Positions 1-64,000 of a stretch of DNA of 64,000 bases are shown piece after piece. The stretch lies in assembly GCF_000178115.2 (NCBI RefSeq), contig NC_014828.1, positions 457,501-521,500 of the forward strand, in the 5' to 3' direction. Made by a program: the position numbers and the translations under genes. The stretch is from Ethanoligenens harbinense YUAN-3 (GTDB lineage Bacteria > Bacillota > Clostridia > Oscillospirales > Ethanoligenentaceae). The notes under the pieces were generated by a model. That model was not told the origin of the DNA. It ran no database searches and was given only the letters and a program-made list of their open reading frames with translations. Numbering within the stretch: the stretch's first letter is position 1; every line of letters starts with the position of its first letter.

Positions 1-19
1 AGAGTACCAGTCTGCGGGG

Positions 20-48
20 TTGCAAAACCAAACGGATTGTGCTATATT
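20..48 (+). promoter_or_regulatory. Probable promoter of the 5S rRNA gene
   Basis: A TTGCAA box (20-25) and a TATATT box (43-48) are separated by 17 bases, with a TG one base before the -10 (extended -10 form). It lies about 140 bases upstream of the 5S gene and no 23S sequence is recognisable before it, so the 5S may be transcribed from here. Inferred from sequence only. Confidence 0.5.
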
Positions 49-184
49 AAATAGGCCTTTTTCCGGCGCGATCACTTCAAACCGGATGAAGATACAACCA
101 CAGGGCAGCAGACAGGTAAAGGTTTCAGGCAGAGCCGCATTTGGTTTCTGCTGAGTATCCTGAACCTGGTTGCATGGCCAGTGC
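49..184 (+). other. 5S leader/spacer, no gene seen
   Basis: This stretch has no convincing open reading frame with a ribosome site and does not look like the 3' end of 23S rRNA. It probably represents the transcribed leader of the 5S gene or a remnant rRNA spacer. Confidence 0.4.
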
Positions 185-302
185 AGCCGGTGTCAATGAC
201 GATGAGGTTCCACCCGTTCCCATTCCGAACACGGCAGTTAAGCTCATCGGTGCCGAAGATACTTGGAGGGAAGCTTCCTGGGAAAATAGGTCGGTGCCGG
301 CA
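185..302 (+). rRNA. rrf: 5S ribosomal RNA
   Basis: The 5S core motifs are present: a CCACCCGTTCCCAT block, CCGAACACGG(C)AGTTAAG, a GATACTTGGAGGG block and TGGGAAAATAGGTCG. The ends pair (GCCGG at 186-190 with CCGGC at 297-301), giving a gene of about 118 bases, the usual 5S length. It stands alone: no 23S gene or tRNA is recognisable upstream within the window, and glmS follows downstream. A strong hairpin terminator lies directly after it. Ends are set by helix I pairing and may be off by 1-2 bases. Confidence 0.93.
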
Positions 303-315
303 CAAGCAGACCAAG

Positions 316-360
316 AGAAGAGGAACAGTTAAGTTTTTTGCTGTTCCTCTTCTTTTTGTC
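316..360 (+). terminator. Intrinsic terminator after 5S rRNA
   Basis: A 13-bp perfect stem (316-328 with 341-353, centred on GAGGAACAG/CTGTTCCTC) is followed by a T-rich tail (CTTTTTGTC). It would end the 5S transcript before the glmS promoter. Confidence 0.9.
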
Positions 361-444
361 TGTTGTTTTGCGTTATATGCAAAACAATTTTTTGGCTAAG
401 CACATATATATGTAACATGCACAACGATTTCACTGCCAAATAAC

Positions 445-472
445 TTGACAATAAGAAAAAGTCGTGTATTAT
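445..472 (+). promoter_or_regulatory. glmS promoter
   Basis: A consensus TTGACA (445-450) and TATTAT (467-472) lie 16 bases apart. Transcription would start near 479, giving a leader of about 80 bases before the ribozyme and about 380 bases before the glmS start codon. Confidence 0.75.
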
Positions 473-554
473 GAAGGGTATAACTTGGAGTGCTTGAGAA
501 AGGAGGTTCTATATTCAGATTTAGGAAGGAGGCCATAAACCAATCGAAAACATA

Positions 555-708
555 TGCAGCTAGCGCCTGGACCGGTTCTGGCCGGTTGACGAGGAGAAAG
601 GTTATCGAAAGATTCGGCGGATGCCTTTCCGGCCGCTTAACCACGGTCGTTACATTTGCCTGTAAAACCCGCGGGTAACCGCGAAACAGAGGGTAGATGC
701 TGGTGAAA
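555..708 (+). ncRNA. glmS ribozyme (GlcN6P-activated self-cleaving riboswitch)
   Basis: The conserved glmS ribozyme core is readable in order: AGCGCCTG at the cleavage site, TTGACGAGGA, TTATCGAAAGATTCGGCGG, ATGCC..CCGGCCG, and the 3' part ending AGAGGGTAGATGCTGG. By homology, self-cleavage falls between A562 and G563. In Firmicutes glucosamine-6-phosphate acts as the cofactor and cleavage destabilises the glmS mRNA, giving product feedback. The gene starting at 857 is glmS, as expected. An extra hairpin plus T-run sits between the ribozyme and the coding region (see 742-784). Start and end are approximate. Confidence 0.95.
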
Positions 709-741
709 TTGTGTTGCGCATTTTTAAAAGGAAACAGTGTG

Positions 742-784
742 GGCCTGTATGGCATCTTGCACGCAAAGATGCATAGGCCTTTTT
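742..784 (+). terminator. Terminator-like hairpin between glmS ribozyme and glmS
   Basis: Arms GGCCT (742-746) and GCATCTT (752-758) pair with AAGATGC (766-772) and AGGCC (775-779), interrupted by a small bulge, and the stem is followed by TTTTT (780-784). This has the form of an intrinsic terminator inside the glmS leader, about 35 bases after the ribozyme and 73 before the start codon. It could attenuate glmS transcription or mark an RNA end; no antiterminator is obvious. Confidence 0.65.
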
Positions 785-856
785 GAACAGACCGGGCCGG
801 TAATATGTCCTGTAAAACAGAGGTCGGACGGTTTTGGTGAATGGAGGATCAACCAT

Positions 857-2662
857 ATGTGTGGTATTGTAGGATATATCGGTGAAAAAGATTCAGCGGA
901 TGTTTTGCTTGATGAACTTGGAAAATTAGAGTATCGCGGATACGATTCGGCAGGGATCGCAGTTTTTGAACAGGGCAAAATCAAAATCGTCAAAGCCAAA
1001 GGGCATCTTTCGGAGCTGAAAAAAAAGCTGGAAAAAACGGGAACACCGCGCGGGGTTTGCGGGATTGGCCACACGCGCTGGGCAACACATGGAGGCCCGT
1101 CGGACGTAAACGCGCATCCCCATGCTGCTCCCAACGTGACGATTGTGCATAACGGCATCATTGAAAACTATCTGCAGCTCAAAGAGATGCTCAAGGGGCA
1201 GGGTTACGATTTTGTCTCGGATACCGACACGGAAGTGATGGCAAAGCTGATCGATTATTCTTATCACGGCGATCCGCTGAAAGCCATTGCAGCCGCACTT
1301 GGGCACGCGCGCGGTTCCTACGCACTGGGTATTCTGTTCGCGGATTTTCCGGAACGCATTTATGCGGTGCGCAAAGACAGTCCGCTGATTGTGGGTGCAG
1401 GGCAGGGGGAAAACTTTATTGCGTCCGATATTCCCGCTATCCTCAAATATACCCGTCATTACTATTTGCTGGACGAAAATGAAATCGCGGAGATTACCAT
1501 GCAAGGCGTCACGTTCCACACGCTTTCCGGTGAAACGGTGGAAAAAGAGGAGCAGACCGCCGCGTTCGATATTGCCGCCGCGGAAAAAGGCGGGTTTGCG
1601 CATTTCATGCTAAAGGAAATCTATGAGCAGCCCAAATCTGTGCGCGATACCGTCAACCCGCGTCTGCTCAATGGGTTGCCTTCTTTGGGCTGCGGGGATC
1701 TTTCGGGGGTGGAACGTGTCCACATCATAGGCTGCGGCACGGCCATGCATGCCGGTCTGGTGGGGCGCGCCGCCATTGAGCGCTTCGCGCGGGTGCCGGC
1801 GGAAGTGCATGTCGCTTCCGAATTCCGGTATGGCGATCCGATTATCGGCAAAAAGGATCTGGCGGTCATCATTTCGCAGTCCGGCGAAACAGCCGATACA
1901 CTTGCGGCTCTGCGACTGGCCAAGCAGAAAGGTGTCCGCACGATGGCGATCGTCAATGTCGTGGGTTCCTCTATTGCCCGCGAGGCCGACTGTGTTCTGT
2001 ATACCTGGGCGGGACCGGAGATCGCGGTGGCGTCCACCAAGGCGTATTCCGTGCAGTTAGCCATGCTCGACCTGCTGGCACTTCAGTTGGCACTGGACCA
2101 CGGGCGGATCAGCCCGCATGAGACGCGCGTGCTCTGCGCAGACCTGCAGAAACTGCCGGATATGGTGGAAGAAGCGCTGAAGCTCGATGCATCGTGCAAA
2201 GAGGCTGCCGCGGCTTATGCCAAACAGGAGATCGCGTTCTTCATTGGACGTGGCGTGGATTACCCGTCTTCCATGGAGGGTGCGCTCAAACTGAAAGAGA
2301 TCGCGTATGTGGAGAGCGAAGCCTATGCCGCCGGTGAACTCAAGCATGGTACCATTTCACTGATTGTAGAACATACGCCGGTGATCGCGTTGGCGACGCA
2401 AAGCAAGCTGTTTGAAAAAACGGTGAGCAATATCAAAGAGGTGAAGGCCCGCGGAGCGGAGGTGCTGCTGCTTTGCGGAAAAGGCGCGCATGTGACGGAG
2501 GATGTGGCAGACCATGTCCTTATGTTGCCTGATGTGCCGGAATGGCTCATGCCCTCGGTTTTGGTCGTGCCGCTTCAACTGTTTGCGTATTACATGGCGG
2601 CGGAACGCGGCTGCGATATCGACCAGCCGCGCAATCTTGCCAAGTCCGTAACGGTGGAATGA
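857..2662 (+). CDS. glmS: Glutamine--fructose-6-phosphate aminotransferase (isomerizing)
   Basis: GlmS makes glucosamine-6-phosphate from fructose-6-phosphate and glutamine, the first committed step towards UDP-GlcNAc for peptidoglycan. The chosen ATG gives MCGIVGYIG, placing the nucleophile Cys directly after Met as required for an Ntn amidotransferase; GGAGG precedes it by 9 bases. Longer in-frame starts upstream would bury this Cys. The 601-residue product has the glutaminase domain (about 1-220, with GHTRWATHG and DTDTEVMAKL) and two SIS sugar-isomerase domains (SQSGETADT in the first). It ends in DQPRNLAKSVTVE, as the family does. Length is normal. Regulation is by the upstream ribozyme and perhaps by the leader hairpin. 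Confidence 0.98.
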   Translation: MCGIVGYIGEKDSADVLLDELGKLEYRGYDSAGIAVFEQGKIKIVKAKGHLSELKKKLEKTGTPRGVCGIGHTRWATHGGPSDVNAHPHAAPNVTIVHNGIIENYLQLKEMLKGQGYDFVSDTDTEVMAKLIDYSYHGDPLKAIAAALGHARGSYALGILFADFPERIYAVRKDSPLIVGAGQGENFIASDIPAILKYTRHYYLLDENEIAEITMQGVTFHTLSGETVEKEEQTAAFDIAAAEKGGFAHFMLKEIYEQPKSVRDTVNPRLLNGLPSLGCGDLSGVERVHIIGCGTAMHAGLVGRAAIERFARVPAEVHVASEFRYGDPIIGKKDLAVIISQSGETADTLAALRLAKQKGVRTMAIVNVVGSSIAREADCVLYTWAGPEIAVASTKAYSVQLAMLDLLALQLALDHGRISPHETRVLCADLQKLPDMVEEALKLDASCKEAAAAYAKQEIAFFIGRGVDYPSSMEGALKLKEIAYVESEAYAAGELKHGTISLIVEHTPVIALATQSKLFEKTVSNIKEVKARGAEVLLLCGKGAHVTEDVADHVLMLPDVPEWLMPSVLVVPLQLFAYYMAAERGCDIDQPRNLAKSVTVE

Positions 2663-2734
2663 TTGAAGGATATGCCGTTCCTGCCGTTTGATTGAAGCAC
2701 GGCCTGCATGCGCTTGCCGGGCGGATTACACAGA

Positions 2735-2775
2735 GAAACGCACCGGATGATTTGCATTCGGTGCGTTTCGTTTTT
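2735..2775 (+). terminator. Intrinsic terminator of glmS
   Basis: An 11-bp stem, GAAACGCACCG (2735-2745) with CGGTGCGTTTC (2759-2769), is followed by GTTTTT. The T-run is on the + side only, so it serves glmS. It also separates glmS from the convergent glucan synthase gene. Confidence 0.88.
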
Positions 2776-2796
2776 GCGGTTATGCGGAAAAGGTTC

Positions 2797-5700
2797 TTAT
2801 ATTCCGAGACGTACGGTATGGGTTCTCCCGTCGAGCGGAATGGCCTTCACCTTGTCGCCGTTTACCGTCAGCCCGGGCGCGCCGCCTTTTTTCACCCGCA
2901 GTGAGATGTCGCTCCCGCGCAGGCGCAGGTGGGCGGAAAACCCGTTCCAGTCCGACGGAAGTGAAGGGGATATAGTCAGTTCTTTTGCCCGGATGTGCAG
3001 CCCCAGCAGGTGCTCCAGCACCACGCGGTAATACCAGCCCGCCGCGCCGGTGTACAGGCTCCAGCCGCCGCGCCCTTCGATGGCGAGGTTGGAGGAAATG
3101 TCCCCTGCCATTGCGTAGGGCTCCAGACGGTAAATGCGTGCCTGCCCCGCGTCCAGTGCGCGGCCCACCGGGTTGAGCCATTGCAGGATGCGCCAGGCGT
3201 CGTCCGCCCGTCCGTCGGACAGCAGCCCCAGCGCCGCCCAGACCGCGCCATGCGTGTATTGTCCGCCGTTTTCCCGGATGCCGGGTGGATAAGAGCGGAT
3301 ATAGCCGGGGTTGTGCATCCCGTGATCGAACGGCGGGGTAAACAGTTTGACCAGCTTCAGACGCCCGTCAGCCAGATGTTCCAGCATGGAATCCAGCGCC
3401 TGTCGGCGTCTGCCCGCGTCCGGCATGTCCGCGATGGCGGCAAATGCCTGCGGCAGGATATCGATTTTGCATTCGTCGCAGGTCTTTCCGCCCAGCGGCG
3501 CACCGTCGTCATAGAAACCACGCAGATACCACGCCCCGTCCCAGCAATGCGTGTCCACCGCCTCGCGCAGTGCCTGCGCCCGCGCGGTGTAGGTTTCGGC
3601 GCGCGCATCGTCGTGCATGCCGCGGCAGATGGGGGCGAAGCGGTCGAGCACATGGGCGAGGAACAGCGCCAGCCAAACGCTTTCGCCTTTGCCGCCCGCG
3701 CCGACCAGATTCATGCCGTCGTTCCAGTCGCCCGCACCGAACAGCGGTAGGCCGTGCGCGCCGAAAGCCGATGCGCGCTCGATGGCGCGCACACAGTGCC
3801 CATATACATTTTCCTGCTCGTCCGACCGGCCGGGTGCGAAATACCGGTCACTCTCGGTCTGCTCCAACAGCGGCCCGTCGAGGTAATGGATGACGGTGGC
3901 CAGAACCCGGCTGTCACCGGTCTTTTCGAGATAGTCGCAGACCGTGAGCGGTAACCAGAGCAGGTCGTCCGAGATGCGGGTGCGTACGCCGCGTGCACCG
4001 CCGTCGCACGGGGGAAGCTGGTGCCACCAGTGCATCACGTCGCCTTCGCGGAACTGGTGCGCCGCGCAACGGAAGATATGTGCTTTTACCAGCCGCGGGT
4101 CGAGCAGCAGCGCCGCGCCGCAGTCCTGTAACTGGTCGCGGAAACCCCACGCACCTCCGCATTGGTAAAACCCTGTGCGCCCCAGAATGCGCGCGGACAG
4201 AAATTGCCGCCGCAGTACCGACATCAGCCGATTGAGCGGTTCATCCGGCGTTTCCACCTCGATCTCATCATCCGTATACGGCGGCTGCCCGCGATAGGCC
4301 GGTGCTTGGGACGCGGGAGGAGTGAGCGGCGGATCTGCGGTAGCCATATCCGTATCGGTTGCGGCCGTACCGGTGAGGACGGCGGGCGCGAGGGGCGCAG
4401 CGGCTTCCATTTCGGCAAAAACCGCCGCCGGCACGTGATGTTCGGGCGCAGGAGTCTCCGCGCCGCCCATGTCGTTCGATTCGGGTGTCGTAAGTTGTAA
4501 AGCCATACGCGCGATGTCCAGCGCGGCCTGCTCGCGGGCGCCCCAGCCCAGTGTAAAGGCGAGCGCCTTGCGTTTGCCCGGCTCCAATGTGCCGTGTTGC
4601 ACCAGCGCCGCGCAGGAGCCGGGCGCATGAGCGCCGGCTCCCGACCAGTCGCCCGCAAGGAACGCCGCCCGCCCGGTGACCAGCGCACTTTTTCCCTGTG
4701 CCGCCAGAACCCCCACGCCCGAAACGGTGGCCCATGGGTTGCACAGCAAAACGGCGTCGTTCTGCTGCTGCACGGTCAGGCAGCGCCGCGTGCCCAGATG
4801 TGCACCGCAGACCGGTTCGGTGTAATAGGCGATTTCATAGGGCACGGGGCGGTTCCCGGCGTTGGCCAGCTCCACCGTGAGGGTTTTGGCCATTAGATTG
4901 CCTGGAATATGCACTTGCAAAGAAATGGAGAGTTCTTCCACTTCACAGTCGTATCTCGCTTCGTTCCGCGTAAACGTCACCCGCGCGTTGGCGCAGAGGT
5001 CGTAGATATGCCGCCCCAGGCGCAGCAGTAGCAGTTCGCCCCGGTTGTCGCTTACGGGGTCGTTTAGCCAGGGGGTCAATTTGTTTTCGTGTGCGTTGAC
5101 GGCCCAGGTGCAGCCCAGCGCGCGGTCGGATACCAGCGTGCCGAACGTCTGGTTGGCGAGGATGTGGCACCACGGCGCGGGTGGCGTCTCCTGACCGTGC
5201 GGGATGAGCACATCGCTTCCTACGAAACCGCCCGCATAGAACGGAAATGCGGGCGCGTCGCCGCCAGACGGTTTGGGTGCGCGCAGCGGCGCAGCGGCGT
5301 AGGGTGTGAATGCGGGCCGGGCGGACGGACGCGCGATATGGCAGGCTACCGCCCGCAGCAGGGTGCCGGTCTCCTCCGGGTGGTGGCTGAGGTTGACCAG
5401 ATGCACCCCTCCACGGGCACCGATGAGATAGTCGCTGCCGCAGGTTTTCAGAACCGCCTTGATGCCGTCGGCCTGCGGGCGGGCGTAGTCGCCGCCCTCC
5501 CGGTAGGTGATGGCGAGGTCGCAGGTGATGCCCTGCAGCCGCAGCGCGCGGTGGGTGCGCACATAGGCATCCAGTTGCTCACTGGCTCCGTGGAACGGGA
5601 ACAGGATGAGCGGCAGGTCGCCTGAAATCCCTAAGCTCCACAGGCCCGGCTGACCCATCCGGTTCCTTGCTTTTGCTTCTGCGCGCTCGCTGTCCCCATC

Positions 5701-8700
5701 CTCCGCCAGAAAAAGGATCTGGGGCAGAATGAGGGCGGCCAGGCGTGATTCGATGCCGCTCCCGTTTTTGCCGGCCGCGTCCCGCAGGATGGCATGGAAG
5801 CCCTCGCGCCGTGCCTCGATCAGCCTGGCTTCTGCCTCCTCGTCGGTGTTGGCGGCGGCAAGCAGCAGCGTCACACTTTTTTTGCCGTGGGCGGGTGCGT
5901 TTAGACGCAGGCGCAGGGCAGCCGCGGCATCCGGCACCGCGCCGGTTCTGCGGGAAAACGGGGCGTCGAACGCGCCGGCCAGCGAGGCAATGCCGTCCGG
6001 TCGGGTGAGTAGCGCGGTTCGGTCCAGCTCAAATGTGAACGGCGTGTCCAGCTCCGCGAACCCCACAGCCAAAAACGCGGGCAATTCGGTGCCGCGCGGT
6101 CGGCGCGCAAAAAGCAGCACGTGGGTGTCCTCGCGGTAGGCCGCGCGTAAAAACAGGCGGGAGAATGCCGGATGAGCGGCTTCATCCGCCGTTTTGGCCA
6201 ACAGCGGTTCCAGATAAACCAACAAGTCGGCACTTACCGCCCGGGAGCCGGTGTTGGACAGCTCCAGTGCACGCGCCTCGCAGGGTGCCTGCCCATGCAG
6301 GCAGACGCGCATGGAGAGTCCCCACGAGCCGGTCTCGGCTTTATAGAGCGCGCCGTCCGGCAGGAAAGCGGCGGTATGCTTCACGGCGCGGTCCCGCATG
6401 TAAAAAGGCGCGGCAGTAGCGCAGACGGTCTTCTTCCCGACGCGTGCAAGCGCGAAAACGCCAGCGGGACGGCGCAGCAGATCGTCGCTGCGCTTGGTGA
6501 GGTCGATGCCGCGGAACAGCGAAAACGAAACGCCGCAGTCCGTGAGTACCAGGGTGTATTCGCCGTTGGCGATGGTGTGCGCTCGCGGCGTGGCGGGACT
6601 GACCTGCTCGAATTCTTCCCGCACGAACTGCCCGCGCCCCGGCTTGTCGGGAATCTCACGGCGGGGCACGTCATGGAAGACCACCGCGCCGGAGGGAATC
6701 TTCTCCTGCAACAGATCCTGTGCGGCGCGCATACTGCTGTTGCGCAGAAAACGTTCCTGCATCACGCCGCCGAACAAGGCGTTCGCACAGGCTACGATGC
6801 TCATGCCTACATGGTGCGCCATATAGCTTTTGACGATGGCACCCCGGCCGCCGGTGCGTGCGGCGGTGAAGTCCACGGCCTCAAAGAATCCGCAGCGGCC
6901 GTACAGTCCCAGTTTTTCCAGACGTTCCAGGTTGCGCAGGCTGTTGGCGGTATCAAATGGCAGCGCCAGAAAGGTGGAATACGGCGAGACCACCAGATCA
7001 TTGTCCATGCCGCGCTTGAGCGCCAGTTTCTGCACGCCGTGCGCTTCATACTGATAATTGAGCGCGGCGTCGAACGCATAGAATCCGCTCTCGGAAATCC
7101 CCCATGGCACACCGTGGGAACGCACCCGCCGTTTCTGGCAGTAGAGCACGAACCGCAGCGTTTCAGCCGAGAGGGAGTCCTCGTAGACGGGCAGCAACAG
7201 GTGGGGCATGAGATATTCGAACATCGTACCCGTCCAAGAGACCGGGCCGGTGTAGCCGTTCTGTCTCGTGAGGGTGCGCCCCAGCGTGCCCCAGTGGCGT
7301 TTGGGCACGATGCGCCTGGCCACGGCGTAATAACTGGCCAGCCGGGCCTCGCTCATCAGCAGGTCGTAGTAGATGTTGCTCCGTTCTTTTTTTTCGATAT
7401 CGTATCCGATATGGAACAGCTTGCGGCGCTTGTTGTAGAGAACGGCCATATCGGTGTTGTCCATCAGTTGGCGGATGCGTACGCGCAGCGGAGCAAACGG
7501 GGCTTCGGCGGCGTAGTCGCGCAGCCCCTCGTAGAGTGCCGTAAGGCAGCAGAGCAGGTTGCCGCTGTCCACAGTGGAGACATAGGCCGGGTGCAGCGGA
7601 GCAAGGGTGCGGGTATCGTACCAGTTGTAGAGATGGCCGTGCCACTTGGGCAGGCGTTCCATGGTGGAAACCGTGCTATCGACGCGGCGGAACAGCGTTT
7701 CTCCGTCAATCAGGCCGAAATCGCGCGCGGCCAGCGTGGCAAGTAATGCAAGGCCGATGTTTGTGGGCGAGGTGCGGTGGGCCACGGCATGCACCGGCGC
7801 TTCCTGCACGTTGTCCGGCGGCAGAAAATGGTCGTCTTCACCGGCAAAATCCTCATAATAGCGCCACATCGCGGCCGTGTAAGAACGAAGGATCTCTTTA
7901 TCTGCCGGGCGCAGGCTGTCGTCCGCGGGGCGAGCGGGGCGGCCGGAGAACCACGCGATGAGCGGTGCGGCAATGAAAAACGCCCCCGCGATCTGCGCCG
8001 CGGGAGAGAGGGCGGCAAACAGGAACAACAGCCCAGCTGTCATGGCCGGCCAGAACCGGCGCAGACCGTCGCCGCCCCGGGCTCGCGTTTCGCTTTCGGC
8101 GGAGGTCGTCCACGCGAGCAGGTCCTTTCCGGTGTGCTGCCTCCAGAGTGCCCTGCAGAGAGCGTCCAGCGCCGTCCACGCGTGCACTGGAAGAAACAGA
8201 TAGCCCAGAGCGCCCTGTGCCAGCGCGTTGACGGCCTGCGGCATTACCTTACAGTGGTATTTGCGCGAGAGCATGGACGGGCCGCCTGCCAGCACGGCCA
8301 GCAAAGCGTTCCACAAGCCTGCGCCCGCCACCGAGAGCACCGCCGCGGCCACAAGGAACAGCGCGAGCGGCAGCGGCGAAAATGCCGCCGAGATCAGGCA
8401 GACGAACGCCAGCACCGGCGTGAGGGAACGGCGCAGGTTGTCCCAGAGCTTGAACCGGGAAAGCCCGTCAAGCGGGGAATCGCGCCGCCCGCCGTCGGCG
8501 GCGGGAATGCGGCGGCCGAGAAAGGCGATGTTCTGCCAGTCGCCGCGGACCCAGCGGTGCAGGCGGGAGAACCAGGCATCCGGTCTTGCGGGAAAGCCGT
8601 CGGTCAGCTCCACGTCCGAGAGGAAGCCCGCCCGCAAAAAGCAGCCCTCGAGGATATCGTGGCTGAGAATGCGATTTTCGGGCAGCGCACCGCCGGCGAG

Positions 8701-10422
8701 CTGATAAAACGCGTCCACATGAATGAGCCCTTTGCCTGCAAAGATGCCTTCGCCAAACAAGTCCTGATAGATGTCGCCCGCCGCATTGTCGTAGGCCGTC
8801 ACGCCGCCGCAGCCCGCCATCACGCGCGAAAATGCCGTATTGCCTGCCGATTCGAGGTCCACTCCGATGCGCGGCGCGAGGATGCCGTAGCCGCGCGTCA
8901 CCACGCCGCGTGCCGTGTCCACTTCCGGCGCGTTGAGCGGATGCATGGCGGCGGCCACCATATCGGCTGCGCTGTCCATGATCAGTCCGGTGTCTGCGTC
9001 CAGCGTGATGAGGTATTTCACTTGCCGCACGTGCGCGAGGTCGCCCTCCGCCGTGATGATGGAAGTTTTTTCTCCCTTGATGAAGCGCACCAGCTCCAGG
9101 ATGGCGCCGCGCTTGCGCTCCCAGCCCGCAAAATCGCCCTGGGTCTCGCAGAAGCGGCGGGCGCGCACAAACAGGCAGAAGTGCGGGCCGTATTTCCGGT
9201 TGAGCTTGGCGACAGCGCGTACGGCGGCGGTGACCACGGCTTTGTCCTCCGGGCGTTCGGGCAGGCGCGCTTCCCGCAGATCGGCCAAAATGCCGAACTG
9301 GATGCTGCCCCGCCCGTTCGCCATATAAAACTGCTCCAGTTTTTGCGCGAACGCCCCGACTTTCTGCGTGGAGGAGAGCAGAGTGGAAATGACCGCGAGC
9401 GTATCCGCTCCTTCGGGAATGACGCCATCGAGCTCAAAGCGCGGCATCTGTGTAACCGGCACGCCTTTCATAAAAACATAATCGAGCAGCGGGCGAAGCG
9501 TTTCCCACAGCGGCAGATAGAGCGGCAGGGCGGCCCACGGCGCGCCAAGCAGCAGCCCCAACGCCAGCCCCAACGCCAGCGGCGCGAGCCACAACGTGAG
9601 CAGATAGGCTTTGCCGCGCCGATGCCGGCGGGGACGGTCCAGTTCCTGCTCCAGAATATAATACCCCACATGGCGCGTGCGGGCAGAGGCGCCGTTTTGG
9701 GCGAGCGATACCGCCAGCTCGGCCGCCTGCCCTTCCGGCATGCCGCGTTTTCGGGCAATCTCGGCCAGGCGAGTGCGGTAGCAGGCGCGGGAACGCTCGT
9801 CCATTTTGGGGTAGACGCCCGCCGGGTCGGTGCTCAGGATGCGTTCGATGCGGCTGAGCTGCTCCACGATCTCCGAAAAATCGAAGGTGGTGAGGAAATG
9901 AAGCGTGCGCACCGCATCCGACACGGCCGTTTCGTCCGCTTCGGTTTGGGATACCCGCGTGCAGGCTTCGGCGGCGCGGTGGATGAGCGCCGCCCGCAGA
10001 AAAAGCGGAAAAGCCGCCAGTTCCACGCTTTCCAGTTCACGCGCCTGGTCCAGCGCAGACAGAAACGCCGTGATGGAGGCCGTATCAATCCGTCCGCCGG
10101 CCGCTTCGCAGAACCGCGCGGCATACCGGTGGATGAGTGGAAGGCCCGCCTCATCACAGGGCAGAGCCTCAGTTTCCCCCAGTGCACGGATGACAAGACG
10201 TCCCTCGCGCTCAAAAATGTAGTAATTGTCGAACAGCCATTCCGAGGCGCCCGCCACTGCCGCCCGCCCGTAGACCAGTTCCTTGTATGTCTCCCGGATG
10301 CGCGCCAGGTCGGCGTGCAGGCTTTTGCGCACCGCACTCGCTTTTGCCTGTTCATGCGGCGCGGCATATTCCGCTGCTTCTTTGGCCGCCCGCTCCATGG
10401 TCTGTCTGGTTGCTTCCTCCAT
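2797..10422 (-). CDS. Cyclic beta-1,2-glucan synthase (GT84 / cyclization domain / GH94)
   Basis: A giant 2,541-residue membrane protein of the NdvB/Cgs type. The N-terminal part carries membrane segments (about 270-305, 665-715, 790-825) around a GT84 domain with TLDADTG near residue 472 and the acceptor-site motif RWVRGDWQ near 622, expected to polymerise beta-1,2-glucan from UDP-glucose. The middle (from about 900, with MERLPKWHGHLYNWYDT) matches the glucoamylase-like cyclization domain. The C-terminal third is a GH94 phosphorylase-like domain with GAGDWNDGMN near 2229, which controls chain length. The start at 10422 is chosen because GGGGAGG lies 7 bases upstream; an in-frame ATG 30 bases earlier has no ribosome site. 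The family is best known from Rhizobiales and Brucella (about 2,800 residues) but occurs in Clostridia. No glucan exporter gene is adjacent. Confidence 0.93.
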   Translation of the reverse strand: MEEATRQTMERAAKEAAEYAAPHEQAKASAVRKSLHADLARIRETYKELVYGRAAVAGASEWLFDNYYIFEREGRLVIRALGETEALPCDEAGLPLIHRYAARFCEAAGGRIDTASITAFLSALDQARELESVELAAFPLFLRAALIHRAAEACTRVSQTEADETAVSDAVRTLHFLTTFDFSEIVEQLSRIERILSTDPAGVYPKMDERSRACYRTRLAEIARKRGMPEGQAAELAVSLAQNGASARTRHVGYYILEQELDRPRRHRRGKAYLLTLWLAPLALGLALGLLLGAPWAALPLYLPLWETLRPLLDYVFMKGVPVTQMPRFELDGVIPEGADTLAVISTLLSSTQKVGAFAQKLEQFYMANGRGSIQFGILADLREARLPERPEDKAVVTAAVRAVAKLNRKYGPHFCLFVRARRFCETQGDFAGWERKRGAILELVRFIKGEKTSIITAEGDLAHVRQVKYLITLDADTGLIMDSAADMVAAAMHPLNAPEVDTARGVVTRGYGILAPRIGVDLESAGNTAFSRVMAGCGGVTAYDNAAGDIYQDLFGEGIFAGKGLIHVDAFYQLAGGALPENRILSHDILEGCFLRAGFLSDVELTDGFPARPDAWFSRLHRWVRGDWQNIAFLGRRIPAADGGRRDSPLDGLSRFKLWDNLRRSLTPVLAFVCLISAAFSPLPLALFLVAAAVLSVAGAGLWNALLAVLAGGPSMLSRKYHCKVMPQAVNALAQGALGYLFLPVHAWTALDALCRALWRQHTGKDLLAWTTSAESETRARGGDGLRRFWPAMTAGLLFLFAALSPAAQIAGAFFIAAPLIAWFSGRPARPADDSLRPADKEILRSYTAAMWRYYEDFAGEDDHFLPPDNVQEAPVHAVAHRTSPTNIGLALLATLAARDFGLIDGETLFRRVDSTVSTMERLPKWHGHLYNWYDTRTLAPLHPAYVSTVDSGNLLCCLTALYEGLRDYAAEAPFAPLRVRIRQLMDNTDMAVLYNKRRKLFHIGYDIEKKERSNIYYDLLMSEARLASYYAVARRIVPKRHWGTLGRTLTRQNGYTGPVSWTGTMFEYLMPHLLLPVYEDSLSAETLRFVLYCQKRRVRSHGVPWGISESGFYAFDAALNYQYEAHGVQKLALKRGMDNDLVVSPYSTFLALPFDTANSLRNLERLEKLGLYGRCGFFEAVDFTAARTGGRGAIVKSYMAHHVGMSIVACANALFGGVMQERFLRNSSMRAAQDLLQEKIPSGAVVFHDVPRREIPDKPGRGQFVREEFEQVSPATPRAHTIANGEYTLVLTDCGVSFSLFRGIDLTKRSDDLLRRPAGVFALARVGKKTVCATAAPFYMRDRAVKHTAAFLPDGALYKAETGSWGLSMRVCLHGQAPCEARALELSNTGSRAVSADLLVYLEPLLAKTADEAAHPAFSRLFLRAAYREDTHVLLFARRPRGTELPAFLAVGFAELDTPFTFELDRTALLTRPDGIASLAGAFDAPFSRRTGAVPDAAAALRLRLNAPAHGKKSVTLLLAAANTDEEAEARLIEARREGFHAILRDAAGKNGSGIESRLAALILPQILFLAEDGDSERAEAKARNRMGQPGLWSLGISGDLPLILFPFHGASEQLDAYVRTHRALRLQGITCDLAITYREGGDYARPQADGIKAVLKTCGSDYLIGARGGVHLVNLSHHPEETGTLLRAVACHIARPSARPAFTPYAAAPLRAPKPSGGDAPAFPFYAGGFVGSDVLIPHGQETPPAPWCHILANQTFGTLVSDRALGCTWAVNAHENKLTPWLNDPVSDNRGELLLLRLGRHIYDLCANARVTFTRNEARYDCEVEELSISLQVHIPGNLMAKTLTVELANAGNRPVPYEIAYYTEPVCGAHLGTRRCLTVQQQNDAVLLCNPWATVSGVGVLAAQGKSALVTGRAAFLAGDWSGAGAHAPGSCAALVQHGTLEPGKRKALAFTLGWGAREQAALDIARMALQLTTPESNDMGGAETPAPEHHVPAAVFAEMEAAAPLAPAVLTGTAATDTDMATADPPLTPPASQAPAYRGQPPYTDDEIEVETPDEPLNRLMSVLRRQFLSARILGRTGFYQCGGAWGFRDQLQDCGAALLLDPRLVKAHIFRCAAHQFREGDVMHWWHQLPPCDGGARGVRTRISDDLLWLPLTVCDYLEKTGDSRVLATVIHYLDGPLLEQTESDRYFAPGRSDEQENVYGHCVRAIERASAFGAHGLPLFGAGDWNDGMNLVGAGGKGESVWLALFLAHVLDRFAPICRGMHDDARAETYTARAQALREAVDTHCWDGAWYLRGFYDDGAPLGGKTCDECKIDILPQAFAAIADMPDAGRRRQALDSMLEHLADGRLKLVKLFTPPFDHGMHNPGYIRSYPPGIRENGGQYTHGAVWAALGLLSDGRADDAWRILQWLNPVGRALDAGQARIYRLEPYAMAGDISSNLAIEGRGGWSLYTGAAGWYYRVVLEHLLGLHIRAKELTISPSLPSDWNGFSAHLRLRGSDISLRVKKGGAPGLTVNGDKVKAIPLDGRTHTVRLGI

Positions 10423-10573
10423 GTCGTCCTCCCCGTTAGGCTCAAAATTCATGGATATTTTTGCCCAAAGCGGCGCAAAGCATACATGGGGTGGCTTTCA
10501 GTCTGTGCGGCCACATTGTCTTTGCACAAAAAGGCGGACCGTGCCAACGGTTTACTTTCTTATTTTATTGTGC

Positions 10574-10579
10574 TAAACT
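10574..10579 (+). promoter_or_regulatory. Possible -10 element of the yerC operon
   Basis: TAAACT is preceded by TG at the extended -10 position; the matching -35 (TTACTT, 10551-10556, 17-base spacer) is weak. It lies about 43 bases before yerC in the divergent region shared with the glucan synthase gene. Confidence 0.4.
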
Positions 10580-10621
10580 GGTCACATTAGGCATTGACCC
10601 ACGCGCAAAAGGAGGATTCGC

Positions 10622-10912
10622 ATGAACAGCAAGATCCAGGACGACCATTTGGATTATTTGTTCAAGGCAATTCTGTCATTGAAAAACATAGAGGAATGCT
10701 ACAATTTTTTTGAAGACCTCTGCACGGTAGCCGAAATCAAGGCAATGGCACAGCGCCTGCATGTGGCCAAAATGCTGCGCGACCACCATATCTACAGCGA
10801 TATCGTGGCCACTACCGGCGCGAGCACCGCGACTATCAGCCGGGTCAACCGCTGCCTGCACTACGGCAGCGAGGGATATACCACCGTACTGGAAAGGCTT
10901 GAAAGCGAATGA
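10622..10912 (+). CDS. yerC: YerC/YecD-family TrpR-related DNA-binding protein
   Basis: A 96-residue protein with the TrpR-like helix-turn-helix fold of the YerC family: a helical N-terminus, TVAEIKAMAQRLHVAKML, then the recognition region TTGASTATISRVNRCLHYG. AAAGGAGG precedes the ATG by 7 bases. Length is typical for the family, which is widespread in Firmicutes; no ligand can be read from sequence. It is first in an operon with a methyltransferase (4-base ATGA overlap) and hslO. Confidence 0.92.
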   Translation: MNSKIQDDHLDYLFKAILSLKNIEECYNFFEDLCTVAEIKAMAQRLHVAKMLRDHHIYSDIVATTGASTATISRVNRCLHYGSEGYTTVLERLESE

Positions 10913-11655
10913 GCGCCTACGACGTGCTTGGACGGTATTACGATTTGCTAATGCAGGATATGGACTATGAGGCGCGGGCAGACTATCTGCTGTCGGTGCT
11001 GGAGCGGCACGGGGAAAAGCCCGGCACGGTGCTGGACCTCGCCTGCGGCACCGGCAGTTTGAGCGTGGAGCTGGCACGGCACGGCCGGGAGGTGGTGGGC
11101 GTGGATGCTTCCGAGCAAATGCTCGCGCAGGCGGCCGAAAAGGCGGCGGCGTTCCCGCAGGGGCAGATGCTGTTCCTGTTGCAGAAGATGGGTGAAATTG
11201 ATCTCTATGGCACGGTGAGCGCGGCCGTCTGCACGCTGGACGGTATCAACCACCTGCTCACGGAGCATGATGTGCGGAGGGCTTTTGAGCGGGTGGCGTT
11301 GTTTTTGGAGCCGGGCGGGCTGTTCGTTTTCGACGTGAACACGCCGTATAAGTTCCGACATGTGCTGGATGGCAACGCATTTGTCTACGATTATGACGAG
11401 ATTTACTGTGTGTGGCAGAACGCATTCGACGGGGAGAGCGGAATCTGCGAGTTCCTGCTCACCTTTTTCGAGCAGGAAAAGGGGCGGTACCGCAGGCAGG
11501 ACGAAGCGTTTGCCGAGCGTGCGTATGGGGACGCGGAGCTGCGCGGCTGGCTGCGGGATGCTGGGCTGGCGCCGCTGGCCCGCTATGCCGATCTCTCGTT
11601 TGATGCACCGGGTGAAACAGAAGAACGCGTGGTCTATGTGGCGCGAAAGGAGTGA
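10909..11655 (+). CDS. Class I SAM-dependent methyltransferase
   Basis: A 248-residue Rossmann methyltransferase. The SAM-binding glycine motif LDLACGTGSLSVELA sits near residues 41-55, followed by VVGVDASEQML for the ribose-binding acidic residue and FVFDVNTPYKFRHV after the central sheet. The start codon overlaps the yerC stop by 4 bases (ATGA), indicating translational coupling, and the stop is 5 bases before hslO. The arrangement YerC-methyltransferase-Hsp33 suggests a housekeeping or stress role. The substrate (small molecule, RNA or protein) cannot be decided from sequence. Confidence 0.88.
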   Translation: MSAYDVLGRYYDLLMQDMDYEARADYLLSVLERHGEKPGTVLDLACGTGSLSVELARHGREVVGVDASEQMLAQAAEKAAAFPQGQMLFLLQKMGEIDLYGTVSAAVCTLDGINHLLTEHDVRRAFERVALFLEPGGLFVFDVNTPYKFRHVLDGNAFVYDYDEIYCVWQNAFDGESGICEFLLTFFEQEKGRYRRQDEAFAERAYGDAELRGWLRDAGLAPLARYADLSFDAPGETEERVVYVARKE

Positions 11656-11660
11656 AACGG

Positions 11661-12539
11661 ATGGGCAGACTGATACGGGCGATCACGGGAGACGGTACCA
11701 TCGTGGCCTATGCGCTGGACGCCACCGATATGGTGCGGCAGGCCGAAACCATTCACAAAACGTCCGCGGTGGTCACGGCGGCGCTGGGGCGGCTGCTCAC
11801 GGCCGCCTCCATGATGGGCGTGATGCTCAAAGGCAAGGATGACAGCATTACCCTGCGCGTGAATGGTGACGGCCCGGCAGGCATGCTCATCGCGGTAGCC
11901 GACAGCCAGGGCAATGTCAAGGGCTATGTGGAAAACCCCGTGGTGGAGCTGCCGCTCAATGCGGAGGGCAAGCTGGATGTGGGCGGTGCGGTAGGGCGCA
12001 GGGGCACGCTGCAGGTGCTCAAGGACCTCAATCTGAAAGAGCCGTATGTGGGGCACACGTCCATCGTTTCGGGAGAGATTGCCGAGGATATCACGCAGTA
12101 TCTTGCCACCAGCGAGCAGGTGCCTTCGGTCTGTGCGTTGGGCGTGCTGGTCGATACCGACCTGAGCGTGCGCGTGGCGGGCGGCTATATCATCCAGCTC
12201 CTGCCGTTTGCCGATGAAGCCGCAGTGGGGCGCTTGGAACAGAACCTCAAGCGGGTGCCCGCCGTCACCGCCGCCATGGACGCGGGGCAGACACCGGAAG
12301 ATCTGGTCCGGCAGGTGCTGGATGGGTTTGAACTGGAAATTCTGGACGAGTGCAACGCGGACTATGTGTGCGAATGTTCGCGTGAGCGGGTGGAAAATGC
12401 GCTGCGCAGTATGGGCGCGACGGAGTTGCACGCCATGATCGAGGAACAGGGCGGTGCAGAGGTGCTCTGCCATTTCTGCGGGAAAACCTATCGGTTCGGT
12501 GCGGAGGAATTGGAAAATCTGATCCCACCGGCAAAGTAA
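11661..12539 (+). CDS. hslO: Hsp33 redox-regulated chaperone
   Basis: Hsp33 is a cytosolic holdase activated by oxidation of a zinc centre. The 292-residue protein opens with the family start GRLIRAITGDGTIVAYALDAT. Near the C-terminus it has the four zinc-binding cysteines, in VCECS and, about 30 residues later, CHFCGKTY. The ATG at 11661 has AAGGAG 8 bases upstream; a GTG at 11652 would add three residues but overlaps that ribosome site. It is the last gene of the yerC-methyltransferase-hslO operon. Confidence 0.96.
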   Translation: MGRLIRAITGDGTIVAYALDATDMVRQAETIHKTSAVVTAALGRLLTAASMMGVMLKGKDDSITLRVNGDGPAGMLIAVADSQGNVKGYVENPVVELPLNAEGKLDVGGAVGRRGTLQVLKDLNLKEPYVGHTSIVSGEIAEDITQYLATSEQVPSVCALGVLVDTDLSVRVAGGYIIQLLPFADEAAVGRLEQNLKRVPAVTAAMDAGQTPEDLVRQVLDGFELEILDECNADYVCECSRERVENALRSMGATELHAMIEEQGGAEVLCHFCGKTYRFGAEELENLIPPAK

Positions 12540-12591
12540 GCCATTGACGTACACCGGGCAGCGTGTTATCATAAATATAGAACCGCATATC

Positions 12592-12654
12592 GGGGAATGA
12601 AGTGCTCCCCGGGCGTTTGCCATAACTGCCAATACACAGGCTGATGACTTCTGT
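12592..12654 (+). promoter_or_regulatory. Fluoride riboswitch (crcB motif)
   Basis: The conserved crcB-motif architecture is present: stem GGGGAATGAAG..CTCCCC, then AACTGCC, then GGCTGATGACTTCTG. The loop segment ATGAAGT can pair with GACTTC as the pseudoknot. The next gene is a CLC-F type fluoride exporter, a classic target of this riboswitch. Fluoride binding should favour read-through past the overlapping terminator (12639-12688). Confidence 0.93.
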
Positions 12655-12688
12655 GATCGATGAGAATTACAGAGCTATCAGCCTTTTT
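12639..12688 (+). terminator. Expression-platform terminator of the fluoride riboswitch
   Basis: GGCTGAT (12639-12645), which is the 3' part of the aptamer, can pair with ATCAGCC (12677-12683), extended by CTGT/ACAG inside, and is followed by TTTTT. Aptamer and terminator therefore compete for the same bases, the usual transcriptional switch design. Confidence 0.88.
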
Positions 12689-12743
12689 GCGCGTATACCC
12701 CGGCATGCGGATACAGAGAAATGGGCAATTGGAGAGGATACAA

Positions 12744-14039
12744 ATGGTCAGTTGGAGGAACCGGATACTGCTGCTGCTTTTAACAGCGGCAACAGGCGTG
12801 GCGATGGGTTCGGTGTCGGCGTTGTTCCTGTGGCTGCTGGCGCTGGTGACCGGCATGCGTGAGCGGCAGCCGCTCTGGATCGCGCTGCTGCCAGTGGTGG
12901 GCGTGTTCACCGTGTTTCTGTACACACGTTTTGGCAAAAACGCACAGCGCGGCAACAACCTTATCATCGACAGCGTAAACGAGAATGAGCAGGTGCCGCT
13001 GCGGATGGGAATATTCACCTTTATCTGCACGGTACTGACACAGTTGGTCGGCGGTTCCGTTGGGCGCGAGGGCACGGCGGTGCAGGTCGGCGGTACCATT
13101 GCCAATGTGCTTGGCAGGGCTTTTCATCTGCATCATCCCTACCATCGCATCCTGGTGATGGCCGGCATCAGCGCGGGCTTCGGCTCGGTGTTCGGCATGC
13201 CGCTTGCGGGCGCGGTGTTTGGCATGGAGATGTGCTTTGTCGGGCATCTCGGCTATGAGGCGTTGCTGCCATGCTTTGTGGCGTCATTTACGGCCGATTC
13301 GGTCACGCGTGCGCTGGGCATCACGCATGAGACGTATGCCATCACGTCGGTGCCGGCGGTGGGCTGGTATTCGCTTCTGGTCGTGGTGATTGCGGCGATG
13401 ATCTTCGGCGTGGCAGGGCGGCTGTTTGCCGTGGCCATCCGCGCGCTCAAGCTTTTCTACGCCCGGAGGGTCAGCCATCCGATCCCGCGTGTGCTGCTCG
13501 GCAGCGCGGTTCTGTTGGTGGCCATGCTTGCCCTGCGGGCCGTTCCGTATGCGGGCTTGAGCACATGGATGATCGGCGCGGGATTTGCCGGCAAGGCGCA
13601 GTGGTATGACGGGCCGCTCAAGCTGTTGATGACCGTGCTCTCTTTGGGCGCGGGGTTCCAGGGCGGCGAGGTCACGCCGCTGTTCGATATCGGTGCAGGG
13701 CTTGGGGGCTGGCTCGGGCTGGTTGCGCGGCTCTCGCCGTCTTTGCTGGCGGCGCTTGGAATGATCTCGGTGTTTGGCTGCGCCGCCAATACGCCGCTGA
13801 CGACGCTCATCATGGGCTTTGAACTGTTTGGCAACCAATCGCTTCCCTTTGTGGTCATCGCGGTGTTTGTCAGCTATTATGTTTCGGGCAGGTCGGGCAT
13901 TTACGGTGCGCAGCGCGTTACAGCTGGCCGCCCGTTCTACCGTCCCGCGCATCCCGGCGAAACACTGGATGCTGCCGGAAACCGCAGCCTTACCGGCTAT
14001 CTGGTCACCCATATTATGGCCAGGTTCAAAAAACGATAG
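12744..14039 (+). CDS. CLC-F type fluoride/proton antiporter
   Basis: A 431-residue multi-helix CLC protein. It carries signatures of the fluoride-selective CLC-F branch: RGNNLIIDSV in place of the chloride-binding GSGIP motif, GGSVGREGTAVQ, and AGISAGFGSVFGMPLAGAVFG. CLC-F proteins expel toxic fluoride in exchange for protons. The ATG at 12744 is chosen because GGAGAGG lies 7 bases upstream and because earlier in-frame starts fall within the riboswitch terminator. It is a single-gene unit controlled by the fluoride riboswitch; a bidirectional terminator follows at 14228. The pairing of aptamer and transporter makes the assignment firm. Confidence 0.95.
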   Translation: MVSWRNRILLLLLTAATGVAMGSVSALFLWLLALVTGMRERQPLWIALLPVVGVFTVFLYTRFGKNAQRGNNLIIDSVNENEQVPLRMGIFTFICTVLTQLVGGSVGREGTAVQVGGTIANVLGRAFHLHHPYHRILVMAGISAGFGSVFGMPLAGAVFGMEMCFVGHLGYEALLPCFVASFTADSVTRALGITHETYAITSVPAVGWYSLLVVVIAAMIFGVAGRLFAVAIRALKLFYARRVSHPIPRVLLGSAVLLVAMLALRAVPYAGLSTWMIGAGFAGKAQWYDGPLKLLMTVLSLGAGFQGGEVTPLFDIGAGLGGWLGLVARLSPSLLAALGMISVFGCAANTPLTTLIMGFELFGNQSLPFVVIAVFVSYYVSGRSGIYGAQRVTAGRPFYRPAHPGETLDAAGNRSLTGYLVTHIMARFKKR

Positions 14040-14220
14040 GCGCCTTTACATAATAGCGTTTTTCCACTAAATGGACGACATCTTTGCGATACAGCTTCTG
14101 TTCGGCTGCGCTTTCAGCGGCGGCAAAGCCCGCTTTTCTCCTTATCCTTACAGGGCGAAAAATTTGCTTGCAAATTTTGTCATCTCTTCAATGGGAGAAC
14201 AGTATAAAAACCAATAAGCA
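14040..14220. other. Non-coding stretch, no gene seen
   Basis: Between the CLC-F stop and the bidirectional terminator there is no reading frame with a ribosome site or recognisable product. A short AT-rich inverted motif (AAATTTGC/GCAAATTT around 14160-14178) is the only structure noticed. Confidence 0.4.
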
Positions 14221-14221
14221 G

Positions 14222-14262
14222 ACAAAAACGAGCGGGCGCAGATGCGTCCGCTCGTTTTTTAT
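14222..14262. terminator. Bidirectional terminator
   Basis: The stem ACGAGCGG-CGCA (14228-14240) / TGCG-CCGCTCGT (14243-14255) is flanked by AAAAA on the left and TTTTTT on the right. It works for both the CLC-F gene (+) and the convergent phosphoesterase (-). Confidence 0.88.
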
Positions 14263-14283
14263 CTATACGACGGTGTGGCCAAA

Positions 14284-14964
14284 TCACTCGATGAGCAATG
14301 GGTCGAATTTCAACTGGTCGGCGGAGATCAACGTGTATCGGATGCCGCCGTGCAGACCCTCCAGCGCATAGCGTCTTGCGCGCCCGTGCAGATGGCCGTA
14401 ATAACAGCGCGTGATGCCATGCGCAGCCAGCACGTCGGTAATCTCGGCGCAGGTGAAATCCTTGTAAATGGGCGGATAGTGCAGAAACACCACCGGTTCC
14501 AGCCCCTGTTTTTCCGCTTCGCAGATGGAGGTGTGCAGCCGCCCGGCCTCGCGCAGCAGCACTTTTTTCTCGCCCTCGCTGTCGTAGAACCAGCCGCGTG
14601 TGCCGCACACGCAGCGCGCATCCACCGGGTATGCGGTGTTGTGTACGAACGACAGGCTGGCAAAGCCGTTTTGCGCCAGAAATGCGCGCATTTTGGCCAT
14701 GGTGGCCCACCAGTAGTCGTGGTTGCCTTTCATGAGCACTTTGCGGCCGGGCAGGCTTTCCAAAAACGCAAAATCCGATTTCGTCTCTTCCAGGGACATC
14801 GCCCATGAGATATCGCCGGGGACGACGACGGTGTCTTCCGGCCGAATACGCGCGCGCCAGTTTGCTTCCAGCCGTTCCACATAATCCTGCCAGCCTTCAA
14901 AGATATCCATCGGCTTTTTGGTGCCGAGCGAGAGATGCAGGTCGGCAATGGCGTATAAAGACAT
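14284..14964 (-). CDS. Calcineurin-like metallophosphoesterase
   Basis: A 226-residue cytosolic phosphoesterase with all metal-ligand motifs in order: DLHLS near residue 8, GDISW, GNHDYWW, HYPP and GHLHG. The ATG at 14964 gives MSLYAIADLHLSLG and has GGGGGA just upstream; the frame stays open a further 75 codons upstream but with no family similarity. It stands alone between two intergenic regions. The substrate is unknown; relatives are annotated as phosphohydrolases. Confidence 0.9.
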   Translation of the reverse strand: MSLYAIADLHLSLGTKKPMDIFEGWQDYVERLEANWRARIRPEDTVVVPGDISWAMSLEETKSDFAFLESLPGRKVLMKGNHDYWWATMAKMRAFLAQNGFASLSFVHNTAYPVDARCVCGTRGWFYDSEGEKKVLLREAGRLHTSICEAEKQGLEPVVFLHYPPIYKDFTCAEITDVLAAHGITRCYYGHLHGRARRYALEGLHGGIRYTLISADQLKFDPLLIE

Positions 14965-15115
14965 GACATCCCCCTTCGGTGGGCGCCGGCTCCTTTTCAA
15001 AACGGTAAAAATGCGCGCGGCCCCCCACGCTGCAAAAGTTCGGTGCAAAAGAAAAAACGGTTGTATTTGCGTGCAGGGCGGGCACAATAAATATGCGAAA
15101 GGTGGTGAATCAATC

Positions 15116-15283
15116 ATGGAACAGAGAAAAATTATTCCCGGTATCCATTGTGATGTTTCCAACTGTGTGTATAACGATAAACGGTCCAACTGCTATGCCA
15201 ACGAGATCGAGGTCGGTCCACATCAGGCTCAGAAAAAAGACGACACCATCTGTGCGACGTTTCGGCAGGGCGAACATCAATAA
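15116..15283 (+). CDS. DUF1540 small cysteine-rich protein
   Basis: A 55-residue protein with the DUF1540 pattern: IHCDVSNCVYN, then NCYANEIEVG and a terminal DTICATF. The four cysteines probably bind a metal. GGTGG lies 8 bases upstream of the ATG. DUF1540 proteins are common in spore-forming Clostridia and Bacilli, and their function is not established. It is monocistronic. Confidence 0.9.
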   Translation: MEQRKIIPGIHCDVSNCVYNDKRSNCYANEIEVGPHQAQKKDDTICATFRQGEHQ

Positions 15284-15377
15284 CATCAAGCCGTAGTTTT
15301 GCCGCGGGGGGTATCCCTGCGGTTACATAGCGATGCAGTACCACGCAAAAAGGACGACGGCTTGTATGCGAAAATGG

Positions 15378-16883
15378 TCAGTCGATGCCCAGCACCGTGA
15401 AAATGGTCTGCTGCATGCCCTCTTTGTCGCAGACGCCTTCAAATCGCACCGGTTTTTCAAACAGGGAGGAAATCTGCTTGGGCGGTTTGGAAAGCGAAAG
15501 TTTGGAAAGTTCACCGACCAGCGTGCGCTGGTCGGCATTGGCGGTCTGCTCACTGCGAATGGCGCCCACCACGTCACCCGCGAATTTGTAGGCGCTGGCG
15601 GTGGAAGCGATGATGGTCTTGGCCTCGTCGCCCGTCTTCTCGCGGTACTGCCGATAGACATTGAGTGCCACGGCGGTGTGCGGGTCGGTCACGCAGGCGT
15701 TCTTTGCATAGGTTTCCCGGATGGTGGAGCGGGTGCCGTCGTCGTCGCAATAGCTGGCCCAGAAATGTTCCTGCAGACTTTTCTTGATGGCTTCGTCCAC
15801 CTCATAGCGCCCGGTTTTGGCAAGGCTGTCCATATAGCCGCGCACCTGCTTGTCGTCGCAGGCGGATAGGTCGTAGAGCAGGCGTTCCAGATTGCTGGAA
15901 ATGAGGATGTCCATCGACGGGGAAATGGTGGTGTAGAACGGGCGGTTGCGGTCGTAAACGCCCGTCTGCAGAAATTCCGTGAGGACATTGTTTGCGTTGG
16001 AGGCACAGATGAGCTTGTTGATGGGAATGCCCATCTTTTTGGCATAGTAGGCGGCAAGGATATTGCCGAAATTGCCGGTGGGTACCACGATATTGATATG
16101 CTCGCCCGCAGAGATCCGGTTGTTTTTGATGAGATCACAGTAAGAGGAAATATAATAGACAATCTGCGGAACCAGACGTCCCCAGTTGATGGAGTTGGCG
16201 CTGGAGAAGACCATGTTGTGCTCCGCCAGCTTCTGTTTGACGGCGGTGTCGGTAAAGACGGCCTTCACGCCGGCCTGCGCATCGTCGAAATTGCCGCGGA
16301 TGGCGCTGACATATACATTTTCGCCTTCCTGCGTGGCCATTTGCAGCTTTTGCAGGGGGCTTACACCCTGCTCGGGATAGAACACAAGGATGCGGGTGCC
16401 GGGCACGTCGCGGAAGCCTTCCAGGGCGGCCTTTCCGGTGTCGCCCGAGGTGGCAACGAGTATGACGACGGTTTTGCCCGGCTCGGCCTTTTCCACCGAA
16501 ACGCTCAGCAGATGCGGCAGCAGTTGGAGCGCCATGTCTTTAAACGCGCAGGTGGGGCCGTGCCAGAGTTCCAGCAGATAGACACCGGGTTCCAGTTCAT
16601 ACAGCGGCGCGATGCTTTCGGTCTCGAATTTTTCGCGCGTGTAGGCTTGGGAAACGCAGTTCAGCACCTCACCGGGGGTGAAATCGCCTAGGAAGCGGCT
16701 GAGAATGTCGTTGGCGCGTGCCACATAATCCGAATCCGTCAGAATCTTCAGATCGGTATAGGACAGCCAGGGCATGCTTTCCGGCACGAACAGGCCGCCG
16801 TCTTCCGAGATGCCGCGGCTAATGGCCACCGAAGCGGTGACGGTCACGTCATTGTTTCTGGTGCTTTTATAATTCATCATCAT
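15378..16883 (-). CDS. thrC: Threonine synthase
   Basis: ThrC converts O-phosphohomoserine to threonine using PLP. The 501-residue product belongs to the long type (about 500 residues). PLP-lysine motif HGPTCAFKDMALQLLPHLL lies near residues 105-123, VATSGDTGKAALEGF follows, and the phosphate loop VPTGNFGNILAAYYAK comes later. Three consecutive in-frame ATG codons follow GGGGGAT; the third (16877) has the best spacing, so the true protein may begin MNYKSTRN. A promoter lies upstream at 16963-16991. No hom or thrB gene is adjacent. Confidence 0.97.
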   Translation of the reverse strand: MMMNYKSTRNNDVTVTASVAISRGISEDGGLFVPESMPWLSYTDLKILTDSDYVARANDILSRFLGDFTPGEVLNCVSQAYTREKFETESIAPLYELEPGVYLLELWHGPTCAFKDMALQLLPHLLSVSVEKAEPGKTVVILVATSGDTGKAALEGFRDVPGTRILVFYPEQGVSPLQKLQMATQEGENVYVSAIRGNFDDAQAGVKAVFTDTAVKQKLAEHNMVFSSANSINWGRLVPQIVYYISSYCDLIKNNRISAGEHINIVVPTGNFGNILAAYYAKKMGIPINKLICASNANNVLTEFLQTGVYDRNRPFYTTISPSMDILISSNLERLLYDLSACDDKQVRGYMDSLAKTGRYEVDEAIKKSLQEHFWASYCDDDGTRSTIRETYAKNACVTDPHTAVALNVYRQYREKTGDEAKTIIASTASAYKFAGDVVGAIRSEQTANADQRTLVGELSKLSLSKPPKQISSLFEKPVRFEGVCDKEGMQQTIFTVLGID

Positions 16884-16962
16884 ATCCCCCAAGCGGGTCG
16901 TCTTATTATCGGGCAAGGCCGCCCTGTGTTTACGGTGTATCCGGTTACCGCTTTTATACTAT

Positions 16963-16991
16963 ATAGTAGTACATCTTAAAAAGCCTGTCAA
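16963..16991 (-). promoter_or_regulatory. thrC promoter
   Basis: On the minus strand, TTGACA (16991-16986) and TACTAT (16968-16963) are separated by 17 bases, about 80 bases upstream of thrC. No T-box or other leader motif was seen. Confidence 0.75.
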
Positions 16992-17032
16992 AAGGCAGAT
17001 TTCCAAAAAACATTGCCGTATTTTGCCGCAGT

Positions 17033-17410
17033 CTAGAAAGGGGACTGCGCTGTGAATGCGTTTGGAATGTGGCGGATGGTGCAGCGTGCAAAATCGCCGC
17101 CCGCTCCCGGGAGAATCTCCATTACATCGAAGCGCGGCTGGAGTGGGGTGGTGTGTGTGGAGAGATAGAGCAGCGCGGTGCGGACGATGCGGGCCTGCTT
17201 GCGGGCGTCCACCGCCTCGCGAGGGAGGAAGCGGGCGTTCGGTGCGCGGGTTTTCACTTCCACGAACGCCAGACAGGTGCCGTCTTCCGCGATGAGGTCG
17301 ATCTCCCCGAACCGGGTGCGCACGTTCGCTCCCACGATGGTGTAGCCGTGCTCGCGCAGCCAGACCGCCGCCGCGCGCTCGCCCAGCGCGCCGATGTCAC
17401 GCGCCTGCAT
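17033..17410 (-). CDS. yraN: YraN family protein (UPF0102, nuclease-like fold)
   Basis: A 125-residue protein starting MQARDIGALGERAAAVWL, with RTRFGEIDLIAEDGTCLAFVEVK. That is the restriction-endonuclease-like core (GEIDLI..VEVK) typical of UPF0102. Its start lies inside the end of rnhB (14-base overlap), as in many bacteria where yraN follows rnhB. The biochemical role is not settled. Longer upstream starts in this frame run antisense-free through rnhB but are not family-like. Confidence 0.93.
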   Translation of the reverse strand: MQARDIGALGERAAAVWLREHGYTIVGANVRTRFGEIDLIAEDGTCLAFVEVKTRAPNARFLPREAVDARKQARIVRTALLYLSTHTTPLQPRFDVMEILPGAGGDFARCTIRHIPNAFTAQSPF

Positions 17411-18020
17411 ACTGCTTGCGCTTTTCTTCGAGGTTGCGCAGAAAATACAGCCGGTGTGCGGGGCATGGCCCATAGCGCAGAATGGCTTCGTAATGCGCCC
17501 TTGTGGGGTATCCCTTGTGCTTGGCAAAGCCATATTGCGGATATTTGGCGTCCAGCTCCAGCATATAGCGGTCGCGGCTCACTTTGGCGAGGATGGACGC
17601 TGCCGCGATGCAGGCGCACCGCGCGTCACCCCTCACCACACAGGTGGAAGGGATGGTGAGCAACGGGTCGCGGTTGCCGTCCACCAGCGCGGCCTGCGCG
17701 GGAATTTGAAGCGACGACACCGCCCGGCGCATGGCCAGTAGGCTGGCGCCCAGAATGTTGTACTCCGCAATCTCCCGCTCGTCGGCGCTGGCGACGGCAC
17801 AGGCAAGCGCCTGATCCCGGATGCGGTCAAACAGGATTTCGCGCCGCTTTTCACTGAGCTTTTTCGAGTCGTTCACGCCCTCGATCATCACGCCGCGCGG
17901 CAGGATCACCGCCGCCGCGAACACCGGACCGGCCAGCGGACCGCGCCCGGCTTCGTCCACGCCGCAGACTGTCCCGAAGCCTTGCGCATAGAGCGCATGT
18001 TCATATGTCAGCCAGTCCAT
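17397..18020 (-). CDS. rnhB: Ribonuclease HII
   Basis: RNase HII removes ribonucleotides and RNA primers from DNA. The 207-residue protein has the catalytic motif CGVDEAGRGPLAGPV (Asp22, Glu23), VNDSKKLSEKRRE and SILAKVSRDRYM. The ATG at 18020 has GGAGG 7 bases upstream, preferred over the ATG 18 bases earlier. The gap to rbgA is only 2 bases and the 3' end overlaps yraN, so all three are co-transcribed. Confidence 0.97.
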   Translation of the reverse strand: MDWLTYEHALYAQGFGTVCGVDEAGRGPLAGPVFAAAVILPRGVMIEGVNDSKKLSEKRREILFDRIRDQALACAVASADEREIAEYNILGASLLAMRRAVSSLQIPAQAALVDGNRDPLLTIPSTCVVRGDARCACIAAASILAKVSRDRYMLELDAKYPQYGFAKHKGYPTRAHYEAILRYGPCPAHRLYFLRNLEEKRKQYAGA

Positions 18021-18022
18021 GC

Positions 18023-18883
18023 TCAATCCTCCGCCCATTCGAGCGTGATTTGCCCCAGTTTACCCGCACGGTATTCCTCCAGCACAGTGCCGGCCGCGCG
18101 CAGGGTATCCGCCTCGCCGCCGGAGACGAGGAAACCGCGGCCCCGTGCCACCGCTTCGAGCAGGGCGCCGCCCTCGCGCGGCAGCTCGCCCTTACATTTG
18201 AACCGGGCGGTCAGCGCATCGGCGTAATGCGGCGCGAGCAGTTCCAGCAGGCGGGCCGCCAGTTCCTCGGTGTCCAGAACCGTGTCTTTTACCGAACCGA
18301 TGAAAGCGAGCTTTTCACCTACGGACTGATCCTCGAACTTGGGCCAGAGCACGCCGGGCGTGTCCAGCAGTTCCACGCCGCCCCGCAACGTGACCCATTG
18401 CCGCCCGCGCGTCACGCCGGGGCGGTTTTCCGTCTTGGCGCGCCGCCCGCCTGCCATGTGGTTGATGAACGTAGATTTTCCCACGTTGGGGATGCCGGCT
18501 ACCAGCACGCGCAGTGGACGGTTCTGCTCTTTTTGCGCATTGCGCGTGATCTTATCCCGCAGTACGTCTTTTAAAAGGGGCAAAAACCGGTTTAGGCCCG
18601 TGCCGCTTCTGCAGTCCACCGCCAGCGTGTGCAGACTTTGCGCCTGATAATGGGCGACCCAGCCTGCTGTGGCCGCCGCGTCGGCCAAATCCGCCTTGGT
18701 GAGCAGCAGAATGCGCGGTTTCCCGGCGCAGAGAGCGTCCAGTTCCGGATTGCGGCTGCTCTGTGGAATGCGCGCGTCGGCCAGTTCGGCTACGCAGTCC
18801 ACCAGCGGCAGGCATTCCGCGATCATCCGGCGCGTTTTCGCCATGTGTCCCGGGAACCACTGCACGGTTTGCATGTCTGCCAT
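18023..18883 (-). CDS. rbgA: Ribosome biogenesis GTPase RbgA (YlqF)
   Basis: RbgA assembles the large ribosomal subunit. The 286-residue protein shows the circularly permuted GTPase order: G4 (LLLTKADL) comes before G1 (AGIPNVGKSTFIN), then G2 (RPGVTRG) and G3 (LLDTPGVLWP). MQTVQWFPGHMAKTRR at the N-terminus is the family signature. Start 18883 has GGAGG 6 bases upstream; another ATG 12 bases earlier is possible. It sits between lepB and rnhB in the conserved rplS-lepB-rbgA-rnhB operon. Confidence 0.97.
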   Translation of the reverse strand: MADMQTVQWFPGHMAKTRRMIAECLPLVDCVAELADARIPQSSRNPELDALCAGKPRILLLTKADLADAAATAGWVAHYQAQSLHTLAVDCRSGTGLNRFLPLLKDVLRDKITRNAQKEQNRPLRVLVAGIPNVGKSTFINHMAGGRRAKTENRPGVTRGRQWVTLRGGVELLDTPGVLWPKFEDQSVGEKLAFIGSVKDTVLDTEELAARLLELLAPHYADALTARFKCKGELPREGGALLEAVARGRGFLVSGGEADTLRAAGTVLEEYRAGKLGQITLEWAED

Positions 18884-18926
18884 ATTTTCCTCCATCCATT
18901 TTCCCTAAAAGCGGTGCGCAGATCCC

Positions 18927-19511
18927 TCAGTGCACGGCGATGGGCGCTGTCTGCAGGATCGTCGGGTTGGGGAACAGGCGGATTAACGCATGCCCGAGCA
19001 CATCGTGCACGTCGACCATGCCGACAATGCCGCTGCGGCTATCCAGCGAATTGTTGCGGTTATCGCCCATCACGAAGATATGGCCGGCCGGCACGGTGAC
19101 GGGCATGGATACAGGAACCACGCCCTCAAAGGCCGTGGGCTCGCGGATATACGGTTCGTTCAGCACGTGGCCGTCCACTTTGACGGTGTGCTTCTGGTAG
19201 TCGATATCCAACGTCTGCCCGGCCGTGGCAATCACACGCTTGATGATGGGCTGCTTTTCCGCCGTGGTGTAGAGCACCACGATATCGCCGGCTTTTGGGG
19301 TATATCCCGCTTCCGCCAGAATGAGATGGTCGCCGTTCTGCAGCGTGTTCATCATGGACGGTCCGTCCACGCTCACGGTGCGCAGCAGAAAAGTAAAGAT
19401 GAAAATGATGACGAACACAGTGCAGGTCAGCGTGCCCATCCAGTCATAGCATTCCCGCAGAAGCGGATTTTTCGGCGGCTGCCCGGCCGCCCCGGATATG
19501 GGTTGTTCCAT
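18927..19511 (-). CDS. lepB: Signal peptidase I (second tandem copy)
   Basis: A 194-residue type I signal peptidase with one N-terminal membrane segment (about 27-46). The catalytic Ser52 is in VDGPSMMNTLQNGD and Lys91 in IKRVIATAGQ. The substrate-binding box D follows as FVMGDNRNNSLDSR. It acts on the outer face of the membrane, removing signal peptides. It lies 24 bases downstream of a second complete signal peptidase (19536-20099); the two share the catalytic boxes but differ in the N-terminus and the loop after EPYIREPT. Confidence 0.96.
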   Translation of the reverse strand: MEQPISGAAGQPPKNPLLRECYDWMGTLTCTVFVIIFIFTFLLRTVSVDGPSMMNTLQNGDHLILAEAGYTPKAGDIVVLYTTAEKQPIIKRVIATAGQTLDIDYQKHTVKVDGHVLNEPYIREPTAFEGVVPVSMPVTVPAGHIFVMGDNRNNSLDSRSGIVGMVDVHDVLGHALIRLFPNPTILQTAPIAVH

Positions 19512-19535
19512 ATCGATTGCATGCCTCCAGTTGTA

Positions 19536-20099
19536 CTACCGCGCCAGAGGGCCGATTTTAAAGAGAGGAAACAGGCGGAACACCGCGTGACCAATGATAT
19601 CCCGGTCATCGATCATGCCGACGGCGGAAAAGCGGCTGTCGTAAGAATCGTTGCGGTTGTCGCCCATCACAAACACATGATTGGGCGGCACCGTGACCGG
19701 AAATGTGACATCGCCGCGTTCGCTGGTCGGCTCACGGATATACGGTTCGGACAGCGCCTTGCCGTTCACATAGACGGTGTGCGTCTGAAAATCAATGTTG
19801 ACTGTCTGCCCGGCCGTGGCGATGACCCGCTTGACGATGGCTTCCCGCACCGCTTTGGTGGACAGGACGACGATGTCGCCCTGCCGTGGTGTGTCGTGGG
19901 TGGTGGAGAGGATAAGCCGGTCGCCGTCGTGCAGGGTGTTCATCATGGAGACGCCCACCACCGTTGCGGTGCGCAGCACAAAGGTAAACACCAGCAACAC
20001 CACTGCCAATGCAAACACGGTCGAACTGACATACTCGTACACCGTCTGCATGGTGGATGGCTGTTTGTTCGAATTTTCCATAGCTGTCGATTCTGTCAT
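19536..20099 (-). CDS. lepB: Signal peptidase I (first tandem copy)
   Basis: A 187-residue signal peptidase I with a membrane anchor at about 25-42, catalytic Ser51 in VVGVSMMNTLHDGD, Lys90 in VKRVIATAGQ, and FVMGDNRNDSYDSR. The ATG at 20099 follows GGCGG; the open frame extends further upstream into the rplS terminator, so the longer start is rejected. It is the first lepB after rplS, in the standard position before rbgA. Duplicated signal peptidases often divide substrates between bulk secretion and special proteins, but no division can be read here. Confidence 0.96.
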   Translation of the reverse strand: MTESTAMENSNKQPSTMQTVYEYVSSTVFALAVVLLVFTFVLRTATVVGVSMMNTLHDGDRLILSTTHDTPRQGDIVVLSTKAVREAIVKRVIATAGQTVNIDFQTHTVYVNGKALSEPYIREPTSERGDVTFPVTVPPNHVFVMGDNRNDSYDSRFSAVGMIDDRDIIGHAVFRLFPLFKIGPLAR

Positions 20100-20166
20100 G
20101 TTTTCCGCCTGCCTTATGATGCACGAAGCCGGGCTGTTCACGGGAGCCCAAGCCGCCCGGTATAGC

Positions 20167-20194
20167 AAAAAAGGGACGTACCGTCCCCTTTTTT
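20167..20194 (-). terminator. Terminator after rplS
   Basis: On the minus strand, GGGGACG and CGTCCC arms pair around a 3-base loop and run into TTTTTT, starting at the rplS stop codon. It would trim expression of the downstream lepB-rbgA-rnhB genes relative to L19. Confidence 0.85.
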
Positions 20195-20538
20195 CAGCGC
20201 AGTTGTTCTTTGACCTTTGCGGCCTTGCCGACCCGCCCGCGCAGATAGTACAGACGGCTGCGGCGCACGCGGCCGCGGCGCACAATCTCTACTTTTTCCA
20301 CGTTGGGGGAGTGTACAGGGAAGACCCTTTCCACACCCACGCCGTACGAGATGCGGCGCACGGTGAAGGATTCGGAGATTCCGCCGCCCCGGCGGGCAAT
20401 GATGGTGCCTTCAAACATCTGAATACGCTGGCGGTCGCCCTCTTTGATGCGCACCGACACCCGCACGGTGTCGCCCACGTTCAGTTCGGGGATCTCGGTT
20501 TTCAGTTGGTCTTTGACCAGTTCCTGCAAGCTGCTCAT
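20194..20538 (-). CDS. rplS: 50S ribosomal protein L19
   Basis: L19 lies at the 30S-50S interface. The 114-residue protein matches the family over its length: [24 protein letters not shown] is followed by IISRRGGG-like [19 protein letters not shown], and then [24 protein letters not shown]. The ATG at 20538 has AAGGAG 9 bases upstream. Its own promoter is at 20673-20701 and the terminator overlaps its stop codon. Confidence 0.98.
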
Positions 20539-20672
20539 TTGTAAAACTCCTTTTGGCAGAACATTCATGCCTGCAAACCGCGGCAGAGGACTGTTCGTTT
20601 TCATTCTCGGTTGCCCGGCAACGAAACCCCGCAGGCGCGCGTGCGCGCCGCGAAAAATTCAATAGCCTAAAT

Positions 20673-20701
20673 AGTATAGCACAAACTGCACCCGTTGGCA
20701 A
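20673..20701 (-). promoter_or_regulatory. rplS promoter
   Basis: On the minus strand, TTGCCA (20701-20696) and TATACT (20678-20673) are 17 bases apart, giving a leader of about 130 bases before rplS. The leader contains a GC-rich repetitive stretch (CGCGCGC) and could fold; no known L19-leader consensus was matched. Confidence 0.75.
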
Positions 20702-20739
20702 GCGAGAATTTTTTTGCAACATAGCCATGCGGATGCGCA

Positions 20740-20768
20740 TTGCCAGACTGCGCGCGGCGTGATATGCT
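20740..20768 (+). promoter_or_regulatory. Promoter of the GH25 gene
   Basis: TTGCCA (20740-20745) and TATGCT (20763-20768) are 17 bases apart. The predicted transcript starts near 20775, which supports the start codon at 20797 and excludes the longer reading frame. Confidence 0.6.
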
Positions 20769-20796
20769 GAAAGAAAAAACGATGGAGGAAATGGGG

Positions 20797-21558
20797 ATGA
20801 GACGGCTTGCACGGGCGCTTCGCGAACACCGGTGGATTGTGGCGGACGCCGCCTTGCTTTTGGGGGCGGCGCTGCTACTGTTTGTGCTATATCAGACCGG
20901 GATCTGGGAGCCCAACCGGCCTGCGTCCAGCAGCTATACCGTGCAAGGGGTGGATGTGTCGGCTCACCAGGGCACGGTGGATTTCGCCCGCCTGTCCGCT
21001 CAGCGGATACGGTTTGCGTTTGTCAAGGCGACGGAGGGCGCGGGGTTTCGGGACAGCCGGTTTGCGCAGAATTGGGACAACGCCCGCAAAGCCGAGTTGA
21101 AAACGGGCGCGTACCACTTTTTTCATTTTGATGTGGACGCGGCTGCGCAGGCGGTCAATTTCATCCGCACAGTGCCCGTGGAGGCCGACGCGCTGCCGCC
21201 GGTGGTCGATCTGGAATTTTACGGCCGCTATAAACAAAACCATCCTGCCCGCGCGCAGGTGCGCCGGATGCTGGACACGCTGCTGCCCGCGCTGGAAGCA
21301 CGGTACGGCAAACCGCCCATCCTCTACTGCACCGGTGATACCTGCGGCGCCTATCTGAAAGGGGCGTATGCGCGCAATCCCGTCTGGATACGCAGCGTGG
21401 GCTTGCCGCCGGCCAAGCCTGCGAATTGGACGTTCTGGCAGTATTCCGACAAGGGAAAGCTGGACGGTTACAGCGGCAGCGAGCCGTTCATCGACCTCGA
21501 CGTCTTCTGCGGGTCGGAGCGGGAACTGGAAGCGTTCGCCGCCGGTCAGGCCAGATAA
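20797..21558 (+). CDS. GH25 family muramidase, membrane anchored
   Basis: GH25 enzymes cleave the MurNAc-GlcNAc bond of peptidoglycan. The 253-residue protein has a basic N-terminus and one membrane segment (about 17-38), so the catalytic domain faces outside. GVDVSAHQGTVDFARL opens the domain, FVKATEG and TGAYHFFHF follow, VVDLEFYG supplies the catalytic acidic pair, and WTFWQYSDKGKLDGYSG is near the end. GGAGG lies 9 bases upstream of the ATG. Its 3' end overlaps the convergent glycosylase gene by 13 bases. Probably a chromosomal wall-remodelling enzyme rather than a phage lysin. Confidence 0.93.
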   Translation: MRRLARALREHRWIVADAALLLGAALLLFVLYQTGIWEPNRPASSSYTVQGVDVSAHQGTVDFARLSAQRIRFAFVKATEGAGFRDSRFAQNWDNARKAELKTGAYHFFHFDVDAAAQAVNFIRTVPVEADALPPVVDLEFYGRYKQNHPARAQVRRMLDTLLPALEARYGKPPILYCTGDTCGAYLKGAYARNPVWIRSVGLPPAKPANWTFWQYSDKGKLDGYSGSEPFIDLDVFCGSERELEAFAAGQAR

Positions 21559-22043
21559 GGTAGGAGCGCCCGCCATGCTTTCCATTTGGCCGCGTAGCCG
21601 CCGCGCGCGTTGGCCGGGCTGGTGGACGGCAGGCCGAAGTAAGGGAGCGCCACCTGCGGCGCGTGGTATTTTTTATAGAAACGCAGGGCCGCGCCGCCGT
21701 TGAGAAACACCGCGCGCAAGGCGGGGCAGCGTGCGGCCAGCCCTGCAATGTCGCTGGGGCGCTCGTCGCGGATGGCGCTGTCGAGTGCGCCGTCGCGGGC
21801 GCAGCTTTCCAGTGTGTCCCACAGCGCGATGCGGCGGCGCAACAGAAATGCGCGCTTTTCTGTGGGGGACACGCCCGGATCGTCGCCCGTCAGTTCCGCG
21901 AGGATGCGCCAGAACGCATTCTGCGGGTGTCCATAAAAAAAGCCCGCGCGCAGCGACGCAGGCGATGCCATGGTGCCCAGAATGAGCACGCGGCTCTCGG
22001 GAGAGCAGACGGGTGCAAACGAGGAAATGCGCGGTTCAGACAT
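21546..22043 (-). CDS. DNA-deoxyinosine glycosylase (uracil-DNA glycosylase superfamily)
   Basis: A 165-residue protein with ILGTMASPASLRAGFFYGHPQNAFW, the signature of the hypoxanthine-DNA glycosylase (family 6) branch, and a late LPSTSPANA motif. It is expected to excise deaminated adenine (hypoxanthine), and perhaps other damaged bases, from DNA. The start overlaps the lysA stop by 8 bases, so it is the last gene of the lon-ysxC-lysA run. Confidence 0.88.
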   Translation of the reverse strand: MSEPRISSFAPVCSPESRVLILGTMASPASLRAGFFYGHPQNAFWRILAELTGDDPGVSPTEKRAFLLRRRIALWDTLESCARDGALDSAIRDERPSDIAGLAARCPALRAVFLNGGAALRFYKKYHAPQVALPYFGLPSTSPANARGGYAAKWKAWRALLPYLA

Positions 22044-23334
22044 CGTTGCGCACGAGGTCCTCGAACGATTCCCGTCGGATGATGACGCGTGGCTGGCGGT
22101 CGCGGATCATTACCGTGGCCGGCCTGGGGATGCGGTTGTAATTCGAGGCCATGGAATAGTTGTACGCCCCGGTGGCGAAGACGGCGAGAATGTCCCCGGC
22201 CTGCACCGGCTGGATGGCGGTGTGTTCCTGGATGAGGTCGCCGCTTTCACAGCATTTGCCCGCAATGGTCACGGTTTCGGTGGGCTTTTCGGCGGCCTTG
22301 CCCGCCACCACTGCGGCATATTCCGCCTGGTAGAGGGCATAGCGCGGGTTGTCGCCCATGCCGCCGTCCACCGACACATAGGTGCGCACGCCGGGGATAT
22401 CCTTGACTGCGCCGACCGTGTAGAGCGTGATGCCGGCGGACGCCACGATGGAGCGTCCGGGCTCCAGCATAATGAACGGCGTTTCCATATCACGCGCTTC
22501 ACAGGTTTTCTTCACGGTTTCCGATACCGCCTGCATGTAGCGGTCATACGGCACGGGGTTCTGCCCGGGTACATACTGGATGCCGAAGCCGCCGCCGAGG
22601 TTGAGCTCGGTGAGGTCGGCACCGTGGCGGTCGCGCATGTCGGCCATGAAATTGACCATCACTTCGGCGGCCAGCTCGAACGGCGCGATGTCGAAAATCT
22701 GTGAGCCGATGTGGCAGTGCATGCCCGTGAGCGAAACGCCGGGCAGGGCGACGGCCTGCCGCACGGCTTCCTCAGCCTCGCCGGTTTCCAGCGCCAGGCC
22801 GAATTTGGAATCGATCTGCCCGGTGCGGATAAAGTTGTGGGTGTGCGCGTCGATGCCGGGCTTGATGCGGAACAGCACAGAAGGCTTTTTGTTCCGCGCG
22901 AGCGCCAGCGTGTTCAGCAGGGCAAGCTCGGTGAGATTGTCCACCACAAAGCGGCCCACGCCGCAATCCAGTGCGTAGTTGATTTCGCCGGGTGTTTTGT
23001 TGTTGCCGTGAAAGCAGATGCGGTCGGCCGGGAACCCCACGCTCATGGCGGTGTAGAGTTCACCACCGGAAACCACGTCCAGCCCCATGCCCGCGTTTTC
23101 CATGATGCGGCAGATCTCTTTGCAGCAGAACGCCTTGCTGGCATAATACACGCGCCCGCGGCTGTTGTAATACGTGCCGATAGACTCGACGTATTTCCGG
23201 CAGTTTTGGGTGATGGTGGCTTCATCCATCACATAAAGCGGCGTACCGAACTGCTCCGCCAGCTCCAGCGTGTCACACCCGCCGATGGTTAGGTGCCCGC
23301 GCAGGTTCACGTTCAAACAATCTGAAACAAACAT
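22036..23334 (-). CDS. lysA: Diaminopimelate decarboxylase
   Basis: LysA makes lysine from meso-diaminopimelate with PLP. The 432-residue alanine-racemase-fold protein has YYASKAFCCKEI (PLP lysine in the ASKAF motif), CFHGNNKTPGEI, GGGFGIQY and the C-terminal ETVTIAGKCCESGDL. GGAGAG precedes the ATG. A 16-base perfect palindrome (23368-23383) lies between ysxC and lysA without a T-run. No lysine riboswitch was recognised upstream, so lysA is probably expressed with the lon-ysxC transcript. Confidence 0.96.
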   Translation of the reverse strand: MFVSDCLNVNLRGHLTIGGCDTLELAEQFGTPLYVMDEATITQNCRKYVESIGTYYNSRGRVYYASKAFCCKEICRIMENAGMGLDVVSGGELYTAMSVGFPADRICFHGNNKTPGEINYALDCGVGRFVVDNLTELALLNTLALARNKKPSVLFRIKPGIDAHTHNFIRTGQIDSKFGLALETGEAEEAVRQAVALPGVSLTGMHCHIGSQIFDIAPFELAAEVMVNFMADMRDRHGADLTELNLGGGFGIQYVPGQNPVPYDRYMQAVSETVKKTCEARDMETPFIMLEPGRSIVASAGITLYTVGAVKDIPGVRTYVSVDGGMGDNPRYALYQAEYAAVVAGKAAEKPTETVTIAGKCCESGDLIQEHTAIQPVQAGDILAVFATGAYNYSMASNYNRIPRPATVMIRDRQPRVIIRRESFEDLVRNDV

Positions 23335-23403
23335 ATTGCAACTCTCCAGCCTGATAGATTTGTGGGTCTGCGCGGCCGCGCAGGAGGGAGGGATGTTTAT
23401 TGG

Positions 23404-24012
23404 TCACTCTTTTCCGGGCAGAGCGGCTGCGATGGCGGCCGTGAGCGCGTCCACGCCGAGGCCGGTGCGGGCGGAAAACGGGATGATGCGAGCGTCTTCC
23501 ACGCCGGTTTCGGGCGGGAACGCGGCCAGCCGGGCGGCCTGCTCGGTCACGTTGAGTTTATCCATCTTGGTCATGGTCACCACGAAGGGGATGCTTTGTT
23601 CACGGAAATACCGCAGCATGTCGGCGTCGTCGGCGGTGAGGGAGCGGCGGCTGTCCACCAGCTGCACGGCCAGCACGGCCGGCCGGCCGACGAGGTAGCT
23701 TTCCACCAGCGACGACCATTTGATTTTCTCCGCGCGGGCGGCCTTCGCGTAGCCGTAGCCCGGCAGGTCCACCAGCCGGAAATCACCGGGCCGGTCGCAC
23801 CGGTAGAAATTGACCGAAACGGTCTTGCCCGGCACCGAGCTGACGCGCGCGAGGTTTTTCTGGTTGGCCAGCTTGTTGAGCATGGAGGACTTGCCCACGT
23901 TCGAGCGCCCGGAAAAGACGATCTCGGGCACGGTGCAGGGCGGCAGATCCTGTGCGCGGTAGGCCGAAAGCTCGAACCGCGTGTGCACGAGCAGAATTTT
24001 CTCCATACTCAT
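23404..24012 (-). CDS. ysxC: Ribosome biogenesis GTP-binding protein YsxC/YihA
   Basis: YsxC (EngB) is an essential GTPase for 50S assembly. The 202-residue protein shows G1 [15 protein letters not shown]2 PGKTVSVN, G3 [13 protein letters not shown]4 VTMTKMDKL and G5 FSARTG. It overlaps lon by 4 bases (ATGA). The lon-ysxC pair is conserved in Firmicutes. Confidence 0.97.
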
Positions 24013-26438
24013 TGCTCCACCACCGGTGCAGAGGTGTGGGCCACGGGCGGCACGGGCAGGGGCGGCGCGGTTTGCGCGGCGGCCTCGGCGCGTGCTGTCC
24101 CGGCCTGCGGCGGGAAGAGGATGGCGTTTTGCAGCACCGTGTCCATATGGTCGGCGGGGATGAAGCGCACATGCTCTTTCACAACTTTATCGACCTCGGC
24201 CAGATCGGGCTGGTTGTCTTGGGGGATGATGACGGCACGAACGCCGGCACGGTAGGCCGCCATTGATTTTTCCCGCAGGCCGCCGATGGGCAGCACCCGT
24301 CCGCGCAGGGTGATCTCGCCGGTCATGGCGATGTCGCGGCGTACCGGCAGACCCAGCAGCGCCGAAGTGAGCGCGGTCGCCATGGTCACGCCCGCCGAAG
24401 GGCCGTCTTTGGGGATGGCGCCTTCCGGCACATGGATATGCAGGTCCTTGGTTTTGTAGAAATCGTGCGCGATGCCAAGCGCATCGGCTTTGCTGCGGAT
24501 GTAACTGATGGCCGCCATGGCGGACTCCTTCATCACATCCCCCAGCGAGCCGGTCAGTTCCACCTTGCCGCTGCCGTCGAGCACGGCGACCTCCACCGGC
24601 ATGGTCTCGCCGCCCACCGACGTCCACGCCAGACCGGTGACCACACCCACCTCGTCTTTGGAGGGGATGCTCTCCGGACGGAAACGGTGCGGGCCGAGCA
24701 GGCTTTCCAACTGTTCGGGGCCGACCGAAACGGTTTTCTGTTCCCCGGCGGCGATGACGCGGGCGGCTTTGCGGCAGAGAGCCGCGATCTGCCGCTCCAG
24801 CCGGCGCACGCCCGCTTCGCGTGTGTAGAAATCAATGAGATCGTAAAGCACGGCATCGCTTACTTTCAGGGTACGGCGGGTCAGCCCGTGTGTGTGCAAC
24901 TGTCGGGTGAGCAGATGCCGTTTGGCGATCTGAAATTTTTCTTCGCGGGTGTAGCTGGGCAGCTCGATGAGTTCCATGCGGTCGAGCAGCGGCGCGGGGA
25001 TGGTGTCGATGTTGTTGGCGGTGGTGATGAACAGTACGTCGCTCAGGTCGAACGGCAGCTCGATGTAATGGTCGCGGAACGCATGGTTCTGTTCGGCGTC
25101 GAGTACTTCGAGCAGCGCGGCGGACGGATCGCCCTGATAGCTTTCGCACATCTTATCGATCTCGTCGAGCAACAGCACGGGGTTGCGGGTGCCGGCCTGC
25201 GTGAGCGCCGTGAGGACACGGCCGGGCATGGCGCCGATATAGGTCTTGCGGTGGCCGCGGATGTCGGCCTCGTCGCGGATGCCGCCGAGCGATACGCGCG
25301 CGAACCGCCGTCCCAGCGATTTGGCAACGGCGCGGGCGATGGTCGTCTTGCCTACGCCGGGCGGCCCTTCCAGGCAAAGAATCTGCCCTTTCTGCTCCGG
25401 CGCCAGCTTGCGCACGGCAAGGCTCTCCAGGATGCGGTCCTTCACCTTTTTCATGCCGTAGTGTCCGGCGTCCAGCACCTTCTGTGCCTGCGCAAGATCA
25501 ATCTTATCCTTGCTCTCTTTGTTCCACGGCAGAGTGAGACATGCGTCCAGCCAACTGCGCACCACGGTGGCTTCGTGGCTGCCCTGTGGCATCCGCGCCA
25601 GGCGGTCGGCCTCTTTATGCAGCTTTTTGGCACTTTCCTCGGGGAGCGCCAGTTTATCGACGGCCTGATGATAGCGGGCGGATTCGTCTGCCTCGCTTTG
25701 ATCGCCAAGTTCCTCCGCGAGCGTTTTGAGCTGCTCGCGCAGGTAATAGTCGCGCTGCCCCTTGTCGATCCTCTCCTGCACCTTCTGGGCGATCTCCTGC
25801 TCCAGCCGCAGCACTTCGATCTCATGGCGGAGCATGCGCAGTACCAGCGTCAGCCGCTTGACGGGGCTGAGTTCTTCCAGTGCGGTCTGCTTGTCTTCCT
25901 GCTGGGGCAGGATGTTCGAGGCGATGTAGTCCGCCGTTTTGCCCGGCTCTTTACCGGCCACGATCTCGGTCAGCAGCTCTTCGGGCAGCTTGGGACCAAT
26001 CTCGGTGTATTCCCCGACCAGGTCCTGCGCCTGCCGAAGCAGGGCCTGGGCCGTTGCGGCCCGCGGAGCGCGGCCGGTCTCGGCGCAGGGCTCCACGGCG
26101 GCCACGAAGTACGGGTCTTCCTGCACGATCTCGCACAGGCGTGCACGGAACAGCCCCTCCACCGACACTTTGATGTTCTCGCCGGAAACATGCAGCAGCT
26201 GCCGGATGCGGGCCACCGTGCCCATGACGTGAAAATTCTCCGCCGTGGGCTCCTCGGTGCGGATATCTTTTTGTGCCACCAAGAAGAGCATCTGGTCGGC
26301 TTTCATGGATTCGTTGATGGCAAAAGCGGACTTTTTCCGGCCCACGTCGAAGTTGAGCAGTGTGCCGGGAAAGACCACCATGCCCCGCAGGGGCAGCAGC
26401 GGCAACGTCGTATTTTCGCGGGGGGCTTGAGTGTTCAT
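24009..26438 (-). CDS. lon: ATP-dependent protease Lon
   Basis: An 809-residue LonA protease. The N-terminal substrate domain ([22 protein letters not shown]) leads into an AAA+ module with Walker [12 protein letters not shown] near 359 and LLDEIDKM. The protease domain has catalytic Ser ([11 protein letters not shown], near 681) and Lys (LREKSMAAY, near 722). The ATG at 26438 has GGAGGAG 6 bases upstream; the frame remains open far upstream but that part is antisense to glyA and not Lon-like. The C-terminal 30 residues are a low-complexity Ala/Pro tail. A good promoter lies at 26494-26522. Confidence 0.98.
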
Positions 26439-26493
26439 CGGGTCTCCTCCAGAAACGGGGTGCATAGGTGCGCTTGGCGCGCTTGTTTTACCT

Positions 26494-26522
26494 ATTATAA
26501 AGTAAGCGCCGCCGAATTTCAA
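26494..26522 (-). promoter_or_regulatory. lon promoter
   Basis: On the minus strand, TTGAAA (26522-26517) and TATAAT (26499-26494) are 17 bases apart, about 55 bases before the lon start. No CtsR or HrcA operator was noticed. Confidence 0.82.
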
Positions 26523-26550
26523 CAATATTCGTTTTCCAGTCTGCCTGCCC

Positions 26551-26580
26551 TTGCGTTTCGTCGGCACGGAGGGGTATAAT
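26551..26580 (+). promoter_or_regulatory. glyA promoter
   Basis: TTGCGT (26551-26556) and TATAAT (26575-26580) are 18 bases apart, divergent from the lon promoter and about 60 bases before glyA. No purine or glycine-responsive leader was recognised. Confidence 0.7.
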
Positions 26581-26648
26581 AAGGTAAAATTCTGCGTTTT
26601 GCGCCGGGTGGGCGCGCCACTGAGAGATAAGAGAGGAAGTACGCTGTA

Positions 26649-27905
26649 ATGTACGCGGATATGCTGGATACCATTGGATTTGTGAAACAATACGACCCCG
26701 AAGTCGGCGGCGCGATGGAGGGCGAACTGAAGCGGCAGCGCCGCAACATCGAACTGATCGCGTCGGAAAACATCGTCTCCCCCGCAGTGCTGGCCGCCAT
26801 GGGCACGGTGCTCACCAATAAATATGCCGAGGGCTACCCCGGAAAACGGTATTACGGCGGCTGCGCCAATGTGGATGAGGTGGAGACCATCGCCATCGAG
26901 CGCGCAAAGAAGCTCTTTGGCGCGGAGCATGCCAATGTGCAGCCGCACAGCGGCGCGCAGGCCAACTCGGCGGTCTATTTCGGCCTGCTCAAACCGGGCG
27001 ATACCGTAATGGGCATGAGCCTTGCCGAGGGCGGGCACCTGACCCACGGCTCCCCGGTGAACATCTCGGGCAGCTATTACCATTTCATCCCCTATGGCGT
27101 GGACGCCGAAACGGGCCTGATCGACTACGACGCCATGCGCAAACTGGCGATTGAAAACAAGCCGAAGATGATCGTGGCGGGCGCGAGCGCCTATCCGCGC
27201 GTCATTGACTTCAAGCGCATCGGCGAGATTGCAAAGGAAGCCGGCGCGCTGCTCATGGTGGATATGGCGCACATCGCCGGGCTGGTGGCCGCCGGGCTGC
27301 ATCCGTCGCCGGTGCCGTATGCCGACATCGTGACCACCACCACCCACAAGACGTTGCGCGGCCCGCGCGGCGGCCTCATCCTTTGCAGAGAAGAATACGC
27401 CAAGGCCATCGACAAGGCCATTTTTCCCGGTACGCAGGGCGGCCCGCTCGAGCACATCATCGCCGCCAAAGCCGTCTGCCTGGGTGAGGCGCTGCACGAC
27501 GATTTCAAAGCCTACCAGACGCAGATCGTCAAAAACGCGGCGGCGATGGCCAAGGGCCTGCTGTCCCGCGGCCATCGTCTGGTGACCGGCGGCACGGACA
27601 ACCACCTGATGCTGCTGGACCTGCGCGGCACCGGCGTGACCGGCAAGGAACTGCAGCGCCGGCTGGACGACGTGTATATCACGGCCAACAAAAACGCCAT
27701 CCCGAACGATCCGGAGAAGCCGTTTGTGACCAGCGGCGTGCGGCTGGGCACCCCGGCGGTGACCACCCGCGGCATGGTGGAAGCGGATATGGACAAGATC
27801 GCGGAGTTCATCTCCATCGCTGCCAGCGACCGTTTTGAGAAAGAAGTGGAAGAACTGCGCGCGGACGTGAACGCTCTCTGCGCGAAATACCCGCTTTACG
27901 AATAA
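26649..27905 (+). CDS. glyA: Serine hydroxymethyltransferase
   Basis: GlyA interconverts serine and glycine, charging tetrahydrofolate with one-carbon units. The 418-residue protein has [15 protein letters not shown], the substrate loop [15 protein letters not shown] and the PLP-lysine motif [15 protein letters not shown] near residue 233. It then shows [17 protein letters not shown] and [16 protein letters not shown] near the end. GAGAGGAAG precedes the ATG. Its stop codon shares a base with the rarA start (TAATG), so the two are coupled. Confidence 0.98.
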
Positions 27906-29176
27906 TGCCACCGCTTGCAGACCGACTGCGTCCGAAAACGCTGGATGAAGTGGTGGGGCAGCGCCACCTGCTCGCGCCGGACATGCTGCTTCGGCGCGTG
28001 GTGGAAACCGGGCAGATCCCCAACCTGATCTTTTACGGCCCGTCCGGCGTGGGGAAGACCACGGTGGCGTCCATCCTCGCCAAGCAGGCGGGAAAGACGC
28101 TGCACAGGCTCAACGGTACCAATATGTCCACGGCGGACATCAAAGCTATCGTGGGGGAGCTGGATACTTTCGCCGGGATGGGCGGGGTGTTGCTTTACCT
28201 TGACGAGATCCAGTATCTCAACAAAAAGCAGCAGCAGTCTTTGCTGGAGTTTATCGAGGACGGGCGCATTACGCTCATCGCGTCCACCACCGAGAACCCG
28301 TATTTCTATATTTACAACGCCATCCTCAGCCGGTGCACGGTGTTCGAGTTCAAGTCGGTGCCGTCTGCGGAAATCGCCAAAGCGGTGCGCCGCGCGTTTG
28401 CCGTGATGGAGCAGGACAAGGGCCGCACCATCCGCGTGCCGGATGAAGTGGTGGCGCAGATCAGCACTGGATGTGGCGGGGATGTGCGAAAAGCCATCAA
28501 CGCCGTGGAGTTGCTGGCGCTCGCCGCCCGTGAGGCGGATGGTGAATTGACCGTAACGGCGGAAGACGCCGCGGCGGCCGCGCAGAAAAGCGCCATGAAA
28601 TACGACCGCGAGGGGGATGAACATTATGACCTGCTCTCGGCGCTGCAAAAATCCATGCGCGGTTCCGACCCGGACGCGGCGGTGCATTATCTGGCGCGTC
28701 TGCTGGAGGCGGGCGACCTGCCGTCGGTCTGCCGGCGGCTGATGGTTTGTGCCTGCGAGGATGTGGGGCTGGCGTATCCGCAGATCATCCCCATCGTGAA
28801 AGCCAGCGTGGACGCGGCGTTGCAGGTGGGCCTGCCGGAAGCACGCATCCCACTGGCGGACGCGGTGGTGCTGGTGGCCACCTCGCCGAAATCCAACAGC
28901 GCCTATCTGGCGGTGGACGCCGCGCTGGCGGACATCCGCGCGGGGCGCAGCGGTTCCATCCCGCGCAACTTGCAGAACAAGCATTACGACGGTGCGGACA
29001 ACGCCCGCAAGGGGCAGTTTTACAAATACCCGCATGGTTTTCCCGGCCGCTGGGTGGCGCAACAGTATCTGCCCGACGCGCTGGAAGGCCGGGAATATTA
29101 CCATTTTGCCGAGAACAAAACCGAACAGGCCGCCAAGACCTACTGGGACGCGGTGAAACGGAAAAGCGAACCGTGA
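27905..29176 (+). CDS. rarA: Replication-associated recombination protein RarA (MgsA)
   Basis: RarA is an AAA+ ATPase of the clamp-loader clade acting at stalled forks. The 423-residue protein starts [22 protein letters not shown] and has Walker [14 protein letters not shown] (about 43-53), Walker [13 protein letters not shown] and sensor TTENPYF. It carries the conserved C-terminal block [13 protein letters not shown], with [18 protein letters not shown]. Length is typical. It is translationally coupled to glyA and followed by a strong terminator. Confidence 0.96.
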
Positions 29177-29180
29177 TTAG

Positions 29181-29220
29181 AAAACGCCGGTACTTGTCTA
29201 TAGACAAGTACCGGCGTTTT
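29181..29220. terminator. Perfect 20-bp palindrome, terminator of glyA-rarA
   Basis: The 40 bases form a perfect inverted repeat with no spacer; each arm starts AAAACGCCGG and continues TACTTGTCTA. Ends rich in A and T on both sides allow termination in either direction: glyA-rarA on + and the DUF3892 gene on -. Confidence 0.8.
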
Positions 29221-29238
29221 GGTAGCAGTTCGGTAGTT

Positions 29239-29514
29239 TTACGTGCGGGGCAAGTTAAGTAAATTATCTTTCAAAGATGAATCGGGTGTGGAACGCACAT
29301 ATTTTTCTCCTCGAGAACTGGTCGCCGGGACGATATTGGGGTATGGGTAAATATTCACCTGGATGTTTCCGGGGCGCCCAATAAGATAATTGTGGATATC
29401 TTCTTTTTTGTAATATCCCACTTGTTGGCAACCTGTCAAATAGATACTGTCAATTTCAGTTAATTCGTCGGAGGAGCTGCGACCTGGCTTCATGCGGATT
29501 TTTGTTGCTTGCAT
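29239..29514 (-). CDS. DUF3892 domain protein
   Basis: A 91-residue protein starting MQATKIRMKPG with the DUF3892 pattern. The middle reads LTEIDSIYLTG, YYKKEDIHNYL and VNIYPYPNIVP. The C-terminal KYVRSTPDSSLKDNLLNLP is the diagnostic end. AGAAAGG lies 9 bases upstream of the ATG; the longer open frame is rejected because it lacks a ribosome site. Function unknown; such genes occur in many Firmicutes and often near mobile DNA. Confidence 0.82.
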   Translation of the reverse strand: MQATKIRMKPGRSSSDELTEIDSIYLTGCQQVGYYKKEDIHNYLIGRPGNIQVNIYPYPNIVPATSSRGEKYVRSTPDSSLKDNLLNLPRT

Positions 29515-29623
29515 TTTAATTTTTCCTTTCTGTTGTATGATTTGAAAGGAAAAGGAAATGCCTGTTATGTAACCCCTCTTTTCCAGCACTTTACATAGGA
29601 AAACCATTGCTATTTTGATTTTC

Positions 29624-29661
29624 CTGTGATATCATAAAAATGTATAAGCATGTTATCACAG
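29624..29661. repeat. 8-bp inverted repeat in non-coding DNA
   Basis: CTGTGATA (29624-29631) and TATCACAG (29654-29661) form an inverted repeat around an AT-rich 22-base spacer. It could be an operator of the DUF3892 gene or part of a small RNA. Nothing else supports a function. Confidence 0.4.
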
Positions 29662-29675
29662 ATAGCGTGTTTTCC

Positions 29676-29712
29676 ATGGCAGAGTAGTTGTAATACTCTG
29701 CCATTTTCCTTT
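29676..29712 (+). terminator. Orphan terminator hairpin
   Basis: An 11-bp stem ATGGCAGAGTA (29676-29686) / TACTCTGCCAT (29694-29704) is followed by TTTTCCTTTCC. The T-rich side is on +, but no + strand gene ends here, so it may terminate read-through or an unrecognised small RNA starting after 29515. Confidence 0.6.
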
Positions 29713-29759
29713 CCCTGTGTTTATATCATACAACAGAGCAGGTGGCCTGTCAAGACGAT

Positions 29760-29885
29760 TGTATAAAATATAAAAACCTAAAGGATAATTGATAAGCAAA
29801 ATTGAAGAATGCCAGATTGTAGAGTATAATAGAACATGTCGAGTGGAAAGCTCGTGGATTGAAATAGGTTTTTATATTTTATACA
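29760..29885. mobile_element. 126-bp MITE-like element with 21-bp inverted ends
   Basis: The 21 bases at 29760-29780 (starting TGTATAAAATA) recur as an exact reverse complement at 29865-29885, enclosing an 84-base core. The core carries a good promoter and a single CRISPR-repeat-like sequence. No target-site duplication is obvious and no second copy occurs in the window. It may be a miniature transposable element or a long RNA hairpin. Confidence 0.55.
29802..29830 (+). promoter_or_regulatory. Promoter inside the 126-bp element
   Basis: TTGAAG (29802-29807) and TATAAT (29825-29830) are 17 bases apart. The predicted start point (about 29837) coincides with the first base of the CRISPR-like repeat. 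Confidence 0.7.
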
Positions 29886-29930
29886 TGCTGACAGGGACAG
29901 AAACAGGATGGCTTAAGCCGTCCTGTTTCT
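29838..29930 (+). ncRNA. Candidate small RNA beginning with a solitary type I-C-like CRISPR repeat
   Basis: Bases 29838-29865 begin GTCG and end CGTGGATTGAAAT, the 5' and 3' ends of type I-C CRISPR repeats, with a short CGAG/CTCG stem in the middle. The stem is shorter than in typical 32-base repeats (28 here). A promoter places the transcript start at the repeat. About 35 bases later a 14-bp hairpin (29899-29930, one G-T pair, TTAA loop) could end the RNA, although the T-run after it is poor. No second repeat, spacer array or cas gene is in the window. Solo repeat RNAs are known as RNA anti-CRISPRs and as CRISPR-associated regulators; either role is inference. Confidence 0.45.
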
Positions 29931-29982
29931 CATTTGCAGTTGTGTTCACATTTTCCTTCTTTTCTTCCGGCGCGTGATGGTG

Positions 29983-29988
29983 TATAAT
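29983..29988 (+). promoter_or_regulatory. -10 element of the glycosyltransferase operon
   Basis: TATAAT lies about 50 bases before the chosen start of the first glycosyltransferase; the -35 region is T-rich and weak. A start point near 29995 makes the in-frame ATG at 29998 unlikely as initiation codon. Confidence 0.5.
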
Positions 29989-30036
29989 AAGGCCGTTATG
30001 CATATCTTATGGCAAATCCGTTGGAGAAGGTGGCCT

Positions 30037-30801
30037 ATGCCCGCATATGACGACGGACTGGTGTCCATCATCACGCCGGTCTACAATAAGGAACGCTATA
30101 TTGCGCAGACCATCGATTCTGTGCAGGCGCAGACATTCGGCGACTGGGAATTGCTGCTCACCGACGACTGCTCCACTGATCGTTCCGCCGCCATCATCGC
30201 GGAATACGGAGAGCGGGATGCCCGCCTGCGGTATACTTGCCTGCCGCGGAACGGCGGCGCGGCGGCGGCGCGCAACGAGGCGCTGGCGCGCGCGAAAGGG
30301 CGCTATGTGGCGTTTCTGGATGCGGACGATCTCTGGCAACCGGAAAAACTGGAAAAACAACTGGCCCTGATGCGTGACAAGGGCTATGGCTTTACATATA
30401 CCGCTATCGAGATGATCGACGAAAACGGTGCGCCCCGTACCGGCAAACGCCCCGTACCCGCGCGGGTGGACTACCGTTATCTGCTTGCAAACACCGTGAT
30501 CGCCTGCTCCTCGGTGGTGATCGACCGCGCCGTTATTGGCGATTTCCGTATGCCGCCGGTTCGCAAGGGGCAGGACTTTGCCACCTGGCTGTCCATTTTG
30601 CGCAAAGGGCACCGGGCTTACGGCATCGACGAGGCGCTGGTGCGCTACCGTGTGGCGCCCGGTTCCATCTCCTCAAACAAATGGGCGGCTCTGGCGCGCA
30701 CATGGCGTATCTACCGGCAGCAGGAACAGTTGTCGCTTTTCTCCGCGGCATGGTATTTTGGATGGTATACGTTCCATGCCGTGAAAAAATACTGGATGTG
30801 A
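30037..30801 (+). CDS. Family 2 glycosyltransferase
   Basis: A 254-residue GT-A enzyme. VSIITPVYNKERYIAQTIDSV at the N-terminus binds the nucleotide, LLLTDDCSTDRS and ARNEALARAKG follow, and FLDADDLWQPEKLE holds the metal-binding DXD. It should transfer a sugar from a nucleotide donor to a surface glycan at the inner membrane face. Start 30037 gives MPAYDDGLVSII; another ATG 39 bases upstream is less likely. It is the first gene of a short glycan operon with a second transferase and a flippase. Confidence 0.9.
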   Translation: MPAYDDGLVSIITPVYNKERYIAQTIDSVQAQTFGDWELLLTDDCSTDRSAAIIAEYGERDARLRYTCLPRNGGAAAARNEALARAKGRYVAFLDADDLWQPEKLEKQLALMRDKGYGFTYTAIEMIDENGAPRTGKRPVPARVDYRYLLANTVIACSSVVIDRAVIGDFRMPPVRKGQDFATWLSILRKGHRAYGIDEALVRYRVAPGSISSNKWAALARTWRIYRQQEQLSLFSAAWYFGWYTFHAVKKYWM

Positions 30802-30810
30802 GGTGCCCGG

Positions 30811-31605
30811 GTGGAAACCTTCGATTATGTGTTTGTGGTGCTGGTCTACCGCAACCCGCACGACCTGCGCGGTTTTCTGGCGTCGCTGGCCCGGGTGGAG
30901 GGAAGCCGCAAGGTCATTGTGGTCAACAGCTTCTACGATCAGCCCACGAGGGATGAAACGGCGGCCGTCTGCGAAGAGCACGGCTGTGACTTTCTGAATG
31001 TGGAGAACCGCGGCTACGGTGCGGGAAACAACGCGGGCATCCGCTTTGCGCGCGCGCACTACCGCTTTGCCTTTCTGGTGATCAGCAACCCGGATATCGA
31101 GATACAGGCGCTGCCCGCGACGGTTTTGGAACAAAAGGGGCGGACCGTGCTGTTGGGGCCGCTGGTGCGTACCGAAAACGGCAAGCGGCAAAACCCGTAT
31201 ATGCCGGCCCACAGCGCGCTGCGCGAGCGGCTGATGTGCTTCTATACCCGGCACTCGCGCAGCATGGCACCGTTCTGGGCGGCGGTGGCTCTCAACAAGA
31301 CGCACCGCATTCTGTTCAACGTGCTGTTCGGCCGCAGGGAGCGGCGGGTCTATGCGCTGCACGGCAGTTTTCTGCTGTTCTCGGAGCCGGCGCTGCAAAA
31401 GCTGGGCCTGCCGTTTGACGAACGCATGTTTTTGTTCCGGGAAGAAGATCATCTGGCCCGGCGCGCGCGGGGCCTGGGTATCCCGATGCGCTACACGCCG
31501 GGTATCCGCGTGCTGCACCATGAGGACGGCAGCGTGCGGTTTCTCAGCGCGCAGACCAGGCGCTATGCGCTCGATTCGCTGCGGATCTATTTCGGGCTGC
31601 AGTAG
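30811..31605 (+). CDS. Glycosyltransferase, family 2-like (rhamnosyltransferase type)
   Basis: A 264-residue protein starting at GTG with GAGGTG upstream. VVVLVYRNPHDLRGF is replaced here by FVVLVYRNPHDL, followed by VNSFYD, GYGAGNNAGIRFA and SNPDIEI (the DXD-equivalent NPD), and later ALHGSFLLFSE and FREEDHLARRA. This order is that of WbbL-type GT2 rhamnosyltransferases. The gene begins 9 bases after the first transferase. Donor and acceptor are unknown. Confidence 0.85.
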   Translation: METFDYVFVVLVYRNPHDLRGFLASLARVEGSRKVIVVNSFYDQPTRDETAAVCEEHGCDFLNVENRGYGAGNNAGIRFARAHYRFAFLVISNPDIEIQALPATVLEQKGRTVLLGPLVRTENGKRQNPYMPAHSALRERLMCFYTRHSRSMAPFWAAVALNKTHRILFNVLFGRRERRVYALHGSFLLFSEPALQKLGLPFDERMFLFREEDHLARRARGLGIPMRYTPGIRVLHHEDGSVRFLSAQTRRYALDSLRIYFGLQ

Positions 31606-31638
31606 CGCCCGATTCGTCCTATCGCAGAAAAAAGGGGG

Positions 31639-33069
31639 ATGCGCGTGGCAAACGGCGTCATCAGGCGGGGCATCGCCAATGTCAAATATGTGCTGCTCTC
31701 GCAGTTCTGCTATTATGTCGTCACATTCCTGACCGCATTTGTCCTGCCGGGCGTGCTGGGCGTGGTGCCTAACGGCTATTACCAGATCTATTTTTTCTAC
31801 ACGGCCAATTTTGTCGGGTTGATGCACATCGGGTTCAACGACGGTATCTATCTGAAATTCGGCGGCTATGAGTTCGACAAACTGCCGCAGGAGCTCTTCC
31901 GCACGTTCATGCGGCTGTATATCTGCATGAACGGCATCGAGATGCTGGCGCTGCTGGCGGTGGTGCTGTGGGAGCCGAATCCTAACAAACGCTTTGCATT
32001 TGTGTTCGCGGTGCTGAACATCCTGGTGGTCAACCTTTCGGCGTTGCTCAATTACATCAACCAGGCCACCGGGCGCATCCGCCTGTACAGCTTCATCGTC
32101 ATCGCCCAGCAGGTGCAGCTTATTGCCGGGCTGGTTGTTTTGTTCCTGCTCCGGCATGTGGATTTCCGCACCGTAATCGTGCTGGACTTTGCCGCCAAAA
32201 CCGTGGTGGTGTTCATCAATGTGGCCTGCTGCCGGGACCTGTTTTTTGGGAAACGGGCGCCATGGCGCGCCGCGTGGGGGCCGTATTGGGACAATATACG
32301 CGTGGGCGTCAAACTGATGATCGCCAACCTGATGGCCATGCTGGTGATGGGCGCGGGTAAGCTGGTGATGGAACGCCTGGGCACGGTGGCGGATTTCAGT
32401 GAGTATTCGTTTGCGAGCAATGCCATCAATATTGCGATGGCTTTCATTTCCGCGGTGGGGCTGGTGCTCTATCCGGTGCTGTGCCGGCTGGAGAGAAAAA
32501 CGCTGCCGTATTATTTTCAGCGAATCAACCGGCTGCTCTGCGCATTCATCTTTAGCATGATGCTGCTGTATTATCCGCTGGTGGTGGTCATCCGCGTCTT
32601 CCTGCCGAAATACGACGCGGTGCTGTCCTATCTGCATCTGCTGTTTCCCATTGTCATCATGCAGAGCAAGATGCAGATGCTCATCAACAACTATTACGAG
32701 TCCCTGCGTGAGGAGAGAGCCATGATGTGGGCCAATCTCTCCGCCGTGGGGCTGTTTGTCGCGGTGGCGCTGCCGCTGTACCTATGGCATCCGTCGGTGC
32801 TGGTCATCGTGTGGGCGACGCTGGGCGTGTTCGTCTGGCGCTGCTATGCCTCCGAATTGTTCTTAAAGCGGAAAATGGGTATCCACAGCATGCGCAATAT
32901 GTTCGAGGAATGGGGCATGGGGGGGCTGTTCATCGTGGCGAACAGCCTGCTCGGCTGGGGGCCGGGGCTTATGCTTTATGCCGCCGCCGTGGCCGCTTAT
33001 CTGCTCTATTACCGCAGGGAACTGCTTCCCGCTGTGCGCACGGTGATGCAAAGTGCACTTGACCGCTGA
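31639..33069 (+). CDS. Polysaccharide flippase (MOP/Wzx-like membrane protein)
   Basis: A 476-residue protein with about 12 hydrophobic segments, in the arrangement of MATE/MOP oligosaccharide flippases. It opens with NVKYVLLSQFCYYVVTFLTAF and shows the paired-helix pattern through MQSALDR at the end. GGGGG lies close before the ATG. It would move lipid-linked oligosaccharide made by the two upstream transferases across the membrane. No polymerase or ligase gene is adjacent, so the locus may act on a short, non-polymerised glycan or a teichoic-acid-like substituent. Confidence 0.82.
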   Translation: MRVANGVIRRGIANVKYVLLSQFCYYVVTFLTAFVLPGVLGVVPNGYYQIYFFYTANFVGLMHIGFNDGIYLKFGGYEFDKLPQELFRTFMRLYICMNGIEMLALLAVVLWEPNPNKRFAFVFAVLNILVVNLSALLNYINQATGRIRLYSFIVIAQQVQLIAGLVVLFLLRHVDFRTVIVLDFAAKTVVVFINVACCRDLFFGKRAPWRAAWGPYWDNIRVGVKLMIANLMAMLVMGAGKLVMERLGTVADFSEYSFASNAINIAMAFISAVGLVLYPVLCRLERKTLPYYFQRINRLLCAFIFSMMLLYYPLVVVIRVFLPKYDAVLSYLHLLFPIVIMQSKMQMLINNYYESLREERAMMWANLSAVGLFVAVALPLYLWHPSVLVIVWATLGVFVWRCYASELFLKRKMGIHSMRNMFEEWGMGGLFIVANSLLGWGPGLMLYAAAVAAYLLYYRRELLPAVRTVMQSALDR

Positions 33070-33096
33070 CGAGGGGATTGGGGCGGTTTGAAGTGA

Positions 33097-33144
33097 TAAA
33101 AAGCGTGCGCCGCCCGTTTTGGGCCGCGCACGCTTTTGTCTTTT
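33097..33144. terminator. Bidirectional terminator between flippase and DUF2752 gene
   Basis: A 12-bp stem AAAAGCGTGCGC (33099-33110) / GCGCACGCTTTT (33126-33137) has T-runs on both outer sides, serving the + glycan operon and the - DUF2752 operon. Confidence 0.87.
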
Positions 33145-33154
33145 ACCGCGGATA

Positions 33155-33598
33155 TCACCGGAAAAACTGTGCGAGGAAAAACACTGCATCCACCGCGCCG
33201 ACGGTACCGAACAGCACCGGCTCCAGCACGCGAAGTATGCGCGGCATCCGCCCCCGCACCAGCCATACGCCGCGCAGCGGGATCTCAAACAGACAGAAGA
33301 CATACAGCAACACGCCGGGCAGGCTCATCCGCAGGGCTTCCGCGAGCTGTCCGTGCCCCATGAACGCGAACGTGCGGGTCATGCCGTCCACCGGACAGTT
33401 GTAACCGGTGAGCAGATGGAAGACGCAGACCGTGCGCAGCGGGATGGAAATCGCCCCGAGGTGCGCGGTGGTCAACCGACCGTCGGTGGTGAGGAAGAAT
33501 GAAGCAAGCACCGGCAGAAAGGCCAGCAGAAAAAAAGTGAGCGAGGTTCCCCGCTCGGCGGGCAGGAGGACCGGACGGGCTCGGGAGGCGTGTGTCAT
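33155..33598 (-). CDS. DUF2752 membrane protein
   Basis: A 147-residue protein with three to four hydrophobic segments. NCPVDGMTRTFAFMGHG matches the DUF2752 signature (CPxCGxTR), but the second Cys is replaced by Asp. The start overlaps the upstream zinc-ribbon gene by 4 bases (ATGA). Function unknown. Third gene of a minus-strand operon with two zinc-ribbon membrane proteins. Confidence 0.8.
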   Translation of the reverse strand: MTHASRARPVLLPAERGTSLTFFLLAFLPVLASFFLTTDGRLTTAHLGAISIPLRTVCVFHLLTGYNCPVDGMTRTFAFMGHGQLAEALRMSLPGVLLYVFCLFEIPLRGVWLVRGRMPRILRVLEPVLFGTVGAVDAVFFLAQFFR

Positions 33599-34086
33599 TG
33601 CTGTGCCTGCTGATATTGCTCGATAATCCGGCGGTATTGTTCCATCGCCGCCGGGTCGTTGAAGACGATGATGACACGGATCAGCACAACGATGGTGATG
33701 GCGATTGCCACTGAGGAAAGGATGATGCCCGCCAGCGCCAGGCCGGACCCCCGGGCACCGGTGCGGGCGATGCGCAGTTTGGAAATGATGCCGAAGATCA
33801 GGCCGATGATGGCGGGGATGACGCCGATGAAGCAGCAGGAAGCCACCACCCCGATGATGCCGAGCACCATGGATGGCGTCGCTAGGCTGTCCTTGGGCAC
33901 GTTCTGATACGGTGGGTATCCATTGTAGCCGTTTCCGAAAGGCTGTCCGCCATTTTGGGCGCTCTGATACGGCGGGTTTTGCTGCCAGTCGTTTGGTGGT
34001 TGTGTGGCGCTGAACAGATAGCCGCAGTCCGGGCAGATAATCATGTCATCCGCGCAGTCGTGGTGGCATTGGGGACAGTTTTTCAT
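33595..34086 (-). CDS. Zinc-ribbon, DUF4190-type membrane protein
   Basis: A 163-residue protein. An N-terminal zinc ribbon (NCPQCHHDC..ICPDCGYLF, residues about 3-24) is followed by a Pro/Gln/Gly-rich linker and two membrane segments. The first of these, SMVLGIIGVVASCCFIGVIPAIIGLIFGI, is typical of DUF4190. The ATG at 34086 has GGAGG 8 bases upstream. It resembles the next gene upstream (34150-34572), so the two are probably duplicates. Function unknown. Confidence 0.82.
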   Translation of the reverse strand: MKNCPQCHHDCADDMIICPDCGYLFSATQPPNDWQQNPPYQSAQNGGQPFGNGYNGYPPYQNVPKDSLATPSMVLGIIGVVASCCFIGVIPAIIGLIFGIISKLRIARTGARGSGLALAGIILSSVAIAITIVVLIRVIIVFNDPAAMEQYRRIIEQYQQAQQ

Positions 34087-34149
34087 GCAATTTCCTCCAA
34101 AGCGGCATTTGAAATGCCACATGTTTATGTATTCCATCTGAAAAGATGG

Positions 34150-34572
34150 TCAGGCGCTGTAATCACCGCCGTCGGTATGTGAGAAGAGCGCCCCACCGGT
34201 ATCGCTGTAGGTGTCTTGCCGCTGAGAGGATGCCGCGCTCCCGATGGCGATAAGAAACACAACAATCAGCAGCGTGATAAAAAGCGCAAGCCCGCCCGTG
34301 ACCAGCCCGGCGATGGCCATGCCGTGCCCTACGGCCCGCCTGCGCGCGGTGCACAGTACGATCAGGCTGAAGATGACGGCCAGAATGGACGTGATGACTC
34401 CCAGACCGAACCAGAACGTGCAGATGCCGATGATGCCCAGCACCATGGAAGCGACGGCAAACCCGTCGCCCGTGGGGGCGGGGCGGCCCCATGCGGGCAG
34501 GGGCGCGCCGCATACGCCGCAGTATGTATCGGAATCGGCGCAGGCCGCGCCGCATTTTGCACACCGTTTCAT
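34150..34572 (-). CDS. Zinc-ribbon, DUF4190-type membrane protein
   Basis: A 140-residue protein with an N-terminal zinc ribbon (CAKCGAAC..YCGVCGAPL) and then a short linker. SMVLGIIGICTFWFGLGVI is close to the paralogue downstream, and a second membrane segment GLALFITLLIVVFLIAIG follows. First gene of the minus-strand trio; GAGAGG lies upstream of the ATG. Function unknown. Confidence 0.82.
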   Translation of the reverse strand: MKRCAKCGAACADSDTYCGVCGAPLPAWGRPAPTGDGFAVASMVLGIIGICTFWFGLGVITSILAVIFSLIVLCTARRRAVGHGMAIAGLVTGGLALFITLLIVVFLIAIGSAASSQRQDTYSDTGGALFSHTDGGDYSA

Positions 34573-34687
34573 GTCTTCCGTCCTCTCTTGTGGCGTCGTC
34601 TTCGTAAAAGCATGGTGTATAATCGTAGTATACAGGATTTAAAGGAAAAGATAAAGAGGCGGACTGCATGGTTTGTTTTCGGGAAAA

Positions 34688-34798
34688 GAATGCAGGTTTG
34701 CCCGCCGTTTTTGCATGGCGGCGGGATGTTGGATTCCGGGCTGTGCGGCGATGGTCGCTGCCCGGTTGGTCTGAACAGGAATGCAGGCTTGCCTGCCG
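34688..34798 (+). repeat. Pair of 20-bp direct repeats upstream of the flavoprotein gene
   Basis: The 20 bases at 34688-34707 (GAATGCAGGTTTGCCCGCCG) recur at 34779-34798 with three differences. Each copy contains a TTGCC box, and the second supplies the -35 of the promoter at 34789-34817. They could be regulator-binding sites or a promoter duplication. Confidence 0.6.
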
Positions 34799-34817
34799 GG
34801 GCGGAGGCAGGTATAAT
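34789..34817 (+). promoter_or_regulatory. Promoter of the flavoprotein-murG operon
   Basis: TTGCCT (34789-34794) and TATAAT (34812-34817) are 17 bases apart, 45 bases before the start codon. Confidence 0.75.
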
Positions 34818-34861
34818 AGGAACGGCTGCCGCAGCATGCGGCGGAACAGGGGGAAACGACT

Positions 34862-36247
34862 ATGCTCAAAACGCATTATGATATTGTGATCATCGGGGGC
34901 GGCATCGGCGGGCTGATGTGCGCGTGGCGTTTGGCTGAAAAATGTCCGGATGCTTCGGTGGCCATTTTTGAAAAAGGTGAGGATATCAACAACCGCCGCT
35001 GTCCGATCGTTTCGGGACAGGCCAAATCCTGCATGCGCTGTAAAAGCTGCGCCATCATGGAGGGCCTGGCTGGCGCGGGCGCATTTTCGGACGGAAAATA
35101 CATCATTTCACATGAATACGGCGGCTGGCTTCCGGAGTTTCTACCGGGCCAGACCGTGGTGGATTATATCGAGCAGGCGGACCGCATCCTGGTTTCATGC
35201 GGGGCGACCACTGAACGCTTCCAGCCGGACGACGCGCTCAAAAAGCTCTGCCTGGCACACGACCTGCACATGCAGCAGGCTGTAGTCAAGCACCTGGGCA
35301 CCGACGCGAATCTGGAGACCATGCGCCGTATGGTGGATCAGCTGCGCGGCAAATGCGCCATCTTCACCCATGCGGAAGTGACCGACGTGCAGGCCGACAG
35401 CCGCACGCTTGTGGTCCGCCTGCCGGATGGGGAACACACCTGCACGGCGGAGAACATCGTTTTCGCGGTGGGGCGCGCGGGCAGCGGTTTCTTCTCGGCG
35501 TGGTGCGCGCGCAACCATGTGGAACTGCACAACAATCAAGTGGACGTGGGCGTGCGGGTGGAGCTGCCCGCCATCGTCTGGGAGGACTTTTCCAAGAAAA
35601 TCTATGAGCCGAAGATCTGGTACCGCAGTAAGAATTACGGCGATGTGACACGGATGTTCTGCTTCAACGAGCGCGGGCAGGTGGTCACCGAGAACACCGG
35701 AGGCATCCTCACGGTGAACGGCCACGCCTACCGCGACCCGGCCAAAAAGACGGAAAATTCCAATTTCGCGCTGTTGGCCACCATGCGCTTCACCAGCCCG
35801 TTCAGAGAACCGATCGCATACGCCAAGCATGTGGCCAGCCTGGCCAACCTCATCAGCGGGGGAAGCGTGCTGGTGCAGCGGCTGGGCGACTTGGAACAGG
35901 GCAGGCGCACCGATGAGAAACGCCTGCACGACAGCACCACCCGCCCTACGCTGCGTGCCGTGGCGGGCGATTTGAGCCTGTGTATGCCCAAGCGCCAGTT
36001 GGACGACATCATCGAGACCCTGCACGCGCTGGACGTCATCGCCCCCGGCACGGCCAATCACGATACGCTGCTCTACGGCGTGGAGTGCAAATATTACTCC
36101 GCCCGCCCGGAGACGGAGGATTTTGAACTGAAAGGCTACTCGCATATCTATGCCATCGGCGATGGCGCGGGATTCACACGCTCGCTCGCACAGGCCTCGG
36201 CCAACGGGCTGTATCTGGCGGATAAACTTGCGCGCGGGCGCATATAG
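34862..36247 (+). CDS. FAD-dependent dehydrogenase (COG2509 type)
   Basis: A 461-residue flavoprotein. IVIIGGGIGGLMCAWRLAE near the N-terminus is the dinucleotide-binding fold, IVFAVGRAGSGFF a second nucleotide contact, and YAIGDGAGFTRSLAQASANGLYLA the C-terminal FAD motif. A Cys-rich stretch, CMRCKSCAIMEG, near residues 57-68 is typical of this uncharacterised family. It is expected to be cytosolic; substrate unknown. GGGGGA precedes the ATG, and murG follows within 36 bases, suggesting a shared transcript. Confidence 0.88.
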   Translation: MLKTHYDIVIIGGGIGGLMCAWRLAEKCPDASVAIFEKGEDINNRRCPIVSGQAKSCMRCKSCAIMEGLAGAGAFSDGKYIISHEYGGWLPEFLPGQTVVDYIEQADRILVSCGATTERFQPDDALKKLCLAHDLHMQQAVVKHLGTDANLETMRRMVDQLRGKCAIFTHAEVTDVQADSRTLVVRLPDGEHTCTAENIVFAVGRAGSGFFSAWCARNHVELHNNQVDVGVRVELPAIVWEDFSKKIYEPKIWYRSKNYGDVTRMFCFNERGQVVTENTGGILTVNGHAYRDPAKKTENSNFALLATMRFTSPFREPIAYAKHVASLANLISGGSVLVQRLGDLEQGRRTDEKRLHDSTTRPTLRAVAGDLSLCMPKRQLDDIIETLHALDVIAPGTANHDTLLYGVECKYYSARPETEDFELKGYSHIYAIGDGAGFTRSLAQASANGLYLADKLARGRI

Positions 36248-36283
36248 ATGACAGGGATGGCTGAAGGGAACGGGGGAACATCT

Positions 36284-37372
36284 TTGAAAAAGATCGTACT
36301 GACCGGCGGGGGCACGGCGGGGCATATCACGCCCAATCTCGCGCTGCTGCCGCTTTTGCAGACAGCCGGTTTTTCCATATCGTATATCGGGCTCAAAGAC
36401 GGTATGGAGGAAGGACTCATCCGCCCTACCGGCGTGGCGTTTTACGGCATTACCGGCGGCAAACTGCGCCGTTATGCGGATCTGAAAAATTTTACCGACC
36501 TGTTTCGCATCGGCGCGGGGTTCTGGGAGTCGGTGTCGCTGCTGCGCAAGCTCAAACCGGATGTGCTGTTTAGTAAAGGCGGGTTCGTGTCCACGCCGGT
36601 GGTGTGGGCGGCGAAGCTTTGCGGCGTGCCGGTCGTCACCCACGAATCGGACAGCACGTTCGGCCTGGCCAACCGTCTGAGCGCCCCGTTCGCGCGGAAG
36701 ATGTGCTATACGTTTCCCGAGAGCGGCGCACATCTGCCCGAAGACAAGGGCGTGTTCACCGGTCTGCCTATCCGTGAGCAACTGCTGCACGGCAATCGGG
36801 AAAAGGGCCTGCGGCTCTGCGAATTTTCGGCAGACAAACCGGTGCTGGTGGTTACGGGCGGCAGCCAGGGCGCGGCTTTCATCAACCGCATGGTGCGCCG
36901 CTGCCTGCCCAAGTTGCTGGAGACCTTCCAGGTTTGTCACCTCTGCGGCAAAGGCAATGTGGATGAAAAGCTGGAGGGCATGCCGGGGTACCGCCAGTTT
37001 GCCTATGTGACCGACGATCTGCCGGATGTGTTCGCCATGGCGGACATGGTGGTTACACGCGGGGGCTCCACCAGCCTGTTTGAATTGCTGGCCCTGCAAA
37101 AGCCCATGCTCATCATTCCGTATTCGCGCAAGGCCAGCCGTGGCGACCAGATCATCAACGGGCGCTCGTTCCAGAAGCAGGGTTTCGGCGAGGTACTGAT
37201 GGAAGCGGACGAAAACGGTATGGACATGATGCCGGCCGCATTTTTGCGCGCGGTGCGGCAGGTGTATGAGAACCGAGAGCGCTATATCGAAAACATGCAA
37301 AAAAGCCCGGCGCGCGGCGGCGCGCAGAACGTCTTCGCCGTTCTCTGTGAGGTGGCGGGGCTTTCGTCGTAA
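36284..37372 (+). CDS. murG: UDP-GlcNAc:undecaprenyl-PP-MurNAc-pentapeptide GlcNAc transferase (MurG)
   Basis: MurG adds GlcNAc to lipid I to make lipid II at the cytosolic membrane face. The 362-residue GT-B protein has KKIVLTGGGTAGHITPN at the N-terminus and FSKGGFVSTPVVWAA. HESDSTFGLANR follows, and then the C-terminal donor site VVTRGGSTSLFELLALQKPMLIIP. The TTG at 36284 has a GGGGG ribosome site 8 bases upstream and matches the family start; an ATG at 36248 would add 12 unlike residues. It lies outside a division-cell wall cluster, so it may be a second MurG as in several Clostridia. Confidence 0.92.
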   Translation: MKKIVLTGGGTAGHITPNLALLPLLQTAGFSISYIGLKDGMEEGLIRPTGVAFYGITGGKLRRYADLKNFTDLFRIGAGFWESVSLLRKLKPDVLFSKGGFVSTPVVWAAKLCGVPVVTHESDSTFGLANRLSAPFARKMCYTFPESGAHLPEDKGVFTGLPIREQLLHGNREKGLRLCEFSADKPVLVVTGGSQGAAFINRMVRRCLPKLLETFQVCHLCGKGNVDEKLEGMPGYRQFAYVTDDLPDVFAMADMVVTRGGSTSLFELLALQKPMLIIPYSRKASRGDQIINGRSFQKQGFGEVLMEADENGMDMMPAAFLRAVRQVYENRERYIENMQKSPARGGAQNVFAVLCEVAGLSS

Positions 37373-37391
37373 ACTCGGAAATGGTCTGCTG

Positions 37392-37427
37392 CAGCCTGCC
37401 CGCGCGTCCGCGCGGACAGGCTGTTTT
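37392..37427 (+). terminator. Terminator of murG
   Basis: CAGCCTGCCCGCGCG pairs imperfectly with CGCGCGGACAGGCTG around TC, followed by TTTTT. It ends the flavoprotein-murG transcript; it abuts the stop codon of the convergent mntR. Confidence 0.83.
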
Positions 37428-37903
37428 TACGTTGCCCCGGTGTTCGGGAACGCAAGACGGTACTGCTCAATGACCTCGGGCCGGGCGGATAGAAACCGCA
37501 CGAAATGCTCCAGGCAGAGCGTGGACTCGACGCCGAACATATGCTCGGTTTTTTCGGTTTCCTCCAGCACCAGCGCCTCGGGCACGGCGATCATCCGCAT
37601 GAACCGCTCGATGGCCCGGTGACGCTGCATCAGCCATGCGCCCGCTTGCTTCCCCTTTTCTTCCAGTGTGAGAAAACCGTATTTCTGGTAGCGCACGTAG
37701 CCTTTTTGCGCGAGGCGTTGTACCATCTTGGTGGCCGAGGATTGCCGGATGTGCAGCGCCTGCGAAAGCTCGTGGATGCGGGTGAAACCGTTGGGACCGG
37801 AGAGCCGCCAGATCATTTCAAGATAGTCCTCCATCGACGCGGAAAGGGCGCCGTCCTCTGTTTTCAAATATTCGTGAAACGTATAAAACCGGTCGTTTTG
37901 CAT
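37427..37903 (-). CDS. mntR: DtxR/MntR family metal-dependent repressor
   Basis: A 158-residue protein with a winged helix (MEDYLEMIWRLS..IHELSQALHIRQSSATKMVQRLAQKGYV) and a C-terminal metal-binding/dimerisation part. That part includes RHRAIERFM, VLEETEKTEHMFG and LEHFVRFL. It should repress Mn uptake when Mn(II) is abundant. The ATG at 37903 has GGGAGG upstream. It is divergent from an NRAMP transporter, its likely target. Confidence 0.92.
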   Translation of the reverse strand: MQNDRFYTFHEYLKTEDGALSASMEDYLEMIWRLSGPNGFTRIHELSQALHIRQSSATKMVQRLAQKGYVRYQKYGFLTLEEKGKQAGAWLMQRHRAIERFMRMIAVPEALVLEETEKTEHMFGVESTLCLEHFVRFLSARPEVIEQYRLAFPNTGAT

Positions 37904-37942
37904 CTGCCCGCCTCCCTTAACGATTTTGATACAGTGTATTCG

Positions 37943-37967
37943 ACCGGGGAAACATTCATTCCCCGGT
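37943..37967. promoter_or_regulatory. Inverted repeat between mntR and mntH, candidate operator
   Basis: ACCGGGGAA (37943-37951) and TTCCCCGGT (37959-37967) form a perfect 9-bp inverted repeat with a 7-base spacer. A smaller palindrome, ATACAGTGTAT, lies at about 37930-37940. Either could bind MntR; neither matches the Bacillus MntR box closely. Confidence 0.45.
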
Positions 37968-38057
37968 GTAACAAAATGGGAGCTGTCCCCGTATAGTGGT
38001 ACTGCCCCTGTTCTGCTCCGGCAGGGCGGGAGGATACCACACGGGAGGGGACATCTC

Positions 38058-39359
38058 ATGCAGAGCAAAGACAGTCCAATCGAGCTTACGTTCAGGCATG
38101 CGGGCAAGGAAAAACCCGGGTGCCGTGCAGTCCGGCGCTCGGGCGGAAGATTGGGCCAGATGCTGAAATTTATCGGTCCGGCGTTTATCGTCAGCGTGGC
38201 ATACATAGATCCGGGCAATTTCGCAACGAATATCGAGGGCGGTTCCGTTTACAATTATACGCTGATCTGGGTTATCCTGTGGAGCAATGTGCTGGCCATT
38301 TTTTTGCAGACGATGTCTGCTAAACTTGGTATCGCCACCGGGCACAACCTGCCGGAAATGTGCGCAAAGGCATACTCCAAGCGGGTGAACCGGGTGTTTT
38401 GGGTGCTGGCGGAGGTCGGCGCGATGGCGACCGACCTGGCCGAGTTCCTCGGCGGCACGCTGGGGCTGAATATCCTGTTTAGAATGCCCATGTTTTATGC
38501 GGGCCTGCTCACCGGCCTGCTGACGTTTTTCATCTGCTGCCTGGAGCGGTATGGGCAGAAGCTGGTGGAAATAGTTATCGCCGGATTCGTGGCGGTCGTC
38601 GGCGCCGCATATCTGCTGGAGCTTTTTCTGGCAAGGCCGGACTGGGCGCAGGTGGGGTGGCATACGGTCGTCCCCTCTCTGCCGGACGGCCATGCGCTGA
38701 TCCTTGCGGCTGGTATGCTGGGCGCGACGGTGATGCCGCATGTGATCTATCTGCATTCGCAGCTGGTGCGGCACCGGTGCGGGAACGGGTCGGCGGAGGA
38801 GAAACGGCATCATTTCAAAATGGAGAAAATCGACATCGCCATTGCCATGAACATCGCGTTCTGCGTGAACGCCGCGATGGTGGCCGTTTCGGCCGCGGTG
38901 TTTTTCCGGCACGGCATGGTGGTGGATACCATGCAGCAGGCACAGCAGTCGCTCACCCCGCTTTTGGGTCCGTTGTCCGGCGGGGCGTTCGGCATCGCGC
39001 TGCTGGCATCGGGGCTGTCGTCGTCCGCCGTAGGCACCATGGCCGGGCAGACCGTTATGCAGGGGTTCGTCAATCTCAGCATTCCGGTCAACCTCCGCCG
39101 GCTCATCACCATGCTGCCGGCGCTGGTCATCATCGCCGCCGGGGTGAACCCGATGCAGGCGCTGGTATGGAGCCAGGTCGCGCTCAGCTTCATTCTGCCG
39201 CTGCCGGTCTTGCAGATGCTGTCCATCGCGGGGAAGCGCAAATGGATGGGCGAGATGGTCAACCGTCCGTGGGAGCAGGCGCTGGGCATTGCCGCCGCGG
39301 CTGTTATCATCGCCATGAACGCCCTGCTGCTTGTGCTGACGTTTACCGGGCAGGCATGA
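38058..39359 (+). CDS. mntH: NRAMP family Mn(II)/Fe(II) transporter
   Basis: A 433-residue proton-coupled divalent metal importer with about 11 membrane helices. The first helix carries the metal-binding DPGN (residues 51-54) and helix 6 has GATVMPHVIYLHS with the conserved MPH. GGGAGGGG lies 7 bases upstream of the ATG at 38058. It is divergent from mntR, which probably represses it. No other subunit is needed. Confidence 0.93.
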   Translation: MQSKDSPIELTFRHAGKEKPGCRAVRRSGGRLGQMLKFIGPAFIVSVAYIDPGNFATNIEGGSVYNYTLIWVILWSNVLAIFLQTMSAKLGIATGHNLPEMCAKAYSKRVNRVFWVLAEVGAMATDLAEFLGGTLGLNILFRMPMFYAGLLTGLLTFFICCLERYGQKLVEIVIAGFVAVVGAAYLLELFLARPDWAQVGWHTVVPSLPDGHALILAAGMLGATVMPHVIYLHSQLVRHRCGNGSAEEKRHHFKMEKIDIAIAMNIAFCVNAAMVAVSAAVFFRHGMVVDTMQQAQQSLTPLLGPLSGGAFGIALLASGLSSSAVGTMAGQTVMQGFVNLSIPVNLRRLITMLPALVIIAAGVNPMQALVWSQVALSFILPLPVLQMLSIAGKRKWMGEMVNRPWEQALGIAAAAVIIAMNALLLVLTFTGQA

Positions 39360-39361
39360 TG

Positions 39362-39859
39362 TCAACCGTACGGATGGTTGAGCTTGTCCGCCCGGCGCTT
39401 GATACGCCCGCTATACAAAACGATGAACACGACCAGCGCGGCGACGGGAATGCAGTCCAGCCAGATCCATGTGATCTGCCGGGCGGATATGCAGATGGTG
39501 ATGATGAAAAACGTGACCGCCACGCAGGTTCTGCACAGGACGAGGATGGTCTTGGTGGCAGAATAAACATAGGCGCGGCTGCGCTCGGTGACCTCGACGG
39601 ATGTGTTCCAATTCTGTGGAAACCGTTGCAGCCATAGAAGGGACGCATACATCCCAACGGTGACGAAGGGCACGATGAACAGTTCGTTTTTGCTGCCGTA
39701 GCGGTTGATATGCCCGGCGGCGTCGAAATGCGCGGGGATGCGTGCGGGCAGCCTGCTCCACAGGCTCAACACATAGACAAACTGCGCGATGAGAAGCAGA
39801 ATATTGACAATTTCCAGAACGGTCTGAAGCCGGGTGTATTTGGTTTTCACAGATGTCAC
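39362..39859 (-). CDS. DUF1648 membrane protein
   Basis: A 165-residue protein with four hydrophobic segments. SRLPARIPAHFDAAGHINRYGSK is the DUF1648 motif (P-x-HF-x-x-x-G), found in SdpI-like and related proteins. The start is a GTG directly after AAAGGAT; a second GTG three codons later has better spacing. It is 22 bases downstream of another DUF1648-like protein. Function unknown; some relatives act in bacteriocin immunity. Confidence 0.75.
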   Translation of the reverse strand: MTSVKTKYTRLQTVLEIVNILLLIAQFVYVLSLWSRLPARIPAHFDAAGHINRYGSKNELFIVPFVTVGMYASLLWLQRFPQNWNTSVEVTERSRAYVYSATKTILVLCRTCVAVTFFIITICISARQITWIWLDCIPVAALVVFIVLYSGRIKRRADKLNHPYG

Positions 39860-39881
39860 ATCCTTTGGTGGAAAGCAGGTG

Positions 39882-40568
39882 TCAACAATCCTTCGCTTTT
39901 TTCCGTGTTATGAAAAAAACGGAAAGGGTGGTGATGAGAGCGGGATAGGAGAGAAGTTGAACAAGAACGGCGGCGTCGTCCGGGAGGAACAGCATCAGCC
40001 CCAGGGCGAGTTGTGCTGCTCCGCAAATCATCCCGGTCCAACCGGCAAACCGCCGCGCCGTTTTTTTCGCTGCAAACGGCGGCAGATGTACGACATCTGC
40101 TTCACTCCGTAACGGCGGGGCCATTCGCTTGCCGATCACAAGGAGCAAGATACCCGAAAGTGAAAAAACGATGCGCAGGATGACCAGACCAGGCAGGTGC
40201 GTGCGCATCAGCGGCATGAATTCCAGCATGAAAAAGGCGAGGAGGGAGAGCAGCACCGTTAAAAACACACCGCTGTATTTCGCCACGGTCAATGTATCCT
40301 GTGGGTCGAGGTCGCTTCGTCCATGTTTGGCGCCGGCTTTGGCGAGCCACTCCATCGCCTGCCCAAAAACAGGACCGGTAAATCCCAGCACGATGCCGAT
40401 GAGCATTGTGGCACTGCTTTTGGAACTGAATGTGGTGCCACCCGCACCGTAATGTGTGGCAATCTTTTCCGGCAGGTAGGGGTAGGCCAGCATATAGCAG
40501 AGGACCGGGATGCTGGCAATGCCAAGTTCCACTGCCAACCGGTCAGAAAATTTCCGTGTTTGCTTCAT
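39882..40568 (-). CDS. DUF1648-like membrane protein
   Basis: A 228-residue protein with about five hydrophobic segments. PYLPEKIATHYGAGGTTFSSKSS near residue 40 is a variant DUF1648 motif (H in place of HF). The ATG at 40568 has GAGG 6 bases upstream; an ATG six codons earlier is possible. It is arranged in tandem with the smaller DUF1648 gene, which follows it on the same strand. Function unknown. Confidence 0.72.
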   Translation of the reverse strand: MKQTRKFSDRLAVELGIASIPVLCYMLAYPYLPEKIATHYGAGGTTFSSKSSATMLIGIVLGFTGPVFGQAMEWLAKAGAKHGRSDLDPQDTLTVAKYSGVFLTVLLSLLAFFMLEFMPLMRTHLPGLVILRIVFSLSGILLLVIGKRMAPPLRSEADVVHLPPFAAKKTARRFAGWTGMICGAAQLALGLMLFLPDDAAVLVQLLSYPALITTLSVFFITRKKAKDC

Positions 40569-40689
40569 GTGCGGCCTCTTTTTCATTTGTCACCAGGTAT
40601 TCTAAAGCGTCCGGCGGTTTCTAAAAAACAGAATACCAGGAAGCAATGCGCTTTTCAAGGGATATGCGTGAAAAGCGGAGGGATGCTTT

Positions 40690-42024
40690 TTAGCGGTGCA
40701 GCAACCCTCCACGGCGCATTTCCCGGCGGGTCTCCCGTACGGCGATGCCACTCAGCGCCCACAGAGATATAAGGTTGGGAATGGCCATGAGCGCGTTGGC
40801 GATGTCTGAAAAATTCCATACGGCGTTTACGGAAATGACACCGCCGAAAAAGATCATGGCGATGTAGACGCACTGATACGGCAGGATCGCGTGCGGACCA
40901 AATAGATATTCCACTGCTTTTTCCGCGTAGTATGACCAGCCGATGCAGGTGGCGAACGCAAAGGTGAATAGCGCGACGGCCAATATGCCGGGCCCCATGA
41001 CGGGGATGCTGTGGAACACGGCGTTTGTGAGCGCGCCGCCGTCCAACCCCTGTCGCCAGACGCCGGAATTAACCAGCATGATACCGGTAAGCGCCGCCAG
41101 CACAACGGTGTCCCAGAAGACGCCGGTGGAAGAAACGAGCGCCTGGCGCACGGGATTTTTGCACTGGGCGGCGGCGTCCACGATGGGGGAGGAGCCCAGG
41201 CCGGCCTCGTTGGAAAACAGCCCCCGCGAGATACCGAATCGGATGGCGTCTTTTGCGGCGGCTCCGACAAATCCGCCGACAGCCGCCTGCCCGCAGAACG
41301 CGCTTTGCAGAATGAGCGCCAGGCTTTGCGGTATGCTGTGCCACCCCATCCACAGAATGATGAGGTTGCTGAAAATATAGAGTGCGCCTGCGGCCGGGAT
41401 CAGCAGGTTGCAGACTTTTGAAATGCTGCGGATACCGCCTAAAAGGATGCAGCCGGCCAGCAGGGCGGTGACCAGCCCGCTTACGACAGGGGGGACGCGG
41501 AAAGTCTGCTGAAACAGCGCGGCGATGGAGTTGGACTGCACGGAGGCGCCTACTCCCAGAGCGGCAACGGCGGTAAAAAAAGCGAACACGCAGCCGAGCG
41601 GCTTGCAGCGCAGGCCGTTCTGCATTACATACATAGGGCCTCCGGCCATGGCGTTTCCCCGCCGCATACGATATTTGACGGAGAGCAGCGCTTCGGTATA
41701 TTTGGTCGCCATGCCGAAGATGCCGGATATCCACATCCAGAAAACTGCCCCCGGACCGCCAGCTGCTACCGCCGTGGCTACGCCGATGATATTGCCGGTG
41801 CCCAGCGTGGCGGCCAGTGAAGTGGTGAGGGCCGCAAACGGAGAGACATCTCCGTTTGCGCCCTTTTCTTTTGTGACGGAAAAATGGATGGCTTTTCCGA
41901 TAAAGCGCTGGATGCCGCGCAGGCGGACTGTGAGAAACACATGCGTACCAAACAGGGCAAAAAGCAAAGGCTGTCCCCACAACGCCGATGCGAGAAGCCC
42001 CAAAATGTTTTCCAATACAGGCAC
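40690..42024 (-). CDS. Sodium:alanine/glycine symporter (AGCS family)
   Basis: A 444-residue transporter with about 11 helices. FAALTTSLAATLGTGNIIGVATAVAAGGPGAVFWMW carries the AGCS signature GTGNI, followed by FGMATKYTEALLSVKYR, GGPMYVM and SNEAGLGSSPIVDAAA. It imports small neutral amino acids with sodium. The start is GTG with AGGAGG 8 bases upstream. It is a single-gene unit next to the tRNA gene. Confidence 0.93.
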   Translation of the reverse strand: MPVLENILGLLASALWGQPLLFALFGTHVFLTVRLRGIQRFIGKAIHFSVTKEKGANGDVSPFAALTTSLAATLGTGNIIGVATAVAAGGPGAVFWMWISGIFGMATKYTEALLSVKYRMRRGNAMAGGPMYVMQNGLRCKPLGCVFAFFTAVAALGVGASVQSNSIAALFQQTFRVPPVVSGLVTALLAGCILLGGIRSISKVCNLLIPAAGALYIFSNLIILWMGWHSIPQSLALILQSAFCGQAAVGGFVGAAAKDAIRFGISRGLFSNEAGLGSSPIVDAAAQCKNPVRQALVSSTGVFWDTVVLAALTGIMLVNSGVWRQGLDGGALTNAVFHSIPVMGPGILAVALFTFAFATCIGWSYYAEKAVEYLFGPHAILPYQCVYIAMIFFGGVISVNAVWNFSDIANALMAIPNLISLWALSGIAVRETRREMRRGGLLHR

Positions 42025-42163
42025 GGCGGTTCCTCCTTTTGGATCAGTTGCCTGTGCATGTATATGTGCGCTTTGCAGGCAACATACATGGGCGAAGAAG
42101 GAGCGTAACGGGGAATCTTGCGGATGCTTCTGAAGAAAATATAAAATTTAAGTATTAAAAACA

Positions 42164-42192
42164 TTGACTTTTTAAAATGAGCATGCTATACT
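42164..42192 (+). promoter_or_regulatory. Promoter of the initiator tRNA gene
   Basis: TTGACT (42164-42169) and TATACT (42187-42192) are 17 bases apart, with a TG at the extended -10 position; transcription would start about 18 bases before the tRNA. Confidence 0.82.
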
Positions 42193-42217
42193 ATTTAGGC
42201 ACTCAAAAATAGGATAT

Positions 42218-42294
<77 letters not shown>

Positions 42295-42298
42295 AAAC

Positions 42299-42348
42299 AA
42301 ACCGCTTAGGTAAGCCATTCGTGGCTGGTCTAAGCGGTTCTCTTTTTG
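42299..42348 (+). terminator. Terminator after tRNA-fMet
   Basis: AACCGCTTAG (42299 onward) pairs with CTAAGCGGTT (42330-42339), followed by CTCTTTTTG. Confidence 0.8.
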
Positions 42349-42382
42349 CTTGAACATGGGAAATGTTCAACTTTTGTTCAAG
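42349..42382. repeat. Repeated TTGAAC motifs, candidate integrase arm sites
   Basis: CTTGAACA (42349-42356), TGTTCAA (42364-42370) and TTGTTCAAG (42374-42382) form one direct and two inverted pairs within 34 bases between tRNA-fMet and the integrase gene. Such clusters often bind the integrase arm domain at an attachment site. Confidence 0.45.
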
Positions 42383-42457
42383 TATGGGGCTTAAAAACGC
42401 CGCCAAACAGCGGAGTGTACCGGCAATCTCTAAAGATGGGCAGAGGTGTTCATGGTC

Positions 42458-43870
42458 TCACGAGGTCTTTCCTTTGCTCTTATCTGTTGGTGGCAGTAAA
42501 ATATCTTCCAGCGCGTCGCTGGCGGCTTCCTGCGCGCTCTTAATAGCGTGGCTGTAAATGTTGACTAGTGTGCTGGCCTGCGCATGTCCGGTGCGTGCCT
42601 GCAATGTGCGGATATCTACACCGGCCGCAATCTGTAATGTCGCGAACGTATGCCGTAGGCCGTGAGGCGTGATGTGTTCAAGCTGGTGCTGCTCCAGAAA
42701 ACGATTCATCCAGTAATTGATGGTGTCCGGGTTAATCGGCTTGCCGTCTGCCTGAACAAATAGCCGTTCCTTTTCTCCGTGCCAGCTCTCCCCATACAGC
42801 AGTTTCTGCTTATTCCACCATGCACGGTAAGCGCCGAGCAGTTCAACTACAAAAGCCGGTATTTTGATGGAGCGAATGCTGCTCTCATTTTTCGTCGATT
42901 TTTCTACCACACCTTTCCCGCTCTGATACTGTGAGGCCCGCTCAATATTGATAAGATGCCGTTCAAAGTCTATGTCTGGCCATGACAGGCCGCACAGTTC
43001 CCCCCGGCGTGCACCGGAAAAGAGCAAAAGAATGAGGGCGGCTTTCACGCGAATGTCCGGCTCGTTCAGCAGTAGCGTAAGCAGCGTGTGCGCCTGTTCA
43101 TCGTCCAAATATTTGGCCTCTTTGTGTGCGGCTTTGGGTGCAGTAGCATGCTCGGCGGCCACATTGAACGGAACCAGCCGTTCACGCTTGGCTTTGGCGA
43201 GAATGGCGCTGATGAGCCTGTGATGATGCAAGATCGTTTTATCGGATAATCCGGTATCGCTCATATGAATTGTAAAAACGGCGTCTACTGGCTTGCCCAG
43301 CGCCTTGCAGATGGCCGCTGCCTTTTCAGAACTGATATGTTTTCCACGGGCAGCGGAGCTGATCGTAATAGCAGCCACACCAGCTTGCATAGCTAAAGCG
43401 GCCCGCGTCAGTTTTTGCTTTTTCATGAGAGCATCCAATTTTTCCGATACAGCATAGCTGCCGCGATGGTTAACGCCCGCCTCGGCCAGATTTTTGTAGA
43501 ATGCTTCCAGATGATGCGCTTGCAGCTTATCCAGCCGAATATGCCCAATGGCAGCATTGATGCGTTCTAACATTTCCGTGTACCGTTCTTTGGTCTTAAA
43601 AGCAAGCGACTCGTTTTCAATCCATTCTTTTGCATAGTCGCTGAATCGGGTGGAACCTCCGAAAGCGGTAAGGCCCTGCTTAACCTGCTCTTCAAAAAGA
43701 GTGGACTGTATGTTCAGCTCTTTTTCTTCGGCGGATGGGCGCATACCGGGTTTGGGCTTCCACGTCATGGACTTTACGATCTGGTGGCCGGTGCCGGTTT
43801 CATCCACATAAACGCGAATGAGATAGGCTGTGCTACCGTCCTTATTTTTCCGTTTCGTGATATTTGCCAT
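42458..43870 (-). CDS. int: Tyrosine integrase with an internal Cro/C1-type HTH domain
   Basis: A 470-residue site-specific recombinase. Residues about 1-40 form an arm-type DNA-binding domain (MANITKRKNKDGSTAYLIRV). A SAM-like core-binding domain begins near 75 and is interrupted at about 142-200 by an HTH (SEKLDALMKKQKLTRAALAM, then GVAAITISSAARGKHISS). The catalytic domain follows, with GARRGELCGL (Arg), HGLRHTFATL, TGHAQ and the nucleophile Tyr in VNIYSH. The ATG at 43870 lies inside the end of the repressor gene (29-base overlap), so the two are co-transcribed. It integrates the element, presumably at the adjacent tRNA. Confidence 0.93.
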   Translation of the reverse strand: MANITKRKNKDGSTAYLIRVYVDETGTGHQIVKSMTWKPKPGMRPSAEEKELNIQSTLFEEQVKQGLTAFGGSTRFSDYAKEWIENESLAFKTKERYTEMLERINAAIGHIRLDKLQAHHLEAFYKNLAEAGVNHRGSYAVSEKLDALMKKQKLTRAALAMQAGVAAITISSAARGKHISSEKAAAICKALGKPVDAVFTIHMSDTGLSDKTILHHHRLISAILAKAKRERLVPFNVAAEHATAPKAAHKEAKYLDDEQAHTLLTLLLNEPDIRVKAALILLLFSGARRGELCGLSWPDIDFERHLINIERASQYQSGKGVVEKSTKNESSIRSIKIPAFVVELLGAYRAWWNKQKLLYGESWHGEKERLFVQADGKPINPDTINYWMNRFLEQHQLEHITPHGLRHTFATLQIAAGVDIRTLQARTGHAQASTLVNIYSHAIKSAQEAASDALEDILLPPTDKSKGKTS

Positions 43871-44597
43871 GATCGGTATCCCCTTCCTCCAGATCATCTT
43901 CCAGCAAATCATCCGGGGATTCCGGTTCGCCCTCATAAAAAGCGGGCTTGCGGATGCCCAACGTTTCCATCAGCCATTGTTCCGGCATATCCATCACAAT
44001 GTTGCGGATGGTCGTTTCCGCGCGGTACGCATAGAAATCGGACAATTCCTTGTTGCTGAGAATTTCATAGCCGGTCTGCCGTGCTTCCCGCACAAGTTCC
44101 TGTGAAGCACCGGTCGGCATAGACTGGTCGGCGGTTTCCCGCATCTCCCGGTCGTGCGCCTGCTTATGTTTTTGGATGCTCCCTTGAAGATCGCCCAGAA
44201 ACCGCCAGAAGTTCTTATCCGCCAAGATACGGGAAATGATTTCAGACTGCGTGATACAGGTAGGTTGACTATCCTCGTCCAACTGCTCACGGCGGTAGCT
44301 TTGTAAGGCATGGATAGCGGCATCTGAAAGCCCCAGCGTATCCGCCAAGTCGAAATGCTCCCGTACACGGCTTTCTGTATCGCCGATCAGATATTCATAA
44401 GGCACCTCGAAAAAACGCGCCAGCGCCCGGAAATTGTTGATGTCCGGGATGGTTTTGCCGTCTTTCCACTGCGCCACGGCCTGCCGGGTTACGCCGACAT
44501 AATCCGCCACGTCCTGCTGGGTGTGCCCGGCATTGTCCAACAGCTCCCGCAGGTGCTTTGCGAAGATGCGGTTCTCGTTTTTGCGCTCATCGGCCAT
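43842..44597 (-). CDS. XRE-family repressor
   Basis: A 251-residue regulator. The N-terminal HTH reads FAKHLRELLDNAGHTQQDVADYVGVTRQAVAQWKDGK, and residues about 80-250 form an uncharacterised helical domain ending in an acidic tail. GGAGATGAGCAG precedes the ATG. It is upstream of and overlapping int, and divergent from the excisionase operon. A 17-base palindrome overlaps both promoters (44644-44660), so it probably represses itself and the transfer genes. Confidence 0.88.
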   Translation of the reverse strand: MADERKNENRIFAKHLRELLDNAGHTQQDVADYVGVTRQAVAQWKDGKTIPDINNFRALARFFEVPYEYLIGDTESRVREHFDLADTLGLSDAAIHALQSYRREQLDEDSQPTCITQSEIISRILADKNFWRFLGDLQGSIQKHKQAHDREMRETADQSMPTGASQELVREARQTGYEILSNKELSDFYAYRAETTIRNIVMDMPEQWLMETLGIRKPAFYEGEPESPDDLLEDDLEEGDTDHGKYHETEK

Positions 44598-44619
44598 CTG
44601 CTCATCTCCTTATAAGTTA

Positions 44620-44648
44620 ATTATACTTTCTTTTAATAATAAATGCAA
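44620..44648 (-). promoter_or_regulatory. Promoter of the repressor-integrase operon
   Basis: On the minus strand, TTGCAT (44648-44643) and TATAAT (44625-44620) are 17 bases apart. The -35 box overlaps the palindrome at 44644-44660. Confidence 0.75.
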
Positions 44649-44660
44649 TATAGTATTGCA
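44644..44660. promoter_or_regulatory. Operator palindrome between divergent promoters
   Basis: TGCAATA-TAG-TATTGCA is a perfect inverted repeat with a 3-base centre, covering the -35 boxes of both the repressor and the excisionase promoters. It is the natural binding site for the XRE repressor next to it. Confidence 0.65.
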
Positions 44661-44684
44661 AATAATTTTGCGGCGTGGTATACT
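44656..44684 (+). promoter_or_regulatory. Promoter of the excisionase-mobilization operon
   Basis: TTGCAA (44656-44661) and TATACT (44679-44684) are 17 bases apart; the -35 overlaps the operator palindrome. Confidence 0.75.
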
Positions 44685-44768
44685 GTATTTCCTGGCAATG
44701 AAAGCATACAATCCCAACTCGATGCTATTATGCCTGACGAAACCAACTGTTTGACATAGGAGGATTCG

Positions 44769-45005
44769 TTGGAGACTGCATTACATCCCGTCAAAATGTT
44801 GACCATCAAGGAAGCGGCTCGGCTCGTGCCCGGACTGACCCGTTACCGCATCCGCACCATGTGCATCAACGGAGAGCTGCCCTGCGTCCGGGCGGGGCGA
44901 AAGTATCTGATCTGTGAGCAGGTGCTGCTCGAATATCTTCTGCATCCGAAGCAGGAGGCAAAACAGCCGGTTGTCAATGGCATCCGTCGGGTGGATGCCC
45001 GATAG
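44769..45005 (+). CDS. Excisionase-type helix-turn-helix protein
   Basis: A 78-residue protein with LTIKEAARLVPGLTRYRIRTMCINGELPCVRAGRKYLI, the MerR-like winged helix of the excisionase family. It starts at TTG with TAGGAGG upstream. It is probably the recombination directionality factor that tips Int towards excision, or it binds near oriT. First gene of the + operon with mobC and the relaxase. Confidence 0.83.
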   Translation: METALHPVKMLTIKEAARLVPGLTRYRIRTMCINGELPCVRAGRKYLICEQVLLEYLLHPKQEAKQPVVNGIRRVDAR

Positions 45006-45061
45006 CAGAGAGGAAGGCGGCCGCACAGGCCGCTTTTCCGCATTTTGGGAAAGGAGCAGCG

Positions 45062-45397
45062 TTGGCAAAAGAACGCGGCGTTGGTATCTATTTCAAAGTT
45101 TCAGAAAAAGAACGAGGGCTGATTGGGAAACGCTGTGAGGAGGCCGGCATTCGAAACCTGTCCGCTTATTTGCGGAAAATGGCGCTCAACGGCTATATTA
45201 TCCGGCTGGATATTACCACGTTGAAAGATCTGGTGCGCCTGATGCACGTCACAGCCAACAATGTCAATCAGATTGCCCGCCGGATCAATGAAACGCACAG
45301 CGTTTATTTCGAGGATATGCAGGACTTGCAGCAGGGCTACTCCCAAGTCTGGAGTGGCGTGCGGAACGTTCTGCGGGAACTGTCAAAACTGACTTGA
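45062..45397 (+). CDS. mobC: MobC-like relaxosome protein
   Basis: A 111-residue protein starting at TTG with AAAGGAG upstream. It has a ribbon-helix-helix N-terminal part (GIYFKVSEKERGLIGKRCEE) and the MobC block NLSAYLRKMALNGYI, then TANNVNQIARRINE. MobC binds oriT and helps the relaxase nick. The relaxase starts 12 bases downstream, the standard pairing. Confidence 0.88.
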   Translation: MAKERGVGIYFKVSEKERGLIGKRCEEAGIRNLSAYLRKMALNGYIIRLDITTLKDLVRLMHVTANNVNQIARRINETHSVYFEDMQDLQQGYSQVWSGVRNVLRELSKLT

Positions 45398-45409
45398 GGG
45401 GGTGACAGT

Positions 45410-46813
45410 TTGGGAACGACTCGCATCATCCCCATGCATGGCAGCGCGGGCAAAAGCATCACGCGCGCCATCTCAGCCCATACGAATTATGCCATGAATC
45501 CGGCCAAGACGCGTGGCGGGGCGCTGATCTCCGCCTATGAGTGCAGCCCGGAAACCGTGGATGTGGAATTCGCTTTCTCCAAGAAAATTTACACTGACCT
45601 GACTGGGCGAACATCCAGCGCCCGGAAAGACGTGGTGGCCTATCAGATCAGACAGTCGTTCAAGCCGGGCGAGGTTGCGCCGGAAACGGCAAACGAGATT
45701 GGCTACAAGCTGGCGATGGAGTTTACAAAAGGCCAGCACGCCTTTATCGTAGCGACGCATATCGACAAGGCCCATGCTCACAACCACATCATTTTCAACT
45801 CCACCACGCTGGACTGCACCCATAAATTCAACAATTACGGCTATTCCATCAAAGCCGTGCAACGTATCAGCGACCAGCTTTGTCAGAAATATGGGCTTTC
45901 CGTGGTGGAACATCCCGCCGCCAAAGGCAAGCACTATGCCGAATGGGTCGCCGAGCGCAAAGGGACGAGCTGGAAAGCCCTGTTACGCCGGACGATTGAC
46001 GAGGCGCTCCCCGATTGCAAGAATTTTGAGATGCTGCTCGCGCGGATGCGGAAACAGGGTTATGAAATCAAGCGCGGCAAATACATATCGTTTCGTGCTG
46101 TGGGGCAAGAGCGTTTCACACGCGCCAAAACCTTAGGGGCCAACTACACGGAACAGGCGCTCTGCGAGCGGCTCATGGAGCAAGTACGGCAACCTGCGCC
46201 GCAGAAGCTCCCCCAGCATGTCGGCGCAATTCAGTGGCTGGTGGATATACAGGCGAAAATGCAGGTGGGCAAAGGCCCCGGTTATGAGCACTGGGCAAAG
46301 TTGTTCAATCTCAAAGAAATGGCCCGGACAATGAATTTTCTGTCCGAACACGGTATTTCCGATATGGAGCAGCTACAGCAGCGGGTCGCGGAACTGCAAA
46401 GCTCCTTTTCCGATGGGCTGGAGCAGATGAAAGTTGCGGATAGACGGCTGAAAGAAAACTCCGCGCTTCGCAAAAATTACGCGGACTATCTCAAAACCAA
46501 GCCGGTTTACGATGCTTATCGAAAAAGCAAACGCCCTGATGCCTACCGCGACGCCTACGAGGCCGATCTATTGGTTTATGAGGCAGCGCGCCGGAATCTG
46601 GCCGCTTTTCACTTGAACCAACGCCCGGATATAAGCGCGCTGCAAATGGAAAACGCAGAACTTTCAGCCCCAAAGAAGGCGCTCTACGCAGAGTACCAAC
46701 AGACCAAACAGGAAATGCTGGAATGGCGGACGGTGCAGGGGAATGCGGAACGGCTGCTCCGGCAGTCAGAGAAGACTTTGGAAAATCAGCGCTCAAGCGA
46801 TATTGAAAGATAA
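45410..46813 (+). CDS. Relaxase/mobilization nuclease (MobA/VirD2 type)
   Basis: A 467-residue MOB-type relaxase. The nicking domain (residues about 1-230) has a candidate catalytic Tyr27 in AHTNYAMNP and the metal-binding histidines in ATHIDKAHAHNHIIFNS (about 116-131). The rest is highly charged and probably coiled coil (about 300-467). It starts at TTG after GGGGTG. It cuts one strand at oriT for conjugative transfer; candidate oriT palindromes lie just downstream (46896-46988). Length is normal for Firmicute elements without their own conjugation apparatus. Confidence 0.93.
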   Translation: MGTTRIIPMHGSAGKSITRAISAHTNYAMNPAKTRGGALISAYECSPETVDVEFAFSKKIYTDLTGRTSSARKDVVAYQIRQSFKPGEVAPETANEIGYKLAMEFTKGQHAFIVATHIDKAHAHNHIIFNSTTLDCTHKFNNYGYSIKAVQRISDQLCQKYGLSVVEHPAAKGKHYAEWVAERKGTSWKALLRRTIDEALPDCKNFEMLLARMRKQGYEIKRGKYISFRAVGQERFTRAKTLGANYTEQALCERLMEQVRQPAPQKLPQHVGAIQWLVDIQAKMQVGKGPGYEHWAKLFNLKEMARTMNFLSEHGISDMEQLQQRVAELQSSFSDGLEQMKVADRRLKENSALRKNYADYLKTKPVYDAYRKSKRPDAYRDAYEADLLVYEAARRNLAAFHLNQRPDISALQMENAELSAPKKALYAEYQQTKQEMLEWRTVQGNAERLLRQSEKTLENQRSSDIER

Positions 46814-46822
46814 CGGTTTTGC

Positions 46823-46853
46823 AAAAGGCTGCCCCGGTTCAGGACAGCCTTTT
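46823..46853 (+). terminator. Terminator of the mobilization operon
   Basis: AAAAGGCTG-CC pairs with GG-CAGCCTTTT around CGGTTCA. The following tail TTTTGCTTTG is moderately T-rich. Confidence 0.65.
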
Positions 46854-46895
46854 GCTTTGTATTGGAGCACGAGGCTTCCGGAGAAAACACGGGGT

Positions 46896-46988
46896 TTGGG
46901 GGTATCCCCCAACAAGCGAAGTTTTTGAATTTTCCTGTATCAGGAAAATTGCAAAAACGGGGAAAAGTATATACTTTTCCATCGCTTG
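46896..46988. other. Palindrome cluster, candidate oriT
   Basis: Four inverted repeats sit within 93 bases: TTGGGGG-TAT-CCCCCAA (46896-46912); GTTTTTG plus AATTTTCCTG-TAT-CAGGAAAATT plus CAAAAAC (46921-46958, one bulged base); a perfect 20-base palindrome built on GGAAAAGTAT (46961-46980); and outer arms CAAGCGA (46913-46919) / TCGCTTG (46982-46988) that enclose the last two. It is non-coding and directly follows the relaxase operon, where oriT is expected. The nick site cannot be placed. Confidence 0.6.
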
Positions 46989-47012
46989 CCCTGCCTCCCG
47001 TCACATGCAGTC

Positions 47013-47201
47013 TCAGCTATTTGCATTGGGCTTGGACGTTGCTTCTCCCTCGCCTTTGAAAACGCTTAATATAGGAGCATCGTCGGCCGATTTTATGTAA
47101 AGTTCTTCGCTTTTCATCTGTGCGTACTTTAGAAGTTCAATGGCGTCTGTAATCGAATTAAATAAGGAAAAATACATTTCTTTATAATCTGGCATTTTCA
47201 T
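47013..47201 (-). CDS. Small hypothetical protein of the element
   Basis: A protein of about 60 residues, starting MKMPDYKEMYFSLFNSITDAIELLKYAQMKSEELYI in two parts of a single helical stretch, with a polar tail. The exact start is open: GTG 47204, ATG 47201 or ATG 47195. It is divergent from the XRE gene at 47284 across an operator-like palindrome. Similar short helical proteins are frequent in Firmicute mobile elements; function unknown. Confidence 0.6.
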   Translation of the reverse strand: MKMPDYKEMYFSLFNSITDAIELLKYAQMKSEELYIKSADDAPILSVFKGEGEATSKPNANS

Positions 47202-47216
47202 CACCCATGCATATTA

Positions 47217-47267
47217 TGGGACTATTTGTCCAATATGTCAATGGGCCAGATTGGCCCATTTTATAAT
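47217..47267. promoter_or_regulatory. Two operator-like palindromes and -10 box before the XRE gene
   Basis: AATGGGCCA (47240-47248) and TGGCCCATT (47252-47260) form a 9-bp inverted repeat, and a weaker similar site with GGAC/GTCC lies just upstream (about 47217-47232). A TATAAT -10 (47262-47267) follows directly. The arrangement suggests autoregulation by the XRE protein and control of the divergent small gene. Confidence 0.6.
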
Positions 47268-47283
47268 AAACTGGGTGATAGTA

Positions 47284-47505
47284 ATGCGACTAAAAATTCG
47301 AGATTTGCGGGAAGACCATGACCTGACCCAGCAACAAATAGCAGAGTATCTGAAATGTGATCGGTCGCTCTATGCAAAATACGAGCGTGGTGAACGGGAT
47401 GTGCCGCTGCAAACCGCCGTAAGATTGGCAATTTATTACAAAACAAGTGTAGACTATCTGGTAGGGCTGACGGACGAAAGGATGGCATACAGCCGAGCAA
47501 AGTAG
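47284..47505 (+). CDS. Small XRE-family transcriptional regulator
   Basis: A 73-residue protein that is little more than one HTH: LKIRDLREDHDLTQQQIAEYLKCDRSLYAKYERGERDVPL, then VDYLVGLTD. The ATG at 47284 has GGGTG upstream; an in-frame earlier ATG at 47251 is inside the operator region. It lies 135 bases before hsdM and may time expression of the restriction system, like the C proteins of other R-M loci, or regulate the divergent small gene. Confidence 0.85.
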   Translation: MRLKIRDLREDHDLTQQQIAEYLKCDRSLYAKYERGERDVPLQTAVRLAIYYKTSVDYLVGLTDERMAYSRAK

Positions 47506-47518
47506 GGTCGAGTTTCAG

Positions 47519-47547
47519 TGGTCACGTGGCAGCTCTTGTGCTATACT
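47519..47547 (+). promoter_or_regulatory. hsdM promoter
   Basis: TATACT (47542-47547) is preceded by TG at the extended position; a TGGTCA -35 (47519-47524) lies 17 bases upstream. It sits just after the XRE stop codon and about 95 bases before hsdM. Confidence 0.6.
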
Positions 47548-47640
47548 GCATATATACAGAAAATAATCGCGCTTTTTGCCATTAACACTATTGCTTTCAC
47601 TTCAACATGGCATACGCGAAATATTTTGGAGGAAGTCATT

Positions 47641-49146
47641 GTGGCCACAACCAACAGTGCAGAAACCGGCTTTGAAAAACAAATTTGGGACGCGGCTTGT
47701 ATCCTGCGTGGCAACATGGATGCTGCGGAATATAAACACGTCATTTTAGGCCTTATTTTTTTGAAATATATTTCGGATCGATTTGAATTTCGGTATAACC
47801 AATTGGTAAAAGATAAGAATGGGGATGAAGAAGATCGCGACGAGTATACCTCTCAGAATGTCTTTTATGTGCCGCCGTCCGCTCGATGGGAAAGTATCAC
47901 GGCACAGGCACATATGCCAGAGATCGGCAAGATCATTGACAATGCGATGGATTCCATTGAGCGTGAGAACAAAAGTCTGAAAGGCGTGCTGCCTAAAACT
48001 TTTGCGCGCCCGGAATTGGACAAACGCCGTCTCGGTGAGGTCGTCGATCTGTTTACCAATATTACCATTGCAGAAACCGGCGGTAAGATGGACATGCTTG
48101 GCCGCACCTACGAATATTGCCTTGGGCGCTTTGCGGAACAGGAGGGCAAGCTGGCAGGGGAATTCTATACGCCGGCCAGTGTGGTACGCACGCTGGTAGC
48201 CGTAATCAAGCCATTTGATGGGCGTGTTTACGATCCTTGTTGTGGCAGCGGCGGAATGTTTGTACAGTCGGCAGAATTTGTGAAAGCCCATGCGGGCAAT
48301 ATTCGAAACCTGTCCGTTTACGGGCAGGATTCCAACCCTACCACATGGAAGCTCTGCCGAATGAACCTTGCTATTCATGGGATCGACGCCGATCTTGGAG
48401 AAGCTGCGGCGGACACCTTTTTTAACGACCGCCATCCGACGATGAAGGCAGACTATATTCTTGCCAATCCGCCGTTCAATCTTTCCGGATGGGGTGCGGA
48501 CAAATTGGCCGATGACCAGCGTTGGAAATACGGTCAGCCGCCAGCGGGCAATGCCAACTTTGCATGGATGCAGCACATGATCTTCCATACGAGCGCCAAA
48601 GGCCGGATTGGCATGGTATTAGCCAATGGTTCCCTCGCTAGCCAAAACGGCGGAGAGGGCGCCATCCGCAAGGCCATTGTGGAGGATGATCTGGTGGAAG
48701 GTATCATCGCCATGCCGCCGCAGCTTTTTTATACCACGCAGATTCCGGTATCACTGTGGTTCTTGGACCGTGCAAAAAAGCAGCCGGGCAAAATGCTGTT
48801 TATCGATGCTCGCCACATGGGCACGATGGTCAGCCGCCGCCTGCGCGAAATGACCAAAGAGGACATCTCAAAAATCAGCGATACTTTTGAGGCCTTTGAA
48901 AACGGTACGCTGGAAGATGAGGCGGGCTTTTGCGCTGCTGTCCCGGTAGAAGAGATTTCCAAACAGGATTATATTCTCACGCCTGGCCGGTATGTTGGCT
49001 TGGCTGCGGAAGAAGACGATTGCGAACCATTTGAAGAAAAGATGGATCGTTTGACAAGTGAACTCTCTGAAATGTTTAAACGCTCGCATGAGCTGGAGGA
49101 AGAAATTCGGAAAAGACTGGGAGCGATTGGGTATGACATCAAATAA
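47641..49146 (+). CDS. hsdM: Type I restriction-modification DNA methyltransferase subunit
   Basis: HsdM methylates adenine within the target chosen by HsdS. The 501-residue protein has an N-terminal helical domain (QIWDAACILRGNMDAAEYKHVIL), the FYTPASVVRTLV block, SAM motif YDPCCGSGGMF near 197 and catalytic NPPF near 277. The GTG at 47641 has GGAGG 9 bases upstream; the longer frame overlaps the promoter. It overlaps the RhuM gene by 14 bases. Complete by length and motifs. Confidence 0.96.
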   Translation: MATTNSAETGFEKQIWDAACILRGNMDAAEYKHVILGLIFLKYISDRFEFRYNQLVKDKNGDEEDRDEYTSQNVFYVPPSARWESITAQAHMPEIGKIIDNAMDSIERENKSLKGVLPKTFARPELDKRRLGEVVDLFTNITIAETGGKMDMLGRTYEYCLGRFAEQEGKLAGEFYTPASVVRTLVAVIKPFDGRVYDPCCGSGGMFVQSAEFVKAHAGNIRNLSVYGQDSNPTTWKLCRMNLAIHGIDADLGEAAADTFFNDRHPTMKADYILANPPFNLSGWGADKLADDQRWKYGQPPAGNANFAWMQHMIFHTSAKGRIGMVLANGSLASQNGGEGAIRKAIVEDDLVEGIIAMPPQLFYTTQIPVSLWFLDRAKKQPGKMLFIDARHMGTMVSRRLREMTKEDISKISDTFEAFENGTLEDEAGFCAAVPVEEISKQDYILTPGRYVGLAAEEDDCEPFEEKMDRLTSELSEMFKRSHELEEEIRKRLGAIGYDIK

Positions 49147-50167
49147 TCCAGAAATTGTCATGTATCAGACCGAGGATGGACATACAAAGATAGATGTTCG
49201 TATGGAGGATGAGACCGTCTGGCTGTCACAGACACAGATGGCGGACCTATTTCAAACGACGAAGCAAAATATCAGCCTGCATATCAACAATACATTTGAA
49301 GAGGGAGAATTGGATTCATCGGCAACTGTCAAGGAATACTTGACAGTTCAAAGCGAGGGCGCACGCGAGGTTAGTCGAAAAATTAAGTATTATAATCTCG
49401 ATGTGATTATCTCGGTCGGATATCGCGTGAAATCTCTGCGTGGCACGCAGTTTCGCCGCTGGGCATTGGAAATCCTGCGAGAGTACCTTGTCAAAGGCTT
49501 TTCGATGAACGACGACCTGCTGAAAAAAGCAGGCGGCGGCAATTACTGGCGGGAATTGCTGGAACGTATCCGGGACATCCGATCCAGTGAAAAGGTCTTC
49601 TACCGTCAGGTGCTTGATCTCTATGCTACAAGTGTGGATTATGACCCAAGAACGCCGGAATCATTGGAATTTTTCAAAATTGTTCAGAATAAGCTCCATT
49701 TTGCGGCCCATGGCCACACGGCTGCCGAGATTATCTCGGAACGTGCCAACGCAGAACTGCCTTTTATGGGTTTGACGACTTTTTCGGGCGAGCACCCTAC
49801 AAAGGGCGAAGTGAGTATTGCAAAGAATTATCTAACTGAAGAGGAACTCTCTACGCTAAACCGTATGGTGTCCGCATTTTTCGACCTTGCGGAGCTTCGC
49901 GCAATGCAGCATCAGCCGATGTATATGAAAGACTGGGTCGTAGAATTGGACGATTTCGCGAAACGGTACGGCAAGGGCATTTTGCCCGGTGCAGGCACAG
50001 TCAGCCATCAAGCCGCGCTTGCAAAAGCGGAGGCCGAATATAAAAAATATCGTCAGAAATCTATAGGCAATCTTTCGCCCGCCGAGCGGGACTTCCTTGC
50101 AAGCATTAAGGATACGCAGAAACGGCTGGAGGGTAAGAAGAAAACAAGAAGGGACGGAGACGGATGA
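49133..50167 (+). CDS. RhuM family protein
   Basis: A 344-residue protein with the RhuM pattern: VWLSQTQMADLFQTTKQNISLHINN is an N-terminal HTH, then KIKYYNLDVIISVGYRVKSLRGTQFRRWA and LREYLVKGFSMNDD. A C-terminal block contains FAAHGHTAAEII and FDLAELRA. RhuM homologues often lie inside type I R-M operons, between hsdM and hsdS as here, but their role is not established. It overlaps hsdM by 14 bases and the first hsdS half by 4 (ATGA), so it is translated as part of the operon. Confidence 0.88.
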   Translation: MTSNNPEIVMYQTEDGHTKIDVRMEDETVWLSQTQMADLFQTTKQNISLHINNTFEEGELDSSATVKEYLTVQSEGAREVSRKIKYYNLDVIISVGYRVKSLRGTQFRRWALEILREYLVKGFSMNDDLLKKAGGGNYWRELLERIRDIRSSEKVFYRQVLDLYATSVDYDPRTPESLEFFKIVQNKLHFAAHGHTAAEIISERANAELPFMGLTTFSGEHPTKGEVSIAKNYLTEEELSTLNRMVSAFFDLAELRAMQHQPMYMKDWVVELDDFAKRYGKGILPGAGTVSHQAALAKAEAEYKKYRQKSIGNLSPAERDFLASIKDTQKRLEGKKKTRRDGDG

Positions 50168-50730
50168 GTACGACCTCTGTGTGGAAAACCGAACCCCTTC
50201 GTAACGTTGTTAGCTATATTACTAAAGGCGTCCCTCCCGTTTATGCACCATATGAAAGCGAAACGACGGTGAGGGTTCTTAACCAAAAATGCAATCGCAA
50301 TTTTTCAATAAGCTACACAGAATCGCGGCTGCACGATCTTTCAAAGCGAAACGTACCATATGGAAAATATCTATGTGATAACGATATTTTGATTAACTCA
50401 ACGGGCACCGGAACGGCAGGGCGTGTTGCCCAATTGTATTGCGTTCCTTGTCCGACAATTGTTGATGGTCATATGATAATCGTGCGCGCAATAAATGACA
50501 TAGTGCCGCGATATCTCGGCTATGCGATGAAAGCTCATCAAGCTGAGATATTGCAACTGGACGAAGGCTCTACGGGGCAAACCGAGCTTAATCGCGAACG
50601 GTTACTTTCAGAAATTGAAATATCGTACCCCGTTTCGCTTGATGAACAGCTTAATATTGTCGGCATACTATCGGCCCTCGATGCACAGATTTCCGAAAAC
50701 ACAAAGATAAATCATCATTTAGCGGCCTAA
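50164..50730 (+). CDS. hsdS: HsdS specificity subunit, N-terminal half (single TRD)
   Basis: A 188-residue half specificity subunit: one target-recognition domain (PLRNVVSYITKGVPPVYAPY to SLDEQLNIVGILSALDAQI) and the start of the central conserved helix (NTKINHHL). It then ends AA-stop directly after a 16-bp inversion site (50707-50722). Normal HsdS proteins have two TRDs and about 400 residues. The missing half lies next to it on the other strand (50719-51342). In the present orientation the cell would make this short form, which might dimerise. Translation is coupled to the RhuM gene (ATGA). Confidence 0.88.
   Translation: MSTTSVWKTEPLRNVVSYITKGVPPVYAPYESETTVRVLNQKCNRNFSISYTESRLHDLSKRNVPYGKYLCDNDILINSTGTGTAGRVAQLYCVPCPTIVDGHMIIVRAINDIVPRYLGYAMKAHQAEILQLDEGSTGQTELNRERLLSEIEISYPVSLDEQLNIVGILSALDAQISENTKINHHLAA
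50707..50722 (+). repeat. hsdS inversion site, copy A
   Basis: ATAAATCATCATTTAG encodes the INHHL part of the central conserved region of HsdS. It is identical to copy C and the exact reverse complement of copy B. Inversion between A and B would fuse 50164-50722 in frame with the minus-strand half gene. Confidence 0.85.
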
Positions 50731-51342
50731 ATCGGCAACAGATAGCTCGCCGGACATTAGGCGGGGTAAGAGAGAATCTCGTAATTCAGCGAGTCGTATG
50801 TTCTCATTCGAGTTGTTAAGGATGATTTCGTAAATAGGAGCGACTTTTTCCTCAAATGAACGGGCTTCAGCGGTAGTTATATCCGGCACAATCTCACTTT
50901 CAAAATCTCTTGTGACGATTGCGTCGAAAACTGCTCCGGTGGCTTTGTGTTTAAGGCTTTCCACGACGTGCTGAGCGAGATGATAAACATAATGTTGTCC
51001 CAAACCTTCAGTCCCGACAAGGGCATAACACGATTGGTTCATTGCCATAGGGCGACCAGCAAGAGCGAGCTTTCCGACAGTACCTCTGGCAGTCAAAAAG
51101 ACTGTGTTGACGGGATAAAGCCGACTGTTGCAGTTGGAAAGGCCTACTTTTGTAAGCGTCTTTTCCGTGGTCAGCGTAAAGATGCCAGAGGCGTCTTTGG
51201 GCGTAAAGAATGGAATCACACCATTCCAAAACGTTTCTGTTCCTGTTTTAGGCGTTCCGCCACTCAAAACCTGAACAACCTCAGTAAAGGGCCTCGATGG
51301 CTCGAAATCCACAAACCATGACTTGAAAATGGCCTGTGCCAT
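50719..51342 (-). pseudogene. hsdS: HsdS C-terminal half (second TRD), inverted silent cassette
   Basis: Reading on the minus strand from inversion site B, the frame gives NHHLEQMAQAIFKSWFVDFE, a TRD (PFTEVVQVLSGGTPKTGTET onwards) and the normal HsdS C-terminus LLPRLMSGELSVADLGR. It lacks an N-terminal half and a ribosome site, so it is silent until inverted. Joined to 50164-50722 it would give a specificity subunit of about 395 residues, the normal length. The frame is intact, so this is a cassette rather than a decayed gene. Confidence 0.85.
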
Positions 51343-51347
51343 CTGCT

Positions 51348-51363
51348 CTAAATGATGATTTAT
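51348..51363 (-). repeat. hsdS inversion site, copy B
   Basis: The reverse complement of copies A and C (16 of 16 bases). It lies at the 5' end of the inverted HsdS half, in the matching reading frame, with GAGCAG (Glu-Gln) following. Confidence 0.85.
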
Positions 51364-51419
51364 TACACTCCTCTTTGCCTGCGCTAACCTCTATATTCTA
51401 TAGAAAGGCAGGAAAAAAT

Positions 51420-52412
51420 ATGAAGGATAAACTGATAACGGAAATTCAGACGTATATGTCTCGAATGTTATCTGTAGCGCAGGTGGAGGAATTGCGGCGA
51501 GTATTGACGCACTGTTTCCATAATGTAGAAATTGTAGAGAAGAAATCCACCGAAAAAGAAGACATTACAGGCAATCCAAAATTACTTGAGATTTTTATCT
51601 CGGCAAAACGTGTGGAAGGGTGCTCTGAAAAATCGCTTAAATATTACGATGCGACCATTCGGCACATGATCGTTGATATTGCAAAACCAGTGAGAGAAAT
51701 TGACACCGGCGATTTGCGTATCTATCTTGCGAACTACCAAAAGTTAAGGAATTCCAGCAAAGTAACCATAGATAATATGCGGCGTATCTTTTCCAGCTTT
51801 TTTGGATGGTTGGAAGATGAAGATTACATACTGAAAAGCCCGGTTCGCCGTATTCATAAAATTAAGACAGAGAAAACAATCAAAGATACATTTTCGGATG
51901 AAGGATTGGAAAAACTTAGGGATGCTTGTGATGAACTTCGCGATTTGGCCATGGTTGACCTGCTTGCCTCGACGGGCATGCGTGTCGGCGAACTGGTACA
52001 GTTAAACCGCGAAGACATGAACTTCCACGAGCGCGAATGTTTGGTACTGGGGAAGGGCGGAAAGGAGCGAATGGTCTATTTTGATGCCCGCACCAAGATT
52101 CATTTGCGTAATTATCTGGACAGCCGGAGCGACGATAACCCGGCGCTGTTTGTATCACTTACAAGTCCGCACGAAAGATTGTTGATAGGTGGCGTGGAAA
52201 CACGCATTCGTGAAATTGGCAAAAATGCCGCATTGCAGAAGGTTCATCCGCACAAGTTCCGACGAACACTGGCCACGCGGGCTATCGACAAGGGTATGCC
52301 TATTGAGCAGGTGCAGCGCCTTCTCGGTCATGTTAAAATAGATACGACCATGCACTATGCAATGGTTAATCAAGAAAATGTAAAAAATTCTCACAGGAAA
52401 TTTATTGGATGA
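51420..52412 (+). CDS. Tyrosine recombinase of the hsdS locus (invertase)
   Basis: A 330-residue phage-integrase family protein. It has a SAM-like core domain (LEIFISAKRVEGCSEKSLKYYDA) and a catalytic domain with STGMRVGELVQL (Arg), GKGGKERMV (Lys loop), HKFRRTLATRAID, LGHVKIDTTMHYAM (His, Tyr nucleophile). It lies between the inverted and downstream hsdS pieces, the position of PsrA/CreX-type recombinases that shuffle hsdS genes. The likely substrates are the 16-bp sites A, B and C. The next gene starts 13 bases after its stop. Confidence 0.92.
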   Translation: MKDKLITEIQTYMSRMLSVAQVEELRRVLTHCFHNVEIVEKKSTEKEDITGNPKLLEIFISAKRVEGCSEKSLKYYDATIRHMIVDIAKPVREIDTGDLRIYLANYQKLRNSSKVTIDNMRRIFSSFFGWLEDEDYILKSPVRRIHKIKTEKTIKDTFSDEGLEKLRDACDELRDLAMVDLLASTGMRVGELVQLNREDMNFHERECLVLGKGGKERMVYFDARTKIHLRNYLDSRSDDNPALFVSLTSPHERLLIGGVETRIREIGKNAALQKVHPHKFRRTLATRAIDKGMPIEQVQRLLGHVKIDTTMHYAMVNQENVKNSHRKFIG

Positions 52413-52425
52413 TGAGGCATGACAA

Positions 52426-52962
52426 ATGGATCAATGGAAACTGGTACGGGCTATGGATTTTATTGACTTTAACCCGCGGGAAAGCATCACTAAAGGTGTA
52501 GTAGCCAAAAAAGTGGCAATGGAGCACCTGCTCCCCTTTACAAGAGATGTCTCTTCATATGAATTTTCTCCTTTTCACGGTGGCTCAAAATTTCGTAATG
52601 GTGATACACTGATGGCACGTATCACGCCGTGCCTTGAAAACGGAAAAACTGCCTTGGTTAATATTCTGGATCAGGGCGAAGTTGGATTCGGCTCGACGGA
52701 ATTTATTGTGATGCGGGCAAGACCCGGAATCAGCGATAAGGATTTTATTTATTACTTAGCACAAAGTCCTATTCTGCGAGATAAGGCAATCAAATCAATG
52801 GTCGGTAGCTCGGGACGCCAGCGGGTACAGCTGAGTGTTTTGAATGACACAAAGTTTTATGCTCCACCGTTGGAGGAGCAAATTGAAATTGCAGGAATTC
52901 TGCGGGCGTTGGATGATAAAATTGCAAATAATACAGCGATAAATCATCATTTAGCGGCTTAA
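52426..52962 (+). CDS. hsdS: Second HsdS N-terminal half (single TRD)
   Basis: A 178-residue half specificity subunit with a TRD different from the first: MDQWKLVRAMDFIDFNPRES, FSPFHGGSKFRNGDTLMARI, and FYAPPLEEQIEIAGILRALDDKI. It then ends NHHLAA-stop after inversion site C, exactly like the first half gene. It follows the recombinase by 13 bases with its own start. Inversion between sites B and C would join it to the C-terminal half at 50719-51342 on the minus strand. Confidence 0.87.
   Translation: MDQWKLVRAMDFIDFNPRESITKGVVAKKVAMEHLLPFTRDVSSYEFSPFHGGSKFRNGDTLMARITPCLENGKTALVNILDQGEVGFGSTEFIVMRARPGISDKDFIYYLAQSPILRDKAIKSMVGSSGRQRVQLSVLNDTKFYAPPLEEQIEIAGILRALDDKIANNTAINHHLAA
52939..52954 (+). 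repeat. hsdS inversion site, copy C
   Basis: ATAAATCATCATTTAG, identical and parallel to copy A and inverted relative to copy B. The bases after it (GCGGC-TAAATCGGCAAC) continue the homology with copy A into the inverted C-terminal halves. Confidence 0.85.
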
Positions 52963-53595
52963 ATCGGCAACTGACAGTTCGCCGGACATCAGGCGGGGTA
53001 AAAGCATGTTGCGGAGAGAGACAAGCCTTTTATTTTCCTTGTTATTGCCATTAAGAATTTGCAACATGGGACGTACAGTTTCGAACCAGTCTAACTGTAC
53101 CTCAATGGGCGGCAGAACTACTGAGATACCTTTCAAGTGTGATGACGGACGGGCAATGGAGGGCACGCCAGTTTGAGAAGCATTAGCAAGCAGCTTTCCT
53201 TGCCCCACGCGGCTGTGAAAGAAGTAGTTTATGTACTCTGGTAGTGCCTTTTTCTTATCGCAGCGAAGATAAAACTGGCGTTGCGAAATGACATAATAGG
53301 GGTAGTCGCAGTTATCAGGAATCAATGCCACCTGACCAATGTTGCCCGCATGGGTGAATATAATGTCTCCAGCACGGACAAGCGAGTTCGACAGCCGTCG
53401 GGCGTGTTCCTCCGTGATGAAGTTATATTCCAGTTCGTCAAGATAAAGCCCTCGCAGGTGATTGCCGCTAATAATTGGAACACCGCTATCTACAAAGGTC
53501 TCTACCTTTATGTTAGAGCCAAAAGGCCCCATTGCGACTTTCTCGGCAAGGTACTCAATGGTTTGTATACTCCACCCGGAAGGGATTTCGCCCAA
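52951..53595 (-). pseudogene. hsdS: Third HsdS C-terminal half, 5'-truncated
   Basis: The minus-strand frame carries KSSELGEIPSGW, a TRD (SGNHLRGLYLDELEYNF, THAGNIGQVALIPDN) and the normal end LLPRLMSGELSVADLSR. Unlike the other inverted half it has no NHHLEQMAQ-FKSWF start and no inversion site at its head; the hsdR upstream region begins immediately. The apparent start codon is TTG without a ribosome site. It is therefore a stranded TRD donor or remnant, usable only by homologous exchange through the shared C-terminal sequence. Confidence 0.8.
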
Positions 53596-53638
53596 TTCGC
53601 TGGATTTATGGTAAAATATAGGTCAAGGAAGTGATCCT

Positions 53639-56600
53639 ATGCCTTATGCCGAAGCCAATTTTGAAAATGCCGTTATGATTTTACTGGAAGAGCTGGGGTA
53701 CGCTAAGCTCTATGGCCCGGATGTAGAACGGGATTTTCATAACCCGCTTTACTTGGATGCGCTCACTGGACAGCTTCCCCGCATTAACCCGATGGCTGAT
53801 CGGCAGGCGGTGGAAGAGGCCCTTCACAAGCTGACGCATATCGAGCATGGTACACTTCTACAGAAAAATAAGCGGTTTATGGATTGGCTGCAAAATGGCA
53901 TAGAGGTTACTTACCAAAAGGGCGGAGAAACGAAAAACGAGCTTGTCCGTTTAATAGACTACGAACACCCGGAATACAATATGTTCTGCGCCATCAACCA
54001 GTGGACGATAACGGAACATGAGACGAAACGGCCAGATGTGGCGGTTTTTGTCAACGGCTTGCCTCTTGTGGTAGTGGAATTAAAAACCTGTATGCGCGAA
54101 GATACCGATTTTTCCGACGGCTACCGGCAGATCAAAAACTATATGAAAGAGATCCCGGTACTGTTTCAATATAACGCTTTCTGTATCATAAGCGACCTGA
54201 TCGATTCCAAAGTGGGAACGATCACCTCGGAGTTTGACCGGTTTGTGGACTGGAAAACGGTGAACGGCGATTATGAAGAAACACAATTCGCCCGTTATGA
54301 CGTGCTCTTTCGCGGAATGCTGGAGCCAAGGCGTTTTCTGGACATCCTGCGGTACTTTATTCTCTTTTCACAGGATATACCGGAAGATCACAAAATACTG
54401 GCAGGCTACCACCAGTATTTTGCAGTACGTAAAGCCATTGAATCAACTCGCCATGCGGTGGAGACTGACGGTAAGGGCGGCGTGTTCTGGCACACTCAGG
54501 GTAGCGGTAAAAGCCTTTCGATGGTGTTCTACGCCGCACTGCTCCAGCAGGCGCTGGACAGCCCCACCATTATTGTCATTACTGATCGAAACGATTTGGA
54601 CGATCAACTCTATGGACAATTTTCTGCCTGCAAAGATTTTTTGCGCCAGACGCCGGAGCACGCTCAAAGCCGCGAACATTTGAAAGAACTGTTGGCCGGG
54701 CGGCGAGCCAACGGTATCTTTTTTACCACCATGCAGAAGTTTGAAGAGGCTCACGAACCGCTGAGTGAACGACGCAACATCATTGTGATGGCGGATGAAG
54801 CTCATCGCAGCCAATATGGCCTAACAGAGCGCGTGAAAAAGGATGGAACGTTAGTTGTCGGCGCAGCGCGCGTTATCCGCGATAGCTTGCCGGATGCAAC
54901 GTTCATTGGGTTCACAGGTACGCCGATTTCTTCTAAAGATCGCGACACGCGTGCGGTTTTTGGCGATTACATTGATATTTATGATATGACGCAGGCTGTA
55001 GAAGATGGCGCGACGCGCCCTGTTTATTATGAAAGCCGCGTGATGAACCTCGGCCTGAAGGAGGATGTCCTTCGTCAAATTGATACGACCTATGAACTGC
55101 TGGCACAAAACGCAAACGAGCAGGACATTGAACGCAGTAAAAAAGAGTTGGGTAATCTGGAAGCCATCCTTTCTGCACCTGAAACCATTGATACGCTTTG
55201 CCGTGACATCATCGCACACTATGAGCAAAACCGCGAGCACTTGCTTACCGGCAAGGCGATGATCGTCGCCTATTCCCGCTCAATTGCCATTGATATCTAT
55301 CATAAGCTATTGGAATTACGGCCGGGTTGGCAGAAAAAGGTCAAGGTGGTCATGACATCCGGAAATAACGACCCGGAAGAGTGGCGGAACATTATTGGCA
55401 ATAAAAGCTATAAAAGAGAGCTGGCGCGCAAGTTTAAGGACAATGACGATTCGCTAAAAATTGCGATTGTGGTGGATATGTGGCTCACCGGATTCGATGT
55501 CCCCAGCCTTGCCACAATGTACGTCTACAAACCCATGAGTGGTCATAACCTGATGCAGGCCATTGCGCGTGTCAACCGCGTTTTTCGAGATAAAGAGGGC
55601 GGGCTCGTAGTCGATTATATTGGGATTGCCCGTGCACTCAAGCGGGCAATGAATGATTACACCGTGCGCGACCGCAGTAATTACGGCAACTTGGATATTG
55701 CCAAAACTGCGCTGCCAAAGTTCGAGGAAAAGCTGCGCGTTTGTGGAGAGCTGCTGTACGGGTTTGATTATTCTGCATTTCTGCTTGAGACGAGCAATGA
55801 CCGCCAGCGCGCTGATCTGATTGCGGGCTGCATTAATTTTGTTTTGGGTAAGAACGCAGATACGCAAAAGACGTTTGCAACAGAAGCATTGCTACTCAAA
55901 CAGGCGCGTACACTTTGCCAGAGCCTGCTGAATCGGGAGCAGCGCATGGAATCTGCGTTGTTTGAAGCTGTGCGCGTTGCGTTAAGTCGCATTTCCGGCA
56001 CCCAAAAGTTGTCGCTGAAAGAGATCAACGACCGCATCAATGAGATGTTGCAACAAAGTGTGCATAGCGAGGGCGTTATCAATCTGTTTGGAGAGCAAAG
56101 CGCGGAATTTTCATTGTTTGATCCAGCTTTTTTGGAAGAAATCAGCCGAATGAAGCAGAAAAATTTGGCTGCGGAGCTCTTGCGCAAGCTACTGGCGGAG
56201 CAGATCTCCGCATATCAGCATACCAACTTGGTTCAGGCTGAAAAATTCTCTGACCGCATGCAGAAACTCATGAACGCCTATCGCAATGGACAAATTACCA
56301 ATGCCGAAGTAATTGAAGAGTTACAAAAGATGGCAGCAGACATTGCAAAAGCGCACCAAACCGGCGCATCGCTGGGCCTATCGCCGGAGGAACTGGCATT
56401 CTACGACGCCATTACCCGTCCAGAAGCAGTAAAAGATTTTTATACCAACGACCAGTTGCTGCATATGACCAAAGAATTAGCAGATACACTGCGCCGCAGT
56501 CGAACCGTTGACTGGCAGAAAAAAGAGAGCGCCCGTGCCCAAATGCGTGTGATGGTTAAGCGTCTGTTACGCAAATATAAATATCCCCCCGATGGGATGC

Positions 56601-56656
56601 AGGATGCGATTCAGACTGTGCTGGCGCAGTGCGAGCTATGGACAGATGAAGCATAG
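53639..56656 (+). CDS. hsdR: Type I restriction endonuclease subunit R
   Basis: HsdR cuts DNA after ATP-driven translocation. The 1,005-residue protein starts with a nuclease domain whose PD-(D/E)xK elements appear in RPDVAVFVNGLPLVVVELK (about 131-149). Two helicase RecA domains follow, with Walker A HTQGSGKSLSM near 285, VMADEAHRSQYG near 383 and FIGFTGTPIS. AIARVNRVFRDKEGGLVVDYIG is helicase motif VI. The C-terminal 250 residues are helical and contact HsdM. AAGGA lies 9 bases upstream of the ATG, and a weak TAAAAT -10 (53612-53617) suggests its own promoter. Complete. Confidence 0.96.
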   Translation: MPYAEANFENAVMILLEELGYAKLYGPDVERDFHNPLYLDALTGQLPRINPMADRQAVEEALHKLTHIEHGTLLQKNKRFMDWLQNGIEVTYQKGGETKNELVRLIDYEHPEYNMFCAINQWTITEHETKRPDVAVFVNGLPLVVVELKTCMREDTDFSDGYRQIKNYMKEIPVLFQYNAFCIISDLIDSKVGTITSEFDRFVDWKTVNGDYEETQFARYDVLFRGMLEPRRFLDILRYFILFSQDIPEDHKILAGYHQYFAVRKAIESTRHAVETDGKGGVFWHTQGSGKSLSMVFYAALLQQALDSPTIIVITDRNDLDDQLYGQFSACKDFLRQTPEHAQSREHLKELLAGRRANGIFFTTMQKFEEAHEPLSERRNIIVMADEAHRSQYGLTERVKKDGTLVVGAARVIRDSLPDATFIGFTGTPISSKDRDTRAVFGDYIDIYDMTQAVEDGATRPVYYESRVMNLGLKEDVLRQIDTTYELLAQNANEQDIERSKKELGNLEAILSAPETIDTLCRDIIAHYEQNREHLLTGKAMIVAYSRSIAIDIYHKLLELRPGWQKKVKVVMTSGNNDPEEWRNIIGNKSYKRELARKFKDNDDSLKIAIVVDMWLTGFDVPSLATMYVYKPMSGHNLMQAIARVNRVFRDKEGGLVVDYIGIARALKRAMNDYTVRDRSNYGNLDIAKTALPKFEEKLRVCGELLYGFDYSAFLLETSNDRQRADLIAGCINFVLGKNADTQKTFATEALLLKQARTLCQSLLNREQRMESALFEAVRVALSRISGTQKLSLKEINDRINEMLQQSVHSEGVINLFGEQSAEFSLFDPAFLEEISRMKQKNLAAELLRKLLAEQISAYQHTNLVQAEKFSDRMQKLMNAYRNGQITNAEVIEELQKMAADIAKAHQTGASLGLSPEELAFYDAITRPEAVKDFYTNDQLLHMTKELADTLRRSRTVDWQKKESARAQMRVMVKRLLRKYKYPPDGMQDAIQTVLAQCELWTDEA

Positions 56657-56728
56657 GGTTCGATCTGAAAATGAATATAGAATATTGTATGCTTAAACTA
56701 ATTAAGAAATGACGGAGAAGATACGTTT

Positions 56729-57400
56729 ATGGCCGTTCCAAAATATAATGAATTTATGAAGCCGTTGTTAGTCTGCTTGTCAGATGGAGAAACACATAAA
56801 AGCAAAGAAATTCAGCAGAATCTTGCTGAATACTTTCATCTTACTGATGAGGATCGGCAGGAGTTGTTGCCGGGAAGCGGCCAGTTAGTATATAAAAACA
56901 GGATTGGCTGGGCTTCTACCTATCTGAAAAAGGCAGGACTAATTTCCAGCCCCGCCCGTAGTATCATGCAAATAACTGATACGGGGCGGCAGGTTGTTCG
57001 TGAAAACCCATTAGCTATTGATGGGCATTACCTTTCCAAGTTTGATTCTTTTCGGGCTTTTTCTTCTCCGAAACCTGCTTCATCTTCACAATCGGACATT
57101 GTTTCCAATCCCCCCTGTGATCTTGCTACACCAGAGACGCCGGAAGAGCAGCTAAAGCAAGACTATGAGATGGTACTATCAAAGCTTTCAGATGATCTTT
57201 ACGAAAAAGTGATGACCCTATCTCCAGAAAAATTCGAACTGCTTGTAATTGATTTAATTCGTGCGGTTGGATACGGATATCCGGATGAAAGCAGTTTTCG
57301 TCATACAGGCAAGACGGGGGATGGCGGTGTAGATGGTATCGTTCAGGAAGATAAATTTGGCTTTAACTTGATATACATTCAGTGTAGCTTTTCGCGCTAA
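56729..57400 (+). pseudogene. mrr: Mrr restriction endonuclease, 3'-truncated
   Basis: The 223-residue product keeps the Mrr N-terminal winged domain (residues about 6-95, MKPLLVCLSDGETHKSKEI) and the start of the catalytic domain (SPEKFELLVIDLIRAVGYG, then GKTGDGGVDGIVQEDKFG). It breaks off at LIYIQC, where intact Mrr continues with the catalytic lysine strand and about 80 more residues. The last codons come from unrelated repeats (57388 onward). Mrr enzymes cut methylated DNA; this copy should be inactive. The break marks the junction with the downstream resolvase segment. Confidence 0.85.
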
Positions 57401-57440
57401 ATCCGAAAACTTTTCGCGCTAAATTCGAAATATTTTCGCA
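57388..57440. repeat. Tandem 22-bp repeats at the mrr break point
   Basis: CTTTTCGCGCTAAAT followed by CCGAAAA (57388-57409) is repeated with one or two changes at 57410-57432, and TTTTCGCA begins a third copy. Each unit is an imperfect palindrome, TTTTCG-N9-CGAAA, of the size bound by resolvase dimers. Because a serine recombinase gene is adjacent, this may be its res or crossover site. Confidence 0.5.
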
Positions 57441-57458
57441 CAAAATGCAAAAACCCAA

Positions 57459-57507
57459 AAAAATCAAGCCCTAGAAATTCCCGCAAAGGCGCTTCTAGGG
57501 CTGTTTT
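57459..57507. terminator. Terminator of the serine recombinase gene
   Basis: AGCCCTAGAA (57467-57476) pairs with TTCTAGGGCT (57493-57502). On the minus strand it is followed by TTGATTTTTTT, fitting the end of the recombinase transcript; the + side also has GTTTT. Confidence 0.75.
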
Positions 57508-57517
57508 AAAGGCTTTT

Positions 57518-58084
57518 TCAGTCGCGCAACTGGTTCCGCGATGCCACATAGCGGTATAAAGTGCTCTTGGAAAGCCCTGTGGCACTGCAAATTTCGGGGA
57601 TTGTGTATTCCTGGCTATCGTACATTTTGAGCGCAGTATCCGCTTTTGGATTTCTTTTTGAGGGTCGGCCACCATGCCGGCCACGAGATGCAGCAGCCGC
57701 AATTCCTTCTCTCGTCCGTTGAGAAATAAGATCACGCTCAAATTGCGAAATTCCCGCAAAAATAGTAAAAAGCAGTTTTCCCTGCGGCGTGGTTGTATCG
57801 ATCCATGATTCCTTTAAACTTTTGATATCGGCGCCCGCCAATTGGATACGATCCACGATAGAAAACAGATCTTTGGTACTCCGGCTCAATCGTGTAAGAT
57901 CAGAAACTACGATTACATCTCCTGACCGTAAATGATTCAAGAGTTCATTTAATTTTGGCCGGTCGACCTTTGCACCAGTGACTTTCTCATGATAAATTTT
58001 TTCAACACCGGCCAATTCTAACGCGTCAATTTGCCGATCCAGCAGCTGTTCGCCCGTACTCACCCGAGCATATCCCAACAACAT
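57518..58084 (-). CDS. Resolvase-family serine recombinase
   Basis: A 188-residue small serine recombinase. The catalytic Ser is in LLGYARVSTGEQLLDRQIDAL near residue 9, DLTRLSRSTKDLF carries the active-site arginines, and LLFTIFAGISQFERDLISQRTREGI is the long E helix. The C-terminal HTH (TIPEICSATGLSKSTLYRYV) binds the res site. The ATG at 58084 has GGGGGA upstream. Length and domains match Tn3/Tn552 resolvases and DNA invertases. No transposase is near, so it may be a remnant or a solo element inserted beside mrr. Confidence 0.9.
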   Translation of the reverse strand: MLLGYARVSTGEQLLDRQIDALELAGVEKIYHEKVTGAKVDRPKLNELLNHLRSGDVIVVSDLTRLSRSTKDLFSIVDRIQLAGADIKSLKESWIDTTTPQGKLLFTIFAGISQFERDLISQRTREGIAAAASRGRHGGRPSKRNPKADTALKMYDSQEYTIPEICSATGLSKSTLYRYVASRNQLRD

Positions 58085-58324
58085 ATACCCATCCCCCTTC
58101 TGATACTTCAATCGTACCATAAAAGGGTTAAATCTGCAATGTGTGGGAATCGTTTTGGGGAATATTTTATGGGACTTTAAAAATGGCTTTAAACTGTTTT
58201 TACCAGCCTTTTAAAAATCATCCCATTAAACGGTCGTTTATTGGGATGATACAACGCAGCCTATGGCATGTTTTTAAGAAAACCATGCCGTTTTGTCAAC
58301 CGAAAATATTGAAGCACTAAAATC
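58085..58324. other. Non-coding junction between recombinase and prophage
   Basis: No gene is seen. The stretch holds a 16-pair hairpin with one mismatch (ATCATCCCA at 58217-58225 with TGGGATGAT at 58242-58250, extended by TAAACG/CGTTTA), a candidate recombinase binding site upstream of the recombinase gene. A second hairpin with a T-run lies at 58265-58294 (GGCATG..CATGCC-GTTTT). The boundary of the mobilizable element and the prophage probably lies here. Confidence 0.5.
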
Positions 58325-58360
58325 AGCCCTCATGCTGCATTGCATGAAGGCTGTTTTTAA
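58325..58360. terminator. Terminator at the end of the prophage lysis operon
   Basis: AGCC-TCATGC (58325-58335) pairs with GCATGA-GGCT (58342-58352). GTTTTT follows on + and GATTTTAG on -. It lies just beyond the stop codon of the peptidase gene, the last gene of the prophage transcript. Confidence 0.72.
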
Positions 58361-58377
58361 TGTTTCAGGTGAAAATG

Positions 58378-59160
58378 CTACTGTACGATCACCCACGTAT
58401 CCATAAGCAGCTGCTCCAGCACCTCATACGACGCCTGGAAATAACCGCTGCCGCCCAGTCCGATGCCGGTGCCCCAACTGTTGCGAATCTTGACATTGCC
58501 CGTGGATTTTTTAAAGAAAACATGCTGAATGAACTCTTTGGCCTTGCAACCGCTTGCCGGCTCGTCATGGTGCCCGACGATGACCAGTGCATGACCGCCC
58601 AGGAGCGCGCCGCGCGGCGCGGGAATGATACCGGTGCTCAGCGTGGTTTGCGACTCAAAATTTTCGTATATCCGGATGCCGATGAGCGGCGTGTGCCCGG
58701 CGGAAAGTGCCTGCCGGATCTGGTCGATGCCGGATACGCGGTAGTAGGTGTAGATTCTGTCGTTGTCGAAATTGGCGTTGTTATAAGCCGCCTGTGGGGG
58801 CTTTATGGCAAACTTGGAGATGTCATACGGCCAAATGGTCGCGTCGCACACGCCATTTTTGGCCAGAGCCGCACAGGTGTCGCGCAGGTTGCCGCCGGCG
58901 TCCTGATTGACCGTGCCCTCGATGACGCGGACATTATAATACTCGAACAGGTGGGAGGGCGTGAACGCATAACCCTTGATATAGACATCGATGGCGTCGA
59001 TGGCGTGACTCTGGCAGCTTCCGAGCTGCCCCTGGTCCCAAATGGGAGGAAATTTGGCGGTGTAGTCGGTGTCGTGCAGGATGGAGACCGGCGCAAGTGA
59101 AGAGAAGGTAAAATCGCGCGCGTCCTCGGGGTCTTTTTTCAGTGTATATTTATGCGGCAT
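58378..59160 (-). CDS. Papain-like C1 family cysteine peptidase of the prophage
   Basis: A 260-residue peptidase. WDQGQLGSCQSHA holds the oxyanion Gln43 and nucleophile Cys49 at papain spacing. LLGGHALVIVGHH supplies the catalytic His (near 190) and VKIRNSWGTGIGLGGSGYF the Asn (near 220). No signal peptide is seen, and the N-terminus (KDPEDARDFTF) resembles the short region before the mature domain in bacterial C1 peptidases. GGAGG precedes the ATG. It is 2 bases after the holin gene and last in the lysis cassette, so it is expressed late. The target could be host proteins or tail proteins. Confidence 0.88.
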   Translation of the reverse strand: MPHKYTLKKDPEDARDFTFSSLAPVSILHDTDYTAKFPPIWDQGQLGSCQSHAIDAIDVYIKGYAFTPSHLFEYYNVRVIEGTVNQDAGGNLRDTCAALAKNGVCDATIWPYDISKFAIKPPQAAYNNANFDNDRIYTYYRVSGIDQIRQALSAGHTPLIGIRIYENFESQTTLSTGIIPAPRGALLGGHALVIVGHHDEPASGCKAKEFIQHVFFKKSTGNVKIRNSWGTGIGLGGSGYFQASYEVLEQLLMDTWVIVQ

Positions 59161-59162
59161 GT

Positions 59163-59417
59163 TTAGTCCTCCGTGTCTTGTAGGCCTTTGGCGATCCGTG
59201 TGGCCCTGATTTGAGCGTCGGCTTTGATCCGGGCCGCGGACTGGATGCCGTTGGAAACGATATAGGCGATGAAAGTGCCGGCTGCGGAGATGATGGCGGT
59301 GATCTGCTCGATGCTCCCCTGCGGTACGTTGTAAGCGATCAGGATGGAGGTGACGAGGGAAATGACGGCCGCCCAAAACGACTTGTCCGAAAGCAGGCTC
59401 TGAATGGCGTTTTTCAT
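59163..59417 (-). CDS. Phage holin
   Basis: An 84-residue protein with two hydrophobic stretches (about 13-31, SFWAAVISLVTSILIAYNV, and 38-58, ITAIISAAGTFIAYIVSNG) and a charged C-terminus. Size, topology and position between endolysin and the last gene fit a holin that permeabilises the membrane at lysis. The ATG at 59417 has GGAGG 8 bases upstream. Confidence 0.85.
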   Translation of the reverse strand: MKNAIQSLLSDKSFWAAVISLVTSILIAYNVPQGSIEQITAIISAAGTFIAYIVSNGIQSAARIKADAQIRATRIAKGLQDTED

Positions 59418-59429
59418 AAACAATCCTCC

Positions 59430-60605
59430 TTATTTTCCGGGATACCGAACGTATCCGCTTTTGGTTTCGCTCCCGCGGGCGGTGTCGTACAGAAGAAGTG
59501 TGCGCCCGTCTGCGCAGCGTTTCAGGATCGTGGCGTGTTCATATGGGCTGAGCGTGCCCATATATTCGCCATCTACAGTATATGCGGGCTCGTCCGACCT
59601 GCCATTTTTCCACTGGCGCCAGCCGGTGTTATGCAGGTGTGCCTCGTCATTGACGATATAGCCGTGAAACCAGCCGTCGGCGGCGTAGTTGGGATACAGC
59701 ACCTCGGTGAGCTGCGTGGCGTAATCCACCGACAGGATGATGAGCGGGTCACCTGCGTCTACCTGGTGGCTGCTGATGCGTGCGCCATCCCGGTCCCGGA
59801 TGTAGAAATCCGCCCCGGCACGGCTGTTGGGGGCCTGTGGCAGGCTTGGAACCTCGTAGTAGTCCGACGCTTCACAGGACGGCGCAGGCACGGGTCGGTT
59901 GGCAATGGCGGCTGCCGGCGCAGCCAGGAAGATTTCCGCCGTGGCATAGTCCAGATCGACTTTGCCGTTGGCAATGGCGTCTATCTGCCCCCGCTCGCTG
60001 TACTGCCAGGCATCCCATGCCCCCCAGCCGACCACATCTCCGGCATATCCCCGGTAATCCGCCAGCCACAGCGGACAATCTGTAAACTGCCCGTGCAGGA
60101 TGTCATTGGCGTAGGCCGTGTAGGTGTAGAGCACTGGTGTGATGCCGGAAACGCGCTGAAACTCCGTGATGAATACCCGGATGATCTGCCGCATGGAGGC
60201 GGCACTCTGTTGTCCGTCGTAGCTTTCTACATCTACGGCAGGAACAAGAGAATATCCGGTGCCCCGGATGCGCGCCCAGAAACTGTCTGCCTGTTCCACG
60301 GGGTCGCTGTTAAGACGCAGGAAGTGATACGGCCCCCATGCCATGCCGTGAGCGGCTGCTGCGGTGCGGTTGACCGTCCACATTCTGTCCACATACGATA
60401 TGCCTTCGTCGGTTTTTATGTAGACGAAATTCTGTGTTTGCGCCAGTCTGTTCCAATTGATCTGTCCGTTGTCGCTTGTTCCGTGATAGATATCCACGCC
60501 GTGATAGAACACCGCGCCGCCCGGCGGCGTTACGGCCATCACCGTCGCCGAAAGAAGCACCACCATAAGAGCCCCTACAGCGGCGCGTTTGATGATATGT
60601 GTCAA
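59430..60605 (-). CDS. GH25 endolysin with N-terminal signal/anchor and SH3-like tail
   Basis: A 391-residue lysin. The TTG at 60605 has GGAGGG upstream and gives MTHIIKRAAVGALMVVLLSATVMA, a signal peptide or signal-anchor. The GH25 domain follows (about 40-235) with YHGVDIYHG, GMAWGPYHFLRL, PAVDVESYDG (catalytic acidic residues) and WDAWQYSERGQIDAIA. The C-terminal 130 residues look like SH3-type wall binding. The apparent upstream extension of the frame has no ribosome site. Export through Sec would make it partly holin-independent. Confidence 0.92.
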   Translation of the reverse strand: MTHIIKRAAVGALMVVLLSATVMAVTPPGGAVFYHGVDIYHGTSDNGQINWNRLAQTQNFVYIKTDEGISYVDRMWTVNRTAAAAHGMAWGPYHFLRLNSDPVEQADSFWARIRGTGYSLVPAVDVESYDGQQSAASMRQIIRVFITEFQRVSGITPVLYTYTAYANDILHGQFTDCPLWLADYRGYAGDVVGWGAWDAWQYSERGQIDAIANGKVDLDYATAEIFLAAPAAAIANRPVPAPSCEASDYYEVPSLPQAPNSRAGADFYIRDRDGARISSHQVDAGDPLIILSVDYATQLTEVLYPNYAADGWFHGYIVNDEAHLHNTGWRQWKNGRSDEPAYTVDGEYMGTLSPYEHATILKRCADGRTLLLYDTARGSETKSGYVRYPGK

Positions 60606-60679
60606 AATCGTCCCTCCTTGTTTTTGGGTATAAAAATCCGCCCGAAAGGGCGGCGGTCTGCCTGTATAATGCATGTGAA

Positions 60680-61408
60680 TCACATCCTTGTCACCGCCAT
60701 CGGGCCGATGGCAAACCAATGCATGAGATGCGCCACGCTGTCCGCCTGAATCACAGTAAATTTGGCCGCTGTCCATACGGCGGTGGACACGGCGGAGGGC
60801 GCGCTGTCCTCCATGGTGGCCACGATGGTAAACGGCACGGCGCTAAATGCCTGCGGGAAAGATACATCCGTGTAAGCGGGGAAAGCGCCAAGCGAGAGTG
60901 TGCCCCATTGCAGTGCCAGACCGTTCCCCAGCAGCACATAGCCGTTGGACCCCAGCGAAGCGGATGCTACCGCCGCGAAGGGGTTGTCCAGCCCGGCGTA
61001 AACGCGCCCGCTGCCGTCGATGTTTCCGGCCACGATGCTGCTTGCCCCGGCGGGCACCGTGACGACCGCCAGCAGAATCTGGTTGGCTGCCTCCGTGGTG
61101 GCGCCGGGAACATCGACGACGGTCGTGGTCATGGCGGTGGCGTCGATTTGCAGCACGATGGCGTCGGTGCGTGCGTTTCCGCCGGTGTTGGTGGGAACGG
61201 GAACGGCCTGCGTGGTGTCGTCGGTCGTCAGCACACCATTCAGGATGGCGCTGCCCGCCGCGACGTTGACTGTCATGCCGGATGACGGGGCCGTGACCTG
61301 ATAGCCGCCGATAATGCCGCTGGTGGTGAGCGCGTTCATTGGCGCGATGAAGTCCGACGCGCCGTAGACGGTCGTACCGTCGCTGAAAAATTGGGTGCGG
61401 TTTGCCAT
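60680..61408 (-). CDS. Phage tail fibre-like protein (gp53-like C-terminus)
   Basis: A 242-residue protein starting MANRTQFFSDGTTVYGASDF with AAGGAGG upstream. The N-terminal 100 residues resemble baseplate upper-protein heads (SGMTVNVAAGSAILNG). The C-terminus GNGLALQWGTLSLGAFPAYT and then VSFPQAFSAVPF matches the putative tail-fibre gp53-like domain, ending HWFAIGPMAVTRM. It is probably a receptor-binding or baseplate component. It lies between the hub-like gene and the endolysin. Confidence 0.83.
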   Translation of the reverse strand: MANRTQFFSDGTTVYGASDFIAPMNALTTSGIIGGYQVTAPSSGMTVNVAAGSAILNGVLTTDDTTQAVPVPTNTGGNARTDAIVLQIDATAMTTTVVDVPGATTEAANQILLAVVTVPAGASSIVAGNIDGSGRVYAGLDNPFAAVASASLGSNGYVLLGNGLALQWGTLSLGAFPAYTDVSFPQAFSAVPFTIVATMEDSAPSAVSTAVWTAAKFTVIQADSVAHLMHWFAIGPMAVTRM

Positions 61409-61421
61409 GAAATAGTCCTCC

Positions 61422-62477
61422 TTATCCGGCGTAAGCGCGGCGCTGCGGGCCTTGCGGCTTATATACCACGCTGCCCACGGTGATCTCGCGCGTCTGTTTG
61501 TCGTCATCCTGCACCATGCGCAGCACCCGCACGCTGGCGGTGTAGTCGAAGTAGGGCGCGAGATGCAGAGTCACGCGGTCGCCGATGGCGAGATCGTCAA
61601 ACGGGCAGAGCGTGCCGTCGGTGCAGGTGAGGGTGATGCTGTCCGCCGGAGCGCTGTCCAATGCAAGCGCCGCCTGCGTCTGCGTATCCAGCGTGGATTG
61701 ATCGGTTACGCCGTCATTGGGGCTGAACGTGCCCTCATACAGGCCGTAGGTGGACTGGCTGGATGCGTCCTGCTGTTCGCTGGTGATGGTCGTGCTGTTG
61801 TTGCTATCGTCGGTCACGGTGCTTTCGGCGTAGACGTCGTTGGCGAGGTTCAGGATGTCGCGCGCCAGTGTGGGCGCGGCGGTGATGTTGTCCGCCTCGC
61901 CGCCGTATTCGAGCACATACTGGGGCTTGTCCGCGCCGCGCCGTAGGGCGAAATGGAACACGCGGGCGGCATCCACCCAGTAGTCGTAGTTGGCATCGGC
62001 GCAAAAGTCTTTGATCTTGGCCAGCAGCATGTCCGTCGCCTTGACCTCGCGCGTCGTCTGGATCGCGCCCGGCGCGATGTCGTACCCGGTCAGCCCGATG
62101 GGATCATCCGACCGCGCCGCCTGACAGTCCGCAATCATCTGCCGTACAAGGCTGCCGTAATCCATCGTGCCGTACTGCTTGGCGCGCAGGCGGCGGTATT
62201 TCAGCAGGGCGTTGTAGTCCACGCAGTTGAGAGTGAGCTTTGCGTCGTTGAAACTGTGCCCGGCAATGTATCCGCCCCAAATCGTTGTGCCATCGTCCGC
62301 CGCATACTCGATATGGTTGCCAAGCCGCGTGTTGGCGGGTGTGCATTTGGGATCGGCCAGCGCGATGTCCAGCGTGAGGGTGTCGATGTCGTTGAGCGTC
62401 CAGCCGTATTTCGGCGGGCTGAACTGGTACAGCTCGTCGAGCTGTATGTGGCTGCGGTCAAAGAGCTTGACGTACAT
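61422..62477 (-). CDS. Phage tail hub/baseplate-like protein
   Basis: A 351-residue protein: MYVKLFDRSHIQLDELYQFS at the start, a gp27-like pattern of beta-rich segments (LGNHIEYAADDGTTIWGGYI, FNDAKLTLNCVDYNALLKYR), and AIGDRVTLHLAPYFDYTASVRVLRMV near the end. This fits siphovirus tail proteins that follow Dit and bind DNA-exit hubs. No endopeptidase domain is visible. The start shares bases with the stop of the Dit-like gene (TAATG). Confidence 0.75.
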   Translation of the reverse strand: MYVKLFDRSHIQLDELYQFSPPKYGWTLNDIDTLTLDIALADPKCTPANTRLGNHIEYAADDGTTIWGGYIAGHSFNDAKLTLNCVDYNALLKYRRLRAKQYGTMDYGSLVRQMIADCQAARSDDPIGLTGYDIAPGAIQTTREVKATDMLLAKIKDFCADANYDYWVDAARVFHFALRRGADKPQYVLEYGGEADNITAAPTLARDILNLANDVYAESTVTDDSNNSTTITSEQQDASSQSTYGLYEGTFSPNDGVTDQSTLDTQTQAALALDSAPADSITLTCTDGTLCPFDDLAIGDRVTLHLAPYFDYTASVRVLRMVQDDDKQTREITVGSVVYKPQGPQRRAYAG

Positions 62478-63754
62478 TACAGATACCTCCCTTGCAGGCT
62501 GACGGTGCAGTGGCGCTTGGTGTCGTAGCCGTTGCGGGCGAACGTCAGCACATTGTCACCCGGCGGGCAGTGTATCCACCCAAGTTCCTGCTTGATGCCG
62601 AACGCCAGCGTGCCGTTGAGGTAACAGCCGCGCGTGGCGGGGCGGCAGTCGATGACGAGCGTGTCCGTGCTGCCAAGGGCGAGGTTGACGGAGATGCTCT
62701 CCCCGGTCGTGTCATTGGTCACGGATGGGTTGGCGCACGCGCCGGTGATGGTGATGACCGGATAGGCGTCCACATTTCCGGTGTTGGTGATGGTGCCGGT
62801 TTCACCCTCGGCGGGGTAGAAAATGACGCCCTGTGTACCGGGGGACACCCATCCGGTCGCCGTGCTTCCGGATTCGACCTGCAGACCCACCGCATATTGC
62901 GAGCAGGCTGCGCCGGCCGGAATAGAAATCTGCACGGACGGAATGGACTGCCCGGATTGTGCGGTGAACGTGGCGGGGCTACCGACGGATACGGTCGCGA
63001 ATGGATTGGGTAGTGTAACGGTTTTGGCGCCATCGAAATACGATGGAAACAATGCCGCCATCTGGGCGGAGGTGAGATTGTAAAGCGGGTTGGATGCATC
63101 GGTTCCCATGTCAATAGCCATGAAGGATTGGACGGAGATGTTGTCCCATCCGGATGTTCTTCTGTCGACAATAGCCGCATAAAAATTTGAAACCGTTGCT
63201 GTTACTATGCATGACAATGGCTCATACTTTCCGTCACCTGGATGAGTAACGGCAGTACCATTTTGGGCGTATAGGACTACGCCCGTAGATGTAGCCTGCA
63301 CATAACAGCGTATGAAATATTTATGACCTGATAAATATGGATAATTGTACATATCAAGCTGGCCACTCTGTGCAGTCGCTCTAAATGTCTGCGTGTTATT
63401 TGTGCAAGATACTGCTACCCCATGTCCTACTGCAAATCCCGTCGCCAGATTATTGCTTGACGTGGCGAAATTACCATTGGTTATGACCTGTGTAGCTTGC
63501 GCCGTCTGCGTTATGGCCGCCGTCACCGTTCCGGTCGCATAGCCGTTTTTGACGGTAAGCGAAGCGGTGTAGGCACCCGTGCCGAGTGTGACGGCGTTTG
63601 CGGGCAGGGTGAAGGTGGTGTCCGCCGTGGCGGTTCCGGAAAGCGTGACCAGCCCGTTTGCATCCACCTGTGCGGTGACGCCGTTTGCGGACTGCGCGCT
63701 GGAAAGCAGCCTGAGCAGGTTTTTGGGGGCTCCGAAGATGACGTCATGCAGCAT
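62477..63754 (-). CDS. Dit-like distal tail protein with inserted beta-rich region
   Basis: A 425-residue protein. The C-terminal 110 residues (VDAYPVITITGACANPSVTN, LVIDCRPATRGCYLNGT, WIHCPPGDNVLTFARNG) match the siphovirus distal tail (Dit) C-terminal domain. The N-terminal part has Ig-like Thr/Ala repeats (VTLSGTATADTTFTLPANAV). A central part (about 85-200, GNFATSSNNLATGFAVGHGV, YFIRCYVQATSTGVVLYAQNG) resembles carbohydrate-binding modules. It is longer than the minimal Dit (about 250). It overlaps the next upstream gene by one base. Confidence 0.78.
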   Translation of the reverse strand: MLHDVIFGAPKNLLRLLSSAQSANGVTAQVDANGLVTLSGTATADTTFTLPANAVTLGTGAYTASLTVKNGYATGTVTAAITQTAQATQVITNGNFATSSNNLATGFAVGHGVAVSCTNNTQTFRATAQSGQLDMYNYPYLSGHKYFIRCYVQATSTGVVLYAQNGTAVTHPGDGKYEPLSCIVTATVSNFYAAIVDRRTSGWDNISVQSFMAIDMGTDASNPLYNLTSAQMAALFPSYFDGAKTVTLPNPFATVSVGSPATFTAQSGQSIPSVQISIPAGAACSQYAVGLQVESGSTATGWVSPGTQGVIFYPAEGETGTITNTGNVDAYPVITITGACANPSVTNDTTGESISVNLALGSTDTLVIDCRPATRGCYLNGTLAFGIKQELGWIHCPPGDNVLTFARNGYDTKRHCTVSLQGRYL

Positions 63755-64000
63755 CAGACCACCGCCCCCGTGCTATCCACCCAGGTTACAGTGCCGTTGA
63801 CGTTGGATTTTACCCAAATGGGCTTGCCAAGGGTGGTATCAAAATACTGATAGCCTGGTATGACAGGCACGTTATCCATGATTTGCGTTGGGCGGGAGGA
63901 GGTGGGGCCGCTCATTGTTGCTAGGGATGATGGCGCGACTGACGCCACTTCTCCATACACGGAAGTGTCTCCGTTGATGGTTGTATTTCCGTTAATTTGG
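63754..64000 (-). CDS. Partial phage structural protein (C-terminal end)
   Basis: The frame is open from the right edge of the window: TTINGDTSVYGEVASVAPSS, then a C-terminal motif YFDTTLGKPIWVKSNVNGTV followed by TWVDSTGAVV. That last motif is common at the end of phage tail or fibre proteins. The start lies beyond 64000; an internal GTG at 63960 has no ribosome site. The stop overlaps the start of the Dit-like gene. Function cannot be specified. Confidence 0.7.
   Translation of the reverse strand, partial: QINGNTTINGDTSVYGEVASVAPSSLATMSGPTSSRPTQIMDNVPVIPGYQYFDTTLGKPIWVKSNVNGTVTWVDSTGAVV

Follow-up and report, generated by a model that had tools for sequence, protein, structure and literature searches.

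What is a single CRISPR-like repeat doing under its own promoter, enclosed by an exact inverted repeat, where no array or cas gene was seen nearby? We examined this question for a 64,000-nucleotide stretch of the Ethanoligenens harbinense YUAN-3 chromosome (hereafter the window; positions 457501-521500 of the single contig of 3,008,576 bases). An earlier note, made from the sequence alone, had described a solitary type I-C-like repeat with a TTGAAG-17-TATAAT promoter, a transcription start at the repeat, a 14-bp hairpin downstream and enclosing 21-bp inverted repeats, without array or cas gene. It had proposed that the unit encodes either an RNA anti-CRISPR mimicking crRNA or a crRNA-like regulator, carried by a miniature mobile element. 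We found each of these sequence features to be present, and the observation therefore stands. The interpretation was only partly supported: the type I-C assignment and the alternative of a crRNA-like regulator were right, whereas neither the favored RNA anti-CRISPR nor the miniature mobile element was supported.

The solitary repeat and its host CRISPR system

The 28-mer GTCGAGTGGAAAGCTCGTGGATTGAAAT starts 7 nt after the end of the -10 box, and the downstream hairpin begins about 34 nt after it (Table 1). The unit is far beyond chance, because the repeat pattern occurs only once outside the native array in the 3.0-Mb genome, and the 21-mer of the inverted repeat occurs only as the two arms, even when three mismatches are allowed. 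The absence of type I-C systems from the species had been named beforehand as a condition that would speak against the observation. However, the genome contains, 187 kb away, a complete type I-C operon (cas3-cas5c-cas8c-cas7c-cas4-cas1-cas2), which adjoins a very large array at genome positions 674784 to about 693900. This array has 280 repeats of GTCGCTCTCCACACGGAGAGCGTGGATTGAAAT and 279 spacers, 272 of them distinct and most of them 34-35 nt long. No protospacer that could reveal the native PAM was found for these spacers in the phage collection or the loci examined. The solitary repeat is a short-stem version of the array repeat, with a 5-bp instead of an 8-bp stem. Apart from this copy, the handle preceded by anything but the native stem base occurs nowhere else in the genome. 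A search against Rfam gave nothing above threshold.

Table 1. Coordinates of features in the window and the analyses on which they rest.
Position	Strand	Feature	Basis
29239..29514	-	DUF3892 protein gene (91 aa), probably co-transcribed; candidate repressed effector	Pfam PF13031, E = 4.5e-11; no minus-strand terminator between promoter and gene
29529-29541 and 29725-29737		Second inverted repeat (TCTGTTGTATGAT, 13 bp, exact)	Inverted-repeat search
29591..29704	-	37-codon mini-ORF with strong Shine-Dalgarno sequence (AGGGAAAGGAAA), ATG at 29704; start codon in an 11-bp hairpin with 7-nt loop; candidate CreT-like RNA or leader	Sequence; fold of 29590-29718 (minus)
29725..29753	-	Inferred repressed promoter TTGACA-17-TATGAT (11 of 12 matches), predicted start about 29718; -35 box at protospacer nt 27-32	Consensus scan
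29745..29779	-	Protospacer; 29779-29760 match guide nt 1-20, the rest overlaps the -35 box	Guide-target comparison
29760-29780 and 29865-29885		Exact 21-bp inverted repeat	Inverted-repeat search
29780..29782	-	TTT at the PAM position (TTC in most relatives)	Guide-target comparison
29802..29830	+	Promoter of the crRNA-like RNA (TTGAAG-17-TATAAT), predicted start about 29837	Consensus scan; -10 box 5-7 nt before the repeat in most relatives
29838..29865	+	Degenerate type I-C repeat (psi-repeat), 5-bp stem with GGAAA loop, full 3' handle TGGATTGAAAT	Comparison with the native repeat; fold
29866..29900	+	Psi-spacer (guide); nt 1-20 (29866-29885) match the target perfectly	Guide-target comparison
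29899..29930	+	14-bp hairpin ending the RNA (terminator-like, weak T tract)	Inverted-repeat search; fold
29974		Glycosyltransferase operon	Profile search
42458-43936	-	Tyrosine recombinase gene, possibly marking an integrated element	Profile search
51336-52412	+	Tyrosine recombinase gene, possibly marking an integrated element	Profile search

The inverted repeat reads as a guide and its target

When the unit is read as a CRISPR unit, the inverted repeat abuts the repeat in exact guide register. Nucleotides 1-20 of the spacer (AGGTTTTTATATTTTATACA) are identical to the minus strand beside a TTT at the PAM position, and the 21st base pair of the inverted repeat is merely the last T of the repeat. 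The full protospacer covers the -35 box of a strong divergent promoter on the minus strand. In contrast, the cas3 upstream region of the same genome and 14 kb around the cas operon hold no usable match, the best being 9 of 10 seed bases with a GAC PAM, indicating that this guide does not regulate cas.

Solitary type I-C repeats in other genomes

To test whether this arrangement recurs, we scanned 85,000 species genomes for a -10 box followed by GTCG...GTGGATTGAAA, in a non-exhaustive survey, as well as whole genomes of the order and phylum for short-stem repeats without requiring a promoter. At spacer offset +1 after GTGGATTGAAA, 12 of 35 solitary repeats, the one in the window among them, had a perfect seed (nt 1-5 and 7-11) next to TTC or TTT within 200 bp, against an expectation of 0.003. 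The other offsets from -3 to +5 gave none, and offset +8 gave one. Without requiring a match at nt 6, and allowing two mismatches in nt 1-11, 16 of 24 short-stem solitary repeats from cellular genomes (the window excluded) had a TTC-flanked target within 200 bp, against 0.08 expected. In these 16, mismatches were found at nt 6 in 12, at nt 10 in 5, at nt 12 in 9 and at nt 18 in 12, but at nt 13-16 in only 4 of 64 cells, and the match is lost beyond nt 18. Such a 6-nt rhythm is the footprint of the flipped-out bases in type I Cascade R-loops. Seeds of nt 1-5 and 7-11 are also reported for CreA (PMC8501985). In about ten loci the -35 box lies at protospacer nt 20-28 on the same strand, as it does here at nt 27.

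In nearly all of these loci, by tblastn with the cas genes among other evidence, the solitary repeat lies beside cas genes, mostly in the cas3-cas5c gap, and the targeted promoter appears to be that of cas5c or cas3. These loci (in our numbering L033, L035, L046, L058, L093, L096, L099, L114, L115, L120, L124, L150, L151, L152, L283 and L284) have TTC targets, or TTT in one case, several of them on recognizable cas promoters, and look like a widespread cas-autoregulation element of the type I-C CreR kind. In L058, from Brevibacillus panacihumi, about 500 bp without a clear gene separate the target promoter from cas5c and could hold a CreT-like RNA. Besides the window, the other non-cas case is L086 (positions 3333-3600; Sporosarcina luteola, G786:C1:27333), which lies 2 kb past its type I-C array and has its target in the 5' UTR, between the -10 box and the start codon, of a 62-aa IS3 OrfA-like HTH ORF, making it a separate type I-C CreTA candidate.

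As a control, we examined solitary type I-C repeats in viral contigs, the pool from which RNA anti-CRISPRs (Racrs) come. Only 2 of 115 had such targets (0.18 expected), indicating that a self-target is not a general by-product of solitary repeats. The one viral repeat with an in-register, exact-seed TTC target (L279, position 1144) has it 61 bp upstream, near the end of a phage-like gene and the repeat's own promoter.

The predicted transcript under the targeted promoter

The minus-strand promoter leads to a predicted transcript with a structured leader, a mini-ORF and then the DUF3892 gene, which is probably co-transcribed. The leader has an exceptionally stable predicted fold (-38.7 kcal/mol, compared with -19.3 +/- 3.1 for shuffled sequences; z = -6.2), in which the AUG opens the hairpin stem. 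The characterized Acinetobacter CreT is an RNA toxin that requires a Shine-Dalgarno sequence and an AUG inside a hairpin with a 7-nt loop (PMC10097628). However, the hairpin in the window is also a terminator-like site on the plus strand, and its role is therefore not settled. The right copy of the second inverted repeat is the -10 region of the promoter and the left copy overlaps the ribosome-binding site of DUF3892, possibly forming an operator pair.

DUF3892 is described as having a fold like dsRNA-binding domains and hibernation factors, fused to Min-Wnt effectors proposed to trigger dormancy or suicide on viral infection (PMC12419801). Our own structure prediction for the protein in the window, made without an alignment, was poor (pLDDT 41). 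Searches with PADLOC, PHROGs and the PDB for the two adjacent ORFs returned no informative match, with no defence-related or annotated phage family and one PHROG of unknown function. Relatives of the DUF3892 protein are scattered: one in 388 genomes of the order (L286, 53% identity), with no repeat or target nearby, and 39 plasmids, mainly of Enterococcus, without a CRISPR link, whereas none was found in viral contigs. The module sits in a 750-bp islet of 34-44% GC within a region of about 60% GC, which suggests acquisition.

A model for CRISPR-guided repression

We conclude, with fairly good confidence, that the locus encodes a crRNA-like RNA that turns the host's type I-C Cascade into a repressor of the divergent promoter. 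It is best read as a CRISPR-regulated toxin-antitoxin-like module (CreTA/CrePA type) of subtype I-C, with a DUF3892 protein and/or its leader RNA as the repressed cargo. In this model, the RNA would be processed by Cas5c, as inferred from the retained handle and stem, and would load into the host Cascade, which would occupy the -35 box and block transcription. A match limited to about 20 of 34 nt together with a non-optimal PAM should allow repression but not cleavage by Cas3. When Cascade is lost, or inhibited by an anti-CRISPR, the transcript would be released and may cause dormancy or toxicity. The analysis itself establishes the sequence, the register, the promoter overlap, the native cas genes, and the recurrence and Cascade-like mismatch rhythm of the class. 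Transcription, Cas5c processing, repression and the lack of cleavage are inferences from sequence, although repression has strong support from the relatives. Toxicity of the cargo, for which the leader hairpin and the DUF3892 context are suggestive only, is a further inference that we regard as about as likely as not. Some observations do not fit easily: no homologous copy of the whole module was found in 59 relatives; the PAM is TTT rather than TTC, although one cas-linked relative (L152) also has TTT; the match has no mismatch at nt 6, 12 or 18 and runs to nt 20, longer than in the relatives; the DUF3892 relatives on Enterococcus plasmids and in one genome of the order show no CRISPR link; and the module lies 187 kb from the cas locus, whereas the known CreTA modules lie beside it, a linkage that we consider usual rather than mechanistically necessary.

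A bolder version remains possible, although we hold it less likely than not. A type I-C CRISPR effector might guard the cell in trans from a distant, horizontally acquired islet, with a crRNA-like antitoxin repressing a DUF3892 (dsRBD/HPF-like) protein that acts as a ribosome- or RNA-binding dormancy factor when CRISPR is lost or inhibited. This would be a new protein class of CRISPR-repressed toxin, and type I-C would carry a broad family of single-repeat guide regulators.

Alternative explanations

The alternative that survives best, although unlikely, is the same Cascade-guided repression without toxicity, in which DUF3892 would be an ordinary accessory gene and no addiction or abortive response would follow. 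The DUF3892 relatives on plasmids show no sign of an antitoxin, and most type I-C relatives of this RNA regulate cas genes rather than toxins. On the other hand, the leader resembles that of a proven CreT, DUF3892 is linked to predicted antiviral suicide effectors, and the non-cas uses of such RNAs that we found in the literature are toxin repression (PMC8501985, PMC10097628) and scaRNA, which uses Cas9.

An invertible promoter is very unlikely. In this view, the 21-bp arms would be recombination sites and flipping of the 126-bp segment would switch between the DUF3892 side and the glycosyltransferase operon, for which the exact inverted repeats around a promoter, the downstream glycosyltransferase genes and nine tyrosine recombinase matches in the genome could be invoked. 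However, the right arm starts at the last base of the CRISPR repeat, relatives have the same guide-target relation in direct as well as inverted orientation, and the direct arrangement cannot be inverted. Moreover, no recombinase gene adjoins the segment, and a hairpin follows the RNA before the glycosyltransferase.

Similarly improbable is a Racr that sequesters Cas proteins and blocks type I-C immunity. The solitary repeat behind its own promoter does resemble viral solitary repeat units (PMC10651486), but viral type I-C solitary repeats rarely have nearby targets, whereas this unit has a 20-nt guide-target match in register, a functional guide is not needed for a Racr, and the two adjacent ORFs gave no defence-related or annotated phage family. 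A miniature transposable element that happens to carry a repeat-like sequence, suggested by terminal inverted repeats around a short segment, can hardly be maintained because the ends have no further copies in the genome, no match in 58 other genomes covers them, and guide plus protospacer explain the inverted repeat.

Implications and comparison with known systems

The locus shows that an isolated repeat-like sequence can be read by its target, and spacer register, PAM and the 6-nt mismatch rhythm provide a simple test that separates cellular regulators from viral mimics. The analysis extends CRISPR-guided self-regulation to subtype I-C in many Firmicutes-type genomes and points to DUF3892, a family of unknown function, as a candidate CRISPR-repressed effector. 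If the model is true, losing or inhibiting CRISPR would trigger a response encoded far from the cas genes. CreTA, CreR and CrePA are already known, while the distant, non-cas, DUF3892-bearing arrangement appears to be new. The four CreTA/CreR papers that we searched for subtype I-C do not mention it, although this search did not extend to the most relevant survey (Shmakov 2023, doi 10.1093/nar/gkad495), and an earlier listing of type I-C CreR elements cannot be excluded.

CreTA is described from Haloarcula (I-B), Halobacterium (I-B) and Acinetobacter (I-F) (PMC8501985, PMC9458426, PMC10097628). The module in the window shares with it a degenerate ectopic repeat and a guide partly complementary to a neighboring promoter, and repression by Cascade is inferred by analogy. 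The CreA of H. hispanica likewise has one repeat and ends in a terminator, and the Acinetobacter CreT has a strong Shine-Dalgarno sequence and an AUG inside a hairpin. The module differs in its subtype, its distance from the cas operon, a guide match of 20 nt without gaps (a 10-11 nt seed in archaea), the TTT PAM, the divergent arrangement, a DUF3892 gene following the leader and a toxicity that is only inferred. CreR, the cas-regulating crRNA-like RNA (reviewed in PMC12737573), has the same RNA design, and 15 of the 16 self-targeting solitary repeats lie beside type I-C cas genes, most in the cas3-cas5c gap with a cas promoter as the apparent target. Here, however, the target is not a cas promoter. 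With CrePA, in which CRISPR represses a KilA-N protein toxin (reviewed in PMC12737573), the module shares a protein-coding gene as the candidate repressed cargo, but this cargo is DUF3892 and only presumptively toxic. With Racr (PMC10651486) it shares the solitary repeat unit behind its own promoter, but it has a functional-looking guide with an adjacent target and lies on the chromosome of the host of the cognate CRISPR.
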